DNA of 64,000 nt, taken from assembly GCF_001650905.1 (NCBI RefSeq), contig NZ_LXYG01000020.1, positions 124,001-188,000 of the forward strand. The letters are read 5' to 3'. Under the pieces are notes generated by a model. The model searched no databases, was not told the DNA's origin, and saw nothing but the letters and a program-made list of their open reading frames with translations. The DNA is from Balneola sp. EhC07 (GTDB lineage: Bacteria > Bacteroidota > Rhodothermia > Balneolales > Balneolaceae). Position numbers and translations under genes: made by a program. Each line of letters begins with the position of its first letter. Within the stretch, counting starts at the first letter, position 1. Shown here in pieces: positions 1 through 64,000 of this stretch.

Positions 1-1497
1 GAAGATCAGCTTGCTCAGGTTTCACCAACCAAAGGTGCTATTGCTCAGGGACAGATGATCATCCGGAAAGGTGATATCGTAACGCAACAAAGCGCGAATG
101 TTTTAAAAAGTCTATCTGCAAGCAGATCTCAAAATGCCTCTGTTGTTGAAAAATGGCTCCGGTTTTCAGGTGGAGTGATCGCTATTTGTATGATCTCTCT
201 TGTCTTTTTTATGTACTTGTTCTTATACAGAAGACCTATAAGCACCCATAACGGATTATTCTTTTTGGTTTTCCTTACCATGGGGCTGATCGCTTTAGCC
301 AGTGCAATACTACTCCGTTACGATATATCAAATATCTATGTAATTCCGGTTGCCATAGCTCCCATTATTCTGACCATCATTTTTGACTCCAGAGTTGGGA
401 TAATAGCATCGGTAACATTAGCAGCACTGATCGGTTTGGTAAATGGAAATGATTTTGAATTTACTATCGCAACTATTTGTGCCTGTAGTATGGGAGTTTT
501 TTCAGTTAGAGATATTAAAGATCGATCTCAATTCTTCTTTACTACTCCCGGAGTTGTTTTTATCTCATACATAGTAGTGATTGGAGCTTTTTCTCTAACC
601 AAACTGGGTGGATGGGAATCTTTCTTTAGTCAGATTCTATTTATAGGTATCAATTCGCTTTTTATCCTCTTCACTTACCCGATTATTCTTCTTTTTGAAA
701 AACTATTCGGCATAACAACTGATTTTACCCTTCTGGAAATGAGTGATACAAACCGTCCATTGCTAAAAGAGTTAATGAACAAAGCTCCCGGCACTTTCCA
801 TCACAGTTTACAGGTTGCTAATTTATCTGAAGCAGCAGCGGCAGCTATCAAAGCAAATTCATTGTTGTGCAGAGTGGGAGCACTTTATCACGATATCGGA
901 AAAATGGTAAAGCCATCATACTTCGTTGAAAATCAAGGAGGCGGAACCAATGAGCACGATAAGCTAAAGCCACAAATGAGCGCCATGGTTATTAAAGCTC
1001 ACGTTAGTGAAGGTGTTAAAATGGCAGAAGAAGCCGGATTACCAAAAACCATAATCAGTTTTATAGAATCTCACCACGGCACTTCTGTTATCCGGTATTT
1101 TTATGAGAAAGCTAAAGAAGATGACAATCTGAAAGAAATGCTGAATGAAGAACAATTCAGATACGAAGGTCCGCTTCCCTCAACCAAAGAGACCGGAATT
1201 CTATTGTTAGCTGATGGAATTGAAGCTGCTTCAAGAGCGATGAAAAACCCAAACTACAGCAAGCTTGAAAATCTCGTTAATAAAATGGTTGATGACAGGG
1301 TCGCTGAAGATCAGCTAAGTCAATGCCCTTTGACTTTCAGAGACCTGAGCATTATCAAAGAAACATTTATAAACATTCTTGTTGGAGTATATCACGGACG
1401 TATTGAATATCCTGAAGAAAAGAAGGCCAAAAAGAAACTTCAAAATGAAGAAACTCCTCAAGAACAACAGGAACCTTCTGAAAACCAAGGGCAGTAG
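1..1497 (+). CDS. pgpH: 7TM-HD phosphohydrolase (PgpH-type c-di-AMP phosphodiesterase), 5' end missing
   Basis: The reading frame is open from base 1, so the gene begins before the window; about 498 residues are visible. The visible start is the end of the extracellular 7TMR-HDED region, followed by a block of hydrophobic membrane segments (roughly bases 160-720) and a cytoplasmic HD domain. The HDIG motif lies at 889-900, with upstream (HH in PGTFHHS) and downstream (SHHG) metal-binding histidines. Family members such as PgpH hydrolyse the second messenger c-di-AMP at the inner membrane. The C-terminus is a charged K/E/Q-rich tail. It is followed 11 bp later by xerD on the same strand. The family assignment is firm; c-di-AMP as substrate is inferred from the family. 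Confidence 0.9.
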   Translation, partial: EDQLAQVSPTKGAIAQGQMIIRKGDIVTQQSANVLKSLSASRSQNASVVEKWLRFSGGVIAICMISLVFFMYLFLYRRPISTHNGLFFLVFLTMGLIALASAILLRYDISNIYVIPVAIAPIILTIIFDSRVGIIASVTLAALIGLVNGNDFEFTIATICACSMGVFSVRDIKDRSQFFFTTPGVVFISYIVVIGAFSLTKLGGWESFFSQILFIGINSLFILFTYPIILLFEKLFGITTDFTLLEMSDTNRPLLKELMNKAPGTFHHSLQVANLSEAAAAAIKANSLLCRVGALYHDIGKMVKPSYFVENQGGGTNEHDKLKPQMSAMVIKAHVSEGVKMAEEAGLPKTIISFIESHHGTSVIRYFYEKAKEDDNLKEMLNEEQFRYEGPLPSTKETGILLLADGIEAASRAMKNPNYSKLENLVNKMVDDRVAEDQLSQCPLTFRDLSIIKETFINILVGVYHGRIEYPEEKKAKKKLQNEETPQEQQEPSENQGQ

Positions 1498-1508
1498 TCA
1501 CTTAAATA

Positions 1509-2423
1509 ATGGAGAAATTCAAACAAGAAGTTGACCTTTATATACAGTTTATAAAACTCGAGAAAGGTCTCTCTGAAAACTCCATTAATTCTTATAAAAA
1601 TGATATAAGCCGTTATATTGATTATTTAGTTTTTCAAAAGAAAATCTCTGACTTAAGTGGAGTCACTCTTACTCATATAGAAGATTTTTTGGATTACCTG
1701 ATCGACACAGAATGTTTATCTACCAGTTCGCTGGCTCGTAATATTTCCAGCATCAGAAGCTTTCATGAATTTGCCACTGTTGAAGGATTCTCTAAAGCTA
1801 ATCCTGCAGAATTAATTGAACTCCCGAAAAAAGCAAAGAAACTGCCTGAAGTTCTGGATGTAGTAGAAATTGAAGCACTACTTTCATCACCAAATACAGA
1901 AAAACCTGCCGGCATCCGTGATAAAGCTATTCTGGAATGTTTATATGGAACAGGTATGCGTGTAAGCGAACTCACCGGATTAGAAATGGATCGCTTGTTT
2001 TTTGAAATAGGATTTATTCGCGTGATCGGAAAAGGAAATAAAGAACGACTGGTTCCGGTCGGTGAAGTTGCACAGGAAGCCATTGAACATTATGTAGAAC
2101 ATGTGAGGCCTCTGTTCTTTAAACCTCAGAAAGCTGATAAATCAAAAAACAGAGTGTTCTTAAACCAAAGAGGTGGCGCTTTAACCAGAATGAGTATCTG
2201 GAATATTGTTCAAAAAGCTGCAAAAGCTGCTGACATCAAAAAGCCGGTTTATCCTCACATTTTTAGGCATTCTTTTGCCACTCATTTATTAGAAGGCGGA
2301 GCCGATCTCAGAGCAGTTCAGGAAATGCTGGGACATGCTTCTATTCTTACTACGGAAATTTATACCCATATCGACCGTTCTTTTTTGCATCAAGTACACA
2401 AAGAATTTCACCCACGAGCTTAA
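1509..2423 (+). CDS. xerD: Site-specific tyrosine recombinase XerD
   Basis: A 304-residue tyrosine recombinase with an N-terminal SAM-like core-binding domain (residues 1-90) and a C-terminal catalytic domain. The full catalytic set is visible: Arg151 (GTGMRVSEL), Lys175, His250 and Arg253 (HIFRHSFATH), His276 (LGHAS) and nucleophile Tyr285 (EIYTHID). XerC/XerD resolve chromosome dimers at dif. The size and the compact C-terminus match housekeeping Xer proteins rather than phage integrases, and no integrated element surrounds it. XerD is preferred over XerC by overall resemblance only; this call is less sure than the family. Confidence 0.9.
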   Translation: MEKFKQEVDLYIQFIKLEKGLSENSINSYKNDISRYIDYLVFQKKISDLSGVTLTHIEDFLDYLIDTECLSTSSLARNISSIRSFHEFATVEGFSKANPAELIELPKKAKKLPEVLDVVEIEALLSSPNTEKPAGIRDKAILECLYGTGMRVSELTGLEMDRLFFEIGFIRVIGKGNKERLVPVGEVAQEAIEHYVEHVRPLFFKPQKADKSKNRVFLNQRGGALTRMSIWNIVQKAAKAADIKKPVYPHIFRHSFATHLLEGGADLRAVQEMLGHASILTTEIYTHIDRSFLHQVHKEFHPRA

Positions 2424-2428
2424 TTATT

Positions 2429-4111
2429 ATGACACGATTCTTATTTCTTCTTTTATTTCTTATCCCGACAAGTTTATTAAATGGACAGTCCCGCTCCACT
2501 CAGGTTTACGATAACGGGCTGGTTGTATCTGCTGAAGTCTACGCATCAGAAGTAGGTAAACAAATTCTTCAACAGGGAGGTAATGCCGTTGATGCTGCAG
2601 TTGCAGTTCAATTTGCATTAGCGGTTACTCTGCCCAGAGCCGGAAATATTGGCGGTGGTGGTTTCATGGTAATTCAGTTAGCAGATGGCACATCCACTAC
2701 ACTGGATTTCAGAGAAAAAGCTCCTCAAAGAGCCTCCAGAAATATGTACGTTCGAAATGGAGAATTTGATCCCGAGCTTAGCTGGGAAGGTATTTTGGCA
2801 TCTGGCGTTCCCGGAACGGTCGACGGTATGGTTACCGCATTAGAAAGATATGGGAGAATGCCGCTGGAGCTTGTAATTCAACCTGCAATCGATCTTGCTC
2901 AAAATGGATATTACTTGTCATACACTCAGGCACAAGAGTTGAATAGCCGGTTTAACACCTTCAGTAAATATGAAGGCTCCAAAAAATACTTTACAAAAGA
3001 AGACGGAACTCCTTTCAAAGAAGGTGATCTGTTTATTCAGAAAGATCTCTCAGAAGTTCTTGAACAAATAGCCAGATACGGACGTGACGGTTTCTATTCC
3101 GGATCAGTAGCAGATGCTATTGTGCAGCAAATGAGAGAAATGGGTGGATTAATATCTTATTCAGATCTAAGAAATTACAGCAGCAAATGGCGTGAACCTG
3201 TAAAAGCACGTTTCCAGGATTATGAATTGTCAATTATGCCTCCACCCAGTAGCGGAAGCATTGCTGTATATCAAATTTTAGATATGATGGATGACTATGC
3301 TCTTTCAGAGTTGGGACATAATTCAGCCGACTATGTTCATCTAATGGCAGAATCTATGAGACGAGCTTTTGCTGATCGCTCCTTTTATTTGGGAGATCCT
3401 GACTTTAACGACATTCCCAAACAAGATCTGCTAGATCCAAAATATAATCATGCACGAATGATAGATTTCTCTATGGATACTATCACTCATTCTTCTGCCC
3501 TTTCTCACGGAGAATTCTCAAACAATTACGAGTCTGATGAAACCACTCACTTTTCCATTATTGATCGGGATGGAAACGCCGTAGCAGTTACAACTACACT
3601 TAACGGATCTTTCGGAAGCAAAGTGGCTGTTAACGGAGCCGGCTTTCTTTTAAATAACGAAATGGACGATTTTTCAGCTCAACCCGGCGAACCAAATGCA
3701 TATGGCCTGATAGGAGGCGAAGCCAACTCCATTGAACCCGGCAAAAGAATGCTTAGCAGTATGACTCCTACAATAGTTACTAAAGATGGAAAGGTCAGAA
3801 TGATACTGGGAGCGGCTGGCGGTCCAAGAATAATTACAGCGACTCTTCAGAACTTTTTAAACATCGCTGTGTTCGGCATGAATGCTCAGGAAGCAATTGC
3901 TGCAAACAGAGTCCATCACCAATGGTTACCTGATATTCTTTTTTATGAAAACTATGGATTGAGCCCGGATACTATTCGCCTGTTGGAACAAAAAGGGCAC
4001 CAACTCAGAACCATGTCAATTGCCCGGGGACATTTAATTTATATCGACCCGGATGGAAAGAAATCAAGTGGTGTAGATCCACGGGGTGACGGGCACGCTG
4101 CCGGTTTTTGA
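2429..4111 (+). CDS. ggt: Gamma-glutamyltransferase (secreted)
   Basis: A 560-residue proenzyme with an N-terminal signal peptide (hydrophobic stretch to about residue 18), so probably exported to the periplasm. It hydrolyses or transfers the gamma-glutamyl group of glutathione-like compounds. The autoprocessing site is visible as TTHFSIID, with the nucleophile Thr at about residue 372. The small-subunit motif with SSMTPTIV and GAAGGPRI follows. The start lies 5 bp after the xerD stop, so the two may be cotranscribed. The 3' end is followed by a perfect palindrome (4115-4158). The pxpABC genes about 9 kb away could use 5-oxoproline derived from related chemistry. Confidence 0.95.
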   Translation: MTRFLFLLLFLIPTSLLNGQSRSTQVYDNGLVVSAEVYASEVGKQILQQGGNAVDAAVAVQFALAVTLPRAGNIGGGGFMVIQLADGTSTTLDFREKAPQRASRNMYVRNGEFDPELSWEGILASGVPGTVDGMVTALERYGRMPLELVIQPAIDLAQNGYYLSYTQAQELNSRFNTFSKYEGSKKYFTKEDGTPFKEGDLFIQKDLSEVLEQIARYGRDGFYSGSVADAIVQQMREMGGLISYSDLRNYSSKWREPVKARFQDYELSIMPPPSSGSIAVYQILDMMDDYALSELGHNSADYVHLMAESMRRAFADRSFYLGDPDFNDIPKQDLLDPKYNHARMIDFSMDTITHSSALSHGEFSNNYESDETTHFSIIDRDGNAVAVTTTLNGSFGSKVAVNGAGFLLNNEMDDFSAQPGEPNAYGLIGGEANSIEPGKRMLSSMTPTIVTKDGKVRMILGAAGGPRIITATLQNFLNIAVFGMNAQEAIAANRVHHQWLPDILFYENYGLSPDTIRLLEQKGHQLRTMSIARGHLIYIDPDGKKSSGVDPRGDGHAAGF

Positions 4112-4114
4112 CCT

Positions 4115-4158
4115 TCCAAACCGTAGGGACAATTCATGAATTGTCCCTACGGTTTGGA
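4115..4158. repeat. Perfect 44-bp palindrome, REP-like and probable bidirectional terminator
   Basis: Bases 4115-4136 are exactly the reverse complement of 4137-4158, centred on the dyad ATTCATGAAT. It fills nearly all of the 49-bp gap between the convergent ggt and ytxJ genes. Such a structure would form a strong hairpin on either strand. The core GTAGGGACAATTCATG resembles, from memory, widespread REP-type palindromes with the GTAGGGGCAATTCATG pattern seen in many unrelated genomes. That resemblance needs a search. Confidence 0.85.
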
Positions 4159-4160
4159 TT

Positions 4161-4556
4161 CTAAATATGGCTCAATACATTCTTCGCAGTTACTGAATTG
4201 TGTGAATCGTGCCAGATCACTCCTCCCTTATTCAAGACAAATATTTGTGGTGATTCATGTCTCACATTAACCCTTTCAGCAAAACTTTTTGAAATAGCAC
4301 GTTCGCTGATCACATCTATTAAATGAAAATCTATTTCCGGATTACCAAGAAGTTCCTGGTCATTCAAATTTCGAAGAGCAAAATAGCTCACTCCGCAACT
4401 CGGGCTGTGTTTGTACACAATCTGCTTGCGCTCGTTTGAAGATCTCAGAATTTTATCTATCTCCTCTTCAGATGAAACATGATTCCAGACACTCTCCTCT
4501 TCTGAAGGAGCTTCCACTCCGGTAAATGCATTAGCAAGTTTTTCTAAAAATCCCAT
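4161..4556 (-). CDS. ytxJ: Monothiol bacilliredoxin-like protein (YtxJ/BrxC, DUF2847)
   Basis: A small thioredoxin-fold protein of 131 residues when started at the ATG at 4556; a longer TTG start at 4571 is less likely. The redox motif is HSPSCGVS with a single active cysteine, which matches the YtxJ/BrxC family (usual motif near TCPIS). These proteins remove bacillithiol from S-bacillithiolated proteins. The presence of the gene suggests the organism makes bacillithiol, as many FCB bacteria do. No bacillithiol synthesis gene is in the window; the DinB-like protein at 11496 belongs to a superfamily that includes thiol transferases. Confidence 0.75.
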   Translation of the reverse strand: MGFLEKLANAFTGVEAPSEEESVWNHVSSEEEIDKILRSSNERKQIVYKHSPSCGVSYFALRNLNDQELLGNPEIDFHLIDVISERAISKSFAERVNVRHESPQIFVLNKGGVIWHDSHNSVTAKNVLSHI

Positions 4557-4657
4557 TGTGCTATTTTTCAATAAATATATTACAATTATGACACTTTATG
4601 GAACTCATCTCCTGAATCATTCATTATATGTACTAAACTAACAAACGATTGGAGACT

Positions 4658-5368
4658 ATGGATACAAAATTACAAGGTTACTGGTTAGGACATTCCGCAT
4701 TTAAATTTGTAAGCCCAAAAGGAAATATAATTTATGTCGATCCTTTTTTGAAGGACAACCCCTCTACTCCGGACGCGCTTAAAGAAGTAGAGAAAGCAGA
4801 TTTCATTTTGCTCACTCATGGACATGAAGATCATGTTGGTGATACATTAGAAATTGCAAAGAAGACCGGATGTAAAGTAGTTGGTATAGTTGAACTGATT
4901 GGCTTATTAACAGATAAAGGTCTAAGTGAAGATCAAGCCGTAGCTTTCAATAAAGGTGGTACGGTTCGTTTTGATGATTTTTCCGTAACCATGGTATCTG
5001 CAAACCACAGCTCTTCTTTTGATGGTAAATATGCCGGGGATCCAGCCGGATTAGTACTTTCCTTTGAAGATGACCTATGCATTTACCATATGGGTGATAC
5101 TAATATTTTTACTGACCTGACTTTATATGGAGAGTTGTATGAGCCACATGTAGTTTTAGCTCCAATTGGAGATCATTTTACAATGGGACCTCAGGAAGCT
5201 GCTTATGCTGTTGAAATGGTTAATCCAAATTTAGCTGTTCCAATACACTATGGAACCTGGCCTCCAATTGATTCTGATCCGAATGAATTTAAAGAAGTGC
5301 TGCAAGAAATTTCAGATGTAGAGGTTTTAATTCCTGATGTCGGTAAAGAATTCTTAAACACTGACTGA
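4658..5368 (+). CDS. UPF0173-type metal-dependent hydrolase (metallo-beta-lactamase fold)
   Basis: About 236 residues of MBL-fold protein. It opens with the typical GHSAFKF strand and carries the metal motif THGHEDHVGD (HxHxDH), a later histidine in ANHSSS, an aspartate in GDTNIF and the final histidine in PIHYGTW. This order is characteristic of UPF0173 hydrolases, whose substrate is unknown. I start it at the ATG at 4658, preceded closely by GGAG; an in-frame TTG at 4649 is an alternative. It has no signal peptide, so it is cytoplasmic. It converges on the next gene with only 3 bp between the stops. Confidence 0.85.
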   Translation: MDTKLQGYWLGHSAFKFVSPKGNIIYVDPFLKDNPSTPDALKEVEKADFILLTHGHEDHVGDTLEIAKKTGCKVVGIVELIGLLTDKGLSEDQAVAFNKGGTVRFDDFSVTMVSANHSSSFDGKYAGDPAGLVLSFEDDLCIYHMGDTNIFTDLTLYGELYEPHVVLAPIGDHFTMGPQEAAYAVEMVNPNLAVPIHYGTWPPIDSDPNEFKEVLQEISDVEVLIPDVGKEFLNTD

Positions 5369-5371
5369 GTT

Positions 5372-6712
5372 TTAAGATTGTCCTTTTAATTCGGTTTCAT
5401 CTTTTAGCCGAAGATGGAAGAATTTTATATCATCATCCCGAATTACGGAAACACTGAAGCTCCTTGTTGAATGGAAAAGCTCAAGAAGTTCATTTAAACT
5501 GTATTTAGCTACCGGTTCAAAGTTTATTTCATAAAGAACATCATTTGCCTGAATACCGATCTTTTCGGCGATGGAATTTTCACGCACCTTTGAGACAATA
5601 TAATAAGGAAGCCTTAAAAAAGGAGTCGTAATCTCCAGTCCGCTGGTGTTGTAGCTAAAGTCGTCTTTAAAATCGCTGTTTGGCCGAAGTAACATACTTG
5701 GCTCATTATAATTGAATATTACACTAAATCTTCTGAAAAAGTCAGCTCCGATACTACCGTTTCTGTTTCCTCTGTTTGCAACCTGTCTGATGCCTTCAAT
5801 ATCCGGATATGCAATTATTGGATAATCCAGCTCTAACCCATTAACTGAAAGTTTTCTAGCTCTCCCTATGTCTCCATAAATTTCTCCGCTCAACCCACTA
5901 CCCAAATATGATCGAACAGTTTTAGAAGGAATATGAATGCCTTCCTTAGAATTGGGATACAAGAAGATATTATGACTTGCTCCTGAATCTATTAAAAGCT
6001 TTACATCAATATTAGTAGAGTCGCTTTGAGTAATCTCTGCATTCATATAAATTTTATAGTCATGCTTCTCTAAAGGAACATAAACCCATTTTTTATCCTT
6101 CTTTTTTTCTTCATATTTCTCTTTGAAGTAATCAGGATCATGAAAGTAGAGTTTCTCAGATTTGTAATCTATTTCGACTATAAAATTTTCAAATATATCA
6201 TAACCCATCAGGCCGTTTACTCTTCTGCCCATAAAATTTGAAAGTCGAAGAACACTTTCCATTAATAGTACCACAGAATGGTTTTCACCCTCGATCCCAT
6301 CCAGATAAATTTCATTGTTGCCGGATGTGAGTGCCGATATAGGACCACCGTTTCCTAATCCACTTAGCTCAATATCACCTTCGTAATTAATAGTAAAGCT
6401 TTGGTCTTCTCCCAATTCCGTGATAACCGTTCGACCGGCTCCGGTATCCAGAATAAAGTACAAATCACCGGAGTCATTAATTTGTGTTGGAATGACAACA
6501 AGATTATTAATCAGATCAAAAGACATTGAGACAGTGCCTTTATGAAGCTTTTCAATTCTGATATCTCGCTCCTCTCGATTACCTTCTAAAACATGCTTAG
6601 TGCAATTCAAAGAAAATAATACAGCCCCAAAAACCAATATGAATATCTTGTTATTCTTCAAATTCTTTTTTTTGATGGATACGCAATGTGTCTTAAGTGT
6701 TGCAAATAGCAT
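5372..6712 (-). CDS. Retropepsin-like aspartyl protease with C-terminal PDZ domain, membrane or lipid anchored
   Basis: About 446 residues from the ATG at 6712; a TTG at 6754 would add 14. A hydrophobic segment ending in SLNC near the N-terminus suggests export and possibly lipid attachment. Two aspartyl protease half-sites are visible, FILDTGAGRTV and LLIDSGASHNI, so both lobes are in one chain as in pepsins. Flap-like GLGNGG and GSGLSG follow. The last ~90 residues form a PDZ domain (YYIVSKVRENSIAEKIGI). Bacteroidota-type PDZ-aspartyl proteases of this kind are common but poorly studied. It is 87 bp downstream of the TPR gene on the same strand and may be cotranscribed with it. Confidence 0.8.
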   Translation of the reverse strand: MLFATLKTHCVSIKKKNLKNNKIFILVFGAVLFSLNCTKHVLEGNREERDIRIEKLHKGTVSMSFDLINNLVVIPTQINDSGDLYFILDTGAGRTVITELGEDQSFTINYEGDIELSGLGNGGPISALTSGNNEIYLDGIEGENHSVVLLMESVLRLSNFMGRRVNGLMGYDIFENFIVEIDYKSEKLYFHDPDYFKEKYEEKKKDKKWVYVPLEKHDYKIYMNAEITQSDSTNIDVKLLIDSGASHNIFLYPNSKEGIHIPSKTVRSYLGSGLSGEIYGDIGRARKLSVNGLELDYPIIAYPDIEGIRQVANRGNRNGSIGADFFRRFSVIFNYNEPSMLLRPNSDFKDDFSYNTSGLEITTPFLRLPYYIVSKVRENSIAEKIGIQANDVLYEINFEPVAKYSLNELLELFHSTRSFSVSVIRDDDIKFFHLRLKDETELKGQS

Positions 6713-6799
6713 ATTAATTAGTTCTGTAACTTTTCCAAAACTTCTTTTATACAATCCTATCGGTTTTGGTTTATTACAACAGATGCTTCACCTTTCTGT

Positions 6800-8377
6800 T
6801 CAGAATCTGGAACCCCGAATCCAGGTGTCCGATCTTTTCCAGCTTTTCTGAAATTTTAAATCTAATTCTGAATCATTTTTACCCTGAGCTTTTAAAGCTT
6901 GTTGTATTCCAAATAAAGACCAGCCATTATTCGGATGATTTTCTAACTCTTTTTCATGCACTTCTATTGCCCTATCATGTTCTTCTGTCTCCAGCAAAAG
7001 AGCTCCGTACCAGTGTCTTGGAGAAAATGGTATCGGTTCCGGTTCATCATACGCTAAAGAATCGTAGTATTTTATTGCCTGTTTGAATGATTCTTCAGCT
7101 TTTTCGAGCTCTCCTTTTTCCCAGAATATTTCTCCTTCTAAAATATAACCCACCGTACTCAAAAGGTTTTCAGCGGAATGAAATCTGAATCTAGCGGAAG
7201 AAGTTGAAGCTTCTTCTAAAATTTTTTCTTTCATCTCAATTGCTTTCTCTTCATCATCGTTTTTTAAAGAAGCATAACCCTGAGCAAAATCCCACATCCC
7301 ACCATGTACAGAATGTGACGGTCTGTCTTCTATAGCCGGCACTTCATCAAATCTTCCAAACCGTATCAATGTGAGTACATGATACATGTTATTTCCGGTA
7401 AGTTTAGCGTAATCCTTTCCGGCTTGTATCGCTACCGCTCCTTGTCCATCCATACTAGCTGCAAAAGCCAACATATGCAGATTATGAGATGGATAAATAG
7501 CAAATCCTTCTCCCACGGATGCTTTCATATCAGAATGCCACGCCATAATATTTGCAGTTACAGCATCTCCCCAACGTCCGATTTCATTCCATGTATGCGA
7601 AGGCATATGATTAATATGACTTGCCCCCGGAATTGAAGTTCCAATATATTCAGCGCATGGTTCTGCCCATTCGGGGTTTTGCGTTGACTCTGTAGCATGA
7701 ATATATAAATGACAAGCTCCCGGATGCTTGATATCCGTTTCTAATATTCCTTCCAGCACAGAGTGTAGTTTTTCTACATCAGGATCGTTCACATCTCTGG
7801 TTCCTCTTCTTGGCTCTAATAAAAACAAAGATTCTGCATATAGTGTAGCTATATCCAGATCATTCGGATATTTTTGGGACAGTTTCGCCATTTCCTTTGA
7901 GTAAAGAGTATCCTGAACTGCTCTGGTTCCCCGATCATAATCTTTGATATATCTAACTGAAAAAGCTTTTATAAGGTCTTTTTCTTTATCACTGCCGTTA
8001 TTCTCTGAAACTTCTATCGCTTCCTGAATTTTCTCATAAGCTCTGGGGGCCTCAGCTGTAGTCATTGCGCCGTTCAGATAAGATCCCCACGCCCATGCTT
8101 CTCCCCAATAACAAACTGCACATTCAGGATCTGCTTTTTGGGCTTCCCGAAACGAACGAGCCGCATCTACTTTTGTAAATGCATACATCATCTGAAAACC
8201 CTGATTGAAATAGGCTTGTGCTTTTTTATTATCTGATGAGATCGGATATTCAAAATCTCCCAAGGCTACATCAAAGAGAAGAATCGGCTCATCAAAATCG
8301 GATGGATAATTTACATCCTGAGCGATAAGTATAACCGGAAAGAGCGGTAACATCATTAAAAAAATAACTTTTCTCAT
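6800..8377 (-). CDS. Exported TPR protein with conserved His/Cys set, function unknown
   Basis: A 525-residue protein with a signal peptide (to about residue 19) and several TPR motifs at both ends: residues 50-110, and near the C-terminus the helices around YYDSLAYDEPEP and EVHEKELENHPNN. The middle is not ordinary TPR. It contains CAVC (Cys86, Cys89), HLYIHATE (His223, His227), SHINHMPSHTW (His254, His257, His261) and PSHNLHML (His298, His301). I recall this set of motifs from a widespread family simply annotated as TPR proteins, but no function is known to me. The clustered histidines suggest metal binding or catalysis, which is inference. Confidence 0.75.
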   Translation of the reverse strand: MRKVIFLMMLPLFPVILIAQDVNYPSDFDEPILLFDVALGDFEYPISSDNKKAQAYFNQGFQMMYAFTKVDAARSFREAQKADPECAVCYWGEAWAWGSYLNGAMTTAEAPRAYEKIQEAIEVSENNGSDKEKDLIKAFSVRYIKDYDRGTRAVQDTLYSKEMAKLSQKYPNDLDIATLYAESLFLLEPRRGTRDVNDPDVEKLHSVLEGILETDIKHPGACHLYIHATESTQNPEWAEPCAEYIGTSIPGASHINHMPSHTWNEIGRWGDAVTANIMAWHSDMKASVGEGFAIYPSHNLHMLAFAASMDGQGAVAIQAGKDYAKLTGNNMYHVLTLIRFGRFDEVPAIEDRPSHSVHGGMWDFAQGYASLKNDDEEKAIEMKEKILEEASTSSARFRFHSAENLLSTVGYILEGEIFWEKGELEKAEESFKQAIKYYDSLAYDEPEPIPFSPRHWYGALLLETEEHDRAIEVHEKELENHPNNGWSLFGIQQALKAQGKNDSELDLKFQKSWKRSDTWIRGSRF

Positions 8378-8506
8378 AGTAAAAATATTGAACTCTAGTT
8401 TTCAGATTATAATAGATAAACAGCGTCTAAAAAGTAAATGTTTGTACCCTGACATTTGAATCTATGTTGTATATCTTGAGTTAAAATTAATTTCAAACAA
8501 TCTTCT

Positions 8507-9226
8507 ATGGCTGACTTGATTGGTGTTTTCGCTTTAATTGTAGGACTTGAGCTCGTTCTCGGTGTTGATAATATTCTTGTTATTACTATTCTTGTAAGTC
8601 GGCTTGAGGAAAAATATCAGCAGCGTGCGAGAGTAATAGGGCTGGTTCTTGCCATGGTAGCTAGAATTGTTTTACTGTTTCTACTGCTACAGCTCACTGA
8701 ACTGACGAATCCGATCGTAATGGGCTTATCTGTCAGAGATCTGATACTAATTATCGGGGGATTATTTCTTCTCTACAAAGCAGTGAAAGAAATTCATAAT
8801 ACCATTGAACTAAAAGACGAACACGATGCTGCAAAAAATGTCAAAGATTCTTTCAGTTCGGTAATTACTCAAATTGTGCTCCTAGATATGGTCTTTTCTG
8901 TTGATTCAGTAATAACAGCTATAGGGTTAACAGATGTAGTTTGGGTTATTGTTACTGCAGTTATTTTAGCCTTTGTTGTGATCTTAATTTTTGCAAAACC
9001 AATAGGTGAGTTCATCCTCGAAAATCCGGCGCTGAAAATTCTTGCTCTCTCATTTTTGATCACCATTGGAATAACCATTTTTATGGAGGGTTTACACAAA
9101 GAAATCCCTAAAGCGTATATCTATCTTCCAATGGGTTTTGCTCTATTTGTGGAACTACTTCAAATGCGATATTCAAAAAATAAACAAGATTATAATCAGG
9201 AACTCAAAGATAAACTTCCGGATTAA
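8507..9226 (+). CDS. terC: TerC-family integral membrane protein
   Basis: A 239-residue polytopic membrane protein with about seven hydrophobic segments. The family signature is clear: an acidic residue in a membrane helix in GLELVLGVDNILV, repeated in the second half as DMVFSVDSVITAIG. TerC/Alx/YkoY proteins are linked to manganese export and metal loading of secreted proteins. The specific substrate here is inferred. It stands alone, 129 bp from the divergent TPR gene. Confidence 0.9.
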   Translation: MADLIGVFALIVGLELVLGVDNILVITILVSRLEEKYQQRARVIGLVLAMVARIVLLFLLLQLTELTNPIVMGLSVRDLILIIGGLFLLYKAVKEIHNTIELKDEHDAAKNVKDSFSSVITQIVLLDMVFSVDSVITAIGLTDVVWVIVTAVILAFVVILIFAKPIGEFILENPALKILALSFLITIGITIFMEGLHKEIPKAYIYLPMGFALFVELLQMRYSKNKQDYNQELKDKLPD

Positions 9227-9340
9227 GCATTATTGATCACTCAATTATAGAGATTGGTTTTCATCCAATGAGCAAACTTTTACTTTTTTAAAGAAACTAC
9301 ATCAGTATAATTGTTCAAATACTAACTATTACATTTATCC

Positions 9341-10633
9341 ATGAGATTCTTTCTAATTCCTCTAATCTTTATTCTTATTCAATGTCAGCCCCAACCCTAC
9401 GAATTCAGTGAAGACAATTCTTCTGAAATTCTAAAAACCTTAAGTTCTGATGATATGAGGGGGCGACAGGCCTTTACTCCTGATATCGACAAAGCAGCTG
9501 ATTACATCAATGACAAATTCGACCAAATAGATCTTGATGAATTAGATGGCGAATCTGACTATTTGCAAAAATTTGAAGTACTGTCTATAAAAGTAAAAAA
9601 CGCTGACATAGAAGTTGGAGGCACTGAGGTAAGTCCTGCTAACTTTTTTGTACTCGGTGATACTGCAAACATAGAATGGGCTGAAACCAATCAAATTGAA
9701 ACCGTTAAGATTGCAGAAGGCGAGAACTTTCAGCAAAGATTTAACGAGATCCGTGAAAAAAATGTCGAAGCTTTTGTTTTTATAGATGAAAGCCATGAAG
9801 CGATATTCCGCCGATACCAACCTTTCTTTTCCAGAGCCTCCAGAACATTTCCTGAAGAGCAATCTTCAAATAAAGTTTTTGTTCTTTCTTCCGGATCTTC
9901 AGAAACCTCATTCAGCGCATACGTTACAAAATCGACTGATCGCCTGGAACTGGCCAATGTTGTTGGAAAGATTGAAGGAAATCGCAAAGATGAATATGTA
10001 GTTTTCTCAGCTCATTATGATCATATCGGAGTGAGACAACCAAATTCAGCAAATGCCGATTCTATTGCTAACGGAGCAAATGATAACGCCTCGGGAACAA
10101 CAGCCGTAATTGAATTGGCTAAGTATTTTAAGAGTAAGGGTACTCCTGAAAGAACTTTATTATTTGTTGCTTTCACGGCAGAAGAATCAGGTGGATATGG
10201 TTCTAAATATTTTTCCAAACAACTTGAGCCGGATCAGATCATGGCTATGTTCAATATCGAAATGATAGGAAAACCGGCAGTTGAAGGACCAAACACAGCT
10301 TGGATCACCGGTTTCGAAAAATCCAGTTTCGGTGAACTGCTCCAAAAAAGTGCTGAAGGTACTATTTATGAATTCTATCCGGACCCTTACCCAAATCAAA
10401 ATCTTTTCTACCGTTCTGATAACGCCACTTTAGCAAGATTAGGAGTTCCTGCTCACACTATAAGCACAACCCCAATTGATGTTGATCCTGACTATCATAA
10501 GGTTTCTGATGAATTTGAAACGATCGATATTGCGCATTTAACAAACACGATCCGTGCTATTTCACAAGCTGCAGTTGGCATAGTATCCGGACAGGATACT
10601 CCAACCAGAGTAGATGCTTCTCAATTAAACTAG
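9341..10633 (+). CDS. M28-family zinc peptidase lipoprotein
   Basis: A 430-residue protein with a lipoprotein signal (lipobox LIQC near residue 16), so probably anchored in an envelope membrane. The M28 metal ligands appear in order: SAHYDHIG (His, Asp), NDNASGTT (bridging Asp), TAEESGGYGS (catalytic and metal Glu) and later DNATLARLGVPAHTI (Asp, His). Such enzymes remove N-terminal residues from peptides. The N-terminal 150 residues, before the protease core, probably include the inserted PA-like segment. Confidence 0.9.
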   Translation: MRFFLIPLIFILIQCQPQPYEFSEDNSSEILKTLSSDDMRGRQAFTPDIDKAADYINDKFDQIDLDELDGESDYLQKFEVLSIKVKNADIEVGGTEVSPANFFVLGDTANIEWAETNQIETVKIAEGENFQQRFNEIREKNVEAFVFIDESHEAIFRRYQPFFSRASRTFPEEQSSNKVFVLSSGSSETSFSAYVTKSTDRLELANVVGKIEGNRKDEYVVFSAHYDHIGVRQPNSANADSIANGANDNASGTTAVIELAKYFKSKGTPERTLLFVAFTAEESGGYGSKYFSKQLEPDQIMAMFNIEMIGKPAVEGPNTAWITGFEKSSFGELLQKSAEGTIYEFYPDPYPNQNLFYRSDNATLARLGVPAHTISTTPIDVDPDYHKVSDEFETIDIAHLTNTIRAISQAAVGIVSGQDTPTRVDASQLN

Positions 10634-10687
10634 TATTTATCATTTCAAAAAAGTAAAATGAAGCGATCATAAATCAATAAAACTATT

Positions 10688-11494
10688 ATGAAAGCTTCAT
10701 TTTCTTTATTTCTGTTTTCTCTCCTCTCAATAAGCCTGTTTGCTCAGGATTATGCCATTCAACAACTGGAAAACTCCCCAAGACATCATGAATGGATTGA
10801 AATTGAATCAAGTGGCAGGACAATGCACAACTTTGTGGCATTCCCTGAACGGTCTGACAAAGCTCCCGTTTTCATTGTTATCCATGAAAATCGTGGATTG
10901 AATGACTGGGCAAGAAGTTTTACTGATCAATTAGCAGAAAAAGGGTTTATTGCCATTGCCCCGGATCTGATATCAAATACAGTTGAAGGGATCGAAAAAA
11001 CCGGTGATTTTGAAACTTCTGATGCAGCGCGTTCTGCAATTTACGCTTTAGATGCTGATAATGTGACCCAAGATCTAAAAGCCGTTTTAAAATATGCGAA
11101 ATCAATAGAAGCCGGAAATGGAGAAGTCTACATTGTAGGATTTTGTTGGGGTGGATCGCAATCATTCCGTTTTGCAACTAATGCCGGAGATGAGATCGAA
11201 GCGGCAATGGTATTTTATGGCACAGGACCTCAAGAAGCCGAAGCTTACTCTACTATTCAAGTACCGATTTTTGGTTTTTATGGTGGAGCCGACAACAGAG
11301 TTAATGCTACTATTGAAGGATCCGAAGAAGCTATGAACTCATACGATAAAACATATAATTATGAAATCTATGATGGTGCGGGACATGCATATATGAGACG
11401 AGGAGATGACCCTGAAGCTTCTAAAGAAGACCCTAATGTAAAAGCCAGAAATGCTTCCTGGGAAAGGTTACTGAACATTGTAAAGGACAATTAA
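10688..11494 (+). CDS. Exported dienelactone hydrolase-family protein
   Basis: A 268-residue alpha/beta hydrolase with a signal peptide (to about residue 20). The nucleophile is a cysteine, Cys153, in GFCWGGSQS, as in dienelactone hydrolases. The oxyanion region is VIHENRGLNDW, the acid lies near YGGADNRV and the histidine is in GAGHAYMRRG. Substrate is unknown; the export signal makes classical catechol breakdown unlikely. It ends 1 bp before the start of the DinB-like gene, so the two are probably coupled. Confidence 0.88.
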   Translation: MKASFSLFLFSLLSISLFAQDYAIQQLENSPRHHEWIEIESSGRTMHNFVAFPERSDKAPVFIVIHENRGLNDWARSFTDQLAEKGFIAIAPDLISNTVEGIEKTGDFETSDAARSAIYALDADNVTQDLKAVLKYAKSIEAGNGEVYIVGFCWGGSQSFRFATNAGDEIEAAMVFYGTGPQEAEAYSTIQVPIFGFYGGADNRVNATIEGSEEAMNSYDKTYNYEIYDGAGHAYMRRGDDPEASKEDPNVKARNASWERLLNIVKDN

Positions 11495-11495
11495 A

Positions 11496-12020
11496 TTGAA
11501 ATCCAAAGATCAAATAGAGTTGGAAATTCATCAGGCTTTTGATGAAGTGATCAACTTTATTCGTCAACAGGATGATTCTCTGTTTGATCGACCAAAAGCA
11601 GAAGGAAAGTGGAGTACCGGTCAACAGCTTGATCATTTGATCAAAAGTGTAAAACCACTAAGTACCGGAATGGGATTACCAAAGATCTTACTTAAGTTCC
11701 GGTTTGGGGTCAGAAACAGAGCAGAAAGAACATATGATGAGGTGGTTAGTAAATACCATCAAAAACTGGAGGAAGGCGGACAAGCAAGCGCAGCTTTCAT
11801 TCCACTTAAAATTTCTATTGAGCAAAAAGATCAGCTTTTATCAGCCTACGAAAAAGAAAAAATCAGGCTTGTTAAGGTGCTCCAAAAATGGTCTGAAAAA
11901 CAACTCAGCACCAATGTCGCCCCGCACCCTCTCTTAGGTAAATGTACCGTTCGTGAGTTATTGTACTTTACTATTCATCACAACTATCATCATCTGGAAA
12001 GTATTAAGGATATTCCATAA
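11496..12020 (+). CDS. DinB-family (DinB_2) protein
   Basis: A 174-residue helical protein of the DinB/YfiT superfamily. The spaced metal ligands are visible: QQLDHLI (first His) and HHNYHHLESI (C-terminal His pair). The only usable start is a TTG at 11496, directly after the stop of the preceding gene and about 8 bases after the purine-rich AAAGGAC. Relatives include bacillithiol and mycothiol S-transferases. With the bacilliredoxin at 4161 this could be a bacillithiol transferase, but that is a guess. Confidence 0.8.
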   Translation: MKSKDQIELEIHQAFDEVINFIRQQDDSLFDRPKAEGKWSTGQQLDHLIKSVKPLSTGMGLPKILLKFRFGVRNRAERTYDEVVSKYHQKLEEGGQASAAFIPLKISIEQKDQLLSAYEKEKIRLVKVLQKWSEKQLSTNVAPHPLLGKCTVRELLYFTIHHNYHHLESIKDIP

Positions 12021-12104
12021 TTCTCTTTGTGGGATTTTTTAGTTAAAATGATGCGCGCCTTTTATTTGTAATCCGACTTTTAAATTTAAACTAACCCGTT
12101 TATT

Positions 12105-12551
12105 ATGTCTGAAGAATCAACTATTTCTAACGTACCTAAATGGTTTTTGGGTGTAGCTATTGCGGCACTAATCTGGAACCTATTAGGAGTTTTTGCATAT
12201 CTGGGACAAGTGTATCTGATGTCAAATCCTGAAATGCTGGCCGAACTTTCGGTAGACGAACAAAATTTATACAAAAACACTCCTATTTGGGCAACTATTG
12301 GTTTTACACTGGCAGTTTGGGGAGGAGCTTTAGGCTCTCTATTACTAATACTTAAAAAGAAAGCCGCTAAACCTGTCCTGGTCGTTTCTTTGGCAGGTAT
12401 TATAGTACAAATGTATCATTCATTTTTTATCAGTAATAATTTTGAGGTTTATGGTCCCGGAGCAGCAGTAATGCCTGTAATGATCATTATATTCGGAATT
12501 GGACTTGTTTGGCTTTCTGATAAAAGCGTTAAAGAAGGTTGGCTGCATTGA
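12105..12551 (+). CDS. Small four-helix membrane protein, function unknown
   Basis: A 148-residue protein with four predicted transmembrane helices: around WFLGVAIAALIW, IWATIGFTLAVW, PVLVVSLAGIIV and MPVMIIIFGIGLVW. Similar short proteins occur widely in flavobacteria-like genomes, sometimes mislabelled as sugar transporters. I recognise no catalytic or substrate-binding motif. It is probably monocistronic: 84 bp follow the preceding gene. A weak hairpin (CTAAC/GTTAG near 12557-12572) follows it. Confidence 0.75.
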   Translation: MSEESTISNVPKWFLGVAIAALIWNLLGVFAYLGQVYLMSNPEMLAELSVDEQNLYKNTPIWATIGFTLAVWGGALGSLLLILKKKAAKPVLVVSLAGIIVQMYHSFFISNNFEVYGPGAAVMPVMIIIFGIGLVWLSDKSVKEGWLH

Positions 12552-12659
12552 AGTTGCTAACATTACGTTAGACGGCTAATATTTTACAATCAATAATGTA
12601 TTTTTTTCTGGCTAGGTCTTAATTTCCTTACTTAATCTAAATTCTAATTATCATTTTCA

Positions 12660-13358
12660 TTGGGAAAAAGAAATTACCTCCTGGCTATCGCATTAATTTT
12701 TATCCTTGCTGGTTGTTCTACACAAAAATCAGTTCAAATTGTATCTGAAGGATATAAGACTACAAAAATCAATAATGCCAGCCTTGTTATTTTACCATTA
12801 TCAGAAAAATTTGTCGACTCAGAAGTTTGGGAAAATCACTTTCAATTTGATTCCACGAATTCTAGTGATATAAGTATCCATAACAGATTTCTTTTCTTTG
12901 AATACTATGGAACTGCTTTTTCGAGAGTTTCTACCTCTAATGTTAAAGACTTAAGCACTAGTACAAACCTTGAAAATGTTAATAGTTCTATAGAATATGA
13001 AAATGTGAAACTTGCTACTGATAAAGAAGGAGAGTTTCTGACATTTTTAGCCCCTAAGAATGGCACACTGACCATAGATAACCAAGAACCGGATTTTGTT
13101 CTTTTTACACAGACCCTGAGATGGAAAAATGAACTCAAATCACAGGGTACAGTAATAATGGGGAGTGAAAACGAGTATTCAGTAAATATCAATATTAAGC
13201 TCAAGTATCTTATTTGGGATAATAAAAATGAAAGTATAGCCTCGTATGGAGTGATTTTAAAGACTGAATCTTTGATGGGAGTTCCTAAATCGCCTACTTA
13301 CGAGAAAATAGCAACTGAACTTGCTCAAGATATAATAGAAGCTAGTCCGATTTTTTAA
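12660..13358 (+). CDS. Putative lipoprotein, function unknown
   Basis: A 232-residue protein with a clear lipoprotein signal (positively charged GKRN, hydrophobic core, lipobox LAGC at about residue 19). An in-frame stop at 12645-12647 leaves the TTG at 12660 as the only start that keeps the signal intact. The rest has alternating beta-type stretches and no motif that I recognise. Its 3' end overlaps the 3' end of the convergent pxpC by 17 bp. Confidence 0.7.
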   Translation: MGKRNYLLAIALIFILAGCSTQKSVQIVSEGYKTTKINNASLVILPLSEKFVDSEVWENHFQFDSTNSSDISIHNRFLFFEYYGTAFSRVSTSNVKDLSTSTNLENVNSSIEYENVKLATDKEGEFLTFLAPKNGTLTIDNQEPDFVLFTQTLRWKNELKSQGTVIMGSENEYSVNINIKLKYLIWDNKNESIASYGVILKTESLMGVPKSPTYEKIATELAQDIIEASPIF

Positions 13359-14214
13359 ACCGAATAGTACCATTAGGCTGAACTTGAGCAAGTCTATTCA
13401 AATGGATATCCAAAACCTTTCCGATCCTTGGGTATCCACCAACCGTTTGACCATCCTTCATTAATATTATTGGCGATCCGTTTGGAGGCAATTGAATGAT
13501 CCCGGGAATAACCCCGGATGACACCATTTCTCTTTTCTTTCCTTCGATCTGAAAATCAGAGTTGAGCCGAATTCCCATTCTATTACTTTCAGAACTTATC
13601 TTAAATTCAGTACTTAAAAATTTATCTTGCTCTTTTTTTGACAGCCAATTCCATTCCGGGCCGGGAATAAACTCAACGGTGAGTTTTGAACTGTAATATG
13701 GAATTTCTTCTCGAGATGAAGTGTAAGACTGAAAATCAGCCTGAATTTCTTTCCAATGTAGTTGATCACCTTTTTGAAGAGTCCGACCTTCTATTCCTCC
13801 AAAATCTCCTTCGTTGTAAGTGGAATAACTACCCAGTATTTTTTCGATCTCCCAGATTCCCCTAACGCCCAAATAACAGCGACAACCTCTTCTTGCATAT
13901 TCAAAATCTAGAATATCTCCTGACTTTATATCTAAACTAGAATTCAACTCTACGCTTATTCCGTTTACCGTTGGGTTCATATTAGCCCCTGTTAAAGCTA
14001 TTACTGAATCTGACTCAAATCTGTACTTCCCTCCTTTCAGGGTCATTTCCAAAACGGGAGTCTCCGGAGAATTTCCGACCAGACTGTTTACCAACTCAAA
14101 TGCGGAATTATCCATGACTCCCGAAACGGGAACACCATACTTTCTGAACCCAAATCTTCCCGCATCCTGTACAGTTGTAAATAACCCTCCGTCTATAACA
14201 ACTAGCTTACCCAT
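13342..14214 (-). CDS. pxpC: 5-oxoprolinase subunit PxpC (KipA/AHS2 family)
   Basis: A 290-residue carboxyltransferase-like subunit. The family signature near the N-terminus, TVQDAGRFGFRKYGVPVSG followed by MDN, is intact. Later GPEWNW, SSESNRMGIRL and GGYPRIGKV also match. Together with PxpB and PxpA it forms the ATP-dependent enzyme that opens 5-oxoproline to glutamate. It overlaps pxpB by 8 bp and is the last gene of the operon, ending inside the tail of the convergent lipoprotein gene. Confidence 0.93.
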   Translation of the reverse strand: MGKLVVIDGGLFTTVQDAGRFGFRKYGVPVSGVMDNSAFELVNSLVGNSPETPVLEMTLKGGKYRFESDSVIALTGANMNPTVNGISVELNSSLDIKSGDILDFEYARRGCRCYLGVRGIWEIEKILGSYSTYNEGDFGGIEGRTLQKGDQLHWKEIQADFQSYTSSREEIPYYSSKLTVEFIPGPEWNWLSKKEQDKFLSTEFKISSESNRMGIRLNSDFQIEGKKREMVSSGVIPGIIQLPPNGSPIILMKDGQTVGGYPRIGKVLDIHLNRLAQVQPNGTIRFKKSD

Positions 14215-14902
14215 TCTTCGCTACCACTTTGTCAAACTCTTCTTTGGATATTGGTTTGAATCTTATCCTATCACCGGCTTTTAACTTAGTTGGGAGTGTT
14301 TTTTTGACATCAAAAAATGACTCTGTAGTTCTGCCGATGATTTGCCATCCTCCCGGACTTTCCAAAGAATAAATTCCTGTTTGATTTCCCCCAATCCCAA
14401 CTGAGCCTGAAGGAACTTTGATTCTGGGTTTTTCTTTTCTTGAAACAGCAATACGATCATCCAGCCCTTCCAGAAATATAAACCCGGGCATAAACCCCAT
14501 CATAGCAAGTGTGTAATTTTGTGTTGAATGTATTGAAATAACCTCTTCTTTCGATAAACCTGTTTTTACCTCAACCTCATTCCAATCCATACCTAGCTCA
14601 TAGCAGACATTGATCTCAAAAATGTTCTTTTCTCTACTTAAATGTGGTTCCCTACTTGGAGAAATTTCAGAAATTTTACCGGGATCGTACTTAAACTGTG
14701 AGTCGTAAATAAGTGTGATAGAATCATAAGCAGGAATTATGTCCTGCAAGCCATCTATTTTTGACCGTTCTAACAGATCTGAAGCAGAATGAATGTGTTC
14801 TAAAACATTTTCCGATACTTTCGGTTGGAGTAACCAAGCTGTTTCCCCTAATCTGAAAACGGACCAGGATATTCCATTAAGGTGCAGTGATCCTGACTCC
14901 AT
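14207..14902 (-). CDS. pxpB: 5-oxoprolinase subunit PxpB (KipI/AHS1 family)
   Basis: A 231-residue partner of PxpC. Diagnostic stretches are GFMPGFIFLEGLD, PRIKVPSGSVGIGG and SPGGWQIIGRT. In Bacillus the homologue KipI was first described as a kinase inhibitor; the enzyme role in 5-oxoproline cleavage is the established general function. It overlaps pxpA by 26 bp and pxpC by 8 bp, indicating translational coupling. Confidence 0.93.
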   Translation of the reverse strand: MESGSLHLNGISWSVFRLGETAWLLQPKVSENVLEHIHSASDLLERSKIDGLQDIIPAYDSITLIYDSQFKYDPGKISEISPSREPHLSREKNIFEINVCYELGMDWNEVEVKTGLSKEEVISIHSTQNYTLAMMGFMPGFIFLEGLDDRIAVSRKEKPRIKVPSGSVGIGGNQTGIYSLESPGGWQIIGRTTESFFDVKKTLPTKLKAGDRIRFKPISKEEFDKVVAKNG

Positions 14903-15635
14903 GATTCTTTAGAAATTGATGAATATTTCTGGCAAGCACTTCAGAGCCTTTAGTATCGCTGTGCAAACAAATAGTTTCAGCTTTGATAGGTAATTCTTTG
15001 CCTGAGTATGCGATAACTTTTTCTTCGATCACCATTTTAAAAATCTGAGACAAAACTTCTTCCTTTTTGTGAAGAACTGCTCCTTCTTCACTCCGAGAGC
15101 GTAGCCTTAAGTCATCTTCATATGCCCGATCTGCAAATACCTCTGCACAAAATTTCAGATCATTTTTCAGAGCTACTTTTTCGAACTCTGATCCGGATTG
15201 TCCATAAACAACAACACCCAGACTCAATTCTTTGATAGCTTCAGCTACCGTTTTCGCAATATCTCTATATACTGAAGCTGCATTATATAATGCTCCGTGA
15301 GGTTTTATGTGATGAAGCTCCACTCCCTCTAAATCAGCAATTTCTTTTAAACTTAAGATTTGATCTTTGATACTGTTTTTAAGTCGATCTCGGTTCATTT
15401 CCAGCTGCCTGCGTCCAAATCCTGCTCTATCAGGATAAGAAGGATGTGCTCCTACCTTCACTTTGTTTTTTTTAGCCAGAATTACAGTCCATCGCATACT
15501 GATCTCATCTCCAATATGTCCTCCACAGGCAATATTACACGATGAAATGTAAGGCATAATAGCTTTATCAAGATCAGGACCCTCTTCGGATATCCATTCT
15601 CCCAGATCACAATTTAGATCAATACTTGTTTTCAT
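14877..15635 (-). CDS. pxpA: 5-oxoprolinase subunit PxpA (LamB/YcsF family)
   Basis: A 252-residue protein opening with DLNCDLGEW, the hallmark of the LamB/YcsF family, followed by SCNIACGGHIGD, GAHPSYPDR and HHIKPHGALYN. It provides the third subunit for ATP-dependent 5-oxoproline hydrolysis in the cytoplasm. It overlaps the upstream transporter by 4 bp (ATGA) and pxpB by 26 bp. The four-gene arrangement resembles the Bacillus ycsFG-kip region. Confidence 0.95.
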   Translation of the reverse strand: MKTSIDLNCDLGEWISEEGPDLDKAIMPYISSCNIACGGHIGDEISMRWTVILAKKNKVKVGAHPSYPDRAGFGRRQLEMNRDRLKNSIKDQILSLKEIADLEGVELHHIKPHGALYNAASVYRDIAKTVAEAIKELSLGVVVYGQSGSEFEKVALKNDLKFCAEVFADRAYEDDLRLRSRSEEGAVLHKKEEVLSQIFKMVIEEKVIAYSGKELPIKAETICLHSDTKGSEVLARNIHQFLKNHGVRITAP

Positions 15636-16864
15636 AAGAACTGAAATACATTGTTCAAGCTTCTGAAACCAACCAATAACGCTACCAAAACCACTAAGCT
15701 TCCCAAAATATTCTGAATGGTTGTATTCACATAATCCCCCAAAATTTTCTTTTGGTTTACGACATACATCAAAAATATTGCAACCAACGGAAGTAAAATT
15801 CCATTGGCTACCTGAGCAAACTGGATAATACTTACAGGACTAAAACTCAACATTGAAAACAAAACGCCAATGATGAGAATGATCATCCAGACTGCTTTAA
15901 ATTTTGGATGTTTCATATCTATATCCCAACCCAGAATTCCCTTCGCTGTAAATGCAGCAGCCAGTGGTGCCGTAATTGCAGATGAGATTCCGGCAGCAAC
16001 CAAACCCAGTCCTAAAAAATCTTTTGCCCAACTACCCAGTAATGGTTCCAGCTGTACAGCCATATCAGCGGCGTTCTTAATTTCTGAACCTGAACTTCCT
16101 GATGCCGCACTTGTTATCACTATGCACATAGAAATAATTCCACCTAAAATAATGGCAACCATATTTTCTTTTCTCAAATCAGAAAGCTGACCGGTTTCAG
16201 AATATTTTTGCTGAACCGATGATGCATGAAGAAACAGATTATAAGGAACAACCGTCGTTCCAATTAACGCCACAACCAATAGAATTTCGTCAGCTGAAGC
16301 AGTAGGAATAAATAGCCCTTTTACTATTTCTGAAAGATCAGGAGCGATCATAATTGCTGTCGCCAGAAAAATCACACTCATTACTACAACCAGACCTACC
16401 AGGAAGTTTTGAATTCGTTTAAAGTTTCCTGAATACAACAACCAAAAAGCAATCCCACCTATGATCAGTGGCACTAATCTGATTTCTGCTCCTTCTATAA
16501 TGATGTTTACAGCAGGAAGTACTTCGTTCCAACCAAGAACAGCCCCGGATATATTTCCCCCTTCATAGGCTGCATTACCGATAACAATTGCACCCAAAAC
16601 CAATGTGATCCCAAAGATCCTTAATAACGGATTTTGTAGTTCGCCACGAATTGCTTCACCAAACCCCTTTTGAGTAATTAAACCCAAGCGAGCGGTCATT
16701 TCTTGTAGTACAATCGTTGCAATTACTGAAAAAAATAAAGCCCAAAGCAACGTATATCCTGAGTTCACTCCGGCTAGTGTACAAACGGTAACGGTTCCGG
16801 GACCAATGAAAGCTGCTGTGACTAAAGTACTTGGACCGAAATATTTTTTAACTTGCAATTTCAT
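15632..16864 (-). CDS. Nramp-fold transporter lacking canonical metal-binding residues
   Basis: A 410-residue membrane protein with about 11 hydrophobic helices and the Nramp layout. The first helix reads GPGTVT (residues 21-26) where metal-transporting Nramps have DPGN. The sixth helix reads VVPYN (205-209) where they have MPH. Thus the usual Asp, Asn and Met metal ligands are absent. It is the first gene of the pxpABC operon and overlaps pxpA by 4 bp. A B. subtilis Nramp-like gene (ycsG) occurs in the same context. Transport of 5-oxoproline or a related organic acid is an inference from position and lost ligands. Confidence 0.85.
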   Translation of the reverse strand: MKLQVKKYFGPSTLVTAAFIGPGTVTVCTLAGVNSGYTLLWALFFSVIATIVLQEMTARLGLITQKGFGEAIRGELQNPLLRIFGITLVLGAIVIGNAAYEGGNISGAVLGWNEVLPAVNIIIEGAEIRLVPLIIGGIAFWLLYSGNFKRIQNFLVGLVVVMSVIFLATAIMIAPDLSEIVKGLFIPTASADEILLVVALIGTTVVPYNLFLHASSVQQKYSETGQLSDLRKENMVAIILGGIISMCIVITSAASGSSGSEIKNAADMAVQLEPLLGSWAKDFLGLGLVAAGISSAITAPLAAAFTAKGILGWDIDMKHPKFKAVWMIILIIGVLFSMLSFSPVSIIQFAQVANGILLPLVAIFLMYVVNQKKILGDYVNTTIQNILGSLVVLVALLVGFRSLNNVFQFL

Positions 16865-16919
16865 GGTTAAGAATATAGAATGTACCGTTTACAATCACGA
16901 ATTCAGATCAAAGATTCTT

Positions 16920-17351
16920 ATGGCTAAAGCAAACAACAAAACTGTCCCAACTCAACTCAAGGTACAGGATTACCTGAATGCTATTGAAGATCCTCAAAGA
17001 AAAGAAGATTGTATCAGAATTCATGATATGATGAAAGAAATTACAGGGCGAGAGCCAAAAATGTGGGGAACTTCCATCGTTGGTTTTGGGACCTATCACT
17101 ATAAATACGAAAGCGGTCGGGAAGGTAATATGCTTATGACCGGATTCTCTAACCGGAAGCAATCTATTACTTTATATATTCTTGGCGGATTAAACAAAAG
17201 AGAGGAACTTTTAAGTAAACTCGGACCTTATAAAACCGGTAAATCATGTCTCTACATTAAAAGACTTGAAGACATCAATACTGATATTCTAAAAAAGATG
17301 ATTGAAATAGATTTCAAACATGTAACAGAAAAATATGAGATCGTTGATTAA
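16920..17351 (+). CDS. DUF1801 domain protein
   Basis: A 143-residue protein whose second half has the DUF1801 pattern: PKMWGTSIVGFG, a YHY stretch, GFSNRKQSITLYI and KTGKSCLYIKRL. The family resembles small YdhG-like proteins of unknown biochemical role. I start it at the ATG at 16920; the frame is open further upstream, but that part would run into the divergent transporter gene. It is divergent from the pxp operon with 55 bp between starts, so the promoters of both lie in that short space. Confidence 0.85.
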   Translation: MAKANNKTVPTQLKVQDYLNAIEDPQRKEDCIRIHDMMKEITGREPKMWGTSIVGFGTYHYKYESGREGNMLMTGFSNRKQSITLYILGGLNKREELLSKLGPYKTGKSCLYIKRLEDINTDILKKMIEIDFKHVTEKYEIVD

Positions 17352-17440
17352 TACAGATTAACTATGATCAGAACTTTTAAATCTAATATTCGTTTAACTC
17401 CACAGTTATTCATCAGCATTGAACCATTCTTAATTGAGTA

Positions 17441-18370
17441 ATGACTTTAAACGATTTCACTAAACAGACTCTGGAATTCCCTGACGACTACGAAGGAAAA
17501 GTAATCGCTACTTTGATTCGTTCTAACGAAAACATCAAGGGAAGAAAATCCATACTCTATATTCATGGTTTCAATGACTATTTCTTTCATCCTCATTTAG
17601 CCGAAGGTTTTCATAAAAACGATTACAATTTCTTTGCGCTTGATCTCAGAAAATATGGGCGATCCCTTCTCCCTCACCAGCACCCGAATTATTGCAGAGA
17701 TATTTCAGAATATTACGAGGAGATTACTGAATCTCTCAGCATCATACACAAAGAGAATGGAAATGAAATTGTAATTCTTGGACATTCTACCGGTGGTTTG
17801 ATTGCAAGCATGTATGCGAATTATGGTGAAAAAAGTAATCTGATTTCTGCATTGATTCTGAACTCCCCTTTTTTCGAGTTTAACATTTCTAAAGCAGAAC
17901 GGGATTTAAATCTGTTTTTTGCCCGGATAATTTCTTTTTTTATGCCCTATGCTAATAAAAGTAAACCTTTATCAAGTTTATATAACCGAAGTTTACTGAA
18001 ATCATATTATGGAGAATGGGAGTTCAATGAAAACTGGAAACCCGAACGTGGTTTCCCCGCATACTTTAAATGGTTGATTGCTGTTTTTAATGCTCAACAA
18101 AAAGTGAGATCATCATCGGATATTTCAAAACCGATATTGGTTATACACTCTAAACGATCTGATATAGCAAAAAAGTGGTCTCCTGAGGTTCTTGGAATGG
18201 ATATGGTATTAAATGTTGAAGACATAAAAGAAACTGGAAAGAAATTGGGAAAAAAAGTTACCTTCCTCCCTGTGGAAAATGCTATCCACGATATTTTTCT
18301 ATCAAAAAAAGAGGTTCGTGAAAAGGCCTTTAATGAAATGATTAACTGGTTAAATAAGACGATTAAATAA
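17441..18370 (+). CDS. Alpha/beta hydrolase, lysophospholipase-like
   Basis: A 309-residue cytoplasmic alpha/beta hydrolase. The nucleophile elbow is GHSTGG, the oxyanion strand is YIHGFNDY, and the catalytic histidine is probably in ENAIHDIFLS near the C-terminus. The overall plan matches monoglyceride lipase/lysophospholipase-type serine hydrolases (Hydrolase_4). The substrate is unknown. The next gene starts 5 bp after its stop. Confidence 0.85.
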   Translation: MTLNDFTKQTLEFPDDYEGKVIATLIRSNENIKGRKSILYIHGFNDYFFHPHLAEGFHKNDYNFFALDLRKYGRSLLPHQHPNYCRDISEYYEEITESLSIIHKENGNEIVILGHSTGGLIASMYANYGEKSNLISALILNSPFFEFNISKAERDLNLFFARIISFFMPYANKSKPLSSLYNRSLLKSYYGEWEFNENWKPERGFPAYFKWLIAVFNAQQKVRSSSDISKPILVIHSKRSDIAKKWSPEVLGMDMVLNVEDIKETGKKLGKKVTFLPVENAIHDIFLSKKEVREKAFNEMINWLNKTIK

Positions 18371-18375
18371 TCACT

Positions 18376-18816
18376 ATGGAAAACAGTATAGTTTTTGAAA
18401 CTACAATTGATGCATCGGCAGAAAAAGTTTGGGAAACACTTACAAATCCCGATAAAATTGAACAATATATGTTTGGCTCTCGTTGCGACAGCAACTGGAC
18501 TCCGGGAAGTAAAGCCAACTATTATATCAAACAAAACGAAAAAGAGATTACTGTTGTAAAAGGAGAGGTGATTCGATCCATTCCTAACAAACTATTGGAA
18601 CACACGCTTTTTCCTGCTAATTCAGGAATCGAAGATACTCTGGAAAACTATCTTGTGATCATTTATGAAATGGAAGAAGAAGATGGGAAGACTGAATTGA
18701 CCATCACTCAAAAAGGCTACAAATATGTAGAAAATGGTAAGGAGCGCTACATAGATACTCAAAAAGGCTGGAAAGCAGTTCTCCCTAAACTAAAGGAAAC
18801 TGCCGAAAAAGCGTGA
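18376..18816 (+). CDS. SRPBCC (AHSA1-like) domain protein
   Basis: A 146-residue START-like protein. It opens with the typical strand [19 protein letters not shown] and ends with a long C-terminal helix that includes [17 protein letters not shown]. Such domains bind hydrophobic ligands or act as Hsp90-type cofactors; the ligand cannot be inferred. It lies 5 bp after the alpha/beta hydrolase and overlaps the next gene at GTGA. Confidence 0.85.
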
Positions 18817-19034
18817 GTCAGGAACAACCGAATAATCCTCTGCATGGCGTAAAATTAGCACAAATTGTAGAGGATCTAGTTGAATATTATGGCTGGGAAC
18901 AGTTGAGCTATCACGTAGACATCAATTGTTTTAAAAACGACCCGAGTATTAAATCCAGTCTTAAGTTTTTACGAAAACACCAATGGGCACGAGATCAGGT
19001 CGAAGAACTTTGGGTTGACGTTTATGGGAGTTAG
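18813..19034 (+). CDS. VF530 family small DNA-binding-like protein (DUF2132)
   Basis: A 73-residue protein that matches the VF530 family along nearly all its length: [15 protein letters not shown], a [11 protein letters not shown] stretch, [21 protein letters not shown]. The start is a GTG that overlaps the preceding stop (GTGA), so translation is probably coupled. The function of the family is unsettled; the structure is a small helical fold. It converges on the EEP-family gene, overlapping its stop by 4 bp. Confidence 0.9.
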
Positions 19035-19948
19035 ATCGCAATCTTTATAATTACCGGAAAATGATCTGAACCGATATCAGCGCCTGTCCTTCTGTCTGTC
19101 ACTTCTATTTCTTTACTGACCAGTACATGATCAATAGCTACAGAAATAAACGGAATTTGAGCGTTCCAACTTGGCTGCAAACCGAAGCCCAGTCTTGAAT
19201 CTCTCAGGCTCGTTCCATCAGTAATTCTGTTAAAATTGGGAGAAAAGCTGGTCGTATTCAGATCTCCTATCAAAACCGTTCTACAATTTAGAGTTTTAAC
19301 CATTTCGTTTAGGTTTGTAAACTGCTCATTCCGGTAATCGAAATAATCAGTTCCAATTGGTGGTAAAGGATGAGTAGCGATCAAATAAGTTTCTTTACTA
19401 TCCATGTTGATCTTAAAATAGAATGAAGGAACACCGCTATTAGACAGAATTATCTTTTCCGGATCTATTAACTCTACCTTACTCAGCACTACTAATCCAA
19501 AGTTATCTTCTCTTATTTCTGTTAGCTTAAATGGGAACTTTGATCCTAAAGAAGACAGATTAGTATCCCATTTTTGATTTACTTCTTGTAAAACAATTAA
19601 ATCGGGGTCTTCATTTATGATAAAGTCTAAAACTTCATCAGAATTGTTATTTGATGATAATAGATTTATAGAAAGGATCTTGATATCAGCTACTGAATCG
19701 ACTTTATCTATCGGGACATAATATTTAACCAACCCGATTCCGCTAAGCAAAAAGAAAACCAACCCTGCTATTGCTTCCTTTTTCATTTTCAAACTTAAAG
19801 CCCCGACTCCTAAAAACATAAAATAGAAGCAGTAATAAACTCTGAAATGTGAAAACCCGTCTAAGACCCAATGATATTTTCCTAAGAAGCCTATAAGAAA
19901 AGGAAGCAGACCTAAAACAAACATCCCCCAAAACACTTTTGCTTTCAA
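19031..19948 (-). CDS. Membrane-anchored endonuclease/exonuclease/phosphatase family protein
   Basis: About 305 residues: three hydrophobic segments in the first ~95 residues, then an EEP domain. Catalytic motifs are [11 protein letters not shown] (Asn), LIVLQEVN (metal Glu), THPLPP (His), IGDLNTT (Asp, Asn) and GSDHFPVI (Asp-His). The C-terminal domain probably faces outside. The family covers nucleases, sphingomyelinases and phosphatases, so the substrate is open. The start appears to be a TTG overlapping the stop of the upstream glycosyltransferase (TTGA); an ATG at 19924 is an alternative. Confidence 0.85.
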
Positions 19949-21048
19949 TACAGCTTCTCCATTTGTTCGTCGTACTTCTCAATCAACTCTTTCCAATCGT
20001 ATTTTTTAACTATGCTTTGATAATCCACCTGACGAATTCCCATTACACTCTCTATCGCAGTTTCTAATCGGGCAGGAAGCTCTCCTTCTTCATATAAAAA
20101 TTCTCTATCCAATTCTTCCGGTAAATGTTCAGGATACGCTAAGCGATTAGGTAACAACGGAAAACAATCACAATACATCGCTTCGATCACACTTCCTCCA
20201 AAAAAATCCTGATTTGATGTTACGGGAAGAATATCTGCGCGCCATAGCCATTTAGCATAGTCGTCAAAAGAATCAGCATATCCCCAATGTAAGATCTCGT
20301 CTTTGAGTTTTTCTTTTGCTTCATCAAATATCGGAGGGTTTACATCATTTTGTTCTCCCAACACAACCAGCTTGAATCCGATCTCTTTTTCCTTTAACTC
20401 AAATAACGTCTCGAAAAATTCTTCCGGATTTTTGTCATACTCCCATCTGTGATTCCATAAAATGGTCGCCTCGGATTGTTTTTCTTTATCTGATGAACGG
20501 AAATCTTCAAATCTTTTCAGATCTAATCCTAAATGCAGTACTTCGCTTTTCTCTCTGATAACTTCGATGTTATCTCTTTCTCTCTTATCCGGAAACTGTT
20601 TTAAGAATTTGGGTAAAGCTCCCAAGAAAGAATCCATATGATATTTTGAGTTAAAAAAGACTTTATCTGCTGAAAGTGCTGAAGCATAATTGATAAAGGA
20701 ATAGTGGTTATTTCGCTTCTTCTTCACATCTCTGTCTTGTGGCGACCATGGGTAAGTCAACTGGTTCTCATGAAAGTACATGGCTACCGGAATGTTTGCC
20801 GATCTCTTTCTGGTAAGAGAAAGAAATGTAGTGAGGTCCAGCATCGAAGTAGCGAGAATCAGATCAGGAGATTCTTCTAATTGATTAAATTGTTTTGCTA
20901 AAGAAACCGCACCACCGTGCATTCTCCATTTCCAGTGTCGACCGGGCAAACTTAGAATTTGAACGTTGTGCTTCGAATGTTTCTGTAATCCTTCCGCCCA
21001 CTGCTGATGAGATCCGGAATAAAAGGGTTCTAATAATAAAATATTCAT
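19945..21048 (-). CDS. DUF3524 glycosyltransferase, homologue of tRNA-queuosine mannosyltransferase (QTMAN)
   Basis: About 367 residues of GT-B-type glycosyltransferase. The first domain carries the DUF3524 hallmarks: LLLEPFYSGSHQQWAEGL, LPGRHWKWRMHGGA and MYFHENQLTYPW. The second has the usual sugar-nucleotide part, including ILWNHRWEYDKNPEEFF and FFGGSVIEAMYCDCFPLLP. In animals this family (GTDC1/QTMAN) adds mannose to queuosine in tRNA-Asp. I start it at the ATG at 21048, with AAAGGA a few bases upstream. It overlaps the following EEP gene. Whether the bacterial enzyme acts on tRNA is unknown to me. Confidence 0.85.
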   Translation of the reverse strand: MNILLLEPFYSGSHQQWAEGLQKHSKHNVQILSLPGRHWKWRMHGGAVSLAKQFNQLEESPDLILATSMLDLTTFLSLTRKRSANIPVAMYFHENQLTYPWSPQDRDVKKKRNNHYSFINYASALSADKVFFNSKYHMDSFLGALPKFLKQFPDKRERDNIEVIREKSEVLHLGLDLKRFEDFRSSDKEKQSEATILWNHRWEYDKNPEEFFETLFELKEKEIGFKLVVLGEQNDVNPPIFDEAKEKLKDEILHWGYADSFDDYAKWLWRADILPVTSNQDFFGGSVIEAMYCDCFPLLPNRLAYPEHLPEELDREFLYEEGELPARLETAIESVMGIRQVDYQSIVKKYDWKELIEKYDEQMEKLY

Positions 21049-21134
21049 TTCGTCCTTTTCATTATGGATCAAACATATTTATATAAGAGACCAAAATCGA
21101 TATTAATAAGTGTAATTTTTTAAACAATAAATAT

Positions 21135-21156
21135 TAATATTCTAATGAGAATATTA
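21135..21156. promoter_or_regulatory. Inverted repeat upstream of first rrf2 gene (candidate operator)
   Basis: TAATATTCT (21135-21143) and AGAATATTA (21148-21156) form perfect 9-bp arms around a 4-bp spacer, ending 9 bp before the ATG at 21166. The length and symmetry suit binding by an Rrf2 dimer. The position so close to the start would permit autorepression. No binding evidence is available from sequence alone. Confidence 0.55.
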
Positions 21157-21165
21157 TATTTAAGC

Positions 21166-21612
21166 ATGAAATTAGTATCTCAAGGGGCTCAGTATGCAAT
21201 ATCAGCTATAATAGCTCTATCAAAAAAAGAATATGGAAAGGCAGTATCAGCTGCCGACCTTGCAAAAGCTTTAGACTGCCCGGCAGCTTATCTTTCTCAA
21301 TTACTTTCAAAATTGAAGAAGCCCGGAATTTTAAAGTCTCAACGTGGTTTAAATGGAGGTGTACTCTTAGCCAAACCCGTAAAAGAAATTTCCATCTATG
21401 ATGTAATTGTTGCAATAGATGGAGACAGTTTTTTTAATAATTGCTTTATGGGAATTGAAGGATGTGGGCATATTGAACCTTGCCCGTTTCATAATTTTTG
21501 GTCAAATCAACGGCAAAAAATTAAAAAATGGTTGATTGATACAAATTTTGAAGACGCCGAAAAGGCAATGTCTCAAGTTTGGTTCGAGCAACAACTTAAC
21601 TTCACTTCCTAG
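21166..21612 (+). CDS. Rrf2-family transcriptional regulator, copy 1
   Basis: A 148-residue winged-helix regulator from the ATG at 21166. The helix-turn-helix region (AADLAKALDCPAAYLSQLL) and the wing (SQRGLNGGVLLAK) are typical of Rrf2 proteins. Three cysteines in NCFMGIEGCGHIEPCPF have the spacing C-x6-C-x5-C of Fe-S-binding members such as IscR and NsrR. This suggests sensing of iron-sulfur state, oxygen or nitric oxide. A palindrome sits just before the start. A close paralogue follows about 100 bp downstream, then the cco genes. Confidence 0.9.
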   Translation: MKLVSQGAQYAISAIIALSKKEYGKAVSAADLAKALDCPAAYLSQLLSKLKKPGILKSQRGLNGGVLLAKPVKEISIYDVIVAIDGDSFFNNCFMGIEGCGHIEPCPFHNFWSNQRQKIKKWLIDTNFEDAEKAMSQVWFEQQLNFTS

Positions 21613-21677
21613 CTTTAGTGCCAAGAACTCCTAAATAAAAAATTAAGTATTGCATAATTCTAAAATCATTCTTAAAA

Positions 21678-21695
21678 TCTAATATTGATATTAGA
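21678..21695. promoter_or_regulatory. Inverted repeat upstream of second rrf2 gene (candidate operator)
   Basis: TCTAATAT (21678-21685) and ATATTAGA (21688-21695) are perfect 8-bp arms with a 2-bp spacer, 16 bp before the ATG at 21712. The arms use the same AATATT and TCTAA/TTAGA elements as the site before the first rrf2 gene, in a different order. It may be an operator for one or both paralogues. Confidence 0.5.
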
Positions 21696-21711
21696 ATATG
21701 ATTATTAGATT

Positions 21712-22167
21712 ATGAAATTTATATCACAAGGCACTCAATATGCGATTTCGGCGATAATTGCGATCTCTAAGCATCCCTCTGATATAATTTCTGCTGCTGA
21801 ACTAGCCAAATCTTTGAACTGCCCGGCTGCTTACCTCTCTCAAATCCTTGCAAAATTAAAAACACCCGGAATTTTAAAATCCCAACGTGGCCTTAGAGGC
21901 GGTGTATATCTAACCAAAGAGTTGAAGGATATTTCGATTTATGAAGTAGTTGCCGCAATTGATGGCGAAGTATTTTTTAATTCATGCTTTATGGGAATTG
22001 AAGGGTGTGGACATATTGAACCCTGTCCTTTCCATTCATTTTGGGCTATTGAAAGAGATAAGATTAAAAAGTGGCTTCAAGAAACAACTTTTGAGAATGT
22101 AGATGAACTAATGACACAAGTTTGGTTTGAACAACACCTCTCATTTGTAACTGGTTTAAGAAGCTGA
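21712..22167 (+). CDS. Rrf2-family transcriptional regulator, copy 2
   Basis: A 151-residue paralogue of the preceding regulator. The two are nearly alike through the DNA-binding part (LNCPAAYLSQILAKL, SQRGLRGGV) and in the cysteine cluster SCFMGIEGCGHIEPCPFH. The stop codon overlaps the ATG of ccoI (TGATG), so it is translationally linked to the oxidase cluster and is probably its local regulator. The pair looks like a tandem duplication that has since diverged, mainly at the N- and C-termini. Confidence 0.92.
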   Translation: MKFISQGTQYAISAIIAISKHPSDIISAAELAKSLNCPAAYLSQILAKLKTPGILKSQRGLRGGVYLTKELKDISIYEVVAAIDGEVFFNSCFMGIEGCGHIEPCPFHSFWAIERDKIKKWLQETTFENVDELMTQVWFEQHLSFVTGLRS

Positions 22168-24596
22168 TGGAAGATGTAATAGCAAAGCATACTATATGTT
22201 CACATTGTGGTGAGCCTGCTGAGTTTAATACTAACTCTGAATTAAGTTTTTGTTGCCAAGGCTGCGAATCAGTGTATCATCTTCTGGCAGATAATAATTT
22301 ACACACGTATTACGACTTAGATTCCACTCCGGGCACTACAATAAAGCAGAGTATAGAAAGAAAGAGATTTGATTACCTAATCGATAAAGACGTTCAAGAA
22401 AAACTTATTGATTTCAAGAATGCTGAAGTTGCCTCAGCATCTTTCAATATCCCGAATATCCACTGTACTTCTTGTATTTGGCTGTTAGAAAATCTTCAAA
22501 ATTTGAATGATGGTATCCTTCAGGGAACCGTAAACTTTCTGAAGCGCCGGTTAACTATTGTTTTTGACACAAAAAAAACGGACCTCAGAAGTATCGTTGA
22601 GCTTTTAACTACCATTGGGTACGAACCAAACCTGAAGCTTGATCAACTTGAAGAAAAAGATCAAGTTTCTATTCCCAGAGACCTCTGGCTAAAGTTAGGA
22701 GTGGCCGGGTTCTGTTTTGGCAACATCATGCTTTTCAGTTTTCCCGAATACCTGAACATGTCGGTTTCTGATTCTGTGGATACATTTAAAGTACTCTTCG
22801 GAATCTTAAATATCTTATTAGCTATTCCGGTGCTGGTTTACAGCTCCATAGACTACTTAAAATCTGCTTGGGCAGCAATAAATCAAAAAGGTATCAATCT
22901 TGATGTTCCTATCTCTATCGGTATTATCGCATTATTTGGCAGAAGTCTATACGAGATATTAAGTGGAACAGGAGCCGGTTATTTTGACTCATTTTCGGGA
23001 TTCATATTCTTTCTGTTGATCGGAAAAATAGTCCAAAAGAAAACATTCCAAGGACTTTCTTTCGACCGTGATTATAAGTCCTACCTGCCTATTTCGGTTT
23101 TAAAACTTATCAACGGAGTTGAACGCTCTGTTTCTGTAAAAACTCTAACAATTGGTGATGAAATAATTCTTAGGAATAATGAATTGATTCCATGTGATTC
23201 AATTTTACAATCTGATTCTGCCATAATTGATTACAGCTTTATCACAGGAGAATCTACTCCGGTAACAAAAATACATGGTGAAATAATTTTTGCCGGAGGC
23301 AAGATCTTGGGTTCGCAAACCCGAATGTTGGTTTCCAAAAAAGTTCAACATAGCTATCTCACTCAATTATGGGAAAATGACGCTATAAATTTAACTAATG
23401 ATAAAACCCATCAATCGTTAGCTGATCGAATTAGCCCCTATTTTACATTTATCGTAATTGTAATTGCTTTTGCCTCGTGCCTGACTTGGTTTTTTATCGA
23501 ACCATCCAAAGCTTTTACGGTATTTACTGCCGTGTTAATTGTTGCGTGCCCTTGTGCTTTGGCTTTGTCAGGACCATTCACATTTGGTTCAGCAACAAAT
23601 ATTCTTTCCTTAAATGGCTTATTCCTTAAAAATATTGAAGGAATTGAAAGTATCGGAAACGTAGATACTATAGTTTTTGATAAAACAGGAACCATTACTG
23701 ATTCTGAAAAAGCTGAAATTACATTTATTGGAAATGCTCTTACTAAAGAGGAAAAAGAACTGATCTTTTCATCAACAAAGAACTCTACTCATCCTTACAG
23801 CAAAAAGATATACGGGTTTTTTAAAGAAGAAGGTTTGAACTATTCGATTCCGGAAAGGATCGAAGAAATCAGAGGAAAAGGTATTCATGCATCTTTCCAA
23901 CAAACTAATGTTCATATAGGCAGTAAGAGCTTTATTGAAGAATACACCGGTATTAAAATCTCAATTTCAGGTACAAAGAGTTCACATGTTTATATAGTTA
24001 TAGATTATAAATTCGTTGGCTCTTTTGAATTCAAAAATCATCTCAGAATCGGGGTAGATAAACTCCTTAATAAACTTAAAGCCGCTTTTAATTTATATCT
24101 CCTGTCAGGAGACAATCAAAAAGATGGCATATGGCTTGCTAAGTATTTTGATGCGGATAAGAACATGTATTTCAATCAATCTCCTCAACAAAAGTTAGCA
24201 TTTGTTGCTTCCCTTTCGGATATCCAAAAAAAGGTGTTAATGATTGGAGACGGATTGAACGATGCCGGAGCACTGAATAAGAGTCATTTTGGAATTGCTT
24301 TATCTGATAAGACCAGTTCTTTCTCTCCCGCTTGTGACGCAATTCTGGATGGAAATGAGCTCCAAAACATTGATAAACTTATAGAATTCTCAAAAGCATC
24401 AATAAGCATTGTACATTTTAGTTTTGGGCTTTCTTTGTTATATAATATTACAGGACTTTCTTTTGCTGTAACCGGACATTTATCGCCCTTGGTTGCTGCT
24501 ATTTTAATGCCATTAAGTTCTATCACAATAATGGCTTTTACCACATTTGCTACCCGCTTAATAGCTAAAAAAATGGGGTTAAAAATATGGGCGTAA
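22167..24596 (+). CDS. ccoI: Copper-transporting P-type ATPase CcoI for cbb3 oxidase assembly
   Basis: An 809-residue P1B-type ATPase. The N-terminus has a cysteine-rich metal-binding segment (CSHCGEPAEF, FCCQGCESVYH), then a heavy-metal-associated domain with CTSC (Cys100, Cys103). The membrane metal site CPC is at 461-463, the phosphorylated Asp505 lies in DKTGT, and the hinge is GDGLNDAG. CcoI/FixI exports copper for loading the binuclear centre of cbb3 oxidase. It overlaps the upstream regulator stop by 1 bp and the ccoS start by 10 bp. Confidence 0.95.
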   Translation: MEDVIAKHTICSHCGEPAEFNTNSELSFCCQGCESVYHLLADNNLHTYYDLDSTPGTTIKQSIERKRFDYLIDKDVQEKLIDFKNAEVASASFNIPNIHCTSCIWLLENLQNLNDGILQGTVNFLKRRLTIVFDTKKTDLRSIVELLTTIGYEPNLKLDQLEEKDQVSIPRDLWLKLGVAGFCFGNIMLFSFPEYLNMSVSDSVDTFKVLFGILNILLAIPVLVYSSIDYLKSAWAAINQKGINLDVPISIGIIALFGRSLYEILSGTGAGYFDSFSGFIFFLLIGKIVQKKTFQGLSFDRDYKSYLPISVLKLINGVERSVSVKTLTIGDEIILRNNELIPCDSILQSDSAIIDYSFITGESTPVTKIHGEIIFAGGKILGSQTRMLVSKKVQHSYLTQLWENDAINLTNDKTHQSLADRISPYFTFIVIVIAFASCLTWFFIEPSKAFTVFTAVLIVACPCALALSGPFTFGSATNILSLNGLFLKNIEGIESIGNVDTIVFDKTGTITDSEKAEITFIGNALTKEEKELIFSSTKNSTHPYSKKIYGFFKEEGLNYSIPERIEEIRGKGIHASFQQTNVHIGSKSFIEEYTGIKISISGTKSSHVYIVIDYKFVGSFEFKNHLRIGVDKLLNKLKAAFNLYLLSGDNQKDGIWLAKYFDADKNMYFNQSPQQKLAFVASLSDIQKKVLMIGDGLNDAGALNKSHFGIALSDKTSSFSPACDAILDGNELQNIDKLIEFSKASISIVHFSFGLSLLYNITGLSFAVTGHLSPLVAAILMPLSSITIMAFTTFATRLIAKKMGLKIWA

Positions 24597-24772
24597 TATT
24601 CTTTTTAATTCTTTTCAGTATTTCTGTAGCACTCATCTTTTTAGCAGCTTTCTTCTGGGCTGTAAAAACAGGACAATTTGACGATCAATACACGCCATCT
24701 GTCCGCATTCTTTTTGATGAAAAAAAATCATCAACCAAAAATAAAACACAAACAACTAAACGGGATTCGTAA
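24587..24772 (+). CDS. ccoS: cbb3 oxidase assembly protein CcoS
   Basis: A 61-residue protein with one N-terminal membrane helix (FFLILFSISVALIFLAAFFW) followed by the CcoS-type GQFDDQYTPSVRILFD stretch and a charged tail. CcoS is needed for cofactor insertion into cbb3 oxidase. It overlaps ccoI at its start and the ccoNO ATG at its stop (TAATG). Confidence 0.93.
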   Translation: MGVIFFLILFSISVALIFLAAFFWAVKTGQFDDQYTPSVRILFDEKKSSTKNKTQTTKRDS

Positions 24773-26970
24773 TGTCTGTAGAAACCTTTCATTATGACAA
24801 TAAAATAGTTCGGAATTTTGGAGTTGCAACCATGATATGGGGAGTCATTGGATTTCTTGTAGGTTTGATTGTAGCCCTTAAGTTTATTTGGCCTGATTTT
24901 CTAGGCTTTATTCCCGAACTATCATTTGGTCGATTAAGACCTTTACATACTAATGCAGTAATTTTTGCATTTGCCGGCAACGCCATTTTTTATGGTGTTT
25001 ATTATTCACTACCTAGACTTTGTAAAGCTTCTATGTGGAGCCAAAAGCTAAGCAAGATCCATTTTTGGGGTTGGCAGACAATTATAATCTCTGCTGTCGC
25101 CACTTTACCATTTGGTATTACTACCAGTAAAGAATACGCTGAACTTGAATGGCCTATTGATATTGCTATTACTCTTATTTGGGTAATTTTTGGTGTAAAT
25201 ATGATCATGACCATCATGAAGCGACGTGAAAAACATATTTACGTAGCTATTTGGTTTTACATCGCCACTTTTGTTACTGTTGCTGTACTGCACTTAGTTA
25301 ATTCTTTTGAAGTTCCTGCAACTTTCTTAAAAAGTTATCCTATTTATGCTGGCGTTCAGGATGCTCTTGTACAATGGTGGTACGGACATAATGCCGTGGC
25401 TTTCTTTTTAACTACTCCGTTTCTGGGAATTATGTACTACTTCATTCCCAAAGCTTCTAATCGTCCAATATTCTCTTACAGACTTTCAATTGTCCACTTC
25501 TGGTCATTGATTTTCATTTATATCTGGGCAGGTCCTCACCACTTACTTTACACCGCGCTACCGGGCTGGGCTCAAACGCTTGGTGTTGTATTTAGCTTAA
25601 TGCTTATCGCTCCGTCCTGGGGAGGTATGTTAAACGGACTTCTAACGCTAAGAGGTGCCTGGGATAAAGTTCGTGAAGATCCAGTCTTGAAATTTATGGT
25701 AGTTGCCGTAACTGCTTATGGTATGGTTACTTTTGAAGGCCCGATGTTATCCATAGCAAATGTAAACGCGATTGCACACTACTCAGATTATATTATTGGT
25801 CACGTGCATAATGGAGCATTACTCTGGAATGGCGGTTTAGCTTTCGGAATGTTGTATTTCATTACTCCGCGAATTTACAAAACTAAGCTTTACTCTATAA
25901 AACTCGCCAACATTCATTTTTGGTTTGCAACGATGGGTGCCATCTTCTATGTAATACCGATGTATTGGGGTGGAATTACCCAAAGTTTAATGTGGAAAGA
26001 TTTCACAGACCAAGGATTCCTTACCTATCCAAATTTCCTGGAAACTGTTGTTCAAATAGTTCCGATGTATGCCTTAAGAGCTTTCGGTGGTAGTTTGTTC
26101 ATTGTAGGTGCGTTATTTGGAATCTATAACCTCTTTAAAACAGCGAAAAGTGGTTCTTTACTTGCATCTGAAGAAGCTCAAGCTCCTGCGTTGCAAGTTC
26201 ATCAAGAAGACGAGAACGAAAGTTGGCATAGAAAGCTGGAAGGTCGTCCACTGAAATTTACAGTTTTAACAGTGATCGCAATTTTGATCGGTGGAGTTGT
26301 GGAATATATGCCAACTGCTCTAATCGACTCAAATATCCCAACTATTGAAAGTGTACAACCATACACTGCTTTAGAAGTTGAAGGGCGAGACATTTACATA
26401 GCAGAAGGATGTAATAACTGTCACTCACAAATGATTCGTCCATTCCGTTCAGAAACAGAACGCTATGGTGAATATTCCAAAGCGGGAGAATTCGTATACG
26501 ACCATCCATTCTTATGGGGATCTAAGCGAACTGGTCCGGATCTGCATAGAATTGGTGGAAAATATCCCGATTCCTGGCATTTACGTCATATGTACGATCC
26601 TAATTCAACTTCACCCGGTTCCATTATGCCGGCATACCCTTGGATGTTAACACAGGATATGGACATGGAATCCATGCCGAATAGAATTGAGGCACTTAGA
26701 ACTGTTGGGGTTCCCTACTCTTCCCGATATCCGGAATATGCAATTGATGACATGAAAGCTCAGGCTGAACGAATAACACAGGGTCTTAGAGAAAATGGGT
26801 TTGATACCATTGAAGGCATTGAAGGCATTGAAGTTACATCAGAGAAAAAAGTAATAGCATTGATTGCTTACTTGCAACGGCTTGGAACAGATATTACCGG
26901 AGAGAACGATCCTTTTGAAGATCTGCCATCAAGTAAAAAACTTTCAAACGTAATTGTGGAGGACAACTAA
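24772..26970 (+). CDS. ccoNO: Fused cbb3-type cytochrome c oxidase subunits I and II (CcoN-CcoO)
   Basis: A 732-residue fusion. Residues 1 to about 480 are CcoN: about 12-14 membrane helices with heme and copper histidines in RPLHTNAV (His59), WYGHNAV (His206), GPHHLLYTALPGW and the heme pair in IIGHVHNGALLWNG. From about 500 on is CcoO: a membrane anchor followed by a monoheme cytochrome c with CNNCH (547-551) and the GPDLHRIGG and GSIMPAYPW stretches. Fusions of this type are known in Bacteroidota and relatives. The enzyme is a high-affinity terminal oxidase for low oxygen. A short in-frame direct repeat (EGIEGIE) lies near residue 683. Confidence 0.96.
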   Translation: MSVETFHYDNKIVRNFGVATMIWGVIGFLVGLIVALKFIWPDFLGFIPELSFGRLRPLHTNAVIFAFAGNAIFYGVYYSLPRLCKASMWSQKLSKIHFWGWQTIIISAVATLPFGITTSKEYAELEWPIDIAITLIWVIFGVNMIMTIMKRREKHIYVAIWFYIATFVTVAVLHLVNSFEVPATFLKSYPIYAGVQDALVQWWYGHNAVAFFLTTPFLGIMYYFIPKASNRPIFSYRLSIVHFWSLIFIYIWAGPHHLLYTALPGWAQTLGVVFSLMLIAPSWGGMLNGLLTLRGAWDKVREDPVLKFMVVAVTAYGMVTFEGPMLSIANVNAIAHYSDYIIGHVHNGALLWNGGLAFGMLYFITPRIYKTKLYSIKLANIHFWFATMGAIFYVIPMYWGGITQSLMWKDFTDQGFLTYPNFLETVVQIVPMYALRAFGGSLFIVGALFGIYNLFKTAKSGSLLASEEAQAPALQVHQEDENESWHRKLEGRPLKFTVLTVIAILIGGVVEYMPTALIDSNIPTIESVQPYTALEVEGRDIYIAEGCNNCHSQMIRPFRSETERYGEYSKAGEFVYDHPFLWGSKRTGPDLHRIGGKYPDSWHLRHMYDPNSTSPGSIMPAYPWMLTQDMDMESMPNRIEALRTVGVPYSSRYPEYAIDDMKAQAERITQGLRENGFDTIEGIEGIEVTSEKKVIALIAYLQRLGTDITGENDPFEDLPSSKKLSNVIVEDN

Positions 26971-27161
26971 TGTATAAAGAAGTATTACGCTCAATGGATG
27001 GAATCGAACTATTTCCAAGTATTTCGCTAATCCTTTTCTTTTCATTCTTCTTGATCCTGATCATTTATTTAGTGAGAACCGGAAAAGATTTCTGGAAAGA
27101 TGCCGCAAGCATTCCGCTTGATTCAGAAAGAATTTTTAATCCCAAAAAATCAGATCAATGA
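26970..27161 (+). CDS. ccoQ: Small cbb3 oxidase subunit CcoQ-like
   Basis: A 63-residue protein with a single membrane helix (SLILFFSFFLILIIYLV) and the tail SIPLDSERIFNPKK that is typical of cbb3 subunit IV (CcoQ) in this lineage. Its start overlaps the ccoNO stop (TAATG) and its stop overlaps the ccoP start (ATGA). CcoQ stabilises the oxidase complex. The assignment rests mainly on position and size. Confidence 0.85.
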   Translation: MYKEVLRSMDGIELFPSISLILFFSFFLILIIYLVRTGKDFWKDAASIPLDSERIFNPKKSDQ

Positions 27162-27757
27162 AAGTTTTAGATGATGAAAAAGACAAACTGTTAGAACACG
27201 AATATGACGGTATTCGTGAACTTGATAATCACATGCCCGTTTGGTGGCTGTGGCTGTTCTACTTTACCATAGCGTTTGGCATCGGTTATGCACTCTATTA
27301 TGAAGTATTTGAATGGGGACCTGATCAACATGAAGAATACGAAATGGAAATGGCTGCCGCTGCTGAAAAGTATAAGTTCAATGAGCAACAATCTGCTGAA
27401 GAAGCTTCATTTACTTGGACATACAGCGAACAAGCTGAAGTTATAGAAAAAGGAAAAGAGATTTTCATGGGAATGAATAATCTTTGCTTCACATGTCATG
27501 GAAGTGCGGGAGAAGGCTTGGTGGGACCAAACTTAACCGACGATAAATGGTTGCATGGTTGTTCTGCTGAGGAAGTTGCTACCAGTATTACAGAAGGGTT
27601 TCCTGATAAAGGAATGGTTGCTTATGGAAGCGGTGCGCCAATGCCGAACGAGGATGTAAATGCTCTCATCAGCTACATAGGCTCGCTAAAAGGAACCAAT
27701 CCACCTAATGCAAAAGCAGTGGACGAAACAAGAGCTAAACCGTGTAGCATACAATAA
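27158..27757 (+). CDS. ccoP: cbb3 oxidase subunit CcoP, single-heme form
   Basis: A 199-residue membrane-anchored cytochrome c. The N-terminal cbb3 domain is DNHMPVWWLWLFYFTIAFG, followed by a linker and one heme-binding motif CFTCH (Cys110, Cys113, His114), with a probable Met162 ligand in GAPMPNEDV. Proteobacterial CcoP carries two c-type hemes in about 300 residues; only one is here. The protein is complete at both ends, so this is a short form and not a truncation. The electron entry route may therefore differ. Confidence 0.92.
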   Translation: MKVLDDEKDKLLEHEYDGIRELDNHMPVWWLWLFYFTIAFGIGYALYYEVFEWGPDQHEEYEMEMAAAAEKYKFNEQQSAEEASFTWTYSEQAEVIEKGKEIFMGMNNLCFTCHGSAGEGLVGPNLTDDKWLHGCSAEEVATSITEGFPDKGMVAYGSGAPMPNEDVNALISYIGSLKGTNPPNAKAVDETRAKPCSIQ

Positions 27758-27765
27758 GGACCATA

Positions 27766-29220
27766 ATGTCTCAAGAACAAGGAAGACAAATCGGAAAAGA
27801 AGAATTCAGAGATCGGCTTGCTACAGTTAGCGAAACCGGAGGCAGAAACTGGATTCATGCCAAAAAACCGAAAGGGCGTTTTTACAACGCCCGGTCCATT
27901 GTAGCTATGTTTCTTTTAGCATTTTTCTTTTCCGGTCCTTTTATCACAATTAATGGTAATCCGTTACTATTGATTAATATACTGGAACGTAAATTTGTGA
28001 TCTTTGGAGTCGCTTTTTGGCCACAAGATCTACACCTTCTTGTTTTTGGGATGCTTTCCTTTATCGTATTCATTGTTTTATTCACAACGATATTTGGAAG
28101 ACTTTTTTGTGGATGGGCTTGCCCACAAACTATCTTTCTGGAAATGGTTTTCCGCAGAATTGAATACTGGATCGAAGGTGACTCAGCATCACAAATTCGA
28201 TTAAAAAAAGCTCCTTTGAATGCTGAAAAGATCTTTAAGAAAGGATCTAAACATGCAATCTTCTATGCATTGGCATTTATTATCTCAAATCTGTTTTTAG
28301 CTTATATAATAGGTAAAGATCAATTTTTTGAAATTGTAACAGACCCTCCTTCTGAACACCCGGGTGGTTTAGCTGCAATGATTATTTTTAGCGGTGTTTT
28401 CTATGGTGTTTTTGCATTCATGAGAGAACAGGTTTGTCATTTTGTTTGTCCATATGGACGTATGCAATCTGTTATGCTCGACAATAACTCCATTAACGTA
28501 ATGTACGACTACAAAAGAGGAGAACATCGCGCAAAAATTGCTAATCGAAACAAAGTGATTGCGGGGAAGGCAACATTAGCAGATCTCGGACTTCCTTCCG
28601 GTGCTGATTTTGGTGATTGTATTGAATGTTCACAGTGTGTAAAAGTATGCCCAATGGGTATTGATATCCGAAATGGCACCCAACTTGAATGTGTACATTG
28701 CACTGCATGTATTGATGCTTGTGATGCTGTGATGGATAAAATAGATAAACCACGAGGATTGATTCGCTACGCTTCAGAAAACAGCATCAGAAATGAAACC
28801 AAAAAAATACTTACTCCAAGAGTTGCCGGGTATTCCGGAGTTCTTATAGTCTTACTCACCGTTTTTATAACTCTTATGAGTATGAGAACTGATTTAGAAA
28901 CTACCATTCTTCGTCAGCCCGGAACCCTGTATCAGGAACTTCCAAACGATATATACAGCAATATTTATGAGATAAAAGTAATTAACAAGACTTTTGATAC
29001 TCAAGACTATGAGCTCAGATTAATTGCACCGGCGGGAGAAATGGTATCACTTGGGAATATAGATTCTATAGAACCTCAAAATCTTGCTGAAGGCAGATTT
29101 CTAATAAAACTAAACAAGAACCAATTAACCGGTTTGCAAACCACTCTTACCTTTGGAGTGTATTCGGGTAACGAACAAATTGAAACTGTAACCTCCGGAT
29201 TTATTGGTCCGGCAAAATAA
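27766..29220 (+). CDS. ccoG: Cytochrome c oxidase accessory protein CcoG
   Basis: A 484-residue membrane-bound polyferredoxin. Cysteine motifs include CGWACPQTIFLE, CHFVCPYGRMQ and the 2[4Fe-4S] ferredoxin part CIECSQCVKVCPMG with CVHCTACIDACD. About five membrane helices and a C-terminal Ig-like domain complete it. CcoG reduces Cu(II) for cbb3 assembly. It follows ccoP by 8 bp. Confidence 0.94.
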   Translation: MSQEQGRQIGKEEFRDRLATVSETGGRNWIHAKKPKGRFYNARSIVAMFLLAFFFSGPFITINGNPLLLINILERKFVIFGVAFWPQDLHLLVFGMLSFIVFIVLFTTIFGRLFCGWACPQTIFLEMVFRRIEYWIEGDSASQIRLKKAPLNAEKIFKKGSKHAIFYALAFIISNLFLAYIIGKDQFFEIVTDPPSEHPGGLAAMIIFSGVFYGVFAFMREQVCHFVCPYGRMQSVMLDNNSINVMYDYKRGEHRAKIANRNKVIAGKATLADLGLPSGADFGDCIECSQCVKVCPMGIDIRNGTQLECVHCTACIDACDAVMDKIDKPRGLIRYASENSIRNETKKILTPRVAGYSGVLIVLLTVFITLMSMRTDLETTILRQPGTLYQELPNDIYSNIYEIKVINKTFDTQDYELRLIAPAGEMVSLGNIDSIEPQNLAEGRFLIKLNKNQLTGLQTTLTFGVYSGNEQIETVTSGFIGPAK

Positions 29221-29226
29221 ACAACA

Positions 29227-29673
29227 ATGAAAAAATTAAACTGGGGCAGCGGCTTAGCATTGGCGATTACGGTTTTTGTAATAGCCACATTAAGTGTAGT
29301 AAGCTACTTAATAAGTCTCGACTTCTTCTTAGTAACAAATGAACATTATGAAGAAGGCGTAGAATATCAGCAGACAATAGATCAGAAAAAACGGTCTTCT
29401 GAGTTAGAGGATCCTGTGGTTATTGTTTTTGATGAAAAACTTGAAGCTTTACGCGTGGTTTTCCCGAATAATTTTGTTGGAAAAGCACAAGGAGACGTTA
29501 AACTCTACCGCCCTAACAATCCTGAAATGGATAAAAAATTACCACTTAGCGTAAATGCTAACGGTATTCAACTTATTTCTACTTCAACCTTAGAAAAAGG
29601 AAAATGGGTATTGAAAATAGAGTGGAATGCTGACGAAAAAAGCTATCTGGAAGAGAAAACTATTATTATATAG
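29227..29673 (+). CDS. ccoH: FixH/CcoH family protein
   Basis: A 148-residue protein with one N-terminal membrane helix and a small beta-rich periplasmic domain. The stretch NEHYEEGVEYQQTIDQKKR after the helix is characteristic of FixH. The family supports cbb3 maturation. It follows ccoG by 6 bp and is directly abutted by the next gene (ATG right after its TAG). Confidence 0.88.
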   Translation: MKKLNWGSGLALAITVFVIATLSVVSYLISLDFFLVTNEHYEEGVEYQQTIDQKKRSSELEDPVVIVFDEKLEALRVVFPNNFVGKAQGDVKLYRPNNPEMDKKLPLSVNANGIQLISTSTLEKGKWVLKIEWNADEKSYLEEKTIII

Positions 29674-30384
29674 ATGGAACTTTGGACTGCATTAGGATTA
29701 GGATTTTTTGGAAGCTTTCACTGCGTTGGTATGTGTGGTCCTATTGTACTCAGTTTACCAAAATCTAGTTCCTCATTCTCAGTAATCACCTTTAATGCAA
29801 TAGTTTATAATCTCGGGAGAATCCTGATTTATGCTTTCTTTGGACTGATTTTCGGGTTTCTGGGAAAACAAATTACTTTGGCTGGTTTTCAAAGTACGCT
29901 TTCTATTGTTCTAGGTATTTTGATTATTCTCGGGGTCTTATTTTCTACGAAATTATATCCCAAAAAAAGACCTGAAGTTTTACAGAAGTTTATTTCTGCT
30001 ATTAATCAAGCATATGGAATTCTGATACGGAAGCAATCAAAAAGTGCACTTTTTAGTATGGGATTACTAAATGGGTTACTTCCCTGTGCTTTTGTATATA
30101 CAGGTTTAGCTGCGGCGGTATTAACTTCAACTCCCTACCATAGTATGCTTTATATGACTCTCTTCGGGCTAGGTACTTTACCCGCACTTTTTTCGATATA
30201 CGTTTCGCCTAATTTCATCTCAATGGATCTAAGAAGCAGTATTAAAAAATATATGCCTTATCTCGCATTTGCCTTGGGTTCTTTTTTGGTATTAAGAGGA
30301 ATTTTATTGCAAGATCTAAATGTATCCGGTGCTTTTATGAACACCATTGAAGCATTTTGTGTATTTCCGTCTAAAAATATTTAA
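29674..30384 (+). CDS. Sulfite exporter TauE/SafE (UreH-like) membrane protein of the cco cluster
   Basis: A 236-residue protein with about six membrane helices. The N-terminal motif FHCVGMCGPIVLSLPK and the internal GLLNGLLPCAFVY are typical of the UreH/TauE-SafE subgroup found in cco operons. Cysteines in HCVGMCG and LPC resemble those of DsbD-like metal or thiol transporters. A copper or thiol role in oxidase maturation is likely; sulfite export is only the family label. It directly abuts ccoH. Confidence 0.85.
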   Translation: MELWTALGLGFFGSFHCVGMCGPIVLSLPKSSSSFSVITFNAIVYNLGRILIYAFFGLIFGFLGKQITLAGFQSTLSIVLGILIILGVLFSTKLYPKKRPEVLQKFISAINQAYGILIRKQSKSALFSMGLLNGLLPCAFVYTGLAAAVLTSTPYHSMLYMTLFGLGTLPALFSIYVSPNFISMDLRSSIKKYMPYLAFALGSFLVLRGILLQDLNVSGAFMNTIEAFCVFPSKNI

Positions 30385-30461
30385 CCCATTTATTTCTTCA
30401 TCAAATCTTTACATAACAACCTTAAATTAAATCATCTTAAACAAAACAAAATTAATAAGTC

Positions 30462-30905
30462 ATGAATATTATAATTCTATTTTTATCAGCATTTTTATCT
30501 TTTTCTACAGCTACTAACCCGGCAACAAATGTAGCAACAGAAATTACTGTTGAAGCAAATGACAGAATGCAATTCGACACTAAAGAGATCAGCGTAAAAG
30601 CTGGAGAAAAAATCACTTTAACTCTAAAGCATGTTGGAAAGCTACCTAAGCAAGCGATGGGACACAATTGGGTTCTTCTTAAAGAAGGCGTTGTTGTAAA
30701 AGACTTTGCAATGGAAGCAATGAAAGCTAAAGACAACGACTATCTACCAAAAGATTCAAAAGATATTATTGTTGCAACCGAGCTATTAGGCGGTGGTGAA
30801 ACTGACACCATTACTTTTGAAGCTCCTGCAAAAGGTACATACACATTTATTTGTACTTTTCCCGGACACTACGGCATCATGCAGGGCACATTTGTTGTGA
30901 GCTGA
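30462..30905 (+). CDS. azu: Azurin (type 1 blue copper protein)
   Basis: A 147-residue cupredoxin with a signal peptide (about 20 residues). The copper ligands are all present: His68 (GHNW), Cys131, His136 and Met140 in CTFPGHYGIM. Azurins shuttle electrons in the periplasm. The gene sits 77 bp after the last cco-cluster gene on the same strand and is followed by a clear terminator, so it may be part of the same transcriptional region. It is a good candidate electron donor for the cbb3 oxidase. Confidence 0.94.
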   Translation: MNIIILFLSAFLSFSTATNPATNVATEITVEANDRMQFDTKEISVKAGEKITLTLKHVGKLPKQAMGHNWVLLKEGVVVKDFAMEAMKAKDNDYLPKDSKDIIVATELLGGGETDTITFEAPAKGTYTFICTFPGHYGIMQGTFVVS

Positions 30906-30927
30906 TTCTAAAATCCGCACTATTTAC

Positions 30928-30962
30928 AAGCCTTGATTCGAATCGAATTAAGGCTTTTTTTA
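30928..30962 (+). terminator. Intrinsic terminator after azurin
   Basis: AAGCCTT and AAGGCTT form the base of a stem, with a further inner ATTCGA/TCGAAT-type pairing, followed by a run of seven T. It ends transcription of the azurin/cco region and lies against the 3' end of the convergent acetyltransferase gene. Confidence 0.85.
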
Positions 30963-31406
30963 TTCAACATCCCATGTATAAAAATTGTGGTCTTTGTCTA
31001 AACTCCAACCGGTTACCGGATAAAGCTGATTTCCAACGTGATTATCCTTCGCCGTTTCCAGCATCATACCACAAGCATCAGTTTCATGACAAAGCTCTTT
31101 AGATCTTTCAATAAGTGCTTTCGAAAACCCTTGTCCCCTGAAATTTGAGTCGACGTACAAATCATTCAACAACCAAAATCTTTTCATTCTGGTTGACGAA
31201 AACAATGGATATAACTGAACAAAACCGGTAGCAACGCCGTCATTATTTCGAGAAATAAAGATAACTGACTCATTTTGTTCGATACGTTCTTTCAAAAACG
31301 CTTTACTCGACTTTTTATCTGATTCCTTTTCATAAAAAACTCGGTATCCATCAAATAATTCATTGAGTTCTTCTAAATCTGATAATGTTGCTTTTTTGAT
31401 GATCAT
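30960..31406 (-). CDS. GNAT-family N-acetyltransferase
   Basis: A 148-residue acetyltransferase. The acetyl-CoA binding motif is visible in NFRGQGFSKALIERSKE (R/Q-x-x-G-x-G/A pattern), preceded by the strand LNDLYVDSNF and followed by LETAKDNHVGNQLYPVTGW. The substrate is not apparent. The gene stop coincides with the T-run of the azurin terminator. Confidence 0.9.
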   Translation of the reverse strand: MIIKKATLSDLEELNELFDGYRVFYEKESDKKSSKAFLKERIEQNESVIFISRNNDGVATGFVQLYPLFSSTRMKRFWLLNDLYVDSNFRGQGFSKALIERSKELCHETDACGMMLETAKDNHVGNQLYPVTGWSLDKDHNFYTWDVE

Positions 31407-31410
31407 AATC

Positions 31411-31463
31411 CCCTATTCCTAATTCTCATATTCGCTTATTCCTAATTCTTACATTCCTAATTC
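31411..31463. repeat. Intergenic AT-rich tract with three copies of ATTCCTAATTC
   Basis: Copies begin near 31415, 31438 and 31453 in the short gap upstream of the acetyltransferase gene. The same element recurs in either orientation at about 44535 and 44690. It looks like a low-complexity dispersed repeat and not a regulatory site of one gene. Confidence 0.5.
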
Positions 31464-31471
31464 AAAACCTC

Positions 31472-31765
31472 TCACCCACCGGCAATATCAATTTCAGTTC
31501 CACTTGGTTTTCCATCAATAATGGGCATTGCCTTTCCAATCAGTTCACGAACACCATCAATACTAAGTGAATCATCGTGATCTTGTTTAGAATCCCACAC
31601 CTCAAAAACGTGCACGATATCTTTATCATCAGACTGTTGTCCTACAATATAAATCAGACATCCTTTTGCTGATTTCATCAAGTTAGCCGCTTCTTCTAAG
31701 ATCGAAGCCAGCTCATCCCCTTTCCCTTCAACTGCCGTAAAACTTCCCGAAAGCCCGTATTTCAT
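31472..31765 (-). CDS. Antibiotic biosynthesis monooxygenase (ABM) domain protein, quinol monooxygenase-like
   Basis: A 97-residue ferredoxin-like fold protein. The pattern VEGKGDELASILEEAA, then GCLIYIVGQ, VFEVWDSKQDHDDSL is the usual ABM layout (YgiN-like). Such dimers oxidise quinols or heme-like compounds, or are only structural relatives. The gene stands between two genes on the same strand with short intervals. Confidence 0.88.
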   Translation of the reverse strand: MKYGLSGSFTAVEGKGDELASILEEAANLMKSAKGCLIYIVGQQSDDKDIVHVFEVWDSKQDHDDSLSIDGVRELIGKAMPIIDGKPSGTEIDIAGG

Positions 31766-31789
31766 AATTTTGGTTTTTATAAGTACTGC

Positions 31790-31803
31790 GACCCTGAAGG
31801 GTC
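31790..31803. repeat. Short palindrome GACCCT-GA-AGGGTC
   Basis: A perfect 6-bp stem with a 2-base loop, upstream of the ABM-protein gene and downstream of the FAD protein gene. It could be the base of a weak terminator for the FAD-protein transcript or a small dispersed repeat; no T-run supports a strong terminator. Confidence 0.35.
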
Positions 31804-31871
31804 TTACTTGTTTAAATTTGAATTAAAATCTTGCGATATAATTTAATTTCAAATTCATTATTGTGAGATTC

Positions 31872-33434
31872 TTAATTCTTCATTGAGTAATTCTTAATTG
31901 CTTCAACGCATTTCCTACCATCAATAGCTGCCGACACAATTCCACCCGCATAACCCGCTCCTTCTCCACAGGGAAATAAACCTTTTATCCTGACATGTTC
32001 TAATGTTTTATGATCTCTAGGGATTCTTACCGGACTGGAAGTTCTGGATTCCGGTGCATGAACTACCGCTTCATTGGTTAAATATCCTTTCATGGTTTTC
32101 CCGAATTTGAGAAACCCGTTCTTCAAAGCTTCATACATGAAATCAGGAAAAACTTCCTGTAAGTTAGCGGATGTCAATCCCGGAGTGTACGATGTATTCG
32201 GTAAGTCTTTGGATACAATTCCTTTGGTGAAATCCACCAATCTTTGAGCCGGAACTTTCTGGGTTTTCCCTGCTACTTCCCACGCTTTTTTCTCGATAGC
32301 TTTTTGGAATTCCATCACTTTCAGCGGACCGTATTCTTCAAATTCCTTGAAATCATCCATTTCAAGTTCTACCACAATTCCTGAGTTGGCTGTCGGACGA
32401 GATCGTTGAGAACCTGACCATCCGTTTGTGACCACTTCACCGGGTTTTGTTGCACAAGCGGCCACTACTCCACCGGGACACATACAAAAGGAATACACTC
32501 CTCTTTCATTAACCTGCTTCACGATCTTATAAGGCGCCGGGGGCAAATACTCTCCACGCTCATCACAATTGTACTGAATGGAGTCGATCAAAGATTGTGA
32601 ATGTTCTACCCTAACTCCTATCGCAATGGGCTTAGCTTCAATTTCTATTCCTTTTTTATGAAGTAATTCGAATATATCTCGGGCTGAATGTCCTGTTGCC
32701 AAAATTACGAACTTTGCATTAAAGACTTCATCGTTGGCCAGTTGAACTCCATTGATCTGATCATTCTCGATCAACAGATCAGTAACTTTCGAATTGAAAT
32801 GAATTTCTCCGCCATATTCTAATATGAATTCACGGATCTTTGCGATGATTCTTGGCAGCTTGTTCGTCCCGATATGTGGATGAGCGTCAACCAGAATATC
32901 CTTTTTTGCACCGAACGCCACCAACAATTCCAGAATTTGATTAACATCTCCTCTTTTTTTGGATCGTGTATATAATTTTCCATCAGAATATGTTCCGGCT
33001 CCTCCTTCTCCAAAGCAGTAGTTAGAATCCGAATTCACAACGTGATTCACATTGATGTTTTTCAGATCCTTGATTCTGGATTTCACATCTTTTCCTCTGT
33101 CCAAAACAACCGGTTTTAATCCCAACTCAATGCACTTCAACGCAGCAAACAGTCCTGCCGGTCCTGCCCCAACAATGATTACAGTTTCTTTGTCGTGTAC
33201 TTTTTCAAACTTCGGAGGAGTTACTTTCTCTTCCTCGAATGCCTCTCCTATATAAACACGAACTTTTAAATTGATCTTCACCTGTCGCTGACGGGCATCA
33301 ATTGAACGCTTCAGAATTTCAATATGATTGATTTCTGATACATCAATTTCTGTGGTTTTGGAGATATAGGCTTTTAACTCATCTTTTTGAGCGGCTACTT
33401 CCGGTATGACTCTGAGCTGTAATTCTTTTTGCAT
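31872..33434 (-). CDS. FAD-dependent NAD(P)H oxidoreductase (COG2509 type)
   Basis: A 520-residue flavoprotein. The FAD-binding motif VIIVGAGPAGLFAALK lies after an N-terminal ~90-residue domain typical of this group. Further signatures are GEGGAGTYSDGKLYTRSK, ILATGHSARDIF, FCMCPGGVVAACAT and, near the C-terminus, LFPCGEGAGYAGGIVSAAIDG. These proteins are widespread and uncharacterised. It follows the downstream lipoprotein gene by 3 bp on the minus strand, so those two form one unit. Confidence 0.9.
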   Translation of the reverse strand: MQKELQLRVIPEVAAQKDELKAYISKTTEIDVSEINHIEILKRSIDARQRQVKINLKVRVYIGEAFEEEKVTPPKFEKVHDKETVIIVGAGPAGLFAALKCIELGLKPVVLDRGKDVKSRIKDLKNINVNHVVNSDSNYCFGEGGAGTYSDGKLYTRSKKRGDVNQILELLVAFGAKKDILVDAHPHIGTNKLPRIIAKIREFILEYGGEIHFNSKVTDLLIENDQINGVQLANDEVFNAKFVILATGHSARDIFELLHKKGIEIEAKPIAIGVRVEHSQSLIDSIQYNCDERGEYLPPAPYKIVKQVNERGVYSFCMCPGGVVAACATKPGEVVTNGWSGSQRSRPTANSGIVVELEMDDFKEFEEYGPLKVMEFQKAIEKKAWEVAGKTQKVPAQRLVDFTKGIVSKDLPNTSYTPGLTSANLQEVFPDFMYEALKNGFLKFGKTMKGYLTNEAVVHAPESRTSSPVRIPRDHKTLEHVRIKGLFPCGEGAGYAGGIVSAAIDGRKCVEAIKNYSMKN

Positions 33435-33437
33435 AAA

Positions 33438-34193
33438 CTACTTTTCTTGGATTTTCATCTTTGCATAGCTAGACTTCCTTGATGAATTAATCTCATGTAA
33501 ACTGTGTAAATAATAAAGCTCGTTAGGGTGCTTAAAAAAAGCAAAGGTAGCGAACCATTTGCTTTTGATTGTAACTAGGTTTTTTAAACTATCATTTTCA
33601 ATTTGATAAAAAGAGGTCTCTGTTGAATCCCTTAGCCTATTCAAAAAATTATCTGAATAAAATACTATTTCTTCATCCGGGTAAGTTGCTACTGAATCTC
33701 CCCATTTTGTATAAACTACTTTTCCATTTTTTGAACTTATGAAGTAAGTATTTACATCTTCAAATTCCATAGCTTGAATTATGTGCAAGTTTCCTCTTCT
33801 ACCCTCGTAAAAGTATTCATCTCTTACATTTTCGGTGAGTATATAATTCTTAGAGTTACCAACTAATACTAACGAATCATTCTTACGATAGGCATTTTGA
33901 CCAAAGCCTTCATTTATCTTTTCTTTTCGTGAAAAATGCTTCTGCAAATAACCTACAGATTCAAAAGCTTCATAATATTCTTCTGGTGAAACTGAATAGT
34001 ATTCAACTAACAAAGAATCATTTCCAAAACTACCATTTACTTCTATTTCATTTTCTTCTACCAAAATATAATTACCACTTTTTAAGTGGTCGATTAGTTC
34101 TTTGTTTTCATGACGGATTCTATTTTTTTCACCATCACAACTTGTGAAAAATAAAGATAAGCTAATAAGAAGTATTAAAAGGGCGACACGCAT
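33438..34193 (-). CDS. Putative lipoprotein, function unknown
   Basis: About 251 residues from the ATG at 34193, chosen because it puts a proper lipoprotein signal (RVALLILLISLSLFFTSC) at the very N-terminus. The frame is open 17 codons further upstream. The rest is beta-rich and charged, with no motif I recognise. It lies 3 bp upstream of the FAD protein gene. A terminator hairpin of the next upstream gene begins about 18 bp before this start. Confidence 0.7.
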   Translation of the reverse strand: MRVALLILLISLSLFFTSCDGEKNRIRHENKELIDHLKSGNYILVEENEIEVNGSFGNDSLLVEYYSVSPEEYYEAFESVGYLQKHFSRKEKINEGFGQNAYRKNDSLVLVGNSKNYILTENVRDEYFYEGRRGNLHIIQAMEFEDVNTYFISSKNGKVVYTKWGDSVATYPDEEIVFYSDNFLNRLRDSTETSFYQIENDSLKNLVTIKSKWFATFAFFKHPNELYYLHSLHEINSSRKSSYAKMKIQEK

Positions 34194-34210
34194 AAATGAA
34201 TATTTCTCTA

Positions 34211-34253
34211 AATAAAAAACCCTGATACAGAATTTAATCCACATCAGGGTTTT
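34211..34253 (-). terminator. Intrinsic terminator after the LVIVD protein gene
   Basis: On the minus strand, AAAACCCTGAT and ATCAGGGTTTT form an 11-bp stem around a 16-base loop, ending in TTTT and further T/A. It follows the stop of the LVIVD gene by 28 bp and sits in the leader region of the downstream lipoprotein gene. Confidence 0.85.
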
Positions 34254-34280
34254 AAAATAACTAATTATAAATGCTACTGC

Positions 34281-36281
34281 TTATTGATTTGAAGCTAAGC
34301 CTCGCACAGATTCAGCAAGCATTTTTACTTTTTCATTATCTGAAGCCATACCATCCATTTTATCAGCAAGCTCAGTAAGAATTTTCTTTCTCACCTTCGG
34401 ATTTGCAGCTTCAGCATTAGCTAAACTCTGTCGAGCCATTTTAACAGCGGTATTGTCCAGCTCTTTATTTCTTTCAAGCTGATCCACATAAGCCTTAGAA
34501 AGAGCAAAAGTTTTCGGCCAAACAAACTTAGGCTGACCCTGAGCATTCAGATATTCAAGCTTAACTGTATTAGCGGCATCAATTTCATTTTGAGTAATGT
34601 ATGGAGTGGCTTCGAGTTCAAAGATATCAAGTCCTCGAGCGATCTCAGAACTTACGATAGCGCCATTGTACCAATACACAGACCAACTTCCACCGTTAGC
34701 CATGCGGTCTGCCGCTATAGGACCATAATCCTGAAAAGCGATCTCAATCGGGTTGTTAGGATCAGTCCAGTCAAATACTGAAATTCCACCTTGATACCAC
34801 GATTGAACCATGATCTCTCTTCCGGGTACCGGAATCATTGAACCGTTATGTGCTACACAATTTTCCTGTGAAGTTTGAGGAGCAGGAAGTTTATAGTATT
34901 CCTGAAATTCCATTTTGCCATTTTCAATAGTAAAGATTGCATTCGCTCCCCATTCCATTGGATCTGCTTCACGGCATTTAGGCTGTCCGCCACCGCCCCA
35001 CTCATCTGTAAACAAAACTTTCTTCCCATCATTACTGAATGTAGCTGAGTGCCAGTAAGAGAAATTAGAATCTGCTACTGCATCAATTCTTGTTGGGTTC
35101 GCCGGATCAGAAATATCCAGCAAAAGTCCATAACCTTCACAAGCCCCACCTGCTAAACCAATTTCAGGATACAATGTAATATCATGACACTGAGTTGGTC
35201 CTCCACGATCATCTTCTTCGCTATCACCATCACCTCCACCAAACATTCGTGCAACAATAGCCGGTAATTGCTCTCTTAATGCAGCACTATCTGCGGCTGT
35301 CGGCTCACCTTGCACTCCCAAAGCATTAGACATTAACTGAGTTACAAACCTATCAGGAACTACAGTTTCCTGTCCATTAAACTCTATAATAAATGCGCCG
35401 GCTTTTCTAGCTTTTTCGATCTCAATTGCATCAGCCGGAGACATTCCGTGAGTTGGTGGTGCTTTCAGGTCTTCGAAAATTCTAGGAGAACTTACGATCT
35501 TTGACATTTCCGGATTACTCAAGGGAACCTTTATTACTTCTATTCTGAATAATGCAGAATTCGGATCGTCGTCTGGTGACATATCAGAACAACCAGGCAA
35601 CTCTTCCTCAGGACGTACAGAAGCTGATCCTGATACATACACATAAACGTTTTCATCATCATTCGGATCTTTAAGAACTGAATGCGTATGTGAGCCTCTG
35701 CAAGTCTGAACGTTAGCTACATACTCAGGTTCTTCAATATTGCTGATATCAAATATTCTGATTCCACGAAGTCGCTCGTCACTAACTGCTTGCTGAACAC
35801 CTTCTGTACCACAATCTAAACGACCGCTTAACCCTTCTCCTGAAACAAACATAAGATCACCATATACAGAAACATCACTTTGCGATGCCGGGCATAAATA
35901 ATCTTTAACCAATACAGGATTTGCAGGATCAGAAATATCCCAAACTAAAACTCCATTATAATTTCCCTGAATGGCATATTTACCTTTGAAAGCAAGATCA
36001 GAGTTTGTTACTCCAAGAAATGCCTCAGGTGGAGGTGTGCTTGATAATTTATTCAGATTCCAAATTGCTTCTTCAGCATCGAAAAGTCCGGCACCCAATC
36101 CAACTCTGGGATCAGGTGTTGGAGAATCTACATTAGAGAGCGAATTCACGGTTGGAGAAGTATAATCTACATCCATCATTGGCTCGGTTGATGAACAAGC
36201 ATAAGTCATCAACGCAGCTGAAAATAGAAATATCCAAACACTCTTAAATACTCCCGTTTTTGTAAGTTTATTAAGTTTCAT
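34281..36281 (-). CDS. LVIVD-repeat beta-propeller lipoprotein
   Basis: A 666-residue exported protein with a lipoprotein-like signal (LMTYAC near residue 29). Propeller blades are marked by repeated motifs: VWDISDPANPVLVKDY, FDISNIEEPEYVANV, LLDISDPANPTRIDAV and FDWTDPNNPIEIAFQ. An Asp/Glu-rich loop (DGDSEEDDRGG) lies mid-way. The C-terminal ~110 residues are helical and charged. Similar LVIVD proteins are abundant on cell surfaces of FCB bacteria, with unknown role. The next gene upstream on the strand encodes a DUF305 lipoprotein 56 bp away. Confidence 0.82.
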   Translation of the reverse strand: MKLNKLTKTGVFKSVWIFLFSAALMTYACSSTEPMMDVDYTSPTVNSLSNVDSPTPDPRVGLGAGLFDAEEAIWNLNKLSSTPPPEAFLGVTNSDLAFKGKYAIQGNYNGVLVWDISDPANPVLVKDYLCPASQSDVSVYGDLMFVSGEGLSGRLDCGTEGVQQAVSDERLRGIRIFDISNIEEPEYVANVQTCRGSHTHSVLKDPNDDENVYVYVSGSASVRPEEELPGCSDMSPDDDPNSALFRIEVIKVPLSNPEMSKIVSSPRIFEDLKAPPTHGMSPADAIEIEKARKAGAFIIEFNGQETVVPDRFVTQLMSNALGVQGEPTAADSAALREQLPAIVARMFGGGDGDSEEDDRGGPTQCHDITLYPEIGLAGGACEGYGLLLDISDPANPTRIDAVADSNFSYWHSATFSNDGKKVLFTDEWGGGGQPKCREADPMEWGANAIFTIENGKMEFQEYYKLPAPQTSQENCVAHNGSMIPVPGREIMVQSWYQGGISVFDWTDPNNPIEIAFQDYGPIAADRMANGGSWSVYWYNGAIVSSEIARGLDIFELEATPYITQNEIDAANTVKLEYLNAQGQPKFVWPKTFALSKAYVDQLERNKELDNTAVKMARQSLANAEAANPKVRKKILTELADKMDGMASDNEKVKMLAESVRGLASNQ

Positions 36282-36337
36282 AATTGACCTTAAAGTTTAT
36301 GTTTTGTCTGTGAAAAATTTGAAGATGATATTGATGC

Positions 36338-37045
36338 TCAATCTTTAGATTCTGATTCTATTTTATTCAGCATTAATTTCATTCGTTCAATTTCTGTGAT
36401 TTGATCTACATTAATATCTGTAGACAGCCTGAATGCCTGCTCATCTTGAGCCGCACCATCAGTACTTATCAAAGTTTTAACCATCGTAACTGCCCCTTGA
36501 TGATGTTGGATCATATAGGTAAGAAATAAGCGGTCAAATTCTTTTCCTTTTGCTTCACTTAACTCCACCAATTGTTCCTGACTCAGCATTCCTGCCATAT
36601 TCATATGGTTTGAGTGATCCATACCCGCACCATGGATCATTAGATTTAACCCTTCTATATGAACTTCGGGTACCGGTTGATCTCGGTCGCGCAACCAGGT
36701 TTGCATTGAAGCAATTTCATCTTTTTGGGCATTAATTATTCGTGCTGCTAATGTCTGAACCTGAGAACTTGCTCCATTTTCCGGAGCCAATCGGGACATG
36801 ATCAATGCCTGTGCGTGATGACCGATCATTCCAGTCATGAATTTTACATCCGCTTCTGTGAAATTCATCTTTGAGCTGTCAATTCTCGCCCAATAAATCT
36901 CTTCTAATTCTGCATTGCTGGGTCGATTATTTCTTTGTTCAGATGCATTTTCTGAACTTGTATTCTTACTTGAAGAACATGCACTAAAGATCAGAGTTGA
37001 AACCAATAATGCATTTATTAATAAAGTCTTTTTTGCCGATGGCAT
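36338..37045 (-). CDS. DUF305 lipoprotein
   Basis: A 235-residue protein with a lipoprotein signal (LIFSAC near residue 23). The DUF305 core has two related histidine motifs, TGMIGHHAQALIMSRLA and YMIQHHQGAVTMVKTL, each with an HH pair on a helix with Met residues nearby. The family is often found with copper resistance genes and is thought to bind metal, but the function is not settled. It precedes the LVIVD gene and probably shares its transcript. Confidence 0.9.
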   Translation of the reverse strand: MPSAKKTLLINALLVSTLIFSACSSSKNTSSENASEQRNNRPSNAELEEIYWARIDSSKMNFTEADVKFMTGMIGHHAQALIMSRLAPENGASSQVQTLAARIINAQKDEIASMQTWLRDRDQPVPEVHIEGLNLMIHGAGMDHSNHMNMAGMLSQEQLVELSEAKGKEFDRLFLTYMIQHHQGAVTMVKTLISTDGAAQDEQAFRLSTDINVDQITEIERMKLMLNKIESESKD

Positions 37046-37236
37046 AGAATTTTAAAATTTACCTGTGTATAGCTTCTATTCAAAGCACACAGGTTAACCA
37101 ATCGAGTATTAAAAGACAAAACAAAACCTTTTTAAGACACAATTTATCCCCGCCAAATAAACGAGATTATTTCTTTGCTTATATGAATTAAAAAAGGTTC
37201 CGGATTGTTGAATGTGCAAATAACAAATTAGTATCT

Positions 37237-37989
37237 ATGAAAAAAATAATATCCCTTTTAACAATCATTGCATTTGTTTCCATCTCGGCCATTGCACAAC
37301 TATCAAATTCACCTGATACTTATGAGACCGAAAAAGGGAAGCTGCTCATACATCCTGTAAATCACGGAACGGTAGCCTTCACTTTCGATGGTAAAACTAT
37401 TTTCGTTGATCCATATGGTGGAGCACAGAAATTCTCTGATTTTAATTCCCCCGATCTTATTCTGATCACAGACATCCATGGTGATCACTTGAATTCGGAA
37501 ACCATTTCGGGATTGGATACCAAAAACACCATATTTGTAGTTCCACAGGCAGTTGCTGACCGAATGGGCGAAGAAATGCAGGATCAGATCGTGATAATCG
37601 GAAATAAGGAAACTACTACTCAATTGGGAATTGAGGTTACCGGAGTTGCAATGTACAATCTGCCGGATGATGAATCTTCAAGACACAAAAAAGGAAGAGG
37701 AAACGGCTACGTTATCAATTTTGGAGGAACGAATGTATATCTGTCCGGAGATACAGAAGATATCCCTGAAATGAGAAATCTGGAAAGCATTGATATCGCT
37801 TTTGTCTGCATGAACTTGCCTTATACGATGGATATCTATCAGGCGGCTAGTGCGGTTATAGAATTTTCTCCAACTGTAATGTATCCATATCATCATCGCG
37901 GACAGGACATTCAACGATTTAAAAAAATTATGTCGGTTGGTAATCCTGAAGTGAATGTAGTTTTGAAAGACTGGTATCCAAGCAACTAA
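37237..37989 (+). CDS. Exported MBL-fold hydrolase
   Basis: A 250-residue protein with a signal peptide (about 20 residues, ending AIAQ). The metallo-beta-lactamase motif is LITDIHGDHLN (HxDH type; the first His of the usual HxHxDH is replaced by Asp). The strand NHGTVAFTFDGKTIFVDP precedes it. Asp in SGDTEDIP and His in MYPYHHRG follow. It resembles UPF0173-type hydrolases; the substrate is unknown. Confidence 0.85.
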   Translation: MKKIISLLTIIAFVSISAIAQLSNSPDTYETEKGKLLIHPVNHGTVAFTFDGKTIFVDPYGGAQKFSDFNSPDLILITDIHGDHLNSETISGLDTKNTIFVVPQAVADRMGEEMQDQIVIIGNKETTTQLGIEVTGVAMYNLPDDESSRHKKGRGNGYVINFGGTNVYLSGDTEDIPEMRNLESIDIAFVCMNLPYTMDIYQAASAVIEFSPTVMYPYHHRGQDIQRFKKIMSVGNPEVNVVLKDWYPSN

Positions 37990-38025
37990 ATTCAATTAAT
38001 AACCCATAACCATTTATCTAAATCT

Positions 38026-39186
38026 ATGCTAAACTTCGAATTCCAAAATCCAACTAAGATCATTTTCGGGAAAGACCAGATCTCGAAACTTTCATCTGAG
38101 ATTCCTGAAAACGCAAAAGTACTTATGGTTTATGGAGGTGGAAGCATCAAAAAGAATGGTGTTTATGATCAGGTTTCACAAGCCCTCAAAGATCATGACG
38201 TAACAGAATTTGGCGGAGTTCCTGCAAATCCGGAATACGCTGTTTTACTTGAGGCTTTAGAAATCATCAAAACTAAAGACATCGATTTTATCCTTGCCGT
38301 TGGTGGTGGTTCAGTTATTGATGGTGTGAAGTTTCTGTCCGGAGCTGCCACTTATGAAGGAGATGAGCCATGGGATATTCTGGCAAAAGGAATTCGTACT
38401 TATCAAGGAATGCCCTTTGGTACCGTTTTAACACTTCCTGCCACCGGTTCTGAAATGAATTCCGGTTCTGTGATCACGCGCAAAGAAACAAAAGAAAAAA
38501 GAGTTATGGGTGGACCGGGATTATTTCCACAATTTTCAATTCTTGATCCACAGGTCGTTCATTCGATTCCTAAAAGACAGATAGCTAATGGTTTAGTGGA
38601 TTCCTTCTCCCATGTAATTGAGCAGTACATGACTTACCCGGTCGCTGCCAGACTTCAGGACAGAATTGCTGAAAGCGTGATGCAAACTTTGATCGAAGTT
38701 GCTCCTAAAGTTATGGAAGATCCTTCGGACTATGATGCTGCTTCTGATTTCATGTGGAGTTGTACGATGGCTCTAAATGGTTTACTAAGAGTAGGCACAC
38801 CAAACGATTGGTCAACACATATGATGGCTCATGAATTAACTGCTCTTTATGGGATCGATCATGCACGAACTTTGGCCATTATTCATCCCAGTCAATTGAG
38901 ATATAAACTTGATGATAAAAAGGAAAAACTTGCTCAATATGCGGAAAGAGTTTGGGGAGTATCAGAAGGTTCTTTAGAAGAAAAGGCAGAAGCGGGGATC
39001 AGAAAAACCGAAGATTATTTTCATTCTCTGGAAATGGAAACTAAACTTTCTGATTATACTGATAAGTATGAAAAAACAGCTGCTATTGTGAAAGAACGCT
39101 TCGAAGAGAGAAATTGGAAAGGCTTGGGAGAAAAGCAAAACATCACTCCTGATGATGCAAAAAAGATCGTTGAAATGAGTTATTAA
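38026..39186 (+). CDS. Iron-containing alcohol dehydrogenase (YqhD/butanol dehydrogenase type)
   Basis: A 386-residue enzyme beginning with the typical FEFQNPTKIIFGKDQI. The dinucleotide site is VGGGSVIDGVKF and the metal ligands are in ANGLVDSFSHVIEQYM (Asp, His), HMMAHELTALYGIDHARTLA (two His). The length and GPGLFPQFSILDP stretch place it with NADPH-dependent aldehyde reductases of the BDH/YqhD branch. A role in detoxifying aldehydes is likely. Confidence 0.92.
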   Translation: MLNFEFQNPTKIIFGKDQISKLSSEIPENAKVLMVYGGGSIKKNGVYDQVSQALKDHDVTEFGGVPANPEYAVLLEALEIIKTKDIDFILAVGGGSVIDGVKFLSGAATYEGDEPWDILAKGIRTYQGMPFGTVLTLPATGSEMNSGSVITRKETKEKRVMGGPGLFPQFSILDPQVVHSIPKRQIANGLVDSFSHVIEQYMTYPVAARLQDRIAESVMQTLIEVAPKVMEDPSDYDAASDFMWSCTMALNGLLRVGTPNDWSTHMMAHELTALYGIDHARTLAIIHPSQLRYKLDDKKEKLAQYAERVWGVSEGSLEEKAEAGIRKTEDYFHSLEMETKLSDYTDKYEKTAAIVKERFEERNWKGLGEKQNITPDDAKKIVEMSY

Positions 39187-39340
39187 CTCGTTCTGATCTA
39201 ATAATTCGTTTTTTTGTAAAATCAATAAATTCAAAAATGTATAAAGTGTTGTAGTACGGATTACCCTTAGATCTAACTATCGTAGCTAATGAATTAGTAA
39301 CTTTTAGTAAAGTTTATGCGTGTGTAGTTAAAAAAAGACG

Positions 39341-39348
39341 TAATTTTG
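39341..39348 (+). promoter_or_regulatory. Candidate -7 promoter box TAATTTTG for the TonB receptor gene
   Basis: The box matches the Bacteroidota-type TAnnTTTG element and lies 65 bp upstream of the receptor ATG. No good TTTG -33 element is seen 19 bp upstream, so support is weak. Confidence 0.3.
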
Positions 39349-39412
39349 CACAATTTTCCGAGCTCGAAGTAATTATATATCTTCAAGCTTAATTCATCTG
39401 CAAACACTTTAT

Positions 39413-41827
39413 ATGAGGGAACTGCTACTACTTAGCATATTTATTGGGTTGTCATCGATAATAGCAAACGCGCAAACTATTACGGTTACGGATAATACTA
39501 CCGGATTACCTATTGAATATGCCACTCTCTTTGATGCAAAAAATGACATCTCAACTGTTACTGATATTCAGGGACAAGCTGATATTTCAGCGTTTAAAGA
39601 GTCCAAAAGTATTTCTATTCGGTATGTAGGTTACAGAGAAAAGGTCTTCAGCTATAAAGAACTTAAAGAGCTAAAATTCATGATCGCTCTGTCTCCATCA
39701 GATATCGCACTGAATGAAGTTGTTGTTTCCGCTTCTCACTGGAAACAGGAAACCAGAGAGGTTCCACTTAAAGTAACCTCCATTAATCCAGAAAGTATTC
39801 AGCTTCAAAACCCTCAAACAGCAGCTGACCTTCTCACAGTTTCCGGCGAAGTATTCGTTCAAAAAAGTCAACTTGGTGGAGGTAGCCCAATGATAAGAGG
39901 ATTTGCTACCAATCGTGTTCTTATTGCTGTAGATGGAGTTCGAATGAACACAGCTATTTTCAGAAGCGGAAATGTTCATAATGTTATATCTCTGGATCCA
40001 TTTGCGATTCAGAATACAGAAATTATTTTCGGTCCCGGTTCCGTAATTTACGGAAGCGATGCTATCGGAGGTGTTATGAGTTTTTATACATCTAAACCTG
40101 TTTTCTCCACCAATGATGAATTGTACGCCAGAGGTAATAGTACTGCCAGAGCATCTACTGCTAACAATGAACGAACTATTCATGTTGATGTTAATCTGGG
40201 AAGACAAAAATTTGCATCGCTTTCCAGTATAAGCTATTCAGATTTTGATGATCTAAGAATTGGTTCATTCGGGCCTAATGAATATTTAAGAACTTTTGAG
40301 GTTACTCAAGATCAGAATGGTGACTCAGTGATCTCTAATTCAGATCCACAGATACTCACTCCCACCAGATTCAATCAACTTAACTTGATGCAAAAACTTC
40401 GTTACTCACCTAATGAAAACTGGGATATCAATTTAGGATTTCATTATTCAGAATCCTCAGATCTGGATCGCTTCGACAGACTTACATTAACCAATGATAC
40501 AGGAACTCCAAGCTATGCTGAGTGGTATTATGGCCCTCAGATCTGGCAAATGACCAACTTGAATATACTTCGTACATCTGACGGAAGATTTTTTGATCAT
40601 GCAAGTTTAACTCTTTCCCAGCAGTACTTCCGTGAAAGCAGACATACCCGTAGGTATCAGTCTGATGAAAAAGTATCCAGGGAAGAAAACGTAGATGTGT
40701 ATACCGTAAATCTGGATCTTGAAAAGAATATGAACTCAACTAGCAGGCTTTTTTATGGAGGAGAAGTTGTTCTAAATGACATTTCCTCTTTTGGGTTCAG
40801 TCAGGATATGGACGATAACTCTACTTCTCCTACTTCCACTCGTTATCCTGATGGATCTGATTGGAATTCATTTTCAGGATATTTAAGTCACCGATTAAAA
40901 TTTTCTGATAAAATTAACATTCAAAGTGGTGTTCGTTATAGTCATTTCTTCTTAGACGCAGAATTTGATCAAACTTATTATCCGGTATCATTCAATAGCA
41001 TTTCTATAAATGAGGGTGCGTTTACCGGAAGTTTAGGATTGGTTTATTCACTAAATGAAACTCTGCAGATAAATGCTAACCTGTCAACAGGATACCGCGC
41101 TCCGAATATTGATGACGCAGCAAAAGTCTTTGATTCAGAACCTGGTTCCGTAGTAGTACCAAATTCAAATCTTAAACCGGAATACGCCTATAACGCAGAT
41201 ATCGGCTTTGCCAAAGTCTTTAGCAAAGCAGTTAAAATTGATGTAACAGGCTACTATACGATTCTGAAAGATGCTTTGGTAAGAAGAGACTTCACCATTA
41301 ATGGACAGGATAGTATTCAGTATGATGGTCGTTCCAGTAGAGTTCAAGCGATACAGAATTCTGCTCAGGCCACAGTATATGGAATACAAGCCGGAGTAAA
41401 ATTAGAACTCTCGTCAGGTTTTAGAGTTTCGAGCCAAATTAATATTCAAAAAGGAGAGGAAGAACAAGATGATGGTACTATGGCTCCTTTAAGACATGCG
41501 GCACCTACTTTTGGAGAAACACATCTTAGTTATACCTATGATAAACTGGAAGTAGATCTTTATGCAGAATACAATGGTGAACTTTCTAATTCCGAATTAG
41601 CCCCATCAGAGAAAGGAAAAGATTATCTGTATGCAAAAGATATTTCAGGTAATCCCTATTCTCCCCGATGGTTCACTTTGAATTTGAATTCAGCTTATGA
41701 GGTAAGTTCTACTGTAAAAGTTAGCGCAGGCGTTGATAATATAACCGATAAAAGATACCGACCGTATTCATCAGGAATTGCAGCCCCCGGAAGAAACTTT
41801 TTTGTAGCCGTAAGAGCTAACTTTTAA
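39413..41827 (+). CDS. TonB-dependent receptor
   Basis: An 804-residue outer-membrane receptor with a signal peptide, an N-terminal carboxypeptidase-like domain (TVTDNTTGLPIEYATLFD to about residue 105), a plug domain (VQKSQLGGGSPMIRGFATN, LIAVDGVRMNTAIFR, FGPGSVIYGSDAIGG) and a beta-barrel ending in the sorting Phe (VAVRANF). It resembles heme-type receptors: boxes TGYRAPNIDD and VPNSNLKPE match the positions of the FRAP and NPNL boxes. No histidine lies between them, unlike classical HmuR, so heme is not assured as ligand. Confidence 0.92.
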   Translation: MRELLLLSIFIGLSSIIANAQTITVTDNTTGLPIEYATLFDAKNDISTVTDIQGQADISAFKESKSISIRYVGYREKVFSYKELKELKFMIALSPSDIALNEVVVSASHWKQETREVPLKVTSINPESIQLQNPQTAADLLTVSGEVFVQKSQLGGGSPMIRGFATNRVLIAVDGVRMNTAIFRSGNVHNVISLDPFAIQNTEIIFGPGSVIYGSDAIGGVMSFYTSKPVFSTNDELYARGNSTARASTANNERTIHVDVNLGRQKFASLSSISYSDFDDLRIGSFGPNEYLRTFEVTQDQNGDSVISNSDPQILTPTRFNQLNLMQKLRYSPNENWDINLGFHYSESSDLDRFDRLTLTNDTGTPSYAEWYYGPQIWQMTNLNILRTSDGRFFDHASLTLSQQYFRESRHTRRYQSDEKVSREENVDVYTVNLDLEKNMNSTSRLFYGGEVVLNDISSFGFSQDMDDNSTSPTSTRYPDGSDWNSFSGYLSHRLKFSDKINIQSGVRYSHFFLDAEFDQTYYPVSFNSISINEGAFTGSLGLVYSLNETLQINANLSTGYRAPNIDDAAKVFDSEPGSVVVPNSNLKPEYAYNADIGFAKVFSKAVKIDVTGYYTILKDALVRRDFTINGQDSIQYDGRSSRVQAIQNSAQATVYGIQAGVKLELSSGFRVSSQINIQKGEEEQDDGTMAPLRHAAPTFGETHLSYTYDKLEVDLYAEYNGELSNSELAPSEKGKDYLYAKDISGNPYSPRWFTLNLNSAYEVSSTVKVSAGVDNITDKRYRPYSSGIAAPGRNFFVAVRANF

Positions 41828-42525
41828 GCTTTAATTCGGTCTATTAATTCCTCAAAATCATTAAATACAATATCTGCTAATTCTATTCCTTTTTTATCCG
41901 GATTTGAAGTATACCAGGCCACTTTCCATCCTGCCGCTTTACCTCCTTCTACATCCGAAGTAAGGGAATCACCTACATATAGGATGTCTGATCTTTCAAT
42001 ACCAACTAACTCTGTACTGTGATCAAAGATCTTGGGATGTGGTTTCATTACACCTATTTCTTCAGAGATGACAATTTGACTTACCATTTCTTCAAACCCA
42101 AACTGCTTGATCTTCATCCATTGTGTTTCAGCAAATCCATTTGTTATTATACCCACATTATATGTTGCTCTGATTCTGTCGAAAGCTTCTTCTGCACCTG
42201 CGATCCATTCCCAGTGATTACGATAATAATTCATATAGACTTTTCCGGCTTCTTCATAAAGTGCTGCAGAAATGCCTAATTCGATAAAAGTTTCTTCAAA
42301 CCTTCGTCTGTGCAGGATATGCCGATCGATCTCTCCCCTTCCATATTCCTCCCACAACCCTTTATTGATGGTATGATAAGTAGCGATCAGACTATCCAGC
42401 GAAATGTCATTAAATTCTTCAAAATGTCTATGAACATCCTTAAGTCCATTTTGTTCTGCCTTTTTGTGATCAAGAAGTGTGTCATCCAGGTCAAAGTAGA
42501 TGAATTTTGGTTTTAGGTCTGACAA
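41824..42525 (-). CDS. yjjG: YjjG-family HAD hydrolase (pyrimidine 5'-nucleotidase)
   Basis: A 233-residue HAD phosphatase. Motif I is FDLDDTLLDHKKAE, motif II VGIITNGFAETQ, motif III lysine in GVMKPHPKIFDHS, motif IV VGDSLTSDVEGGKAAGW. The alpha-helical cap and the GMDDTL-like pattern match YjjG, which removes phosphate from pyrimidine nucleotides such as damaged or non-canonical ones. The start is a TTG at 42525, as no ATG precedes motif I. It overlaps the stop of the receptor gene by 4 bp tail-to-tail. Confidence 0.9.
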   Translation of the reverse strand: MSDLKPKFIYFDLDDTLLDHKKAEQNGLKDVHRHFEEFNDISLDSLIATYHTINKGLWEEYGRGEIDRHILHRRRFEETFIELGISAALYEEAGKVYMNYYRNHWEWIAGAEEAFDRIRATYNVGIITNGFAETQWMKIKQFGFEEMVSQIVISEEIGVMKPHPKIFDHSTELVGIERSDILYVGDSLTSDVEGGKAAGWKVAWYTSNPDKKGIELADIVFNDFEELIDRIKA

Positions 42526-42616
42526 TGGAATAGTTTTTGATTATTGTTGAATTGAATGAACCAAAATAAATTTAGGCTCGTAAGCGGGCTTAAGTTAAAC
42601 AACTAAATACAAAATC

Positions 42617-43207
42617 ATGAAAGGTAAATTAATTATAGGGCTTGTTGTTGTAGGCTTGCTCGTTTTTTTTGGCATAAGCATAAATAACGGGTTAGTTGAA
42701 AAAGAAGAAGCAGTTGAGGGAGCCTGGGCACAAGTGGAAAACCAATATCAGCGAAGAGCGGATCTGATACCAAATTTGGTAAATACCGTTAAAGGTGCTG
42801 CTAACTTCGAACAAGAAACTTTAACTTCAGTAATTGAAGCCAGAAGTAAAGCAACTTCTGTAAACATCAACGCTAGTGATCTTAGCGATCCTGCTAAATT
42901 TCAACAGTTCCAGCAAGCACAAGGTGAGTTGAGCGGTGCTTTATCCAGACTTTTGGTTTCTGTTGAGCGCTACCCTGAGTTGAAGGCAAATTCTAATTTC
43001 AGAGATTTGCAAAGTCAGTTAGAAGGTACTGAAAACAGAATTTCTACTGAGCGAAAACGATTTAATGATACAGCTCAGAATTACAATAGTTCTATCAGAA
43101 AGTTCCCGACAAGTATTTTTGCTTCTATCGGTGGGTTTGAAAGAAAAGCTTACTTCGAAGCAGATCAAGGTGCAGAAAATGCTCCGACAGTAGATTTTGG
43201 TAATTGA
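42617..43207 (+). CDS. lemA: LemA-family membrane protein
   Basis: A 196-residue protein with one N-terminal helix (LIIGLVVVGLLVFFG), then the characteristic long helical bundle: EGAWAQVENQYQRRADLIPNLV, LLVSVERYPELKAN, QLEGTENRISTERKRFN and the C-terminal FPTSIFA with GFERKAYFEAD. LemA proteins are found beside TPM-domain genes, as here. Their role is not well settled; envelope stress has been proposed. Confidence 0.95.
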   Translation: MKGKLIIGLVVVGLLVFFGISINNGLVEKEEAVEGAWAQVENQYQRRADLIPNLVNTVKGAANFEQETLTSVIEARSKATSVNINASDLSDPAKFQQFQQAQGELSGALSRLLVSVERYPELKANSNFRDLQSQLEGTENRISTERKRFNDTAQNYNSSIRKFPTSIFASIGGFERKAYFEADQGAENAPTVDFGN

Positions 43208-43223
43208 AAAGACACAAGAACTA

Positions 43224-43268
43224 AGACATAAGATGTAAGACATCAGAACACTCTTACATCTTATGTCT
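43224..43268. repeat. Inverted repeat between lemA and TPM gene
   Basis: AGACATAAGATGTAAGA (43224-43240) and its exact complement TCTTACATCTTATGTCT (43252-43268) are separated by 11 bases. The stem could form a hairpin in the lemA-TPM transcript. The AGACATAAGATGTAAGAC pattern looks like simple-sequence dispersed repeats common in this lineage. Confidence 0.7.
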
Positions 43269-43288
43269 AATATCTCACTACTATTCCC

Positions 43289-43738
43289 ATGAAAGAATTC
43301 CTTAACGAAGATCAAGAGAAAGCAGTAATCCGTGCAATCAGAGAGGCCGAAACATCTTCTTCCGGAGAAATCCGTGTACACTTAGAAGCAAAATGTGAGC
43401 AAGAAGATCCTATAGAAAGAGCAAAGGAAGTTTTTGCAGAACTCAATATGCATGAAACAGAACTCCGGAACGGAACCATAATTTATGTAGCTTCCGAAGA
43501 TCATAAAATTGCAATTTGGGGAGATGAAGGAATCCATTCGAAAGTTGGACAGGATTTCTGGGATGACGAACTTGAACTCCTTACCAAGTATTTCATGGCT
43601 GATGATTATGAAACCGGGTTAAGAGAAGCTGTTCTGAAAATAGGTGACAAATTAAGAGAATTTTTCCCCTATCAAGGCGAAGATGACATCAATGAATTAC
43701 CGGATGATATAAGTTATGGAGATAATAAAGATGCGTAA
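43289..43738 (+). CDS. TPM-domain protein, cytoplasmic form
   Basis: A 149-residue TPM domain protein without signal peptide or membrane anchor. The domain is visible in EAETSSSGEIRVHLEAK, NGTIIYVASEDHKIAIWGDEGI and DFWDDELELLTKYF. It ends with an acidic tail. It overlaps the next TPM gene by 8 bp. TPM domains are also found in the photosystem repair protein TLP18.3 and are linked to phosphatase activity there; the role in bacteria is open. Confidence 0.9.
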   Translation: MKEFLNEDQEKAVIRAIREAETSSSGEIRVHLEAKCEQEDPIERAKEVFAELNMHETELRNGTIIYVASEDHKIAIWGDEGIHSKVGQDFWDDELELLTKYFMADDYETGLREAVLKIGDKLREFFPYQGEDDINELPDDISYGDNKDA

Positions 43739-44519
43739 ATTATTTTTACTTATAACGATCTTATTTATCTCATTGAGTGCTTTAGGTCAGGATATTCTTC
43801 CTGAGCGAGCAAAAGGAATGGTTAACGATTATGCCAATATGCTTTCAAGTTCTGAGGTTAACAGACTTGAGCAAAAACTCCGAAATTATAGAGATACTAC
43901 AACGAATGTAATCGCTATAGCTACGATTGAATCGCTTGATGGTATTGCAATACAACCTCTAGCAACAGAAACTTTTTCGAAATGGAAAATGTGGGAAGGG
44001 GATCGATACAACGGGGTTTTAATACTAATTTCAGAGACAGATCGGGAAATGTGGATCGAGGTTGGTTATGGACTTGAAGGAGCAATCCCCGATGTCATGG
44101 CAAATCGTATCTATGAAAACATACTTCGACCAAATTTTAGAAATGGTGATGTATACGGTGGCTTAGACAGAGCTACTGATGCACTCATTGCACTTGCTAC
44201 CGGAGAGTTTGAAGGTGTACCTGAATTACAGTCTAATTCAAACGATGGTTCATTTCCTGTAGAAATAGTCATTTTTATAATTGTGATCATCTTTGTTCTA
44301 ATAAGGAAAGGAAGAGGTGGTAATCACGGTGGAGGAAAAAGAACACTAAGTGCCGGTGAAGTTCTGTTTTGGGGAAGTTTACTAGGCGGAGGGCCACGAA
44401 GAGGTAGTGGTGGATCGTCATTCGGAGGCGGTTTTGGTTCCGGAGGTGGTGGGTTCGGAGGCTTCAGCGGAGGTGGCGGATTCGGTTCCGGCGGCGGTGG
44501 TGCTGGTGGAGGCTGGTAG
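43731..44519 (+). CDS. TPM-domain protein, exported and membrane anchored (YgcG-like)
   Basis: About 262 residues from the ATG at 43731, with a signal peptide ending SALGQ, a TPM domain (GMVNDYANMLSSSEV to ALATGEFEG), one membrane helix (IVIFIIVIIFVLI) and a C-terminal tail of glycine, serine and phenylalanine ending GGGGAGGGW. This is the standard YgcG architecture. It overlaps the preceding TPM gene and forms a lemA-TPM-TPM unit. The glycine-rich tail is typical and not an assembly artefact. Confidence 0.93.
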   Translation: MRKLFLLITILFISLSALGQDILPERAKGMVNDYANMLSSSEVNRLEQKLRNYRDTTTNVIAIATIESLDGIAIQPLATETFSKWKMWEGDRYNGVLILISETDREMWIEVGYGLEGAIPDVMANRIYENILRPNFRNGDVYGGLDRATDALIALATGEFEGVPELQSNSNDGSFPVEIVIFIIVIIFVLIRKGRGGNHGGGKRTLSAGEVLFWGSLLGGGPRRGSGGSSFGGGFGSGGGGFGGFSGGGGFGSGGGGAGGGW

Positions 44520-44520
44520 C

Positions 44521-44706
44521 GCCAAGTCTTCGGCTTGGAATTAGGAATGCAGAATTTAGAATTAAGAATTCTTTGTGATTTCGAATTAAAACAGAGCCTG
44601 TAGAATATTACAGGTCTCTCTAAGCAATGTTTAGATTTCTCCCTTCGGTCGAAATGACAAATCTAATTCTTAATTTTCCAATTTCAATTTTAATTCCTAA
44701 TTCAAA
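44521..44706. repeat. Cluster of intergenic hairpins and dispersed-type repeats
   Basis: The gap between the convergent TPM and PLP-enzyme genes holds four elements: CCAAG/CTTGG hairpin (44522-44538), GAATTAGGAAT-like tract (44539-44575), CCTGTA/TACAGG hairpin (44597-44614) and AGATTT...AAATCT flanking CTTCGGTCGAA (44633-44664). The last resembles the widespread CTTCGGTCGAAATGACA repeat. TAATTCCTAATTC at the end enters the 3' end of the PLP-enzyme gene. Confidence 0.55.
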
Positions 44707-45923
44707 AGTGCTTGCTCCAGATCAGCAATAATATCATCCGCACTTTCAATTCCCACTGACAATCTCACCAATCCATCTGTAATACCGGCATCACAACGAA
44801 GCTGCTCGTCAACAACAGAATGTGTCATTGAAGCCGGGTGCTGTATTAAGGTATCTACGGTTCCCAAGCTTACTGCCAGAGTACAAAGCTTAACATTATT
44901 CATCAGAGATTTTCCCGCTTCCAAACCATCTTTCAATTCAAAAGAGATCACTCCACCGAAACCCTTTGTCATAATTGAGCCGGCAAGAGAATGTTGGGCA
45001 TGAGATTCCAAACCGGGATACCAAACCGTTTCCACTTTTGGGTGTGACTCTAAAAATTCAGCAACTTTCATCGCATTGGAAGAGTGTTTTTCCATTCGTA
45101 AAGCAAGCGTTTTAACTCCGTTCAATGTTATCCAGGCATCCATTGGACCAGAGATTCCACCCAGATTTTTTCTGAACAGATAAACACCCGTTTCATCTAA
45201 TAATTCATTCTTTGCTACCAATGCTCCGCCAATGATTGTTCCATGTCCACCCATATATTTTGTAGTAGAATGAACAACAACATCCGCATCAAATTTCAGC
45301 GGCTGCAAATGATAAGGAGTAGCAAAAGTGTTATCCACCATAACCAAAGCACCATGTTCTTTAGCCAGTTTTGAAATTGCTTCAATATCACTCACTTTCA
45401 TAGTGGGGTTAGCAATACTTTCTAAATAGATGAGTGCAGTATCAGGATTTTTCTTCAATTCCATTTCCAACAGGAACAGATCTGTCATATCAATAAAAGA
45501 AGTGCTCATCCCAAGCATTTCAGTTTCTTCTTTTAAGAATTGACTAGTACAACCATAAAGTGCATCCTGAGCAATGATATGCTTTCCTTTAGCAAGACTG
45601 ATTATTCCTGTGGTTATCGCAGCCATTCCACTTCCGAAAGCTACTCCCGAAAAAGATTCCGGGGTTTCCATTCCATAGGTTTCCAGCTCACAAATAGCTC
45701 GTTCTAATTGCTCGACCGTTGGATTTCCCAACCTAGAATAAATATGAGAAGCTCCTCCTTCTTCATGAGCGAAAGCTTTTGATCCTTCATCAACATTCTT
45801 AAATACGAAAGTAGAAGTCTGATAAATTGGTGTGGTATGCGAACCATATTGATCTTTTTTTCCGGATCCGGCATGTACTGCACTAGATTCAAATGAAAGT
45901 TGTTTAGCTTTTGTGTCTATCAT
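44697..45923 (-). CDS. Methionine gamma-lyase-type PLP enzyme (Cys/Met metabolism family)
   Basis: A 408-residue PLP enzyme of the trans-sulfuration family. The PLP lysine is Lys222 in HSTTKYMGGHG. The residue after YG is cysteine (Tyr123-Gly124-Cys125 in ALYGCTSQFL), as in methionine gamma-lyase, where cystathionine gamma-synthases usually differ. GVAFGSGMAAIT and RLSVGIESADDI are also typical. It would break methionine to methanethiol, ammonia and 2-oxobutyrate. It overlaps the upstream Lrp regulator by 4 bp. The alternative is an O-acetylhomoserine or cystathionine enzyme. Confidence 0.85.
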   Translation of the reverse strand: MIDTKAKQLSFESSAVHAGSGKKDQYGSHTTPIYQTSTFVFKNVDEGSKAFAHEEGGASHIYSRLGNPTVEQLERAICELETYGMETPESFSGVAFGSGMAAITTGIISLAKGKHIIAQDALYGCTSQFLKEETEMLGMSTSFIDMTDLFLLEMELKKNPDTALIYLESIANPTMKVSDIEAISKLAKEHGALVMVDNTFATPYHLQPLKFDADVVVHSTTKYMGGHGTIIGGALVAKNELLDETGVYLFRKNLGGISGPMDAWITLNGVKTLALRMEKHSSNAMKVAEFLESHPKVETVWYPGLESHAQHSLAGSIMTKGFGGVISFELKDGLEAGKSLMNNVKLCTLAVSLGTVDTLIQHPASMTHSVVDEQLRCDAGITDGLVRLSVGIESADDIIADLEQALLN

Positions 45924-46381
45924 AATACTGGAATCACTGTTTCGTCTTTAATGGTATTTAATACAATATTGGTATGAAGCCTTTGCACATCAGGTAATGT
46001 GGTGAGTTTTGTTCTCATCAACTGCTCATAATCTTTCGTGTCTTTAGCCACAACATGAAGTAAAAAATCTCCTTCGCCGGTTGTGTTATAGCAAGCTAAT
46101 ATTTCAGGAATTGCTTTAACTGCTGAAGTAAACTCCTTCATTCGGTTTAACTGGTGAGCACTTAATGTAACTGTGACAAAAACCGTAAGACCCTTATTAA
46201 CCGCTTCACGATTTATCTTAGCAGAGTATCCTTCAATTACTCCATCTCGTTCCAAGCGCTTTACACGCTCAAGAGTCGGAGTTGTAGTTAAACCTATTCT
46301 GGAAGCAAGTTCATTATTAGCTATTCTTCCTTCTTTTTGAAGAATGTCCACTATTTTAAGATCTGTTGCATCCAATTTCAT
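45920..46381 (-). CDS. Lrp/AsnC-family transcriptional regulator
   Basis: A 153-residue regulator: N-terminal helix-turn-helix (KIVDILQKEGRIANNELASRIGLTT split across the first 35 residues) followed by an RAM ligand-binding domain (FVTVTLSAHQ, CYNTTGEGDFLLHVVAKD). Being coupled (ATGA overlap) to the methionine gamma-lyase-type gene, it probably responds to methionine or a related amino acid. A 10-bp inverted repeat spans its start codon region and a palindrome lies further upstream. Confidence 0.92.
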   Translation of the reverse strand: MKLDATDLKIVDILQKEGRIANNELASRIGLTTTPTLERVKRLERDGVIEGYSAKINREAVNKGLTVFVTVTLSAHQLNRMKEFTSAVKAIPEILACYNTTGEGDFLLHVVAKDTKDYEQLMRTKLTTLPDVQRLHTNIVLNTIKDETVIPVL

Positions 46382-46437
46382 GGCATTATTTGGCTGAATT
46401 AACCTAATATTTAACTATTCATTAAATATAATGCCAT
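46380..46437. promoter_or_regulatory. Inverted repeat covering the lrp start codon
   Basis: ATGGCATTAT (46380-46389) and ATAATGCCAT (46428-46437) are perfect complements 38 bp apart. One arm includes two bases of the lrp start codon (46379-46381). In the mRNA a hairpin could hide the start; as DNA, the arms could be paired Lrp sites. Confidence 0.5.
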
Positions 46438-46462
46438 AGATTGAAAATTCCGAAGAATAATA

Positions 46463-46476
46463 TTCTAAATTTAGAA
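46463..46476. promoter_or_regulatory. Palindrome TTCTAAATTTAGAA upstream of lrp
   Basis: A perfect 14-bp palindrome about 82 bp before the lrp start. AT-rich palindromes of this length are typical of Lrp/AsnC operators, so autoregulation is possible. Confidence 0.4.
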
Positions 46477-46496
46477 CATATACAGAATATTAAACT

Positions 46497-46533
46497 AAAA
46501 AAAGCCCCTCAAGAATTAACCTGAAGGGCTTTA
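46497..46533 (-). terminator. Intrinsic terminator after fadE
   Basis: On the minus strand AAAGCCCTTCA pairs with TGAGGGGCTTT (one mismatch/wobble), followed by a run of T. It lies 25 bp after the stop of the acyl-CoA dehydrogenase gene. Confidence 0.85.
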
Positions 46534-46557
46534 GATGTAGAATGAAAATTCAGACGC

Positions 46558-49050
46558 TTATACCAAGCTATCCACTTCTTTGGTTTTCAACCCTTCCCCA
46601 TCCGGAGATTTAGGAGTTGCATTCATATACTCTTCCAAAGTAAACTCATCAACCTGTATTGCATCTGTTCTGGCTGTTTCTGCTTTTTCAACCATTTCAG
46701 CTTCTGCTTTTGTGATTATATTTTTCTCCAAAGCCGGTTTCAACAAGTTCAGAAACGAATCTTTAGGAAGCTCTCGCTTTTTCATAGCCGTATAGAGCTT
46801 TTTGTATACAGGATTCGTGTTTGTTATTAAAGTTAAAGCATTCTCGTAGCGTCCAACAGCTTCTGTTGGATCTGAAGGTATATACATACCGTCTGTCATA
46901 CGATCTCTTGCCTTACCGGGCTCTTGCATAGCCTGTGCTACTCTGTGTCCTAATTCATCAGATGGGTAAGTTCCAATTGGATTTAATCGTGACCAAACAC
47001 CTACTAACCTAAATCCCCAACTTAGTCCCGGAACTTTGATCTCTCTTAAAATACCATCAAAAGCTTCCTGAATTCTATAGAAAACATAATCCATCGACCA
47101 TTTGAAATAATCGAGATCTTCTTTGCGTCTTCCTTCAGCTTCAAACCTTCTTAGTGTAGCTGTTCCCAAATACATAAAGCTCAGGATATCAGCATAACGA
47201 CCTGCGATCTTTTCTTTCATTTTCAAACCGCCACCGTAAGAGCCTAAAGCGATATCAGCAAAAAATGCAAAGGACGCTGAAGCCCAAGCCATTTTTCGGT
47301 AATACTTTGCAGCGGGTCCACTTACAGGAGAACCTGCCAGATATCCACGCGTAATGCTAAGCATAAACGAACGAGCTTTGTTTCTTCCAACATGCCCAAT
47401 GTGCGCCCAAAAATTATCATCGAATCCTTTTACATCCTTATCCATCAAAGCATTGATCTCATTGAGAGCGTATGGATGGCAACGAATAGCTCCCTGTCCG
47501 AATATCATCAATGTTCTTGTGAGGATGTTTGCGCCTTCCACAGTAATAGCAATCGGCAAAGAAATATATCCATGAGCAAACACATTTCGTGGCCCTCTGG
47601 AAATTCCGGCTCCTCCCACTATATCCATCGCGTCATTTATGATCTCGCGGGTATGTTCTGTGAAATTGTATTTTGCGATCGCTGTTACAACTGCAGGTTT
47701 CTCTCCTTGATCCAGCCCTCCGGTAGTATATTTACGGGCAGCTTCCATAAAATAGGTGTACCCGCCAATACGAGCCATTGGCTCTTCAATACCTTCAAAT
47801 TTTCCAATATTTAAACCGAATTGTTTTCTGATTGCCGCATAGGCTCCAACAACTCGGGTAGATAATTTTGCTCCCGCCAAACTGGATGCCGGCAGTGAAA
47901 TACCACGGCCAACCGCCAGAGATTCCATCAACATTCTCCAACCATTACCTGCTCCTTCTTTTCCGCCGATTATTGAGTCCACAGGCACAACTACATCATG
48001 CCCATGAGTTGGGCAATTATAAAACGGAACTCCAAGTGGATCATGACGCTTTCCCAATACAACTCCCTCAGTATCTGATGGAATTAATGCACAAGTAATT
48101 CCAAGGTCTTCACCTTTGCCAAGTAAATTCTCCGGATCACGAAGCTTAAATGCTAATCCCAAAACAGTTGAAATAGCTGCTAAAGTAATATATCGCTTAT
48201 TCCAGTTCAGCCTCAGATAAAGTTCTCCATCTTCCCCTTTAAATACCTCACCATCTGAAGTCATTCCTCCTGCATCAGAACCGGCGTTTGGCTCCGTAAG
48301 TGCAAAACAAGGCATTTCAACTCCTGCCGCTAACCTGGGCAAGTAATAGTCTTTCTGCTTTTGAGTTCCGTAGTGATTTAAAAGCTCTGCAGGTCCTAAA
48401 GAATTAGGTACCATAACGGTAGTTCCAAGTGGACCGCATCTGGATGATAATTTTGCTACTATAGCAGAGTGCGCTGTCGCTGAAAATTCAAGCCCACCAT
48501 ACTTTTTGGGAATAATTAATCCGAAAAAACCTTCTTTCCGAAGAAAGTCCCATGTTTCTTCGGTAAAATCTTTTCTTACAAAGACATCCCAATCATTCAC
48601 CATCTCACAGACTCTTTCAACCGGTCCGTCAAAAAACTCTTGCTCTTCTTTAGTCAGATCGGGATAAGGTTGCTCCAGTGTTCTTTTGAAATTCGGTTTT
48701 CCGGAAAATAGCTCTCCTTCGATCCAAACATTACCCGCTTCTATTGCGGTTTGCTCCGTTTGAGATATTGTAGGCAGGAAGTTAAGTGCATCCAGCAACT
48801 TCATAATAGGCCCACTTAATAATACCCTTCTTACCGGTTTGATATTAAAAACCAATACAGGTACTGTATAAGCGATAAAGAGCCATTGCGGAGCATCGAG
48901 ACCTATCAAGCCCGCATAACCCGCTATAGCCCAAAGCCAAAGTGGTGCTCCTGTATAAGCAAAACCAATAGCTATTATTACTGTTGCAGTGATCGAAGCC
49001 CAAAGTGGTACTTCGCTAAAAAATCCGAATAATTCTGATAATGCTTCCAT
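46558..49050 (-). CDS. fadE: Acyl-CoA dehydrogenase FadE
   Basis: An 830-residue long-form acyl-CoA dehydrogenase. The N-terminal ~80 residues contain two or three membrane helices. The dehydrogenase core shows CFALTEPNAGSDAGG and the FAD region WRMLMESLAVGRGISLPA. The C-terminal ~270 residues are the DUF1974 part with GNKSLPxS-like RNKARSFMLSITRGYLAGSP. FadE catalyses the first step of fatty-acid beta-oxidation. The ATG at 49050 is preceded by GGAG; an upstream TTG is not favoured. It is 15 bp after the TetR gene. Confidence 0.94.
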   Translation of the reverse strand: MEALSELFGFFSEVPLWASITATVIIAIGFAYTGAPLWLWAIAGYAGLIGLDAPQWLFIAYTVPVLVFNIKPVRRVLLSGPIMKLLDALNFLPTISQTEQTAIEAGNVWIEGELFSGKPNFKRTLEQPYPDLTKEEQEFFDGPVERVCEMVNDWDVFVRKDFTEETWDFLRKEGFFGLIIPKKYGGLEFSATAHSAIVAKLSSRCGPLGTTVMVPNSLGPAELLNHYGTQKQKDYYLPRLAAGVEMPCFALTEPNAGSDAGGMTSDGEVFKGEDGELYLRLNWNKRYITLAAISTVLGLAFKLRDPENLLGKGEDLGITCALIPSDTEGVVLGKRHDPLGVPFYNCPTHGHDVVVPVDSIIGGKEGAGNGWRMLMESLAVGRGISLPASSLAGAKLSTRVVGAYAAIRKQFGLNIGKFEGIEEPMARIGGYTYFMEAARKYTTGGLDQGEKPAVVTAIAKYNFTEHTREIINDAMDIVGGAGISRGPRNVFAHGYISLPIAITVEGANILTRTLMIFGQGAIRCHPYALNEINALMDKDVKGFDDNFWAHIGHVGRNKARSFMLSITRGYLAGSPVSGPAAKYYRKMAWASASFAFFADIALGSYGGGLKMKEKIAGRYADILSFMYLGTATLRRFEAEGRRKEDLDYFKWSMDYVFYRIQEAFDGILREIKVPGLSWGFRLVGVWSRLNPIGTYPSDELGHRVAQAMQEPGKARDRMTDGMYIPSDPTEAVGRYENALTLITNTNPVYKKLYTAMKKRELPKDSFLNLLKPALEKNIITKAEAEMVEKAETARTDAIQVDEFTLEEYMNATPKSPDGEGLKTKEVDSLV

Positions 49051-49065
49051 AATGCTCTCCAAATT

Positions 49066-49668
49066 TTAAGAAACCTGAGTTCTTACCAGGAATCCTTCAA
49101 TAATATGTTGAATAGATTTTTCAATAAAATGTTCTCTGTTGATCCTGTTATCTAATCTTTGATTTAATACTACCGATATTACACCATGCAATTGAGCCCA
49201 AATAGAATAAGCCGCTGTTACCGGATCTTCTTCTTCCATCAAACCTTCACGGACTCCCGATTCGATAATTTTTACTAAAAGCTCGTATGATCTTCGCGCC
49301 CTTCTGAATTTTTCTTTGGGGTAGCGAGCCATTGATTCTGACTTTACCATATATATGATCTGGTATTTCTCAGGATGTGCAAGTGCAAAATCTGTATAAC
49401 TTCTGATCACAGATTCAAACTGTGTGATTACTCCTGAGTTTGAATCTACTTTTTGTTCTATGGATACACTCAAAGCTTCTACTGATTCTTCGATCAATGT
49501 ATGCAAAAGGTGATCTTTGTTATCAAAATAGAGGTAAATACTAGTTGCAGATACTCCTGCTTCTTTCGCTATTCCACGCATTGAAAGTGCAGTATGTCCA
49601 TCATTGTATAAAAGATGACGGCTTGTATCTAATATTTTTTCCCTCAAAGGGACTTCTTTTTTGCTCAT
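49066..49668 (-). CDS. TetR/AcrR-family regulator of fadE
   Basis: About 200 residues from the ATG at 49668. The N-terminal HTH is clear: GHTALSMRGIAKEAGVSATSIYLYF, here quoted only in part as ALSMRGIAKEAGVS and SIYLYFDNKD. The C-terminal part is a TetR_C-type ligand domain with a WAQLHGVISVVL stretch. Its gene is directly upstream of fadE, so it probably represses fatty-acid degradation until acyl-CoA is bound. Three GTTAAC sites lie just upstream of the start. Confidence 0.92.
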   Translation of the reverse strand: MSKKEVPLREKILDTSRHLLYNDGHTALSMRGIAKEAGVSATSIYLYFDNKDHLLHTLIEESVEALSVSIEQKVDSNSGVITQFESVIRSYTDFALAHPEKYQIIYMVKSESMARYPKEKFRRARRSYELLVKIIESGVREGLMEEEDPVTAAYSIWAQLHGVISVVLNQRLDNRINREHFIEKSIQHIIEGFLVRTQVS

Positions 49669-49679
49669 TTTCAAGATTG

Positions 49680-49711
49680 GTTAACAGTGTTAACTAAACG
49701 AAGTTAACTAA
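49680..49711. promoter_or_regulatory. Candidate TetR operator with three GTTAAC motifs
   Basis: GTTAAC occurs at 49680-49685, 49689-49694 and 49703-49708. The last two extend to GTTAACTAA as direct repeats 14 bp apart. The cluster sits 12 bp before the tetR start, a usual place for an autoregulatory operator. Confidence 0.55.
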
Positions 49712-49814
49712 TCTGAGGCGAAAATCAAGCAATTGTAAAATAAAATTTAGTTTTACTTCTTTTCACTCCGTTTAATTTCAGTAAGACTTATTTATACTTG
49801 AAATAATATATGTC

Positions 49815-50765
49815 ATGAATTTTCGTGTAATTAATAAAACTAAATCCCTATTTGTATTAATACTTCTAACATTAAGCTTGTCACCAATTCTGGAGTCTCA
49901 TCCTTGGGGAGGGCTTGTTATAGACTGGGACGGCAATATATACTTTACTTTTATCTGTCCCATTGATGATGATAACAACCATTATGCTTGTGTATGGAAG
50001 ATAGCACCGAATAATGAAATGGATCATGTTCTGAGAGCTCGAAGATCTCCAAGTGATATAATACTTTCCAGAAATTTAGACAGAGAAATATTTGCTGCAG
50101 AACGAAGTGGTCAAAATCCTAACCATAATAATATACTTTGGAAAATTGATGCTCCAACCAATCGCGCTTTGATTCCTGCTACCTCTGATCAAACCCAATT
50201 CCATATTCAATCGATTTCTGTAAGCAAAGCTCAAGAAATCTACTTTAGCAAAGATTCTGATATTTTTTTCAGAGACAGCCTAAATAAAACAACTAAATTA
50301 AATACACCTGATTTTGAACGAATAAATCTCACTGCCTGGGGGCCTGACGAAGAACTTTACATTATGTCCGGGGATGATATTTATATTTATGATGGTGAGG
50401 AATACAAATTACTAGCTTCGAATTTAAAGAAGCGAAATCCTGAAGACATTCCCTTTTCCGGAGCAAATATATTTTTCGATATGGTAGTTGATGAATCTAA
50501 AAATGTATATCTGGCATATTATGGAAATAGAGAGGTAATAAAAATATCACCTGATGGTATTGCAAGTACAATTTTGAAATCTGAAAGGCCATGGTCTCCA
50601 CACGGAATAGATATCTATAATGGAGAAGTTTATGTATTAGAATCCACTATTGGCGATGGTAAGTGGTGGAGGTTTTGGGAAGAAGACCCGGGGATCATAC
50701 CAAGAGTAAGAAAAATATCAACAGACGGAACTGTAAGCACCATCTATAGCTTTAAACCTCACTAA
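49815..50765 (+). CDS. Exported NHL/SMP-30-like beta-propeller protein, function unknown
   Basis: A 316-residue protein with a signal peptide (to about residue 29). It has repeating strand motifs of a propeller: LVIDWDGNIYFTFI, ISVSKAQEIYFSKDSDIFF, WGPDEELYIMSGDDIYIYD, MVVDESKNVYLAYY with EVIKISPDGIAS, and KISTDGTVSTIY. This resembles NHL-like or gluconolactonase-like propellers, but no catalytic residues stand out. It is divergent from tetR-fadE and ends overlapping the stop of trmB by 4 bp. Confidence 0.72.
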   Translation: MNFRVINKTKSLFVLILLTLSLSPILESHPWGGLVIDWDGNIYFTFICPIDDDNNHYACVWKIAPNNEMDHVLRARRSPSDIILSRNLDREIFAAERSGQNPNHNNILWKIDAPTNRALIPATSDQTQFHIQSISVSKAQEIYFSKDSDIFFRDSLNKTTKLNTPDFERINLTAWGPDEELYIMSGDDIYIYDGEEYKLLASNLKKRNPEDIPFSGANIFFDMVVDESKNVYLAYYGNREVIKISPDGIASTILKSERPWSPHGIDIYNGEVYVLESTIGDGKWWRFWEEDPGIIPRVRKISTDGTVSTIYSFKPH

Positions 50766-51415
50766 GGCCTGAAAGAAATGAACTTTATTAGTTTCCCTTT
50801 CTCTAAATGCATCTTTTCGTAGTACGTTTTTATTGAAAGTTCGGGGTCGTCCGGACATTCTTTATGAACGTCTTTTATATCTCTTAACAGCTGCAGGTTC
50901 TGTTCTTCGATCACTTCTTTGGTGAACTCATAAAGTTCCTGACTATCCGTTTTTAAGTTGATGGTCGCTCCGGATTTTAATAAAGGCCGATACAACTTTA
51001 AAAATTTTGGAGAAGTAAGTTTCTTCCTATCCTTCTTTAGTTGCGGATCCGGAAATATTATCCATATATCTGAAACTTCTTCCTTTTTAAAAAACTGATC
51101 CAGATGATCTATGTAAGCTCTGAAAAACCGAACGTTTTCTAATTCCCGATCCAGTGCACGCTGGGCTCCAACCCACAAACGATTTCCTTTTAAGTCAAAA
51201 CCTACAAAGTTTTTATCGGGATAGAGTTTTGCCAAACCCGTCGAATATTCTCCCTTTCCACAAGCCAACTCCAGAACAATAGGGTTTTCATTTTTAAAGA
51301 TATCAGCATTCCAGCTTCCTTTGGGAAATGGGTTCTTGCTGTTATAATCATGCCAGTCGAATGTATTTTCGAATGTCCTGACTTCCTCCATCCTTTTTTC
51401 TTTGATCTTCGGCAT
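50762..51415 (-). CDS. trmB: tRNA (guanine-N7)-methyltransferase TrmB
   Basis: A 217-residue class I methyltransferase. SAM-binding motif is VLELACGKGEYSTGLA, followed by FVGFDLKGNRLWVGA and the tRNA-binding motif IIFPDPQLKKDRKKLTSPK. It makes m7G46 in tRNAs. It follows pdxH by 1 bp and ends a three-gene operon. Confidence 0.95.
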   Translation of the reverse strand: MPKIKEKRMEEVRTFENTFDWHDYNSKNPFPKGSWNADIFKNENPIVLELACGKGEYSTGLAKLYPDKNFVGFDLKGNRLWVGAQRALDRELENVRFFRAYIDHLDQFFKKEEVSDIWIIFPDPQLKKDRKKLTSPKFLKLYRPLLKSGATINLKTDSQELYEFTKEVIEEQNLQLLRDIKDVHKECPDDPELSIKTYYEKMHLEKGKLIKFISFRP

Positions 51416-51416
51416 T

Positions 51417-52061
51417 TCAGGGAGCTAATCTTTTAATGATCCAATTCTTCTTTTCCTTCTCATACTTAATTCTGTCATGTAGTCTGCTGCGCCGTCCCTG
51501 CCAAAACTCAATTGATGTTGGCTCTACAACATAACCACCCCAGTGATCCGGCATGGGTACATGTCCTGTCGAATATAATTTAGTAAGCGCTTCAAACTTT
51601 TCCTCCAAAATTGCTCTGTTCTCAATTACAGAACTTTGTTCAGAAGCCAAAGCACCTATCTGGCTTTTAACCGGCCGAGAAACAAAATATTCTTCACTAG
51701 CCTCTGAGCTGATTTTTTTTGCAACCCCTTCTATACGAACCTGACGCTCCAATTCTTTCCATAAAAAGCATATAGATACATTGGGATTACTTTCTATATC
51801 TCTCCCTTTGTCACTTTTATAATTCGTATAAAAGATAAAGCCATTCTTCTCTATCCCTTTCAAAAGTACAATTCTGGAATGCGGTTTTTGGTCACTATCC
51901 ACTGTAGAAAGCGTCATTGCATTTGGCTCCGGTAACATCGCCTTTAATGATTCATCCAACCAAATTTTAAATTGTTGAATTGGATCAACATGCACATCAT
52001 TCTCGTCTAAAGTGCTCAGGGAGTAATCCTCCCTCAATTTTTGAATATGTTTATTATCCAT
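51417..52061 (-). CDS. pdxH: Pyridoxamine 5'-phosphate oxidase PdxH
   Basis: A 214-residue FMN flavoprotein. Signatures are NAMTLSTVDSDQKPHSRIVLLKG, seen here as PHSRIVLLKG, YTNYKSDKGRDIESNP, VSRPVKSQIGALASEQS and the C-terminal GRRSRLHDRI with WIIKRLAP. It makes pyridoxal phosphate, the cofactor needed by the gamma-lyase at 44697 among others. Its ATG overlaps the stop of the redoxin gene by 1 bp. Confidence 0.95.
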   Translation of the reverse strand: MDNKHIQKLREDYSLSTLDENDVHVDPIQQFKIWLDESLKAMLPEPNAMTLSTVDSDQKPHSRIVLLKGIEKNGFIFYTNYKSDKGRDIESNPNVSICFLWKELERQVRIEGVAKKISSEASEEYFVSRPVKSQIGALASEQSSVIENRAILEEKFEALTKLYSTGHVPMPDHWGGYVVEPTSIEFWQGRRSRLHDRIKYEKEKKNWIIKRLAP

Positions 52062-52639
52062 TATTTAAAGTACTCCGGTTCATTACCGCTTTTCCATTTT
52101 ATATTACATCCCATACTCGGTATTTGTGGCTCAAAATTCTCCTCTCCTTCTATCAATGAATTTGTTGCTGCTCTCATGTCATTTCCTGTTACAGGCTTTC
52201 CGTTTCCGGGTCTGCTATCATCAAACTGACCTCGATAAAATAATTTCAGATCTCTATCAAACAGAAAGAAATCCGGAGTACAAGCAGCTTTATAATCTTT
52301 TGCCACTTCCTGAGTTTCATCATACAAGTAAGGAAAAGGAAAATTGTGTTTATCAGAAAGTTCTTTCATTAAGTCCGGAGAATCCTGAGGATAATTTTCA
52401 ACATCGTTTGAACTTATTGCGATACACTCGATCCCTTTTTGTTTGTACTCATTCGCAAACTCGACCAAACCTTCATTTAAGTGTTTAACATAGGGGCAGT
52501 GATTACAAATAAACATCACTAATACGCCTTTATCGAACTTGAGATCATTTAAAGAAACTTTACTTCCATCCGTATCCGGCAGTTCAAAAGATGGTGCTTT
52601 AGTTCCAATTTCCAACATTGTTGACAAAGTAGCTGACAT
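52061..52639 (-). CDS. Thioredoxin-like redoxin (AhpC/TSA-type)
   Basis: A 192-residue cytoplasmic redoxin. It begins with the typical APSFELPDTDGSKVSLND and carries CNHCPYVKHL, where CxxC is the active pair. A purine-rich AAGGAT lies about 9 bases before the ATG at 52639. It resembles TlpA/Prx-type thioredoxin-like proteins that are widespread and of unknown partner. It starts the redoxin-pdxH-trmB operon. Confidence 0.9.
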   Translation of the reverse strand: MSATLSTMLEIGTKAPSFELPDTDGSKVSLNDLKFDKGVLVMFICNHCPYVKHLNEGLVEFANEYKQKGIECIAISSNDVENYPQDSPDLMKELSDKHNFPFPYLYDETQEVAKDYKAACTPDFFLFDRDLKLFYRGQFDDSRPGNGKPVTGNDMRAATNSLIEGEENFEPQIPSMGCNIKWKSGNEPEYFK

Positions 52640-52656
52640 GTTATTAAATCCTTAAT

Positions 52657-52664
52657 TACCTTTG
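52657..52664 (+). promoter_or_regulatory. Candidate -7 promoter box TACCTTTG
   Basis: Matches the TAnnTTTG element of Bacteroidota-type promoters, 19 bp upstream of the ATG at 52683, in the 43-bp gap between divergent genes. A weak -33 element only. Confidence 0.35.
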
Positions 52665-52682
52665 TTAAAATTATAGACTACG

Positions 52683-53084
52683 ATGAAGCCTACTACTAAG
52701 ATATTAAATGATAGAGACAAAATTTTGTTTGAGAAAGCTCTCAAATTCTATTTTTTTGCTCGCCAAATAGATGTTAAGAAACTTTCAGAAGACGTTGGAG
52801 AACGATTACATTATTCAGGTTCGGTAGCATACTCCCTTATAATTACGTTTGCTAAATCAGGATCCTTGAAAATCGAGTATATGGATTTCCTCAATCAGGA
52901 ATTAAAAACCATGCTTGCGGCCGATGTTTCAACTTTTGAACCTCTTCAAATCAAGCCCTCAGAAATTGACGATATCGAGTTAATGAAAGAGACCAAAATT
53001 TCTTTTTTTGATGAAGATGAAGAGATGAACTTACAACTAATTTACTATCCTGAAGAAAAGAAAATTCAGCTAGCAAAATCTTAG
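52683..53084 (+). CDS. Small cytoplasmic protein of unknown function
   Basis: A 133-residue protein, no signal or membrane segment. The first half looks like a helical or HTH-like region (FYFFARQIDVKKLSEDVGER), the second half is acidic and beta-rich. I recognise no known domain. It stands alone between divergent and convergent neighbours; a long-loop inverted repeat follows its stop. Confidence 0.6.
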   Translation: MKPTTKILNDRDKILFEKALKFYFFARQIDVKKLSEDVGERLHYSGSVAYSLIITFAKSGSLKIEYMDFLNQELKTMLAADVSTFEPLQIKPSEIDDIELMKETKISFFDEDEEMNLQLIYYPEEKKIQLAKS

Positions 53085-53094
53085 ACATAAAAAA

Positions 53095-53160
53095 TCCGAT
53101 ATCCTTAGCTTTTATGAAAATGAGTTCTACTATCTTTTTCTTTTTAGTTAGGATATCGGA
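53095..53160. repeat. Inverted repeat with 44-base loop between convergent genes
   Basis: TCCGATATCCT (53095-53105) and AGGATATCGGA (53150-53160) pair exactly around a 44-base T-rich centre. It may act as a terminator for the small protein gene or for the opposing radical SAM gene; the loop is longer than usual. Confidence 0.5.
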
Positions 53161-53227
53161 GTACTACATTAATATAGACTGAGTAAAAACTATAAAGTTT
53201 CAAATCCAAATAAGGTATCTACCCAAA

Positions 53228-54289
53228 TTATGTAAATAGTTGCAATTGCTTGCCTGAACTACTTATAAAATGCTCAGTAGTAAGCCTGACATGATCATTA
53301 TTCAATCCCAATCGTTTGGTTTGAACTTTAAAAAGATCCCTTATCTGGTTAGCAAAATTACCTTCCCCTCTCATTCTTTTCCCAAACTCTGCTTCATATA
53401 ATTTCCCACCTCTCATATCCTTGATCTTATTTAAAACCTTATCCTTTCTGTCCGGAAAGTTTTGCTGTAGCCATTCTTCGAATAGATCCTTCACCTTAAA
53501 TGGTAACCTTACAATAATAAAACTTGCTCTTGTTGCTCCTGCATCCGCAGCCGACTTTAAAATATCGGCACATTCATGATCTGTTAATCCCTGTATAATT
53601 GGAGCTACATTTACCCCAACAGGAATTCCGGCGTTGGCAAGTTTTTCTATGGCTTTTAGTCTTCTGTATGGACGAGATGTTCTCGGCTCCATTACTTCCG
53701 TAATTTTATTATCTAAGGAAGTCACCGATATAGTCGTGCTCACACAATTATACTCGTTTAACTCTTTTAACAGATCTATATCCCTCGTGATCAAGTGGTT
53801 TTTAGTAATTATGCCAACCGGATTTCTAAATTCAGCTAATACTTCAAGACATTTTCTAGTGATCAACAATTTCCTTTCAATAGGTTGATAGCAATCTGTA
53901 ATTCCGCTCATAGCTATGACCTGAGGTTTCCATTTAGGAGAATTAAATGTCTTCCTCAATAATTCAGGAGCTTTATATTTAACCATGATCTTGGTTTCAA
54001 AATCCAATCCAACAGAAAAACCTAAATATTCATGGAAAGGTCGGGCATAACAGTAGATGCAACCATGCTCGCAACCTCTGTAGACATTTAATCCGGCATT
54101 GAAAGGTATGTCAGGACTGGTATTGTAGGAAATGATCTCCTTGGTATGATCTCTGATAAGCTTTGTTTTCGGATTAGGTTTTTCGCCGGTTTCCTCATCC
54201 AAATTGTAATCAATATAGTTTCCTTCAAATCTGTTGACCGGATTATCTGAAGAACCCCTTCCCTTTATATTTTGATGAAGCTGTTTCAT
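53228..54289 (-). CDS. PA0069-family radical SAM protein (SplB-like)
   Basis: About 353 residues from the ATG at 54289; a GTG two codons earlier is possible. The radical SAM cluster motif is CEHGCIYC within NVYRGCEHGCIYCYARPFHE. Further stretches VIAMSGITDCYQPIERKL and VGIITKNHLITRD are diagnostic of the PA0069 group related to spore photoproduct lyase. The role is unknown; repair of nucleic acids is suspected. It is solitary on this strand. Confidence 0.92.
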   Translation of the reverse strand: MKQLHQNIKGRGSSDNPVNRFEGNYIDYNLDEETGEKPNPKTKLIRDHTKEIISYNTSPDIPFNAGLNVYRGCEHGCIYCYARPFHEYLGFSVGLDFETKIMVKYKAPELLRKTFNSPKWKPQVIAMSGITDCYQPIERKLLITRKCLEVLAEFRNPVGIITKNHLITRDIDLLKELNEYNCVSTTISVTSLDNKITEVMEPRTSRPYRRLKAIEKLANAGIPVGVNVAPIIQGLTDHECADILKSAADAGATRASFIIVRLPFKVKDLFEEWLQQNFPDRKDKVLNKIKDMRGGKLYEAEFGKRMRGEGNFANQIRDLFKVQTKRLGLNNDHVRLTTEHFISSSGKQLQLFT

Positions 54290-54334
54290 GTACACATATT
54301 TTATACATATAAACTACTTCATTCTGATATAAAT

Positions 54335-54372
54335 ACAAAAAAAAGTCCGTACTTAAATTAAGCACGGACTTT
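54335..54372 (-). terminator. Intrinsic terminator after the lipoprotein gene at 54391
   Basis: On the minus strand AAAGTCCGTGCTT pairs with AAGTACGGACTTT (one mismatch), followed by a run of eight T. It lies 19 bp beyond the lipoprotein stop and before the radical SAM gene. Confidence 0.88.
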
Positions 54373-54390
54373 GATCTGTTTAACCAAGAA

Positions 54391-55188
54391 TTAATCAGCA
54401 CAAGGAGCATCTTCCAGGTTCTCATCCCAGCATGATTTTACTCCTTCATTGTAATTTGGTGAAATAATAAACCCGACTTTCGTCTCTGTATTAAACTCTA
54501 TAGTTGTAGTATTTCCATTAGAGCCGTCTACATAGACTATAGTTTTTATGGCGCCGTCGAAATCGTAATCAATTTCGCTACCCATATTTCCATTACGGTC
54601 GCTTAGTACTGAAAAATCTAAGTCAATACTTCCGTCATTATCTATGTCCCATTCTATTTCGGAAACAGCTCCTTCTTCCTGAGCATCATAATACGTCCAT
54701 TCACCTTCAGATCCATCGTACTCAGCTTCTCCTGAAAATAGAAGGAAGTTGTTTAGAGGGGGATCAGTAGCCGAGGTTGTTACGAAAAAATTCCATTCAA
54801 CTTCATCTTCAGAATCCACTTCCGCTGTTAATAAAACTGAAAAATCTTTGTCTTCATTTTCAGCTGTATACATCCACTGATATTCTCCTTCGGCTACTAC
54901 TTCAGGATCCTTATTCTGAGCAGCTGTAATCAAAACCTTCGGGATAATCAGGTTTGCATCAACGATAAGCTTAGCGATTCCTGCTCTGAAAAGAGCGGCG
55001 TTAAAATTTGAACCAGCTTTTAACTTAGAATTACTATTGTTGTTAAAATCTGACAGATCTATTGCCATCGTTTCTGCCGATGGGATCTCAGGTGTGATTT
55101 CATTTGTATTATTAGAATCACTACATGATATAAAAACAGCCATAATCAGTATTATAGCTGTTAAGGATTTAAAGCTTCGAAAATTCAT
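54391..55188 (-). CDS. Putative lipoprotein, function unknown
   Basis: A 265-residue protein with a lipoprotein signal (VFISC near residue 22) and a Ser/Asn-rich linker. The middle and C-terminus alternate aromatic and acidic strands with Asp-rich calcium-binding-like loops: WDIDNDGSIDLDFSV and GSEIDYDFDG. This repeated D-x-D-x-D pattern suggests a beta-structure with metal-binding loops. I do not recognise the family. It has its own terminator. Confidence 0.72.
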   Translation of the reverse strand: MNFRSFKSLTAIILIMAVFISCSDSNNTNEITPEIPSAETMAIDLSDFNNNSNSKLKAGSNFNAALFRAGIAKLIVDANLIIPKVLITAAQNKDPEVVAEGEYQWMYTAENEDKDFSVLLTAEVDSEDEVEWNFFVTTSATDPPLNNFLLFSGEAEYDGSEGEWTYYDAQEEGAVSEIEWDIDNDGSIDLDFSVLSDRNGNMGSEIDYDFDGAIKTIVYVDGSNGNTTTIEFNTETKVGFIISPNYNEGVKSCWDENLEDAPCAD

Positions 55189-55249
55189 TTCAAGTCGTTT
55201 TGTTCAAGTTTCTTACTTAAATCTAAAGACCTGACATTTGTTCCGAATT

Positions 55250-56911
55250 CTATTTATCTGCAGAGTATACTTTTTTACCTGCAACCCAGGTTTCCAGGAC
55301 TTTTATTTCCCAAATATCACTTGCCGGAACTGAAAAATAATCCTGATCAATCAAAATAAAATCAGCCCATTTTCCTTCTTCAATTGATCCCAAAACATCT
55401 TCCTGATGGCCTGCATAGGCAGCATCAAGAGTAAATGCACGAAGCGCTTCTTCTCTGGTTAAAGATTCGTTTGGATACCAGCCTCCATCAGGATTTCCAC
55501 TGTGATCCATTCTTGTAACTCCAGAATACAATCCGAAAAATGGATTGGAATGCTCAACAGGAAAATCAGAACCCGCTGCTACTACAGTTCCTTGCTCCAA
55601 AAATGTTTTCCATGCATAACCACCTTTTATCCTTTGCGGACCAACCCGGTCTTCGGCCATATTCATATCACTTGTTGCGTGGGTTGGTTGCATAGAAGCA
55701 ATAAGATCCAGTTCCTTGAATCTTGGAATATCATCCAGTGCTACTATCTGAGCATGTTCAACTCTGTTTCTTAATCCTTGATCACCGTGTTCATTCTGCG
55801 CTTTTTCGAGTGCATCTAAAACTTGTCTGTTTCCGGCATCTCCAATTGCATGAATATTTGCTTGAAAGCCTTTACCTACAACTTTTGAAACTGCAGCATC
55901 CATTTCCTCTTGTTCCATAAATAATAAGCCTACATTGCCCGGATCATCAGAATAAGGTTGTAACATAGCTGCTCCTCTGCTACCCAAAGCCCCATCAGAA
56001 TAAAGTTTAACGCTTCTTAAAGCTAACATATCATCAGCATAAGATTCTATTGGACCATTTTTTGAAAGCTCGTCAAATGTATTGCCGGAGCCTGAGATCA
56101 TACCATAGATTCTGGTCTTCGCCATATCCTGATCATTGAATTCTTTATAAAGATTCCAGGCCTTAACCCCTACACCTGCATCATGGACGGAAGTTATACC
56201 CATTTTAGCCATTTGCGCGTATGCTTTTTCCAAAGCTAATCGCTGTTCTTTTTCTGTTGGAGCCGGAATTTCGGATTCTACAAAACCTTGTGCAGCATCT
56301 ATGAATACCCCTGTGGCATTCCCGCTACCATCTCTTATTACCTTTCCTCCTTGTGGATCAGGAGTGTCTTTGCTTATTCCTGCCATTCTTAATGCCATAC
56401 TATTTCCCCATCCTGCATGCCCATCAACTCTGCTTAACCAAACCGGACGGTCTGAAATGACTTTATCAATGTCTTCTGCTGTTGGAAATTTATTCTCTTC
56501 CCACAGAGTTTGATTCCAACCCCTGCCTTGAATCCATTCCAAATCCGGATTTGCTTCCGCATAATTTTTTAAAGTATCTAAAGTCGCTTCAAGTGAATTG
56601 ATTCCCATTAAATTTACATTTAATTGCTGGAAACCTAATCCCATCACGTGCCCGTGTGCGTCTATCAATCCAGGTAATAATGTCTTCCCATTTCCATCGA
56701 TCACTTTTGCATTCGGAAATTCATCTCCAAGAGAAACATTGCTGGTTTCTATGAACTTACCATTTTTTATTGCAACGGATTTAAATTCGACCAACTCATC
56801 ACCGATAATTGTGTATCCGTTAATATTTTCGATTAGTAATGTTTCATCTGTCGGACTACATGCAAGAAGAATTGTTGCTATAGTTATCAATAGTATTTGT
56901 GTATACTTCAT
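55250..56911 (-). CDS. Amidohydrolase-3 family lipoprotein (YtcJ-like)
   Basis: A 553-residue amidohydrolase with a lipoprotein signal (LLAC near residue 18). The metal motif is LPGLIDAHGHVMGLG (HxH), with WLSRVDGHAGWGNS, HAIGDAGNRQVLDALE and the later aspartate region AAGSDFPVEHSNPFFG. YtcJ-type enzymes hydrolyse amide or carbamate bonds; the substrate here is not known. The envelope location suggests an external compound. It is solitary. Confidence 0.9.
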   Translation of the reverse strand: MKYTQILLITIATILLACSPTDETLLIENINGYTIIGDELVEFKSVAIKNGKFIETSNVSLGDEFPNAKVIDGNGKTLLPGLIDAHGHVMGLGFQQLNVNLMGINSLEATLDTLKNYAEANPDLEWIQGRGWNQTLWEENKFPTAEDIDKVISDRPVWLSRVDGHAGWGNSMALRMAGISKDTPDPQGGKVIRDGSGNATGVFIDAAQGFVESEIPAPTEKEQRLALEKAYAQMAKMGITSVHDAGVGVKAWNLYKEFNDQDMAKTRIYGMISGSGNTFDELSKNGPIESYADDMLALRSVKLYSDGALGSRGAAMLQPYSDDPGNVGLLFMEQEEMDAAVSKVVGKGFQANIHAIGDAGNRQVLDALEKAQNEHGDQGLRNRVEHAQIVALDDIPRFKELDLIASMQPTHATSDMNMAEDRVGPQRIKGGYAWKTFLEQGTVVAAGSDFPVEHSNPFFGLYSGVTRMDHSGNPDGGWYPNESLTREEALRAFTLDAAYAGHQEDVLGSIEEGKWADFILIDQDYFSVPASDIWEIKVLETWVAGKKVYSADK

Positions 56912-57018
56912 ATGGATTTTTATTAAAATATTTAACGTAATATAGGTATTGGTAATCGTTTCCTTAAATCAAATTTAAAGCTTTTACAATAACTAAACTT
57001 TACTTTGCTACGGCTTTT

Positions 57019-59010
57019 ATGGGATTTCGAATATTTATCTTCATACTTTTTTTTACCGGGACCACTAACTCAATTGCGGAACCTTTTACTGTCTCAAATA
57101 TTGATAGTTTAGATACTCAACTTAAAAGCCAGAATGGCCTAGAACTGGCTAATACGCTTATTGAAATTCTTGAGTACTATCAAAACATAAATGTTGACAG
57201 CTCTGTTTTTTATGCTACAAAACTGATTACCCTATCTGACTCTCTCAAATACACTGATGGAATACTGGCAGGCAATGCAAGTTTAATTAATGCTGATTTT
57301 ACCAAAGGTGCCTACTATTCAGGAATAGAAAGAGGACTTCCACTTGTAAATCAGAATTATGAAGAAGAAGGATATCACCTTGCGAATCTTTTTCTGGCAG
57401 TTGGTAATTGCTATGGTTCCCTTGGTCTTTACAGATCAGGTATAGAGTATTATTTAAGAGCTCGTGAAATCTTTGCTCCACTAAATTCATTTGAAAAACT
57501 GAATACTGTAGCTAACAATTTGGGTGCACTTTATATACGACTTGGAAATTTTGAGTCCGCATTAGAAGTTTTCAGTAATATGAATATTGCGGCCGGAAGT
57601 AAAGCGCTTAGAGTTACCACTAAAGTTAATTTCGGGTTTATCTATTTTGGATTAAATGATCTGGAAAAAGCCGAAAATTACTTTTTGGATGTTTTTGATT
57701 TCGGAGATGACGCTATTGAAGTAAGAGCCAAAGCAATTTCCAGTTTCAAACTAGGCGATCTTTACACTCAAAAAAAGGATTATCAGCAAGCTCTTACTTA
57801 TTTCAACAGATCCCTTGACTATTTTTCGATTCTGGAAAATGAAGCCCAAACTATGAATCCATTAAATGGTATTGCTGAAGTTTATTATAAAACGGGGAAA
57901 CTTGATCAAGCAAAAGAGATAGCTCTACAATCAGAAAGAATCGGAGAAAAAACTCAAACACTTTCGGAATTAAACTCTGTTGTTAGCCTCCTTGCAGACA
58001 TTTATAAAGAACAAGGCGATTATAAAAAAGCTTTTGAATATTCTATAAAAAACAGGGCGCTGAACGATAGCCTGAATATTAATCAGAGAAATCAGGAAAT
58101 TCAGGTTAAAGAGGCGGAATACAATTTTGAAAGAAAAGAAGAAGAACTCAGAAGAGAACAAAGTGTAAAACTTAAAAACCAAAGAATAGTCCTTAGTGGG
58201 GTTACTTCTTTTTTTCTGATTAGTTTAGTATTCATATTTGTTTTTTATAGTAGTAAGAAGAATAAAGAGAAAGCGAATCTCCGTCTTGAAAGTTTAAATA
58301 AAGATCTTGAAGAGACTAACAAGATCAAAAATCAATTATTTTCAATTATCGCTCATGACCTTAGAAATCCTTTGAGTTCGCTTTACGGATTAGTGACGCT
58401 ATTGGAAATGAAAGTAGCGGACAAAAAAGAATTAGAGCGCCTCATTCCTGAACTGGTTTCACAATTTAAACACACATCAACACTCTTAAATAACTTATTG
58501 AATTGGTCAAAAAGCCAGATGCAAGGGTATAAAATAGTTCCAACTAAATTCGATGTAAATGAGTTAGTTAGAACTAATATTGAATTGTTATCTCACCGAT
58601 TTAAGGAAAAAGAAATATCAGTTGTTATTAAAGATGAAAACTCTCTGTCCGTTTTTGCCGACAAAAACATGATTGATTTGGTAATTCTCAATCTGCTTTC
58701 TAATGCTCTCAAATACTGTGATAAAAAAGACGAGGTAACAATTTATTCTGAATCAAAACCGGACTTTATTACTTTTTCTGTTAAAGATACAGGCACGGGA
58801 ATCCCTGAAAATAAAATCGGATTGCTATTTACAAGTTCTTTCTATTCAACAAATGGCACCCGTAACGAAGCCGGCACAGGATTGGGGCTAATGCTCTGTA
58901 AGGAATTCATTGAAAAAAATGGCGGAAAAATTTGGGTTGAAAGTGATTTTGGGCAAGGCACAACCTTTCATTTCACTCTTCCTGTTACTGACTATAAACT
59001 TGATTCGTAA
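57019..59010 (+). CDS. TPR-containing sensor histidine kinase
   Basis: A 663-residue membrane kinase. A signal peptide precedes a periplasmic domain of about six or seven TPR repeats to about residue 370. A single membrane helix (about 390-412) follows, then a coiled linker (LNKDLEETNKIKNQ). The kinase part shows the phospho-accepting His446 in FSIIAHDLRNPLSS, N-box VILNLLSNALKYC, G1 KDTGTGIPENKIG and G2 GTGLGLMLCKEF. No response regulator gene is nearby, so it is an orphan. Such TPR kinases are frequent in FCB bacteria. Confidence 0.93.
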   Translation: MGFRIFIFILFFTGTTNSIAEPFTVSNIDSLDTQLKSQNGLELANTLIEILEYYQNINVDSSVFYATKLITLSDSLKYTDGILAGNASLINADFTKGAYYSGIERGLPLVNQNYEEEGYHLANLFLAVGNCYGSLGLYRSGIEYYLRAREIFAPLNSFEKLNTVANNLGALYIRLGNFESALEVFSNMNIAAGSKALRVTTKVNFGFIYFGLNDLEKAENYFLDVFDFGDDAIEVRAKAISSFKLGDLYTQKKDYQQALTYFNRSLDYFSILENEAQTMNPLNGIAEVYYKTGKLDQAKEIALQSERIGEKTQTLSELNSVVSLLADIYKEQGDYKKAFEYSIKNRALNDSLNINQRNQEIQVKEAEYNFERKEEELRREQSVKLKNQRIVLSGVTSFFLISLVFIFVFYSSKKNKEKANLRLESLNKDLEETNKIKNQLFSIIAHDLRNPLSSLYGLVTLLEMKVADKKELERLIPELVSQFKHTSTLLNNLLNWSKSQMQGYKIVPTKFDVNELVRTNIELLSHRFKEKEISVVIKDENSLSVFADKNMIDLVILNLLSNALKYCDKKDEVTIYSESKPDFITFSVKDTGTGIPENKIGLLFTSSFYSTNGTRNEAGTGLGLMLCKEFIEKNGGKIWVESDFGQGTTFHFTLPVTDYKLDS

Positions 59011-59432
59011 TCAGTCCAAAATTCTTCTTTCAAATATTCAGGAACTACTTTTAAATCCTTAAGTTCATTTTTGTTCTTAAAAGCTACATCTTTAATAATT
59101 TGAGAGCTCTCACTTAATTCCGGGTCGGTTCCGGTTTGTAATTTCCCGGACAAATATTCTACTTTGTAAAACAATTCAATAGCGTGGAATTGGCCTTTGA
59201 TCACTTCATTCACATGCATCAGACTTTTTGCTTTTACATGCAATCCTGTTTCTTCGAGAAACTCCCTCTTCAGTGTTTCTTCCAAGGTTTCTCCAAATTC
59301 CAAACCACCACCCGGCGGCATCCATGTCAACTCATTGGTAATTGGTGACAAAAGTTGAACAAGTAGTATCGAATTTCCCTTTACGAGCAATCCGCAACTT
59401 CTTAACCTTAACTTACCTTTATAGGATGACAA
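58992..59432 (-). CDS. NUDIX hydrolase
   Basis: A 146-residue NUDIX protein. The box GLEFGETLEETLK followed by REFLEETGL matches G-x5-E-x7-R-E-U-x-E-E-x-G-U. Members cleave nucleoside diphosphate derivatives. The only start is a TTG at 59432, directly after the pyrG stop, which suggests coupling to CTP synthase. It overlaps the convergent kinase gene by 19 bp. Confidence 0.9.
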   Translation of the reverse strand: MSSYKGKLRLRSCGLLVKGNSILLVQLLSPITNELTWMPPGGGLEFGETLEETLKREFLEETGLHVKAKSLMHVNEVIKGQFHAIELFYKVEYLSGKLQTGTDPELSESSQIIKDVAFKNKNELKDLKVVPEYLKEEFWTDYESSL

Positions 59433-61139
<1,707 letters not shown>

Positions 61140-61171
61140 CTATTCAATTTAACTTTCAAAGAAATTTAAAT

Positions 61172-61945
61172 TTATACTGCATTCTTTATTACTTCTTCAA
61201 CTACTTTATTCAGCACATCCGGTTTATCAGTAAAAATACCTTTTGCGCCAACTTGTATGAGAGACTTCATTGTAAGTTCATCATTAACTGTATATATGAA
61301 GAACGGTATTTTATTATTATTCAACTGTAATACCCAGTTATCTGTTAGCTGCTCACGGCTACAATTAAAAGCATCAATATTATAATCCTTCGCAAGGCGT
61401 GAAGGTTCTCTTCCATGAGATTGAACTCGTTCGTATAGTAATGCACTTTTAATGTTAGTTTCTCTCTTACTTAGCCTTTCTAATACTCTGTAATCAAAGC
61501 TGGAGATCATTACTACTTCTTCCATACCCAGCTCTTCAACTAAATTTAACACTAACTCAACAATCCCGGATTCTTCGTTCTCTGTTACTACTTCCGGTTT
61601 GATTTCAATGTTTACTAATATTCTATTTCTTGAAAACTCAAGAACTTCTCTTAACGTAGGAATTCCTTCATTTTTAAATTTTGTATCAAACCAGGACCCG
61701 ACATCAAGCTTCTTCAAATCTGAAAGTGTGTGATCTAAAACGAATCCACTCCCATTGGTTTTTTTATCCAGTCTTTCATCATGAAACACAACCGGTATGT
61801 TATCTTTGGAAAGTAAAACATCCAGCTCAATCATATCTGCGTTCATATCTACTGCAGCTTTAAAAGCAGACATCGTATTTTCAGGATAATACCAGCTTGC
61901 GCCTCTATGAGCTATTGTATAAAATCTTTTTTTAGAAAAGTTCAT
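61172..61945 (-). CDS. Glycerophosphodiester phosphodiesterase
   Basis: A 257-residue TIM-barrel GDPD enzyme. The catalytic HRG is in IAHRGASWYYPENTMSAF, the metal acidic residues are in MIELDVLLSKD, and the second histidine is in VVFHDERLDKKTNG. No signal peptide is seen, so it is cytoplasmic (UgpQ-like). It releases glycerol 3-phosphate from lipid head groups. It is 83 bp upstream of pyrG on the same strand. Confidence 0.93.
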   Translation of the reverse strand: MNFSKKRFYTIAHRGASWYYPENTMSAFKAAVDMNADMIELDVLLSKDNIPVVFHDERLDKKTNGSGFVLDHTLSDLKKLDVGSWFDTKFKNEGIPTLREVLEFSRNRILVNIEIKPEVVTENEESGIVELVLNLVEELGMEEVVMISSFDYRVLERLSKRETNIKSALLYERVQSHGREPSRLAKDYNIDAFNCSREQLTDNWVLQLNNNKIPFFIYTVNDELTMKSLIQVGAKGIFTDKPDVLNKVVEEVIKNAV

Positions 61946-62075
61946 TCTTTAGGGATCAATACAAGAATAATTAACCCTTCCAATAAACTAATTTCGGAGG
62001 CTAAACGTAACTACAACTTACAGAAAAACGGACATAGTTCGTTTAATCAAGTTAAGATAACTTAGTTCAGAAAAG

Positions 62076-62429
62076 TTAATTCTGAAACGTTATCACTCTC
62101 TTTATTGCTTTATTGATCAATGAATTAAAACTGCCGGAACTTGAGAATGTCGAGTAAGATAAAATCAAACCTGAAATTATTGAAACACAACCTAATAAGC
62201 TTACAACTGTTGCCAACCACACAGGTTGTATTAGTTCCAGTATTGAAAGCGCTACCACCGTTGTACCCAATAAGATTTGAATGAATGCAGAAATTATCTG
62301 GAAACCATTGAAAGGAGCAAAATCATTTTTAGAAGAAAATGATTTAAATTGTCTATTCAATTTTATATCTAACTCTTTCTCAGAATCCTTTCCCAGTAAA
62401 GAATTCATTTCTTTTTCTTCTTTGTTCAT
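62076..62429 (-). CDS. Small two-helix membrane protein, function unknown
   Basis: A 117-residue protein with two hydrophobic segments around ISAFIQILLGTTVVALSIL and WLATVVSLLGCVSIISGLI. The N-terminus is charged and cytoplasmic. I recognise no family. It lies between two genes, 130 bp from the glycerophosphodiesterase gene, and its start is divergent from rlmB with 68 bp between. Confidence 0.65.
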   Translation of the reverse strand: MNKEEKEMNSLLGKDSEKELDIKLNRQFKSFSSKNDFAPFNGFQIISAFIQILLGTTVVALSILELIQPVWLATVVSLLGCVSIISGLILSYSTFSSSGSFNSLINKAIKRVITFQN

Positions 62430-62497
62430 GTCCTTACCTTTTACTAACCACTTTACTTTAACTAATCTAATAAATCAGCGCGAACAAAAAAATAAAA

Positions 62498-63241
62498 ATG
62501 AGTAAAACCGATAATATTTACATCTACGGTCGTAATCCAATAATTGAAGCGCTAATCAATCGGCCTAATGAGGTTGAAAAAGTTTTTATTAAAAACTCTA
62601 TTCAACTTAATTCCATTGACGGCTTAGCTGATTTAATTTCAAAAAACTCGATTCCGGTTTCCAAGGTTCCCCAAATTAAAATCCAGAATCTAGTAGGAAG
62701 AGTAAATGATCAGGGGATTGTTGCATTATTAAGTCAAATATCTTACACCAACTTCTTTGATTGGGTCTCAGAGTTAGATTTAAAATCAAATCCTGCTGTT
62801 GTTCTTTTGGATGGTATAGAAGATCCATATAATTTTGGTGCTATTCTCAGAAGTGCCGTTGCTGCAGGTATTTCTGCTGTGCTTGTACCTACTCAAAAAC
62901 AAGCACCCGTTAATGCAACTGTATTTAAGACTTCTTCAGGAACTGCCGGAAGAATACCTATCATCAGAGTTCATGATATTAACCAAGGAATTAAAGACTT
63001 GGAACTTGCAGGATTTAAGATTTTTGGTTTAGATGGGGATTCTAAAAGATCTTTTTGGGAGGCTGAATTTAATACACCTACCGCTTTTCTGATTGGGAAT
63101 GAAGGCGAAGGAATAGACCGAAAAACTTTAAAGAAAACATCCGAAACACTTAGAATACCGATGGTTAATAATGTAGAATCTTTGAATGCTTCCGTTTCTG
63201 CAGCTTTAATCTGTTACGAGTGGGCCAGAAAGCGCATATAA
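62498..63241 (+). CDS. rlmB: 23S rRNA 2'-O-methyltransferase, TrmH/RlmB family
   Basis: A 247-residue SPOUT methyltransferase with the N-terminal substrate-binding domain (YIYGRNPIIEALINRP) and the knotted SAM site: LLDGIEDPYNFGAILRSA (motif 1), FLIGNEGEGIDRKT (motif 2) and IPMVNNVESLNASVSAAL (motif 3). RlmB methylates G2251 in 23S rRNA; the exact site is inferred. It is followed by a bidirectional terminator. Confidence 0.92.
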   Translation: MSKTDNIYIYGRNPIIEALINRPNEVEKVFIKNSIQLNSIDGLADLISKNSIPVSKVPQIKIQNLVGRVNDQGIVALLSQISYTNFFDWVSELDLKSNPAVVLLDGIEDPYNFGAILRSAVAAGISAVLVPTQKQAPVNATVFKTSSGTAGRIPIIRVHDINQGIKDLELAGFKIFGLDGDSKRSFWEAEFNTPTAFLIGNEGEGIDRKTLKKTSETLRIPMVNNVESLNASVSAALICYEWARKRI

Positions 63242-63273
63242 AAAAAGCAGGCTTTAAAAAAGCCTGCTTTTAA
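63239..63273. terminator. Bidirectional terminator between rlmB and ndk
   Basis: AAAAGCAGGCTTT (63243-63255) and AAAGCCTGCTTTT (63259-63271) pair exactly around a three-base loop. A-runs and T-runs on both sides let it stop both convergent transcripts. Confidence 0.9.
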
Positions 63274-63290
63274 CTTAAACCTGAATTTGA

Positions 63291-63722
63291 TTAGGCTACA
63301 TTTGCAACCACTTCAGATTCAGCGAAAAAATATGCAGCTTCTATTTTTCCATTTTCTACAGAATCAGATCCATGAATAATATTTTCTCCAAGGCTGTCTG
63401 CAAATTCTGCTCTTATTGTTCCTTTATCTGCTTCTTCAGGATTGGTAGCACCAATTAAAGTTCTGAAATCAGCAACTGCATTTTCTTTTTCTAAGATCAT
63501 AGGAACACAAGCACCGCTACTCATAAATTCACACAACTCACCATAGAATGGTCTTTCTTTGTGAACTGCATAAAATCCTCCTGCAGTATCAGCAGTTAGT
63601 CTTGTCATTTTCATTGCTAAAATTTTGAACCCTGCTTCCTGAATTCTTTTAGTAACTTCGCCGATAAGTTCTTTACGAACACAATCAGGTTTCAAAATCG
63701 TCAACGTTCTTTCTAATGCCAT
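63291..63722 (-). CDS. ndk: Nucleoside diphosphate kinase
   Basis: A 143-residue enzyme from the ATG at 63722, beginning [17 protein letters not shown]. The catalytic histidine lies in [14 protein letters not shown], with the nucleotide-binding [15 protein letters not shown]. It balances NTP pools. The upstream extension of the frame lacks NDK homology and is not used. Confidence 0.96.
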
Positions 63723-63846
63723 TATATTTTTTCTGAAATTAATTTTTTTGTAACAACCCTTTTGAAAATCCCTCTTCAAAATGGTATTTAAAGATAAGAT
63801 TTCGCACATTAATTGTCGAATATAAAGGGCGAGCAATACAATATTT

Positions 63847-64000
63847 ATGCAAAATGATTACGAACATAGTTTTAGTTGGAATTTCAGCTTAAAAGCTACT
63901 CCAACACAATTATGGCCTTTTATTTCTGACACAAATAAATTTTTAAAAAAAGCAGGTCAGTTCTCTGTTCGCAAAGAGTCTTTTCTTACTGATACTAAAA
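63847..64000 (+). CDS. N-terminus of a probable DUF5939-type adenylate/guanylate cyclase, 3' end missing
   Basis: An ORF starts with ATG at 63847 and is open to the window end (51 residues visible). The stretch [23 protein letters not shown] matches, as far as I recall, the START-like N-terminus of DUF5939 proteins that carry a cyclase domain downstream; here quoted as LWPFISDTN. The cyclase domain would lie outside the window. The assignment is tentative. It is divergent from ndk. Confidence 0.45.

Follow-up and report, generated by a model that had tools for sequence, protein, structure and literature searches.

The prokaryotic ATP-dependent 5-oxoprolinase PxpABC cleaves 5-oxoproline. The pxpABC operons of C. 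glutamicum, B. subtilis and C. difficile also encode a protein with the Nramp fold, named PxpT (cg1142), YcsG/MntG and PxpG, respectively, and two of these, PxpT and YcsG, have been tied genetically to 5-oxoproline use. In 2017 Niehaus reportedly found B. subtilis YcsG to be needed for 5-oxoproline use. Growth on 5-oxoproline depends on PxpT, with complementation in trans, and a role for the Nramp fold in 5-oxoproline uptake has thus already been proposed and is genetically supported for PxpT (PMC13274462). YcsG has a second history: its overexpression raised cell Mn, MntR binds its promoter/operon, and the protein was renamed MntG as a Mn importer (PMC10448178). Another 5-oxoproline transporter, the DUF969/DUF979 pair of C. 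jejuni (cj0552-3), stands beside DUF2891 as the third gene of cj0552-4, an operon whose mutant lost growth on 5-oxoproline (PMC12795558).

Canonical members of the family carry metals. DraNramp coordinates Mn2+ through D56, N59 and M230 together with the backbone carbonyls of A53 and A227 (PMC10185341). Within PF01566, Cellier distinguished an ‘orphan’ Slc11 outgroup that is separate from NRMT (PMC9606685, PMC10606218) and marked by V-Y and an A-to-T exchange in helix 6, Y-N in helix 3, and conserved glycines (GYGNGG mutant) (PMC10606218). Shin and others regarded the outgroup as possibly linking metal transporters to carriers whose substrates are not metals (PMC4072509). No substrate for it is given in these papers (PMC9606685, PMC10606218, PMC4072509).

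The window, the whole 64,000-nucleotide stretch of Balneola sp. EhC07 DNA that was analysed, holds a four-gene operon headed by an Nramp-like transporter (Table 1). The three PxpABC subunits are all encoded, adjacent to one another, and recognized by Pfam and NCBIfam models of the prokaryotic enzyme; PxpC matches the equivalog model NF045499 with a score below its cut-off, its domain model TIGR00724 being above cut-off. The transporter itself falls well short of the cut-offs set for the MntH subfamily. Consecutive genes overlap by 4 bp (transporter/pxpA), 26 bp (pxpA/pxpB) and 8 bp (pxpB/pxpC), confirming the gene order and the 4-26 bp overlaps given in an earlier note on this DNA. An open reading frame on the plus strand (12660-13358) converges with pxpC. 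A promoter and terminator scan gave no excess over shuffled sequences.

Table 1. Genes of the transporter-oxoprolinase operon and helix segments of the transporter, in window coordinates.
Feature	Position	Strand	Size or residues	Matches and remarks
Nramp-like transporter gene	15632-16864	-	410 aa	Operon gene 1; PF01566, 278 bits
TM1 core AAFIGPGTVT	16787-16816	-	residues 17-26	Alignment with DraNramp, EleNRMT and B. fragilis MntH
TM3 segment NAAYEGGNISGAVLGW	16529-16576	-	residues 97-112	Y100, E101 and N104 are the orphan-clade signature
TM6 core IGTTVVPYNLFLH	16226-16264	-	residues 201-213	V206 and Y208 replace the Met ligand and His
pxpA, 5-oxoprolinase subunit A (LamB/YcsF)	14877-15635	-	252 aa	PF03746, 286 bits; NF003814 above cut-off
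pxpB, 5-oxoprolinase subunit B	14207-14902	-	231 aa	PF02682, TIGR00370 above cut-off
pxpC, 5-oxoprolinase subunit C	13342-14214	-	290 aa	Last gene; PF02626, TIGR00724 above cut-off

An AlphaFold2 model of the transporter (pLDDT 88.6, pTM 0.87) adopts the Nramp fold, in which TM1 is interrupted at residues 18-21 and TM6 at 205-206. Its closest solved folds, NRMT and MntH, reach a Foldseek TM-score of 0.85 and a VIA-align Z of 44-46. Next in VIA-align, with Z of 26-31, come carriers of amino acids and other organic solutes from the same superfamily. Although the MntH/Slc11 proteins (DraNramp, B. fragilis MntH) superpose at Z 43-46 and an rmsd of 2.4-2.6 Å and share the broken TM1 and TM6, the window protein is without their metal ligands DPGN and MPH and falls outside the Slc11 clade. 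The Mg2+ transporter EleNRMT (7qia) is the best Foldseek match, at 25% identity, but NRMT has an Asp in TM1 (NDAGG), where the window protein has G21, and TIAPW in TM6, and it belongs to a separate clade.

Alignment with DraNramp places the ligands D56, N59 and M230 at G21, T24 and V206, and H232 at Y208; the backbone-carbonyl positions A53 and A227 correspond to A18 and T203. TM6 of the window protein reads IGTTVVPYNLFLHAS, with VPY where Nramp has MPH. The helix 1 and 6 alignment, with GPGT for DPGN and VPY for MPH, agrees with the GPGTVT, the VVPYN and the loss of the metal ligands given in the earlier note. Among 81 aligned clade members, AAFIGPGTVT is conserved at 90% or more and GTTxVxYNxFLH is nearly wholly invariant. 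Because the replacing residues are themselves conserved in these 81 members, the substituted site is a different conserved site and not a decayed one. Nor are motif and arrangement a matter of chance, since the motif is near-invariant in the aligned members and 13 of the 14 sampled Balneolaceae genomes with the transporter keep the transporter-pxpA arrangement, the remaining one having hyuAB. In TM3, MAFFT aligned E101 with DraNramp D131, whereas Cellier's sites imply E134, so the register of TM3 against MntH is uncertain by 3 residues.

The window protein carries T203, V206, Y208, Y100, N104 and G96/103/107/111, and in these diagnostic residues matches the Slc11 orphan-outgroup type. It shares with that outgroup the same diagnostic-site substitutions and an identity of about 20-25% to Slc11 structures (<30%). 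Phylogenetic trees place its lineage outside the Slc11 clade with support of 99/97 when long-branch rows are kept and 91/72 in a second tree; EleNRMT lies in another clade in both. Viral contigs contained no relatives of the transporter.

We also considered membership of the YcsG/PxpT lineage, which is ruled out by 21-26% identity, different motifs and a separate clade. The pxp-linked Nramps of Bacillus badius, Lactiplantibacillus, Rhizobium and Klebsiella plasmids are 43-68% identical to one another and 22-26% identical to the window protein; the B. badius gene, whose operon order (pxpA, Nramp, putative hydro-lyase) is that of B. subtilis, served as a sequence stand-in for YcsG. Structural alignment with the YcsG model 9a52 gave 21% identity. 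YcsG-type proteins have GPGF[LI]TQT in TM1 and GGTVGGYI in TM6, and in two trees they make up a clade with full support, whose branch exceeds 4 changes per column. The two lineages nevertheless share features beyond the fold and the pxpABC operon: the GPG of TM1, the Tyr of TM6 and the Asn-Gly of TM10. An hhalign comparison of the window lineage with the YcsG type ran end-to-end at 99.5%, with GPGxxT, GN in TM3, TVxxY in TM6 and NG in TM10 in common. The earlier note's parallel with ycsG thus stands for the pxp operon, which is common to both, but not for the transporter, which comes from a different Nramp subfamily.

The linkage to pxp genes, whose lack among relatives would have told against the earlier proposal of an organic-acid importer, is strong across relatives, and the sequence evidence supports that proposal. 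We examined 80 named loci picked on transporter sequence alone, mostly from Flavobacteriia and haloarchaea. The same-strand downstream enzyme was pxpA in 64, hyuA, from another oxoprolinase system, in 12 and neither in 4, with a median gap of 2.5 bp from transporter stop to enzyme start (300 bp or less in 75 of 76). By comparison, none of 46 control loci in the same material (MntH, NRMT and other PF01566 types) had pxpA or hyu nearby. HyuA and HyuB (PF05378/PF01968/PF02538, hydantoinase/oxoprolinase) are unrelated to PxpABC, which places the transporter in operons with two non-homologous oxoprolinase systems. The hydantoinase/oxoprolinase families include the eukaryotic-type 5-oxoprolinase. 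Hydantoins and caprolactam are further substrates of HyuAB-family enzymes, and one such caprolactamase was unable to use 5-oxoproline (PMC6061476). The 12 hyuAB loci belong to haloarchaea and two Bacteroidota (L079, L096); hyuAB also takes the place of pxpABC in Rhodothermia-type genomes and one Balneolaceae genome. L079 clusters with pxp-linked Bacteroidales in trees, and at least two switches between pxp and hyu enzymes map onto the transporter tree. Against this, some members lie away from any oxoprolinase gene (L130, L131, L137, L138, L132, L036, L038 and L039); in sampled genomes, such detached members still have an oxoprolinase gene elsewhere.

Co-occurrence was assessed in one fixed sample of 118 genomes from one phylum. 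The transporter clade is present in 29 genomes, pxpA (above cut-off) in 24 and hyuB in 18, with either enzyme in 42. Every one of the 29 transporter carriers has an oxoprolinase: pxpA in 21, hyuB in 8 and both in none (hypergeometric p ~8e-18 by genome and ~2e-9 by genus, uncorrected for relatedness). Of the three pxpA genomes that lack the clade, two have a YcsG-type Nramp adjoining pxpA. One transporter is thus found with two unrelated enzymes and one enzyme with two transporter lineages, which points to the small molecule as what they have in common.

A further marker is DUF2891, whose lipoprotein gene lies upstream of the transporter gene, overlapping or abutting it, in most flavobacterial loci. 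Pairs of DUF2891 and transporter without a nearby pxp gene include L085, L094 and L129. At L129, a gamma-glutamyltranspeptidase gene lies 107 bp downstream. The C. jejuni DUF969/DUF979 transporter resembles the present one in its DUF2891 neighbour and its link to 5-oxoproline, although the protein families are unrelated. Across the 118 genomes of the phylum DUF969 gave no match above cut-off, which fits its replacement by the Nramp-like protein.

Taken together, linkage, enzyme swap, co-occurrence, transporter swap, DUF2891, the conserved substitutions and the PxpT precedent suggest that the protein is probably a secondary transporter importing 5-oxoproline (pyroglutamate) or a small lactam acid close to it. 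Given the several lactam substrates of the HyuAB superfamily, hydantoins and caprolactam included, and a caprolactamase that does not use 5-oxoproline, the shared substrate could be another lactam. The protein would then import some other cyclic amide or amino-acid-like compound (a hydantoin, another lactam, a cyclic dipeptide, or proline/glutamate), with the downstream enzyme varying by lineage. Models of caprolactamase subunits are the best NCBIfam matches to the linked enzymes, though none reaches its cut-off, and the fused enzyme has as its best solved relative a protein named N-methylhydantoinase. We nonetheless consider this reading unlikely: most loci encode PxpABC, an enzyme known for cleaving 5-oxoproline, and DUF2891 connects the operon with cj0552-4, where the mutant fails to use 5-oxoproline (PMC12795558).

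Very little probability attaches to the transporter still importing a divalent metal (Mn2+ or Mg2+), whether to supply an oxoprolinase that depends on metal or to couple nitrogen use to the metal supply, the kind of role claimed for YcsG/MntG. The equivalents of D56, N59 and M230 are replaced, and the D56A mutant of DraNramp no longer transports metal (PMC10185341). The Mn and MntR results for YcsG (PMC10448178) favour a metal, but they concern a different lineage; indeed, the sole metal claim for a relative is that for YcsG, whose lineage lacks these motifs. A search of the window genome recovered neither a canonical MntH nor a ZnuA-type binding protein, which would leave room for another metal importer, yet it did return two ZIP-family matches, and no metal-specific gene recurs beside the transporter in the neighbourhoods inspected. 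Scarcely credible is an exporter or exchanger relieving build-up of 5-oxoproline made inside the cell: glutamine and glutamate do give rise to 5-oxoproline spontaneously, and PxpABC can serve to clear it, but the context relatives PxpT and cj0552-4 are needed to use external 5-oxoproline (PMC13274462, PMC12795558).

On the 5-oxoproline reading, 5-oxoproline or a close lactam would enter the cell through the Nramp (LeuT-type) fold, import being the presumed direction, and the co-transcribed PxpABC would open the ring of 5-oxoproline with ATP to give glutamate. The operon would then be an uptake-and-use unit, with 5-oxoproline as a source of carbon and nitrogen. In the APC amino-acid carrier GkApcT, the substrate carboxylate contacts the TM1 amides of Thr43 and Gly44, and in AdiC, another such carrier, those of Ser26 and Gly27 (PMC5803215); by comparison, the broken G-P-G-T of TM1 may bind the carboxylate here. 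Polar contacts may come from T203/T204/Y208 in TM6, Y100/N104 in TM3 and Q351/N354 in TM10, and transport may be coupled to a cation or ion gradient, possibly via E101, the sole conserved glutamate of TM3.

How the two pxp-linked lineages relate to metal transporters is a more tentative matter. An unrooted tree places both on one side of the metal transporters with weak support (87/60), a placement lost in the tree that keeps long-branch rows. The orphan and YcsG/PxpT clades may conceivably form a 5-oxoproline (lactam) half of PF01566, with metal Nramps derived from organic-solute carriers of this sort through the acquisition of Asp/Asn in TM1 and Met/His in TM6, although we regard this as somewhat doubtful.

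What is new here is a separate lineage, the enzyme swap and a proposed substrate for the orphan clade: where the Cellier papers name none, genome context supplies a candidate. Public records annotate these proteins as ‘Nramp family divalent metal transporter’. If the proposal is true, a widespread bacterial and haloarchaeal branch is misannotated, the Slc11 orphan outgroup gains a substrate, and changing a few residues in TM1, TM3 and TM6 could directly test how an organic-solute carrier turns into a metal transporter. The proposal also bears on the dispute over whether YcsG is a Mn importer or a 5-oxoproline importer.

At L042, L094, L085, L129 and about 45 more flavobacterial loci, a DUF2891 (PF11199) lipoprotein gene lies directly upstream of the transporter gene, overlapping or abutting it. 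The C. jejuni cj0552-4 operon likewise holds a DUF2891-family member, there alongside DUF969/979. The lipoprotein may act as a periplasmic partner in supplying 5-oxoproline.

A conserved gene for a ribbon-helix-helix (CopG-type) protein, a candidate 5-oxoproline regulator, is found just upstream of the transporter at L035, L037, L038, L040 and other haloarchaeal loci; at L038 it is kept although hyuAB is absent.

In the window, pxpC shares the last 17 bp at its 3′ end with a lipoprotein-like ORF that converges on it. This ORF starts with TTG and has no match in Pfam.

Gene positions
Feature	Location	Position (strand)	Note
Gamma-glutamyltranspeptidase gene	L129	6396-8126	downstream of the paired DUF2891 and transporter genes, 107 bp away
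Lipoprotein-like ORF	window	12660-13358 (+)	convergent with pxpC
pxpC	window	13342-14214 (-)	convergent with the lipoprotein-like ORF

Bacteroidota MntH-type genes at L147, L150, L163, L178, L181 and similar loci have open frames of about 620-650 codons, versus the usual 400-450, possibly reflecting a fused C-terminal domain. The window's genome has no canonical DPGN MntH, and it encodes two additional outlying PF01566 proteins (L002 and L003, on contigs C18 and C17), with TM1 motifs IGTGSVTSM and GVSHLVQST. Because L002 sits among genes that by appearance encode putative sugar-degradation enzymes, more of PF01566 may carry non-metal substrates.
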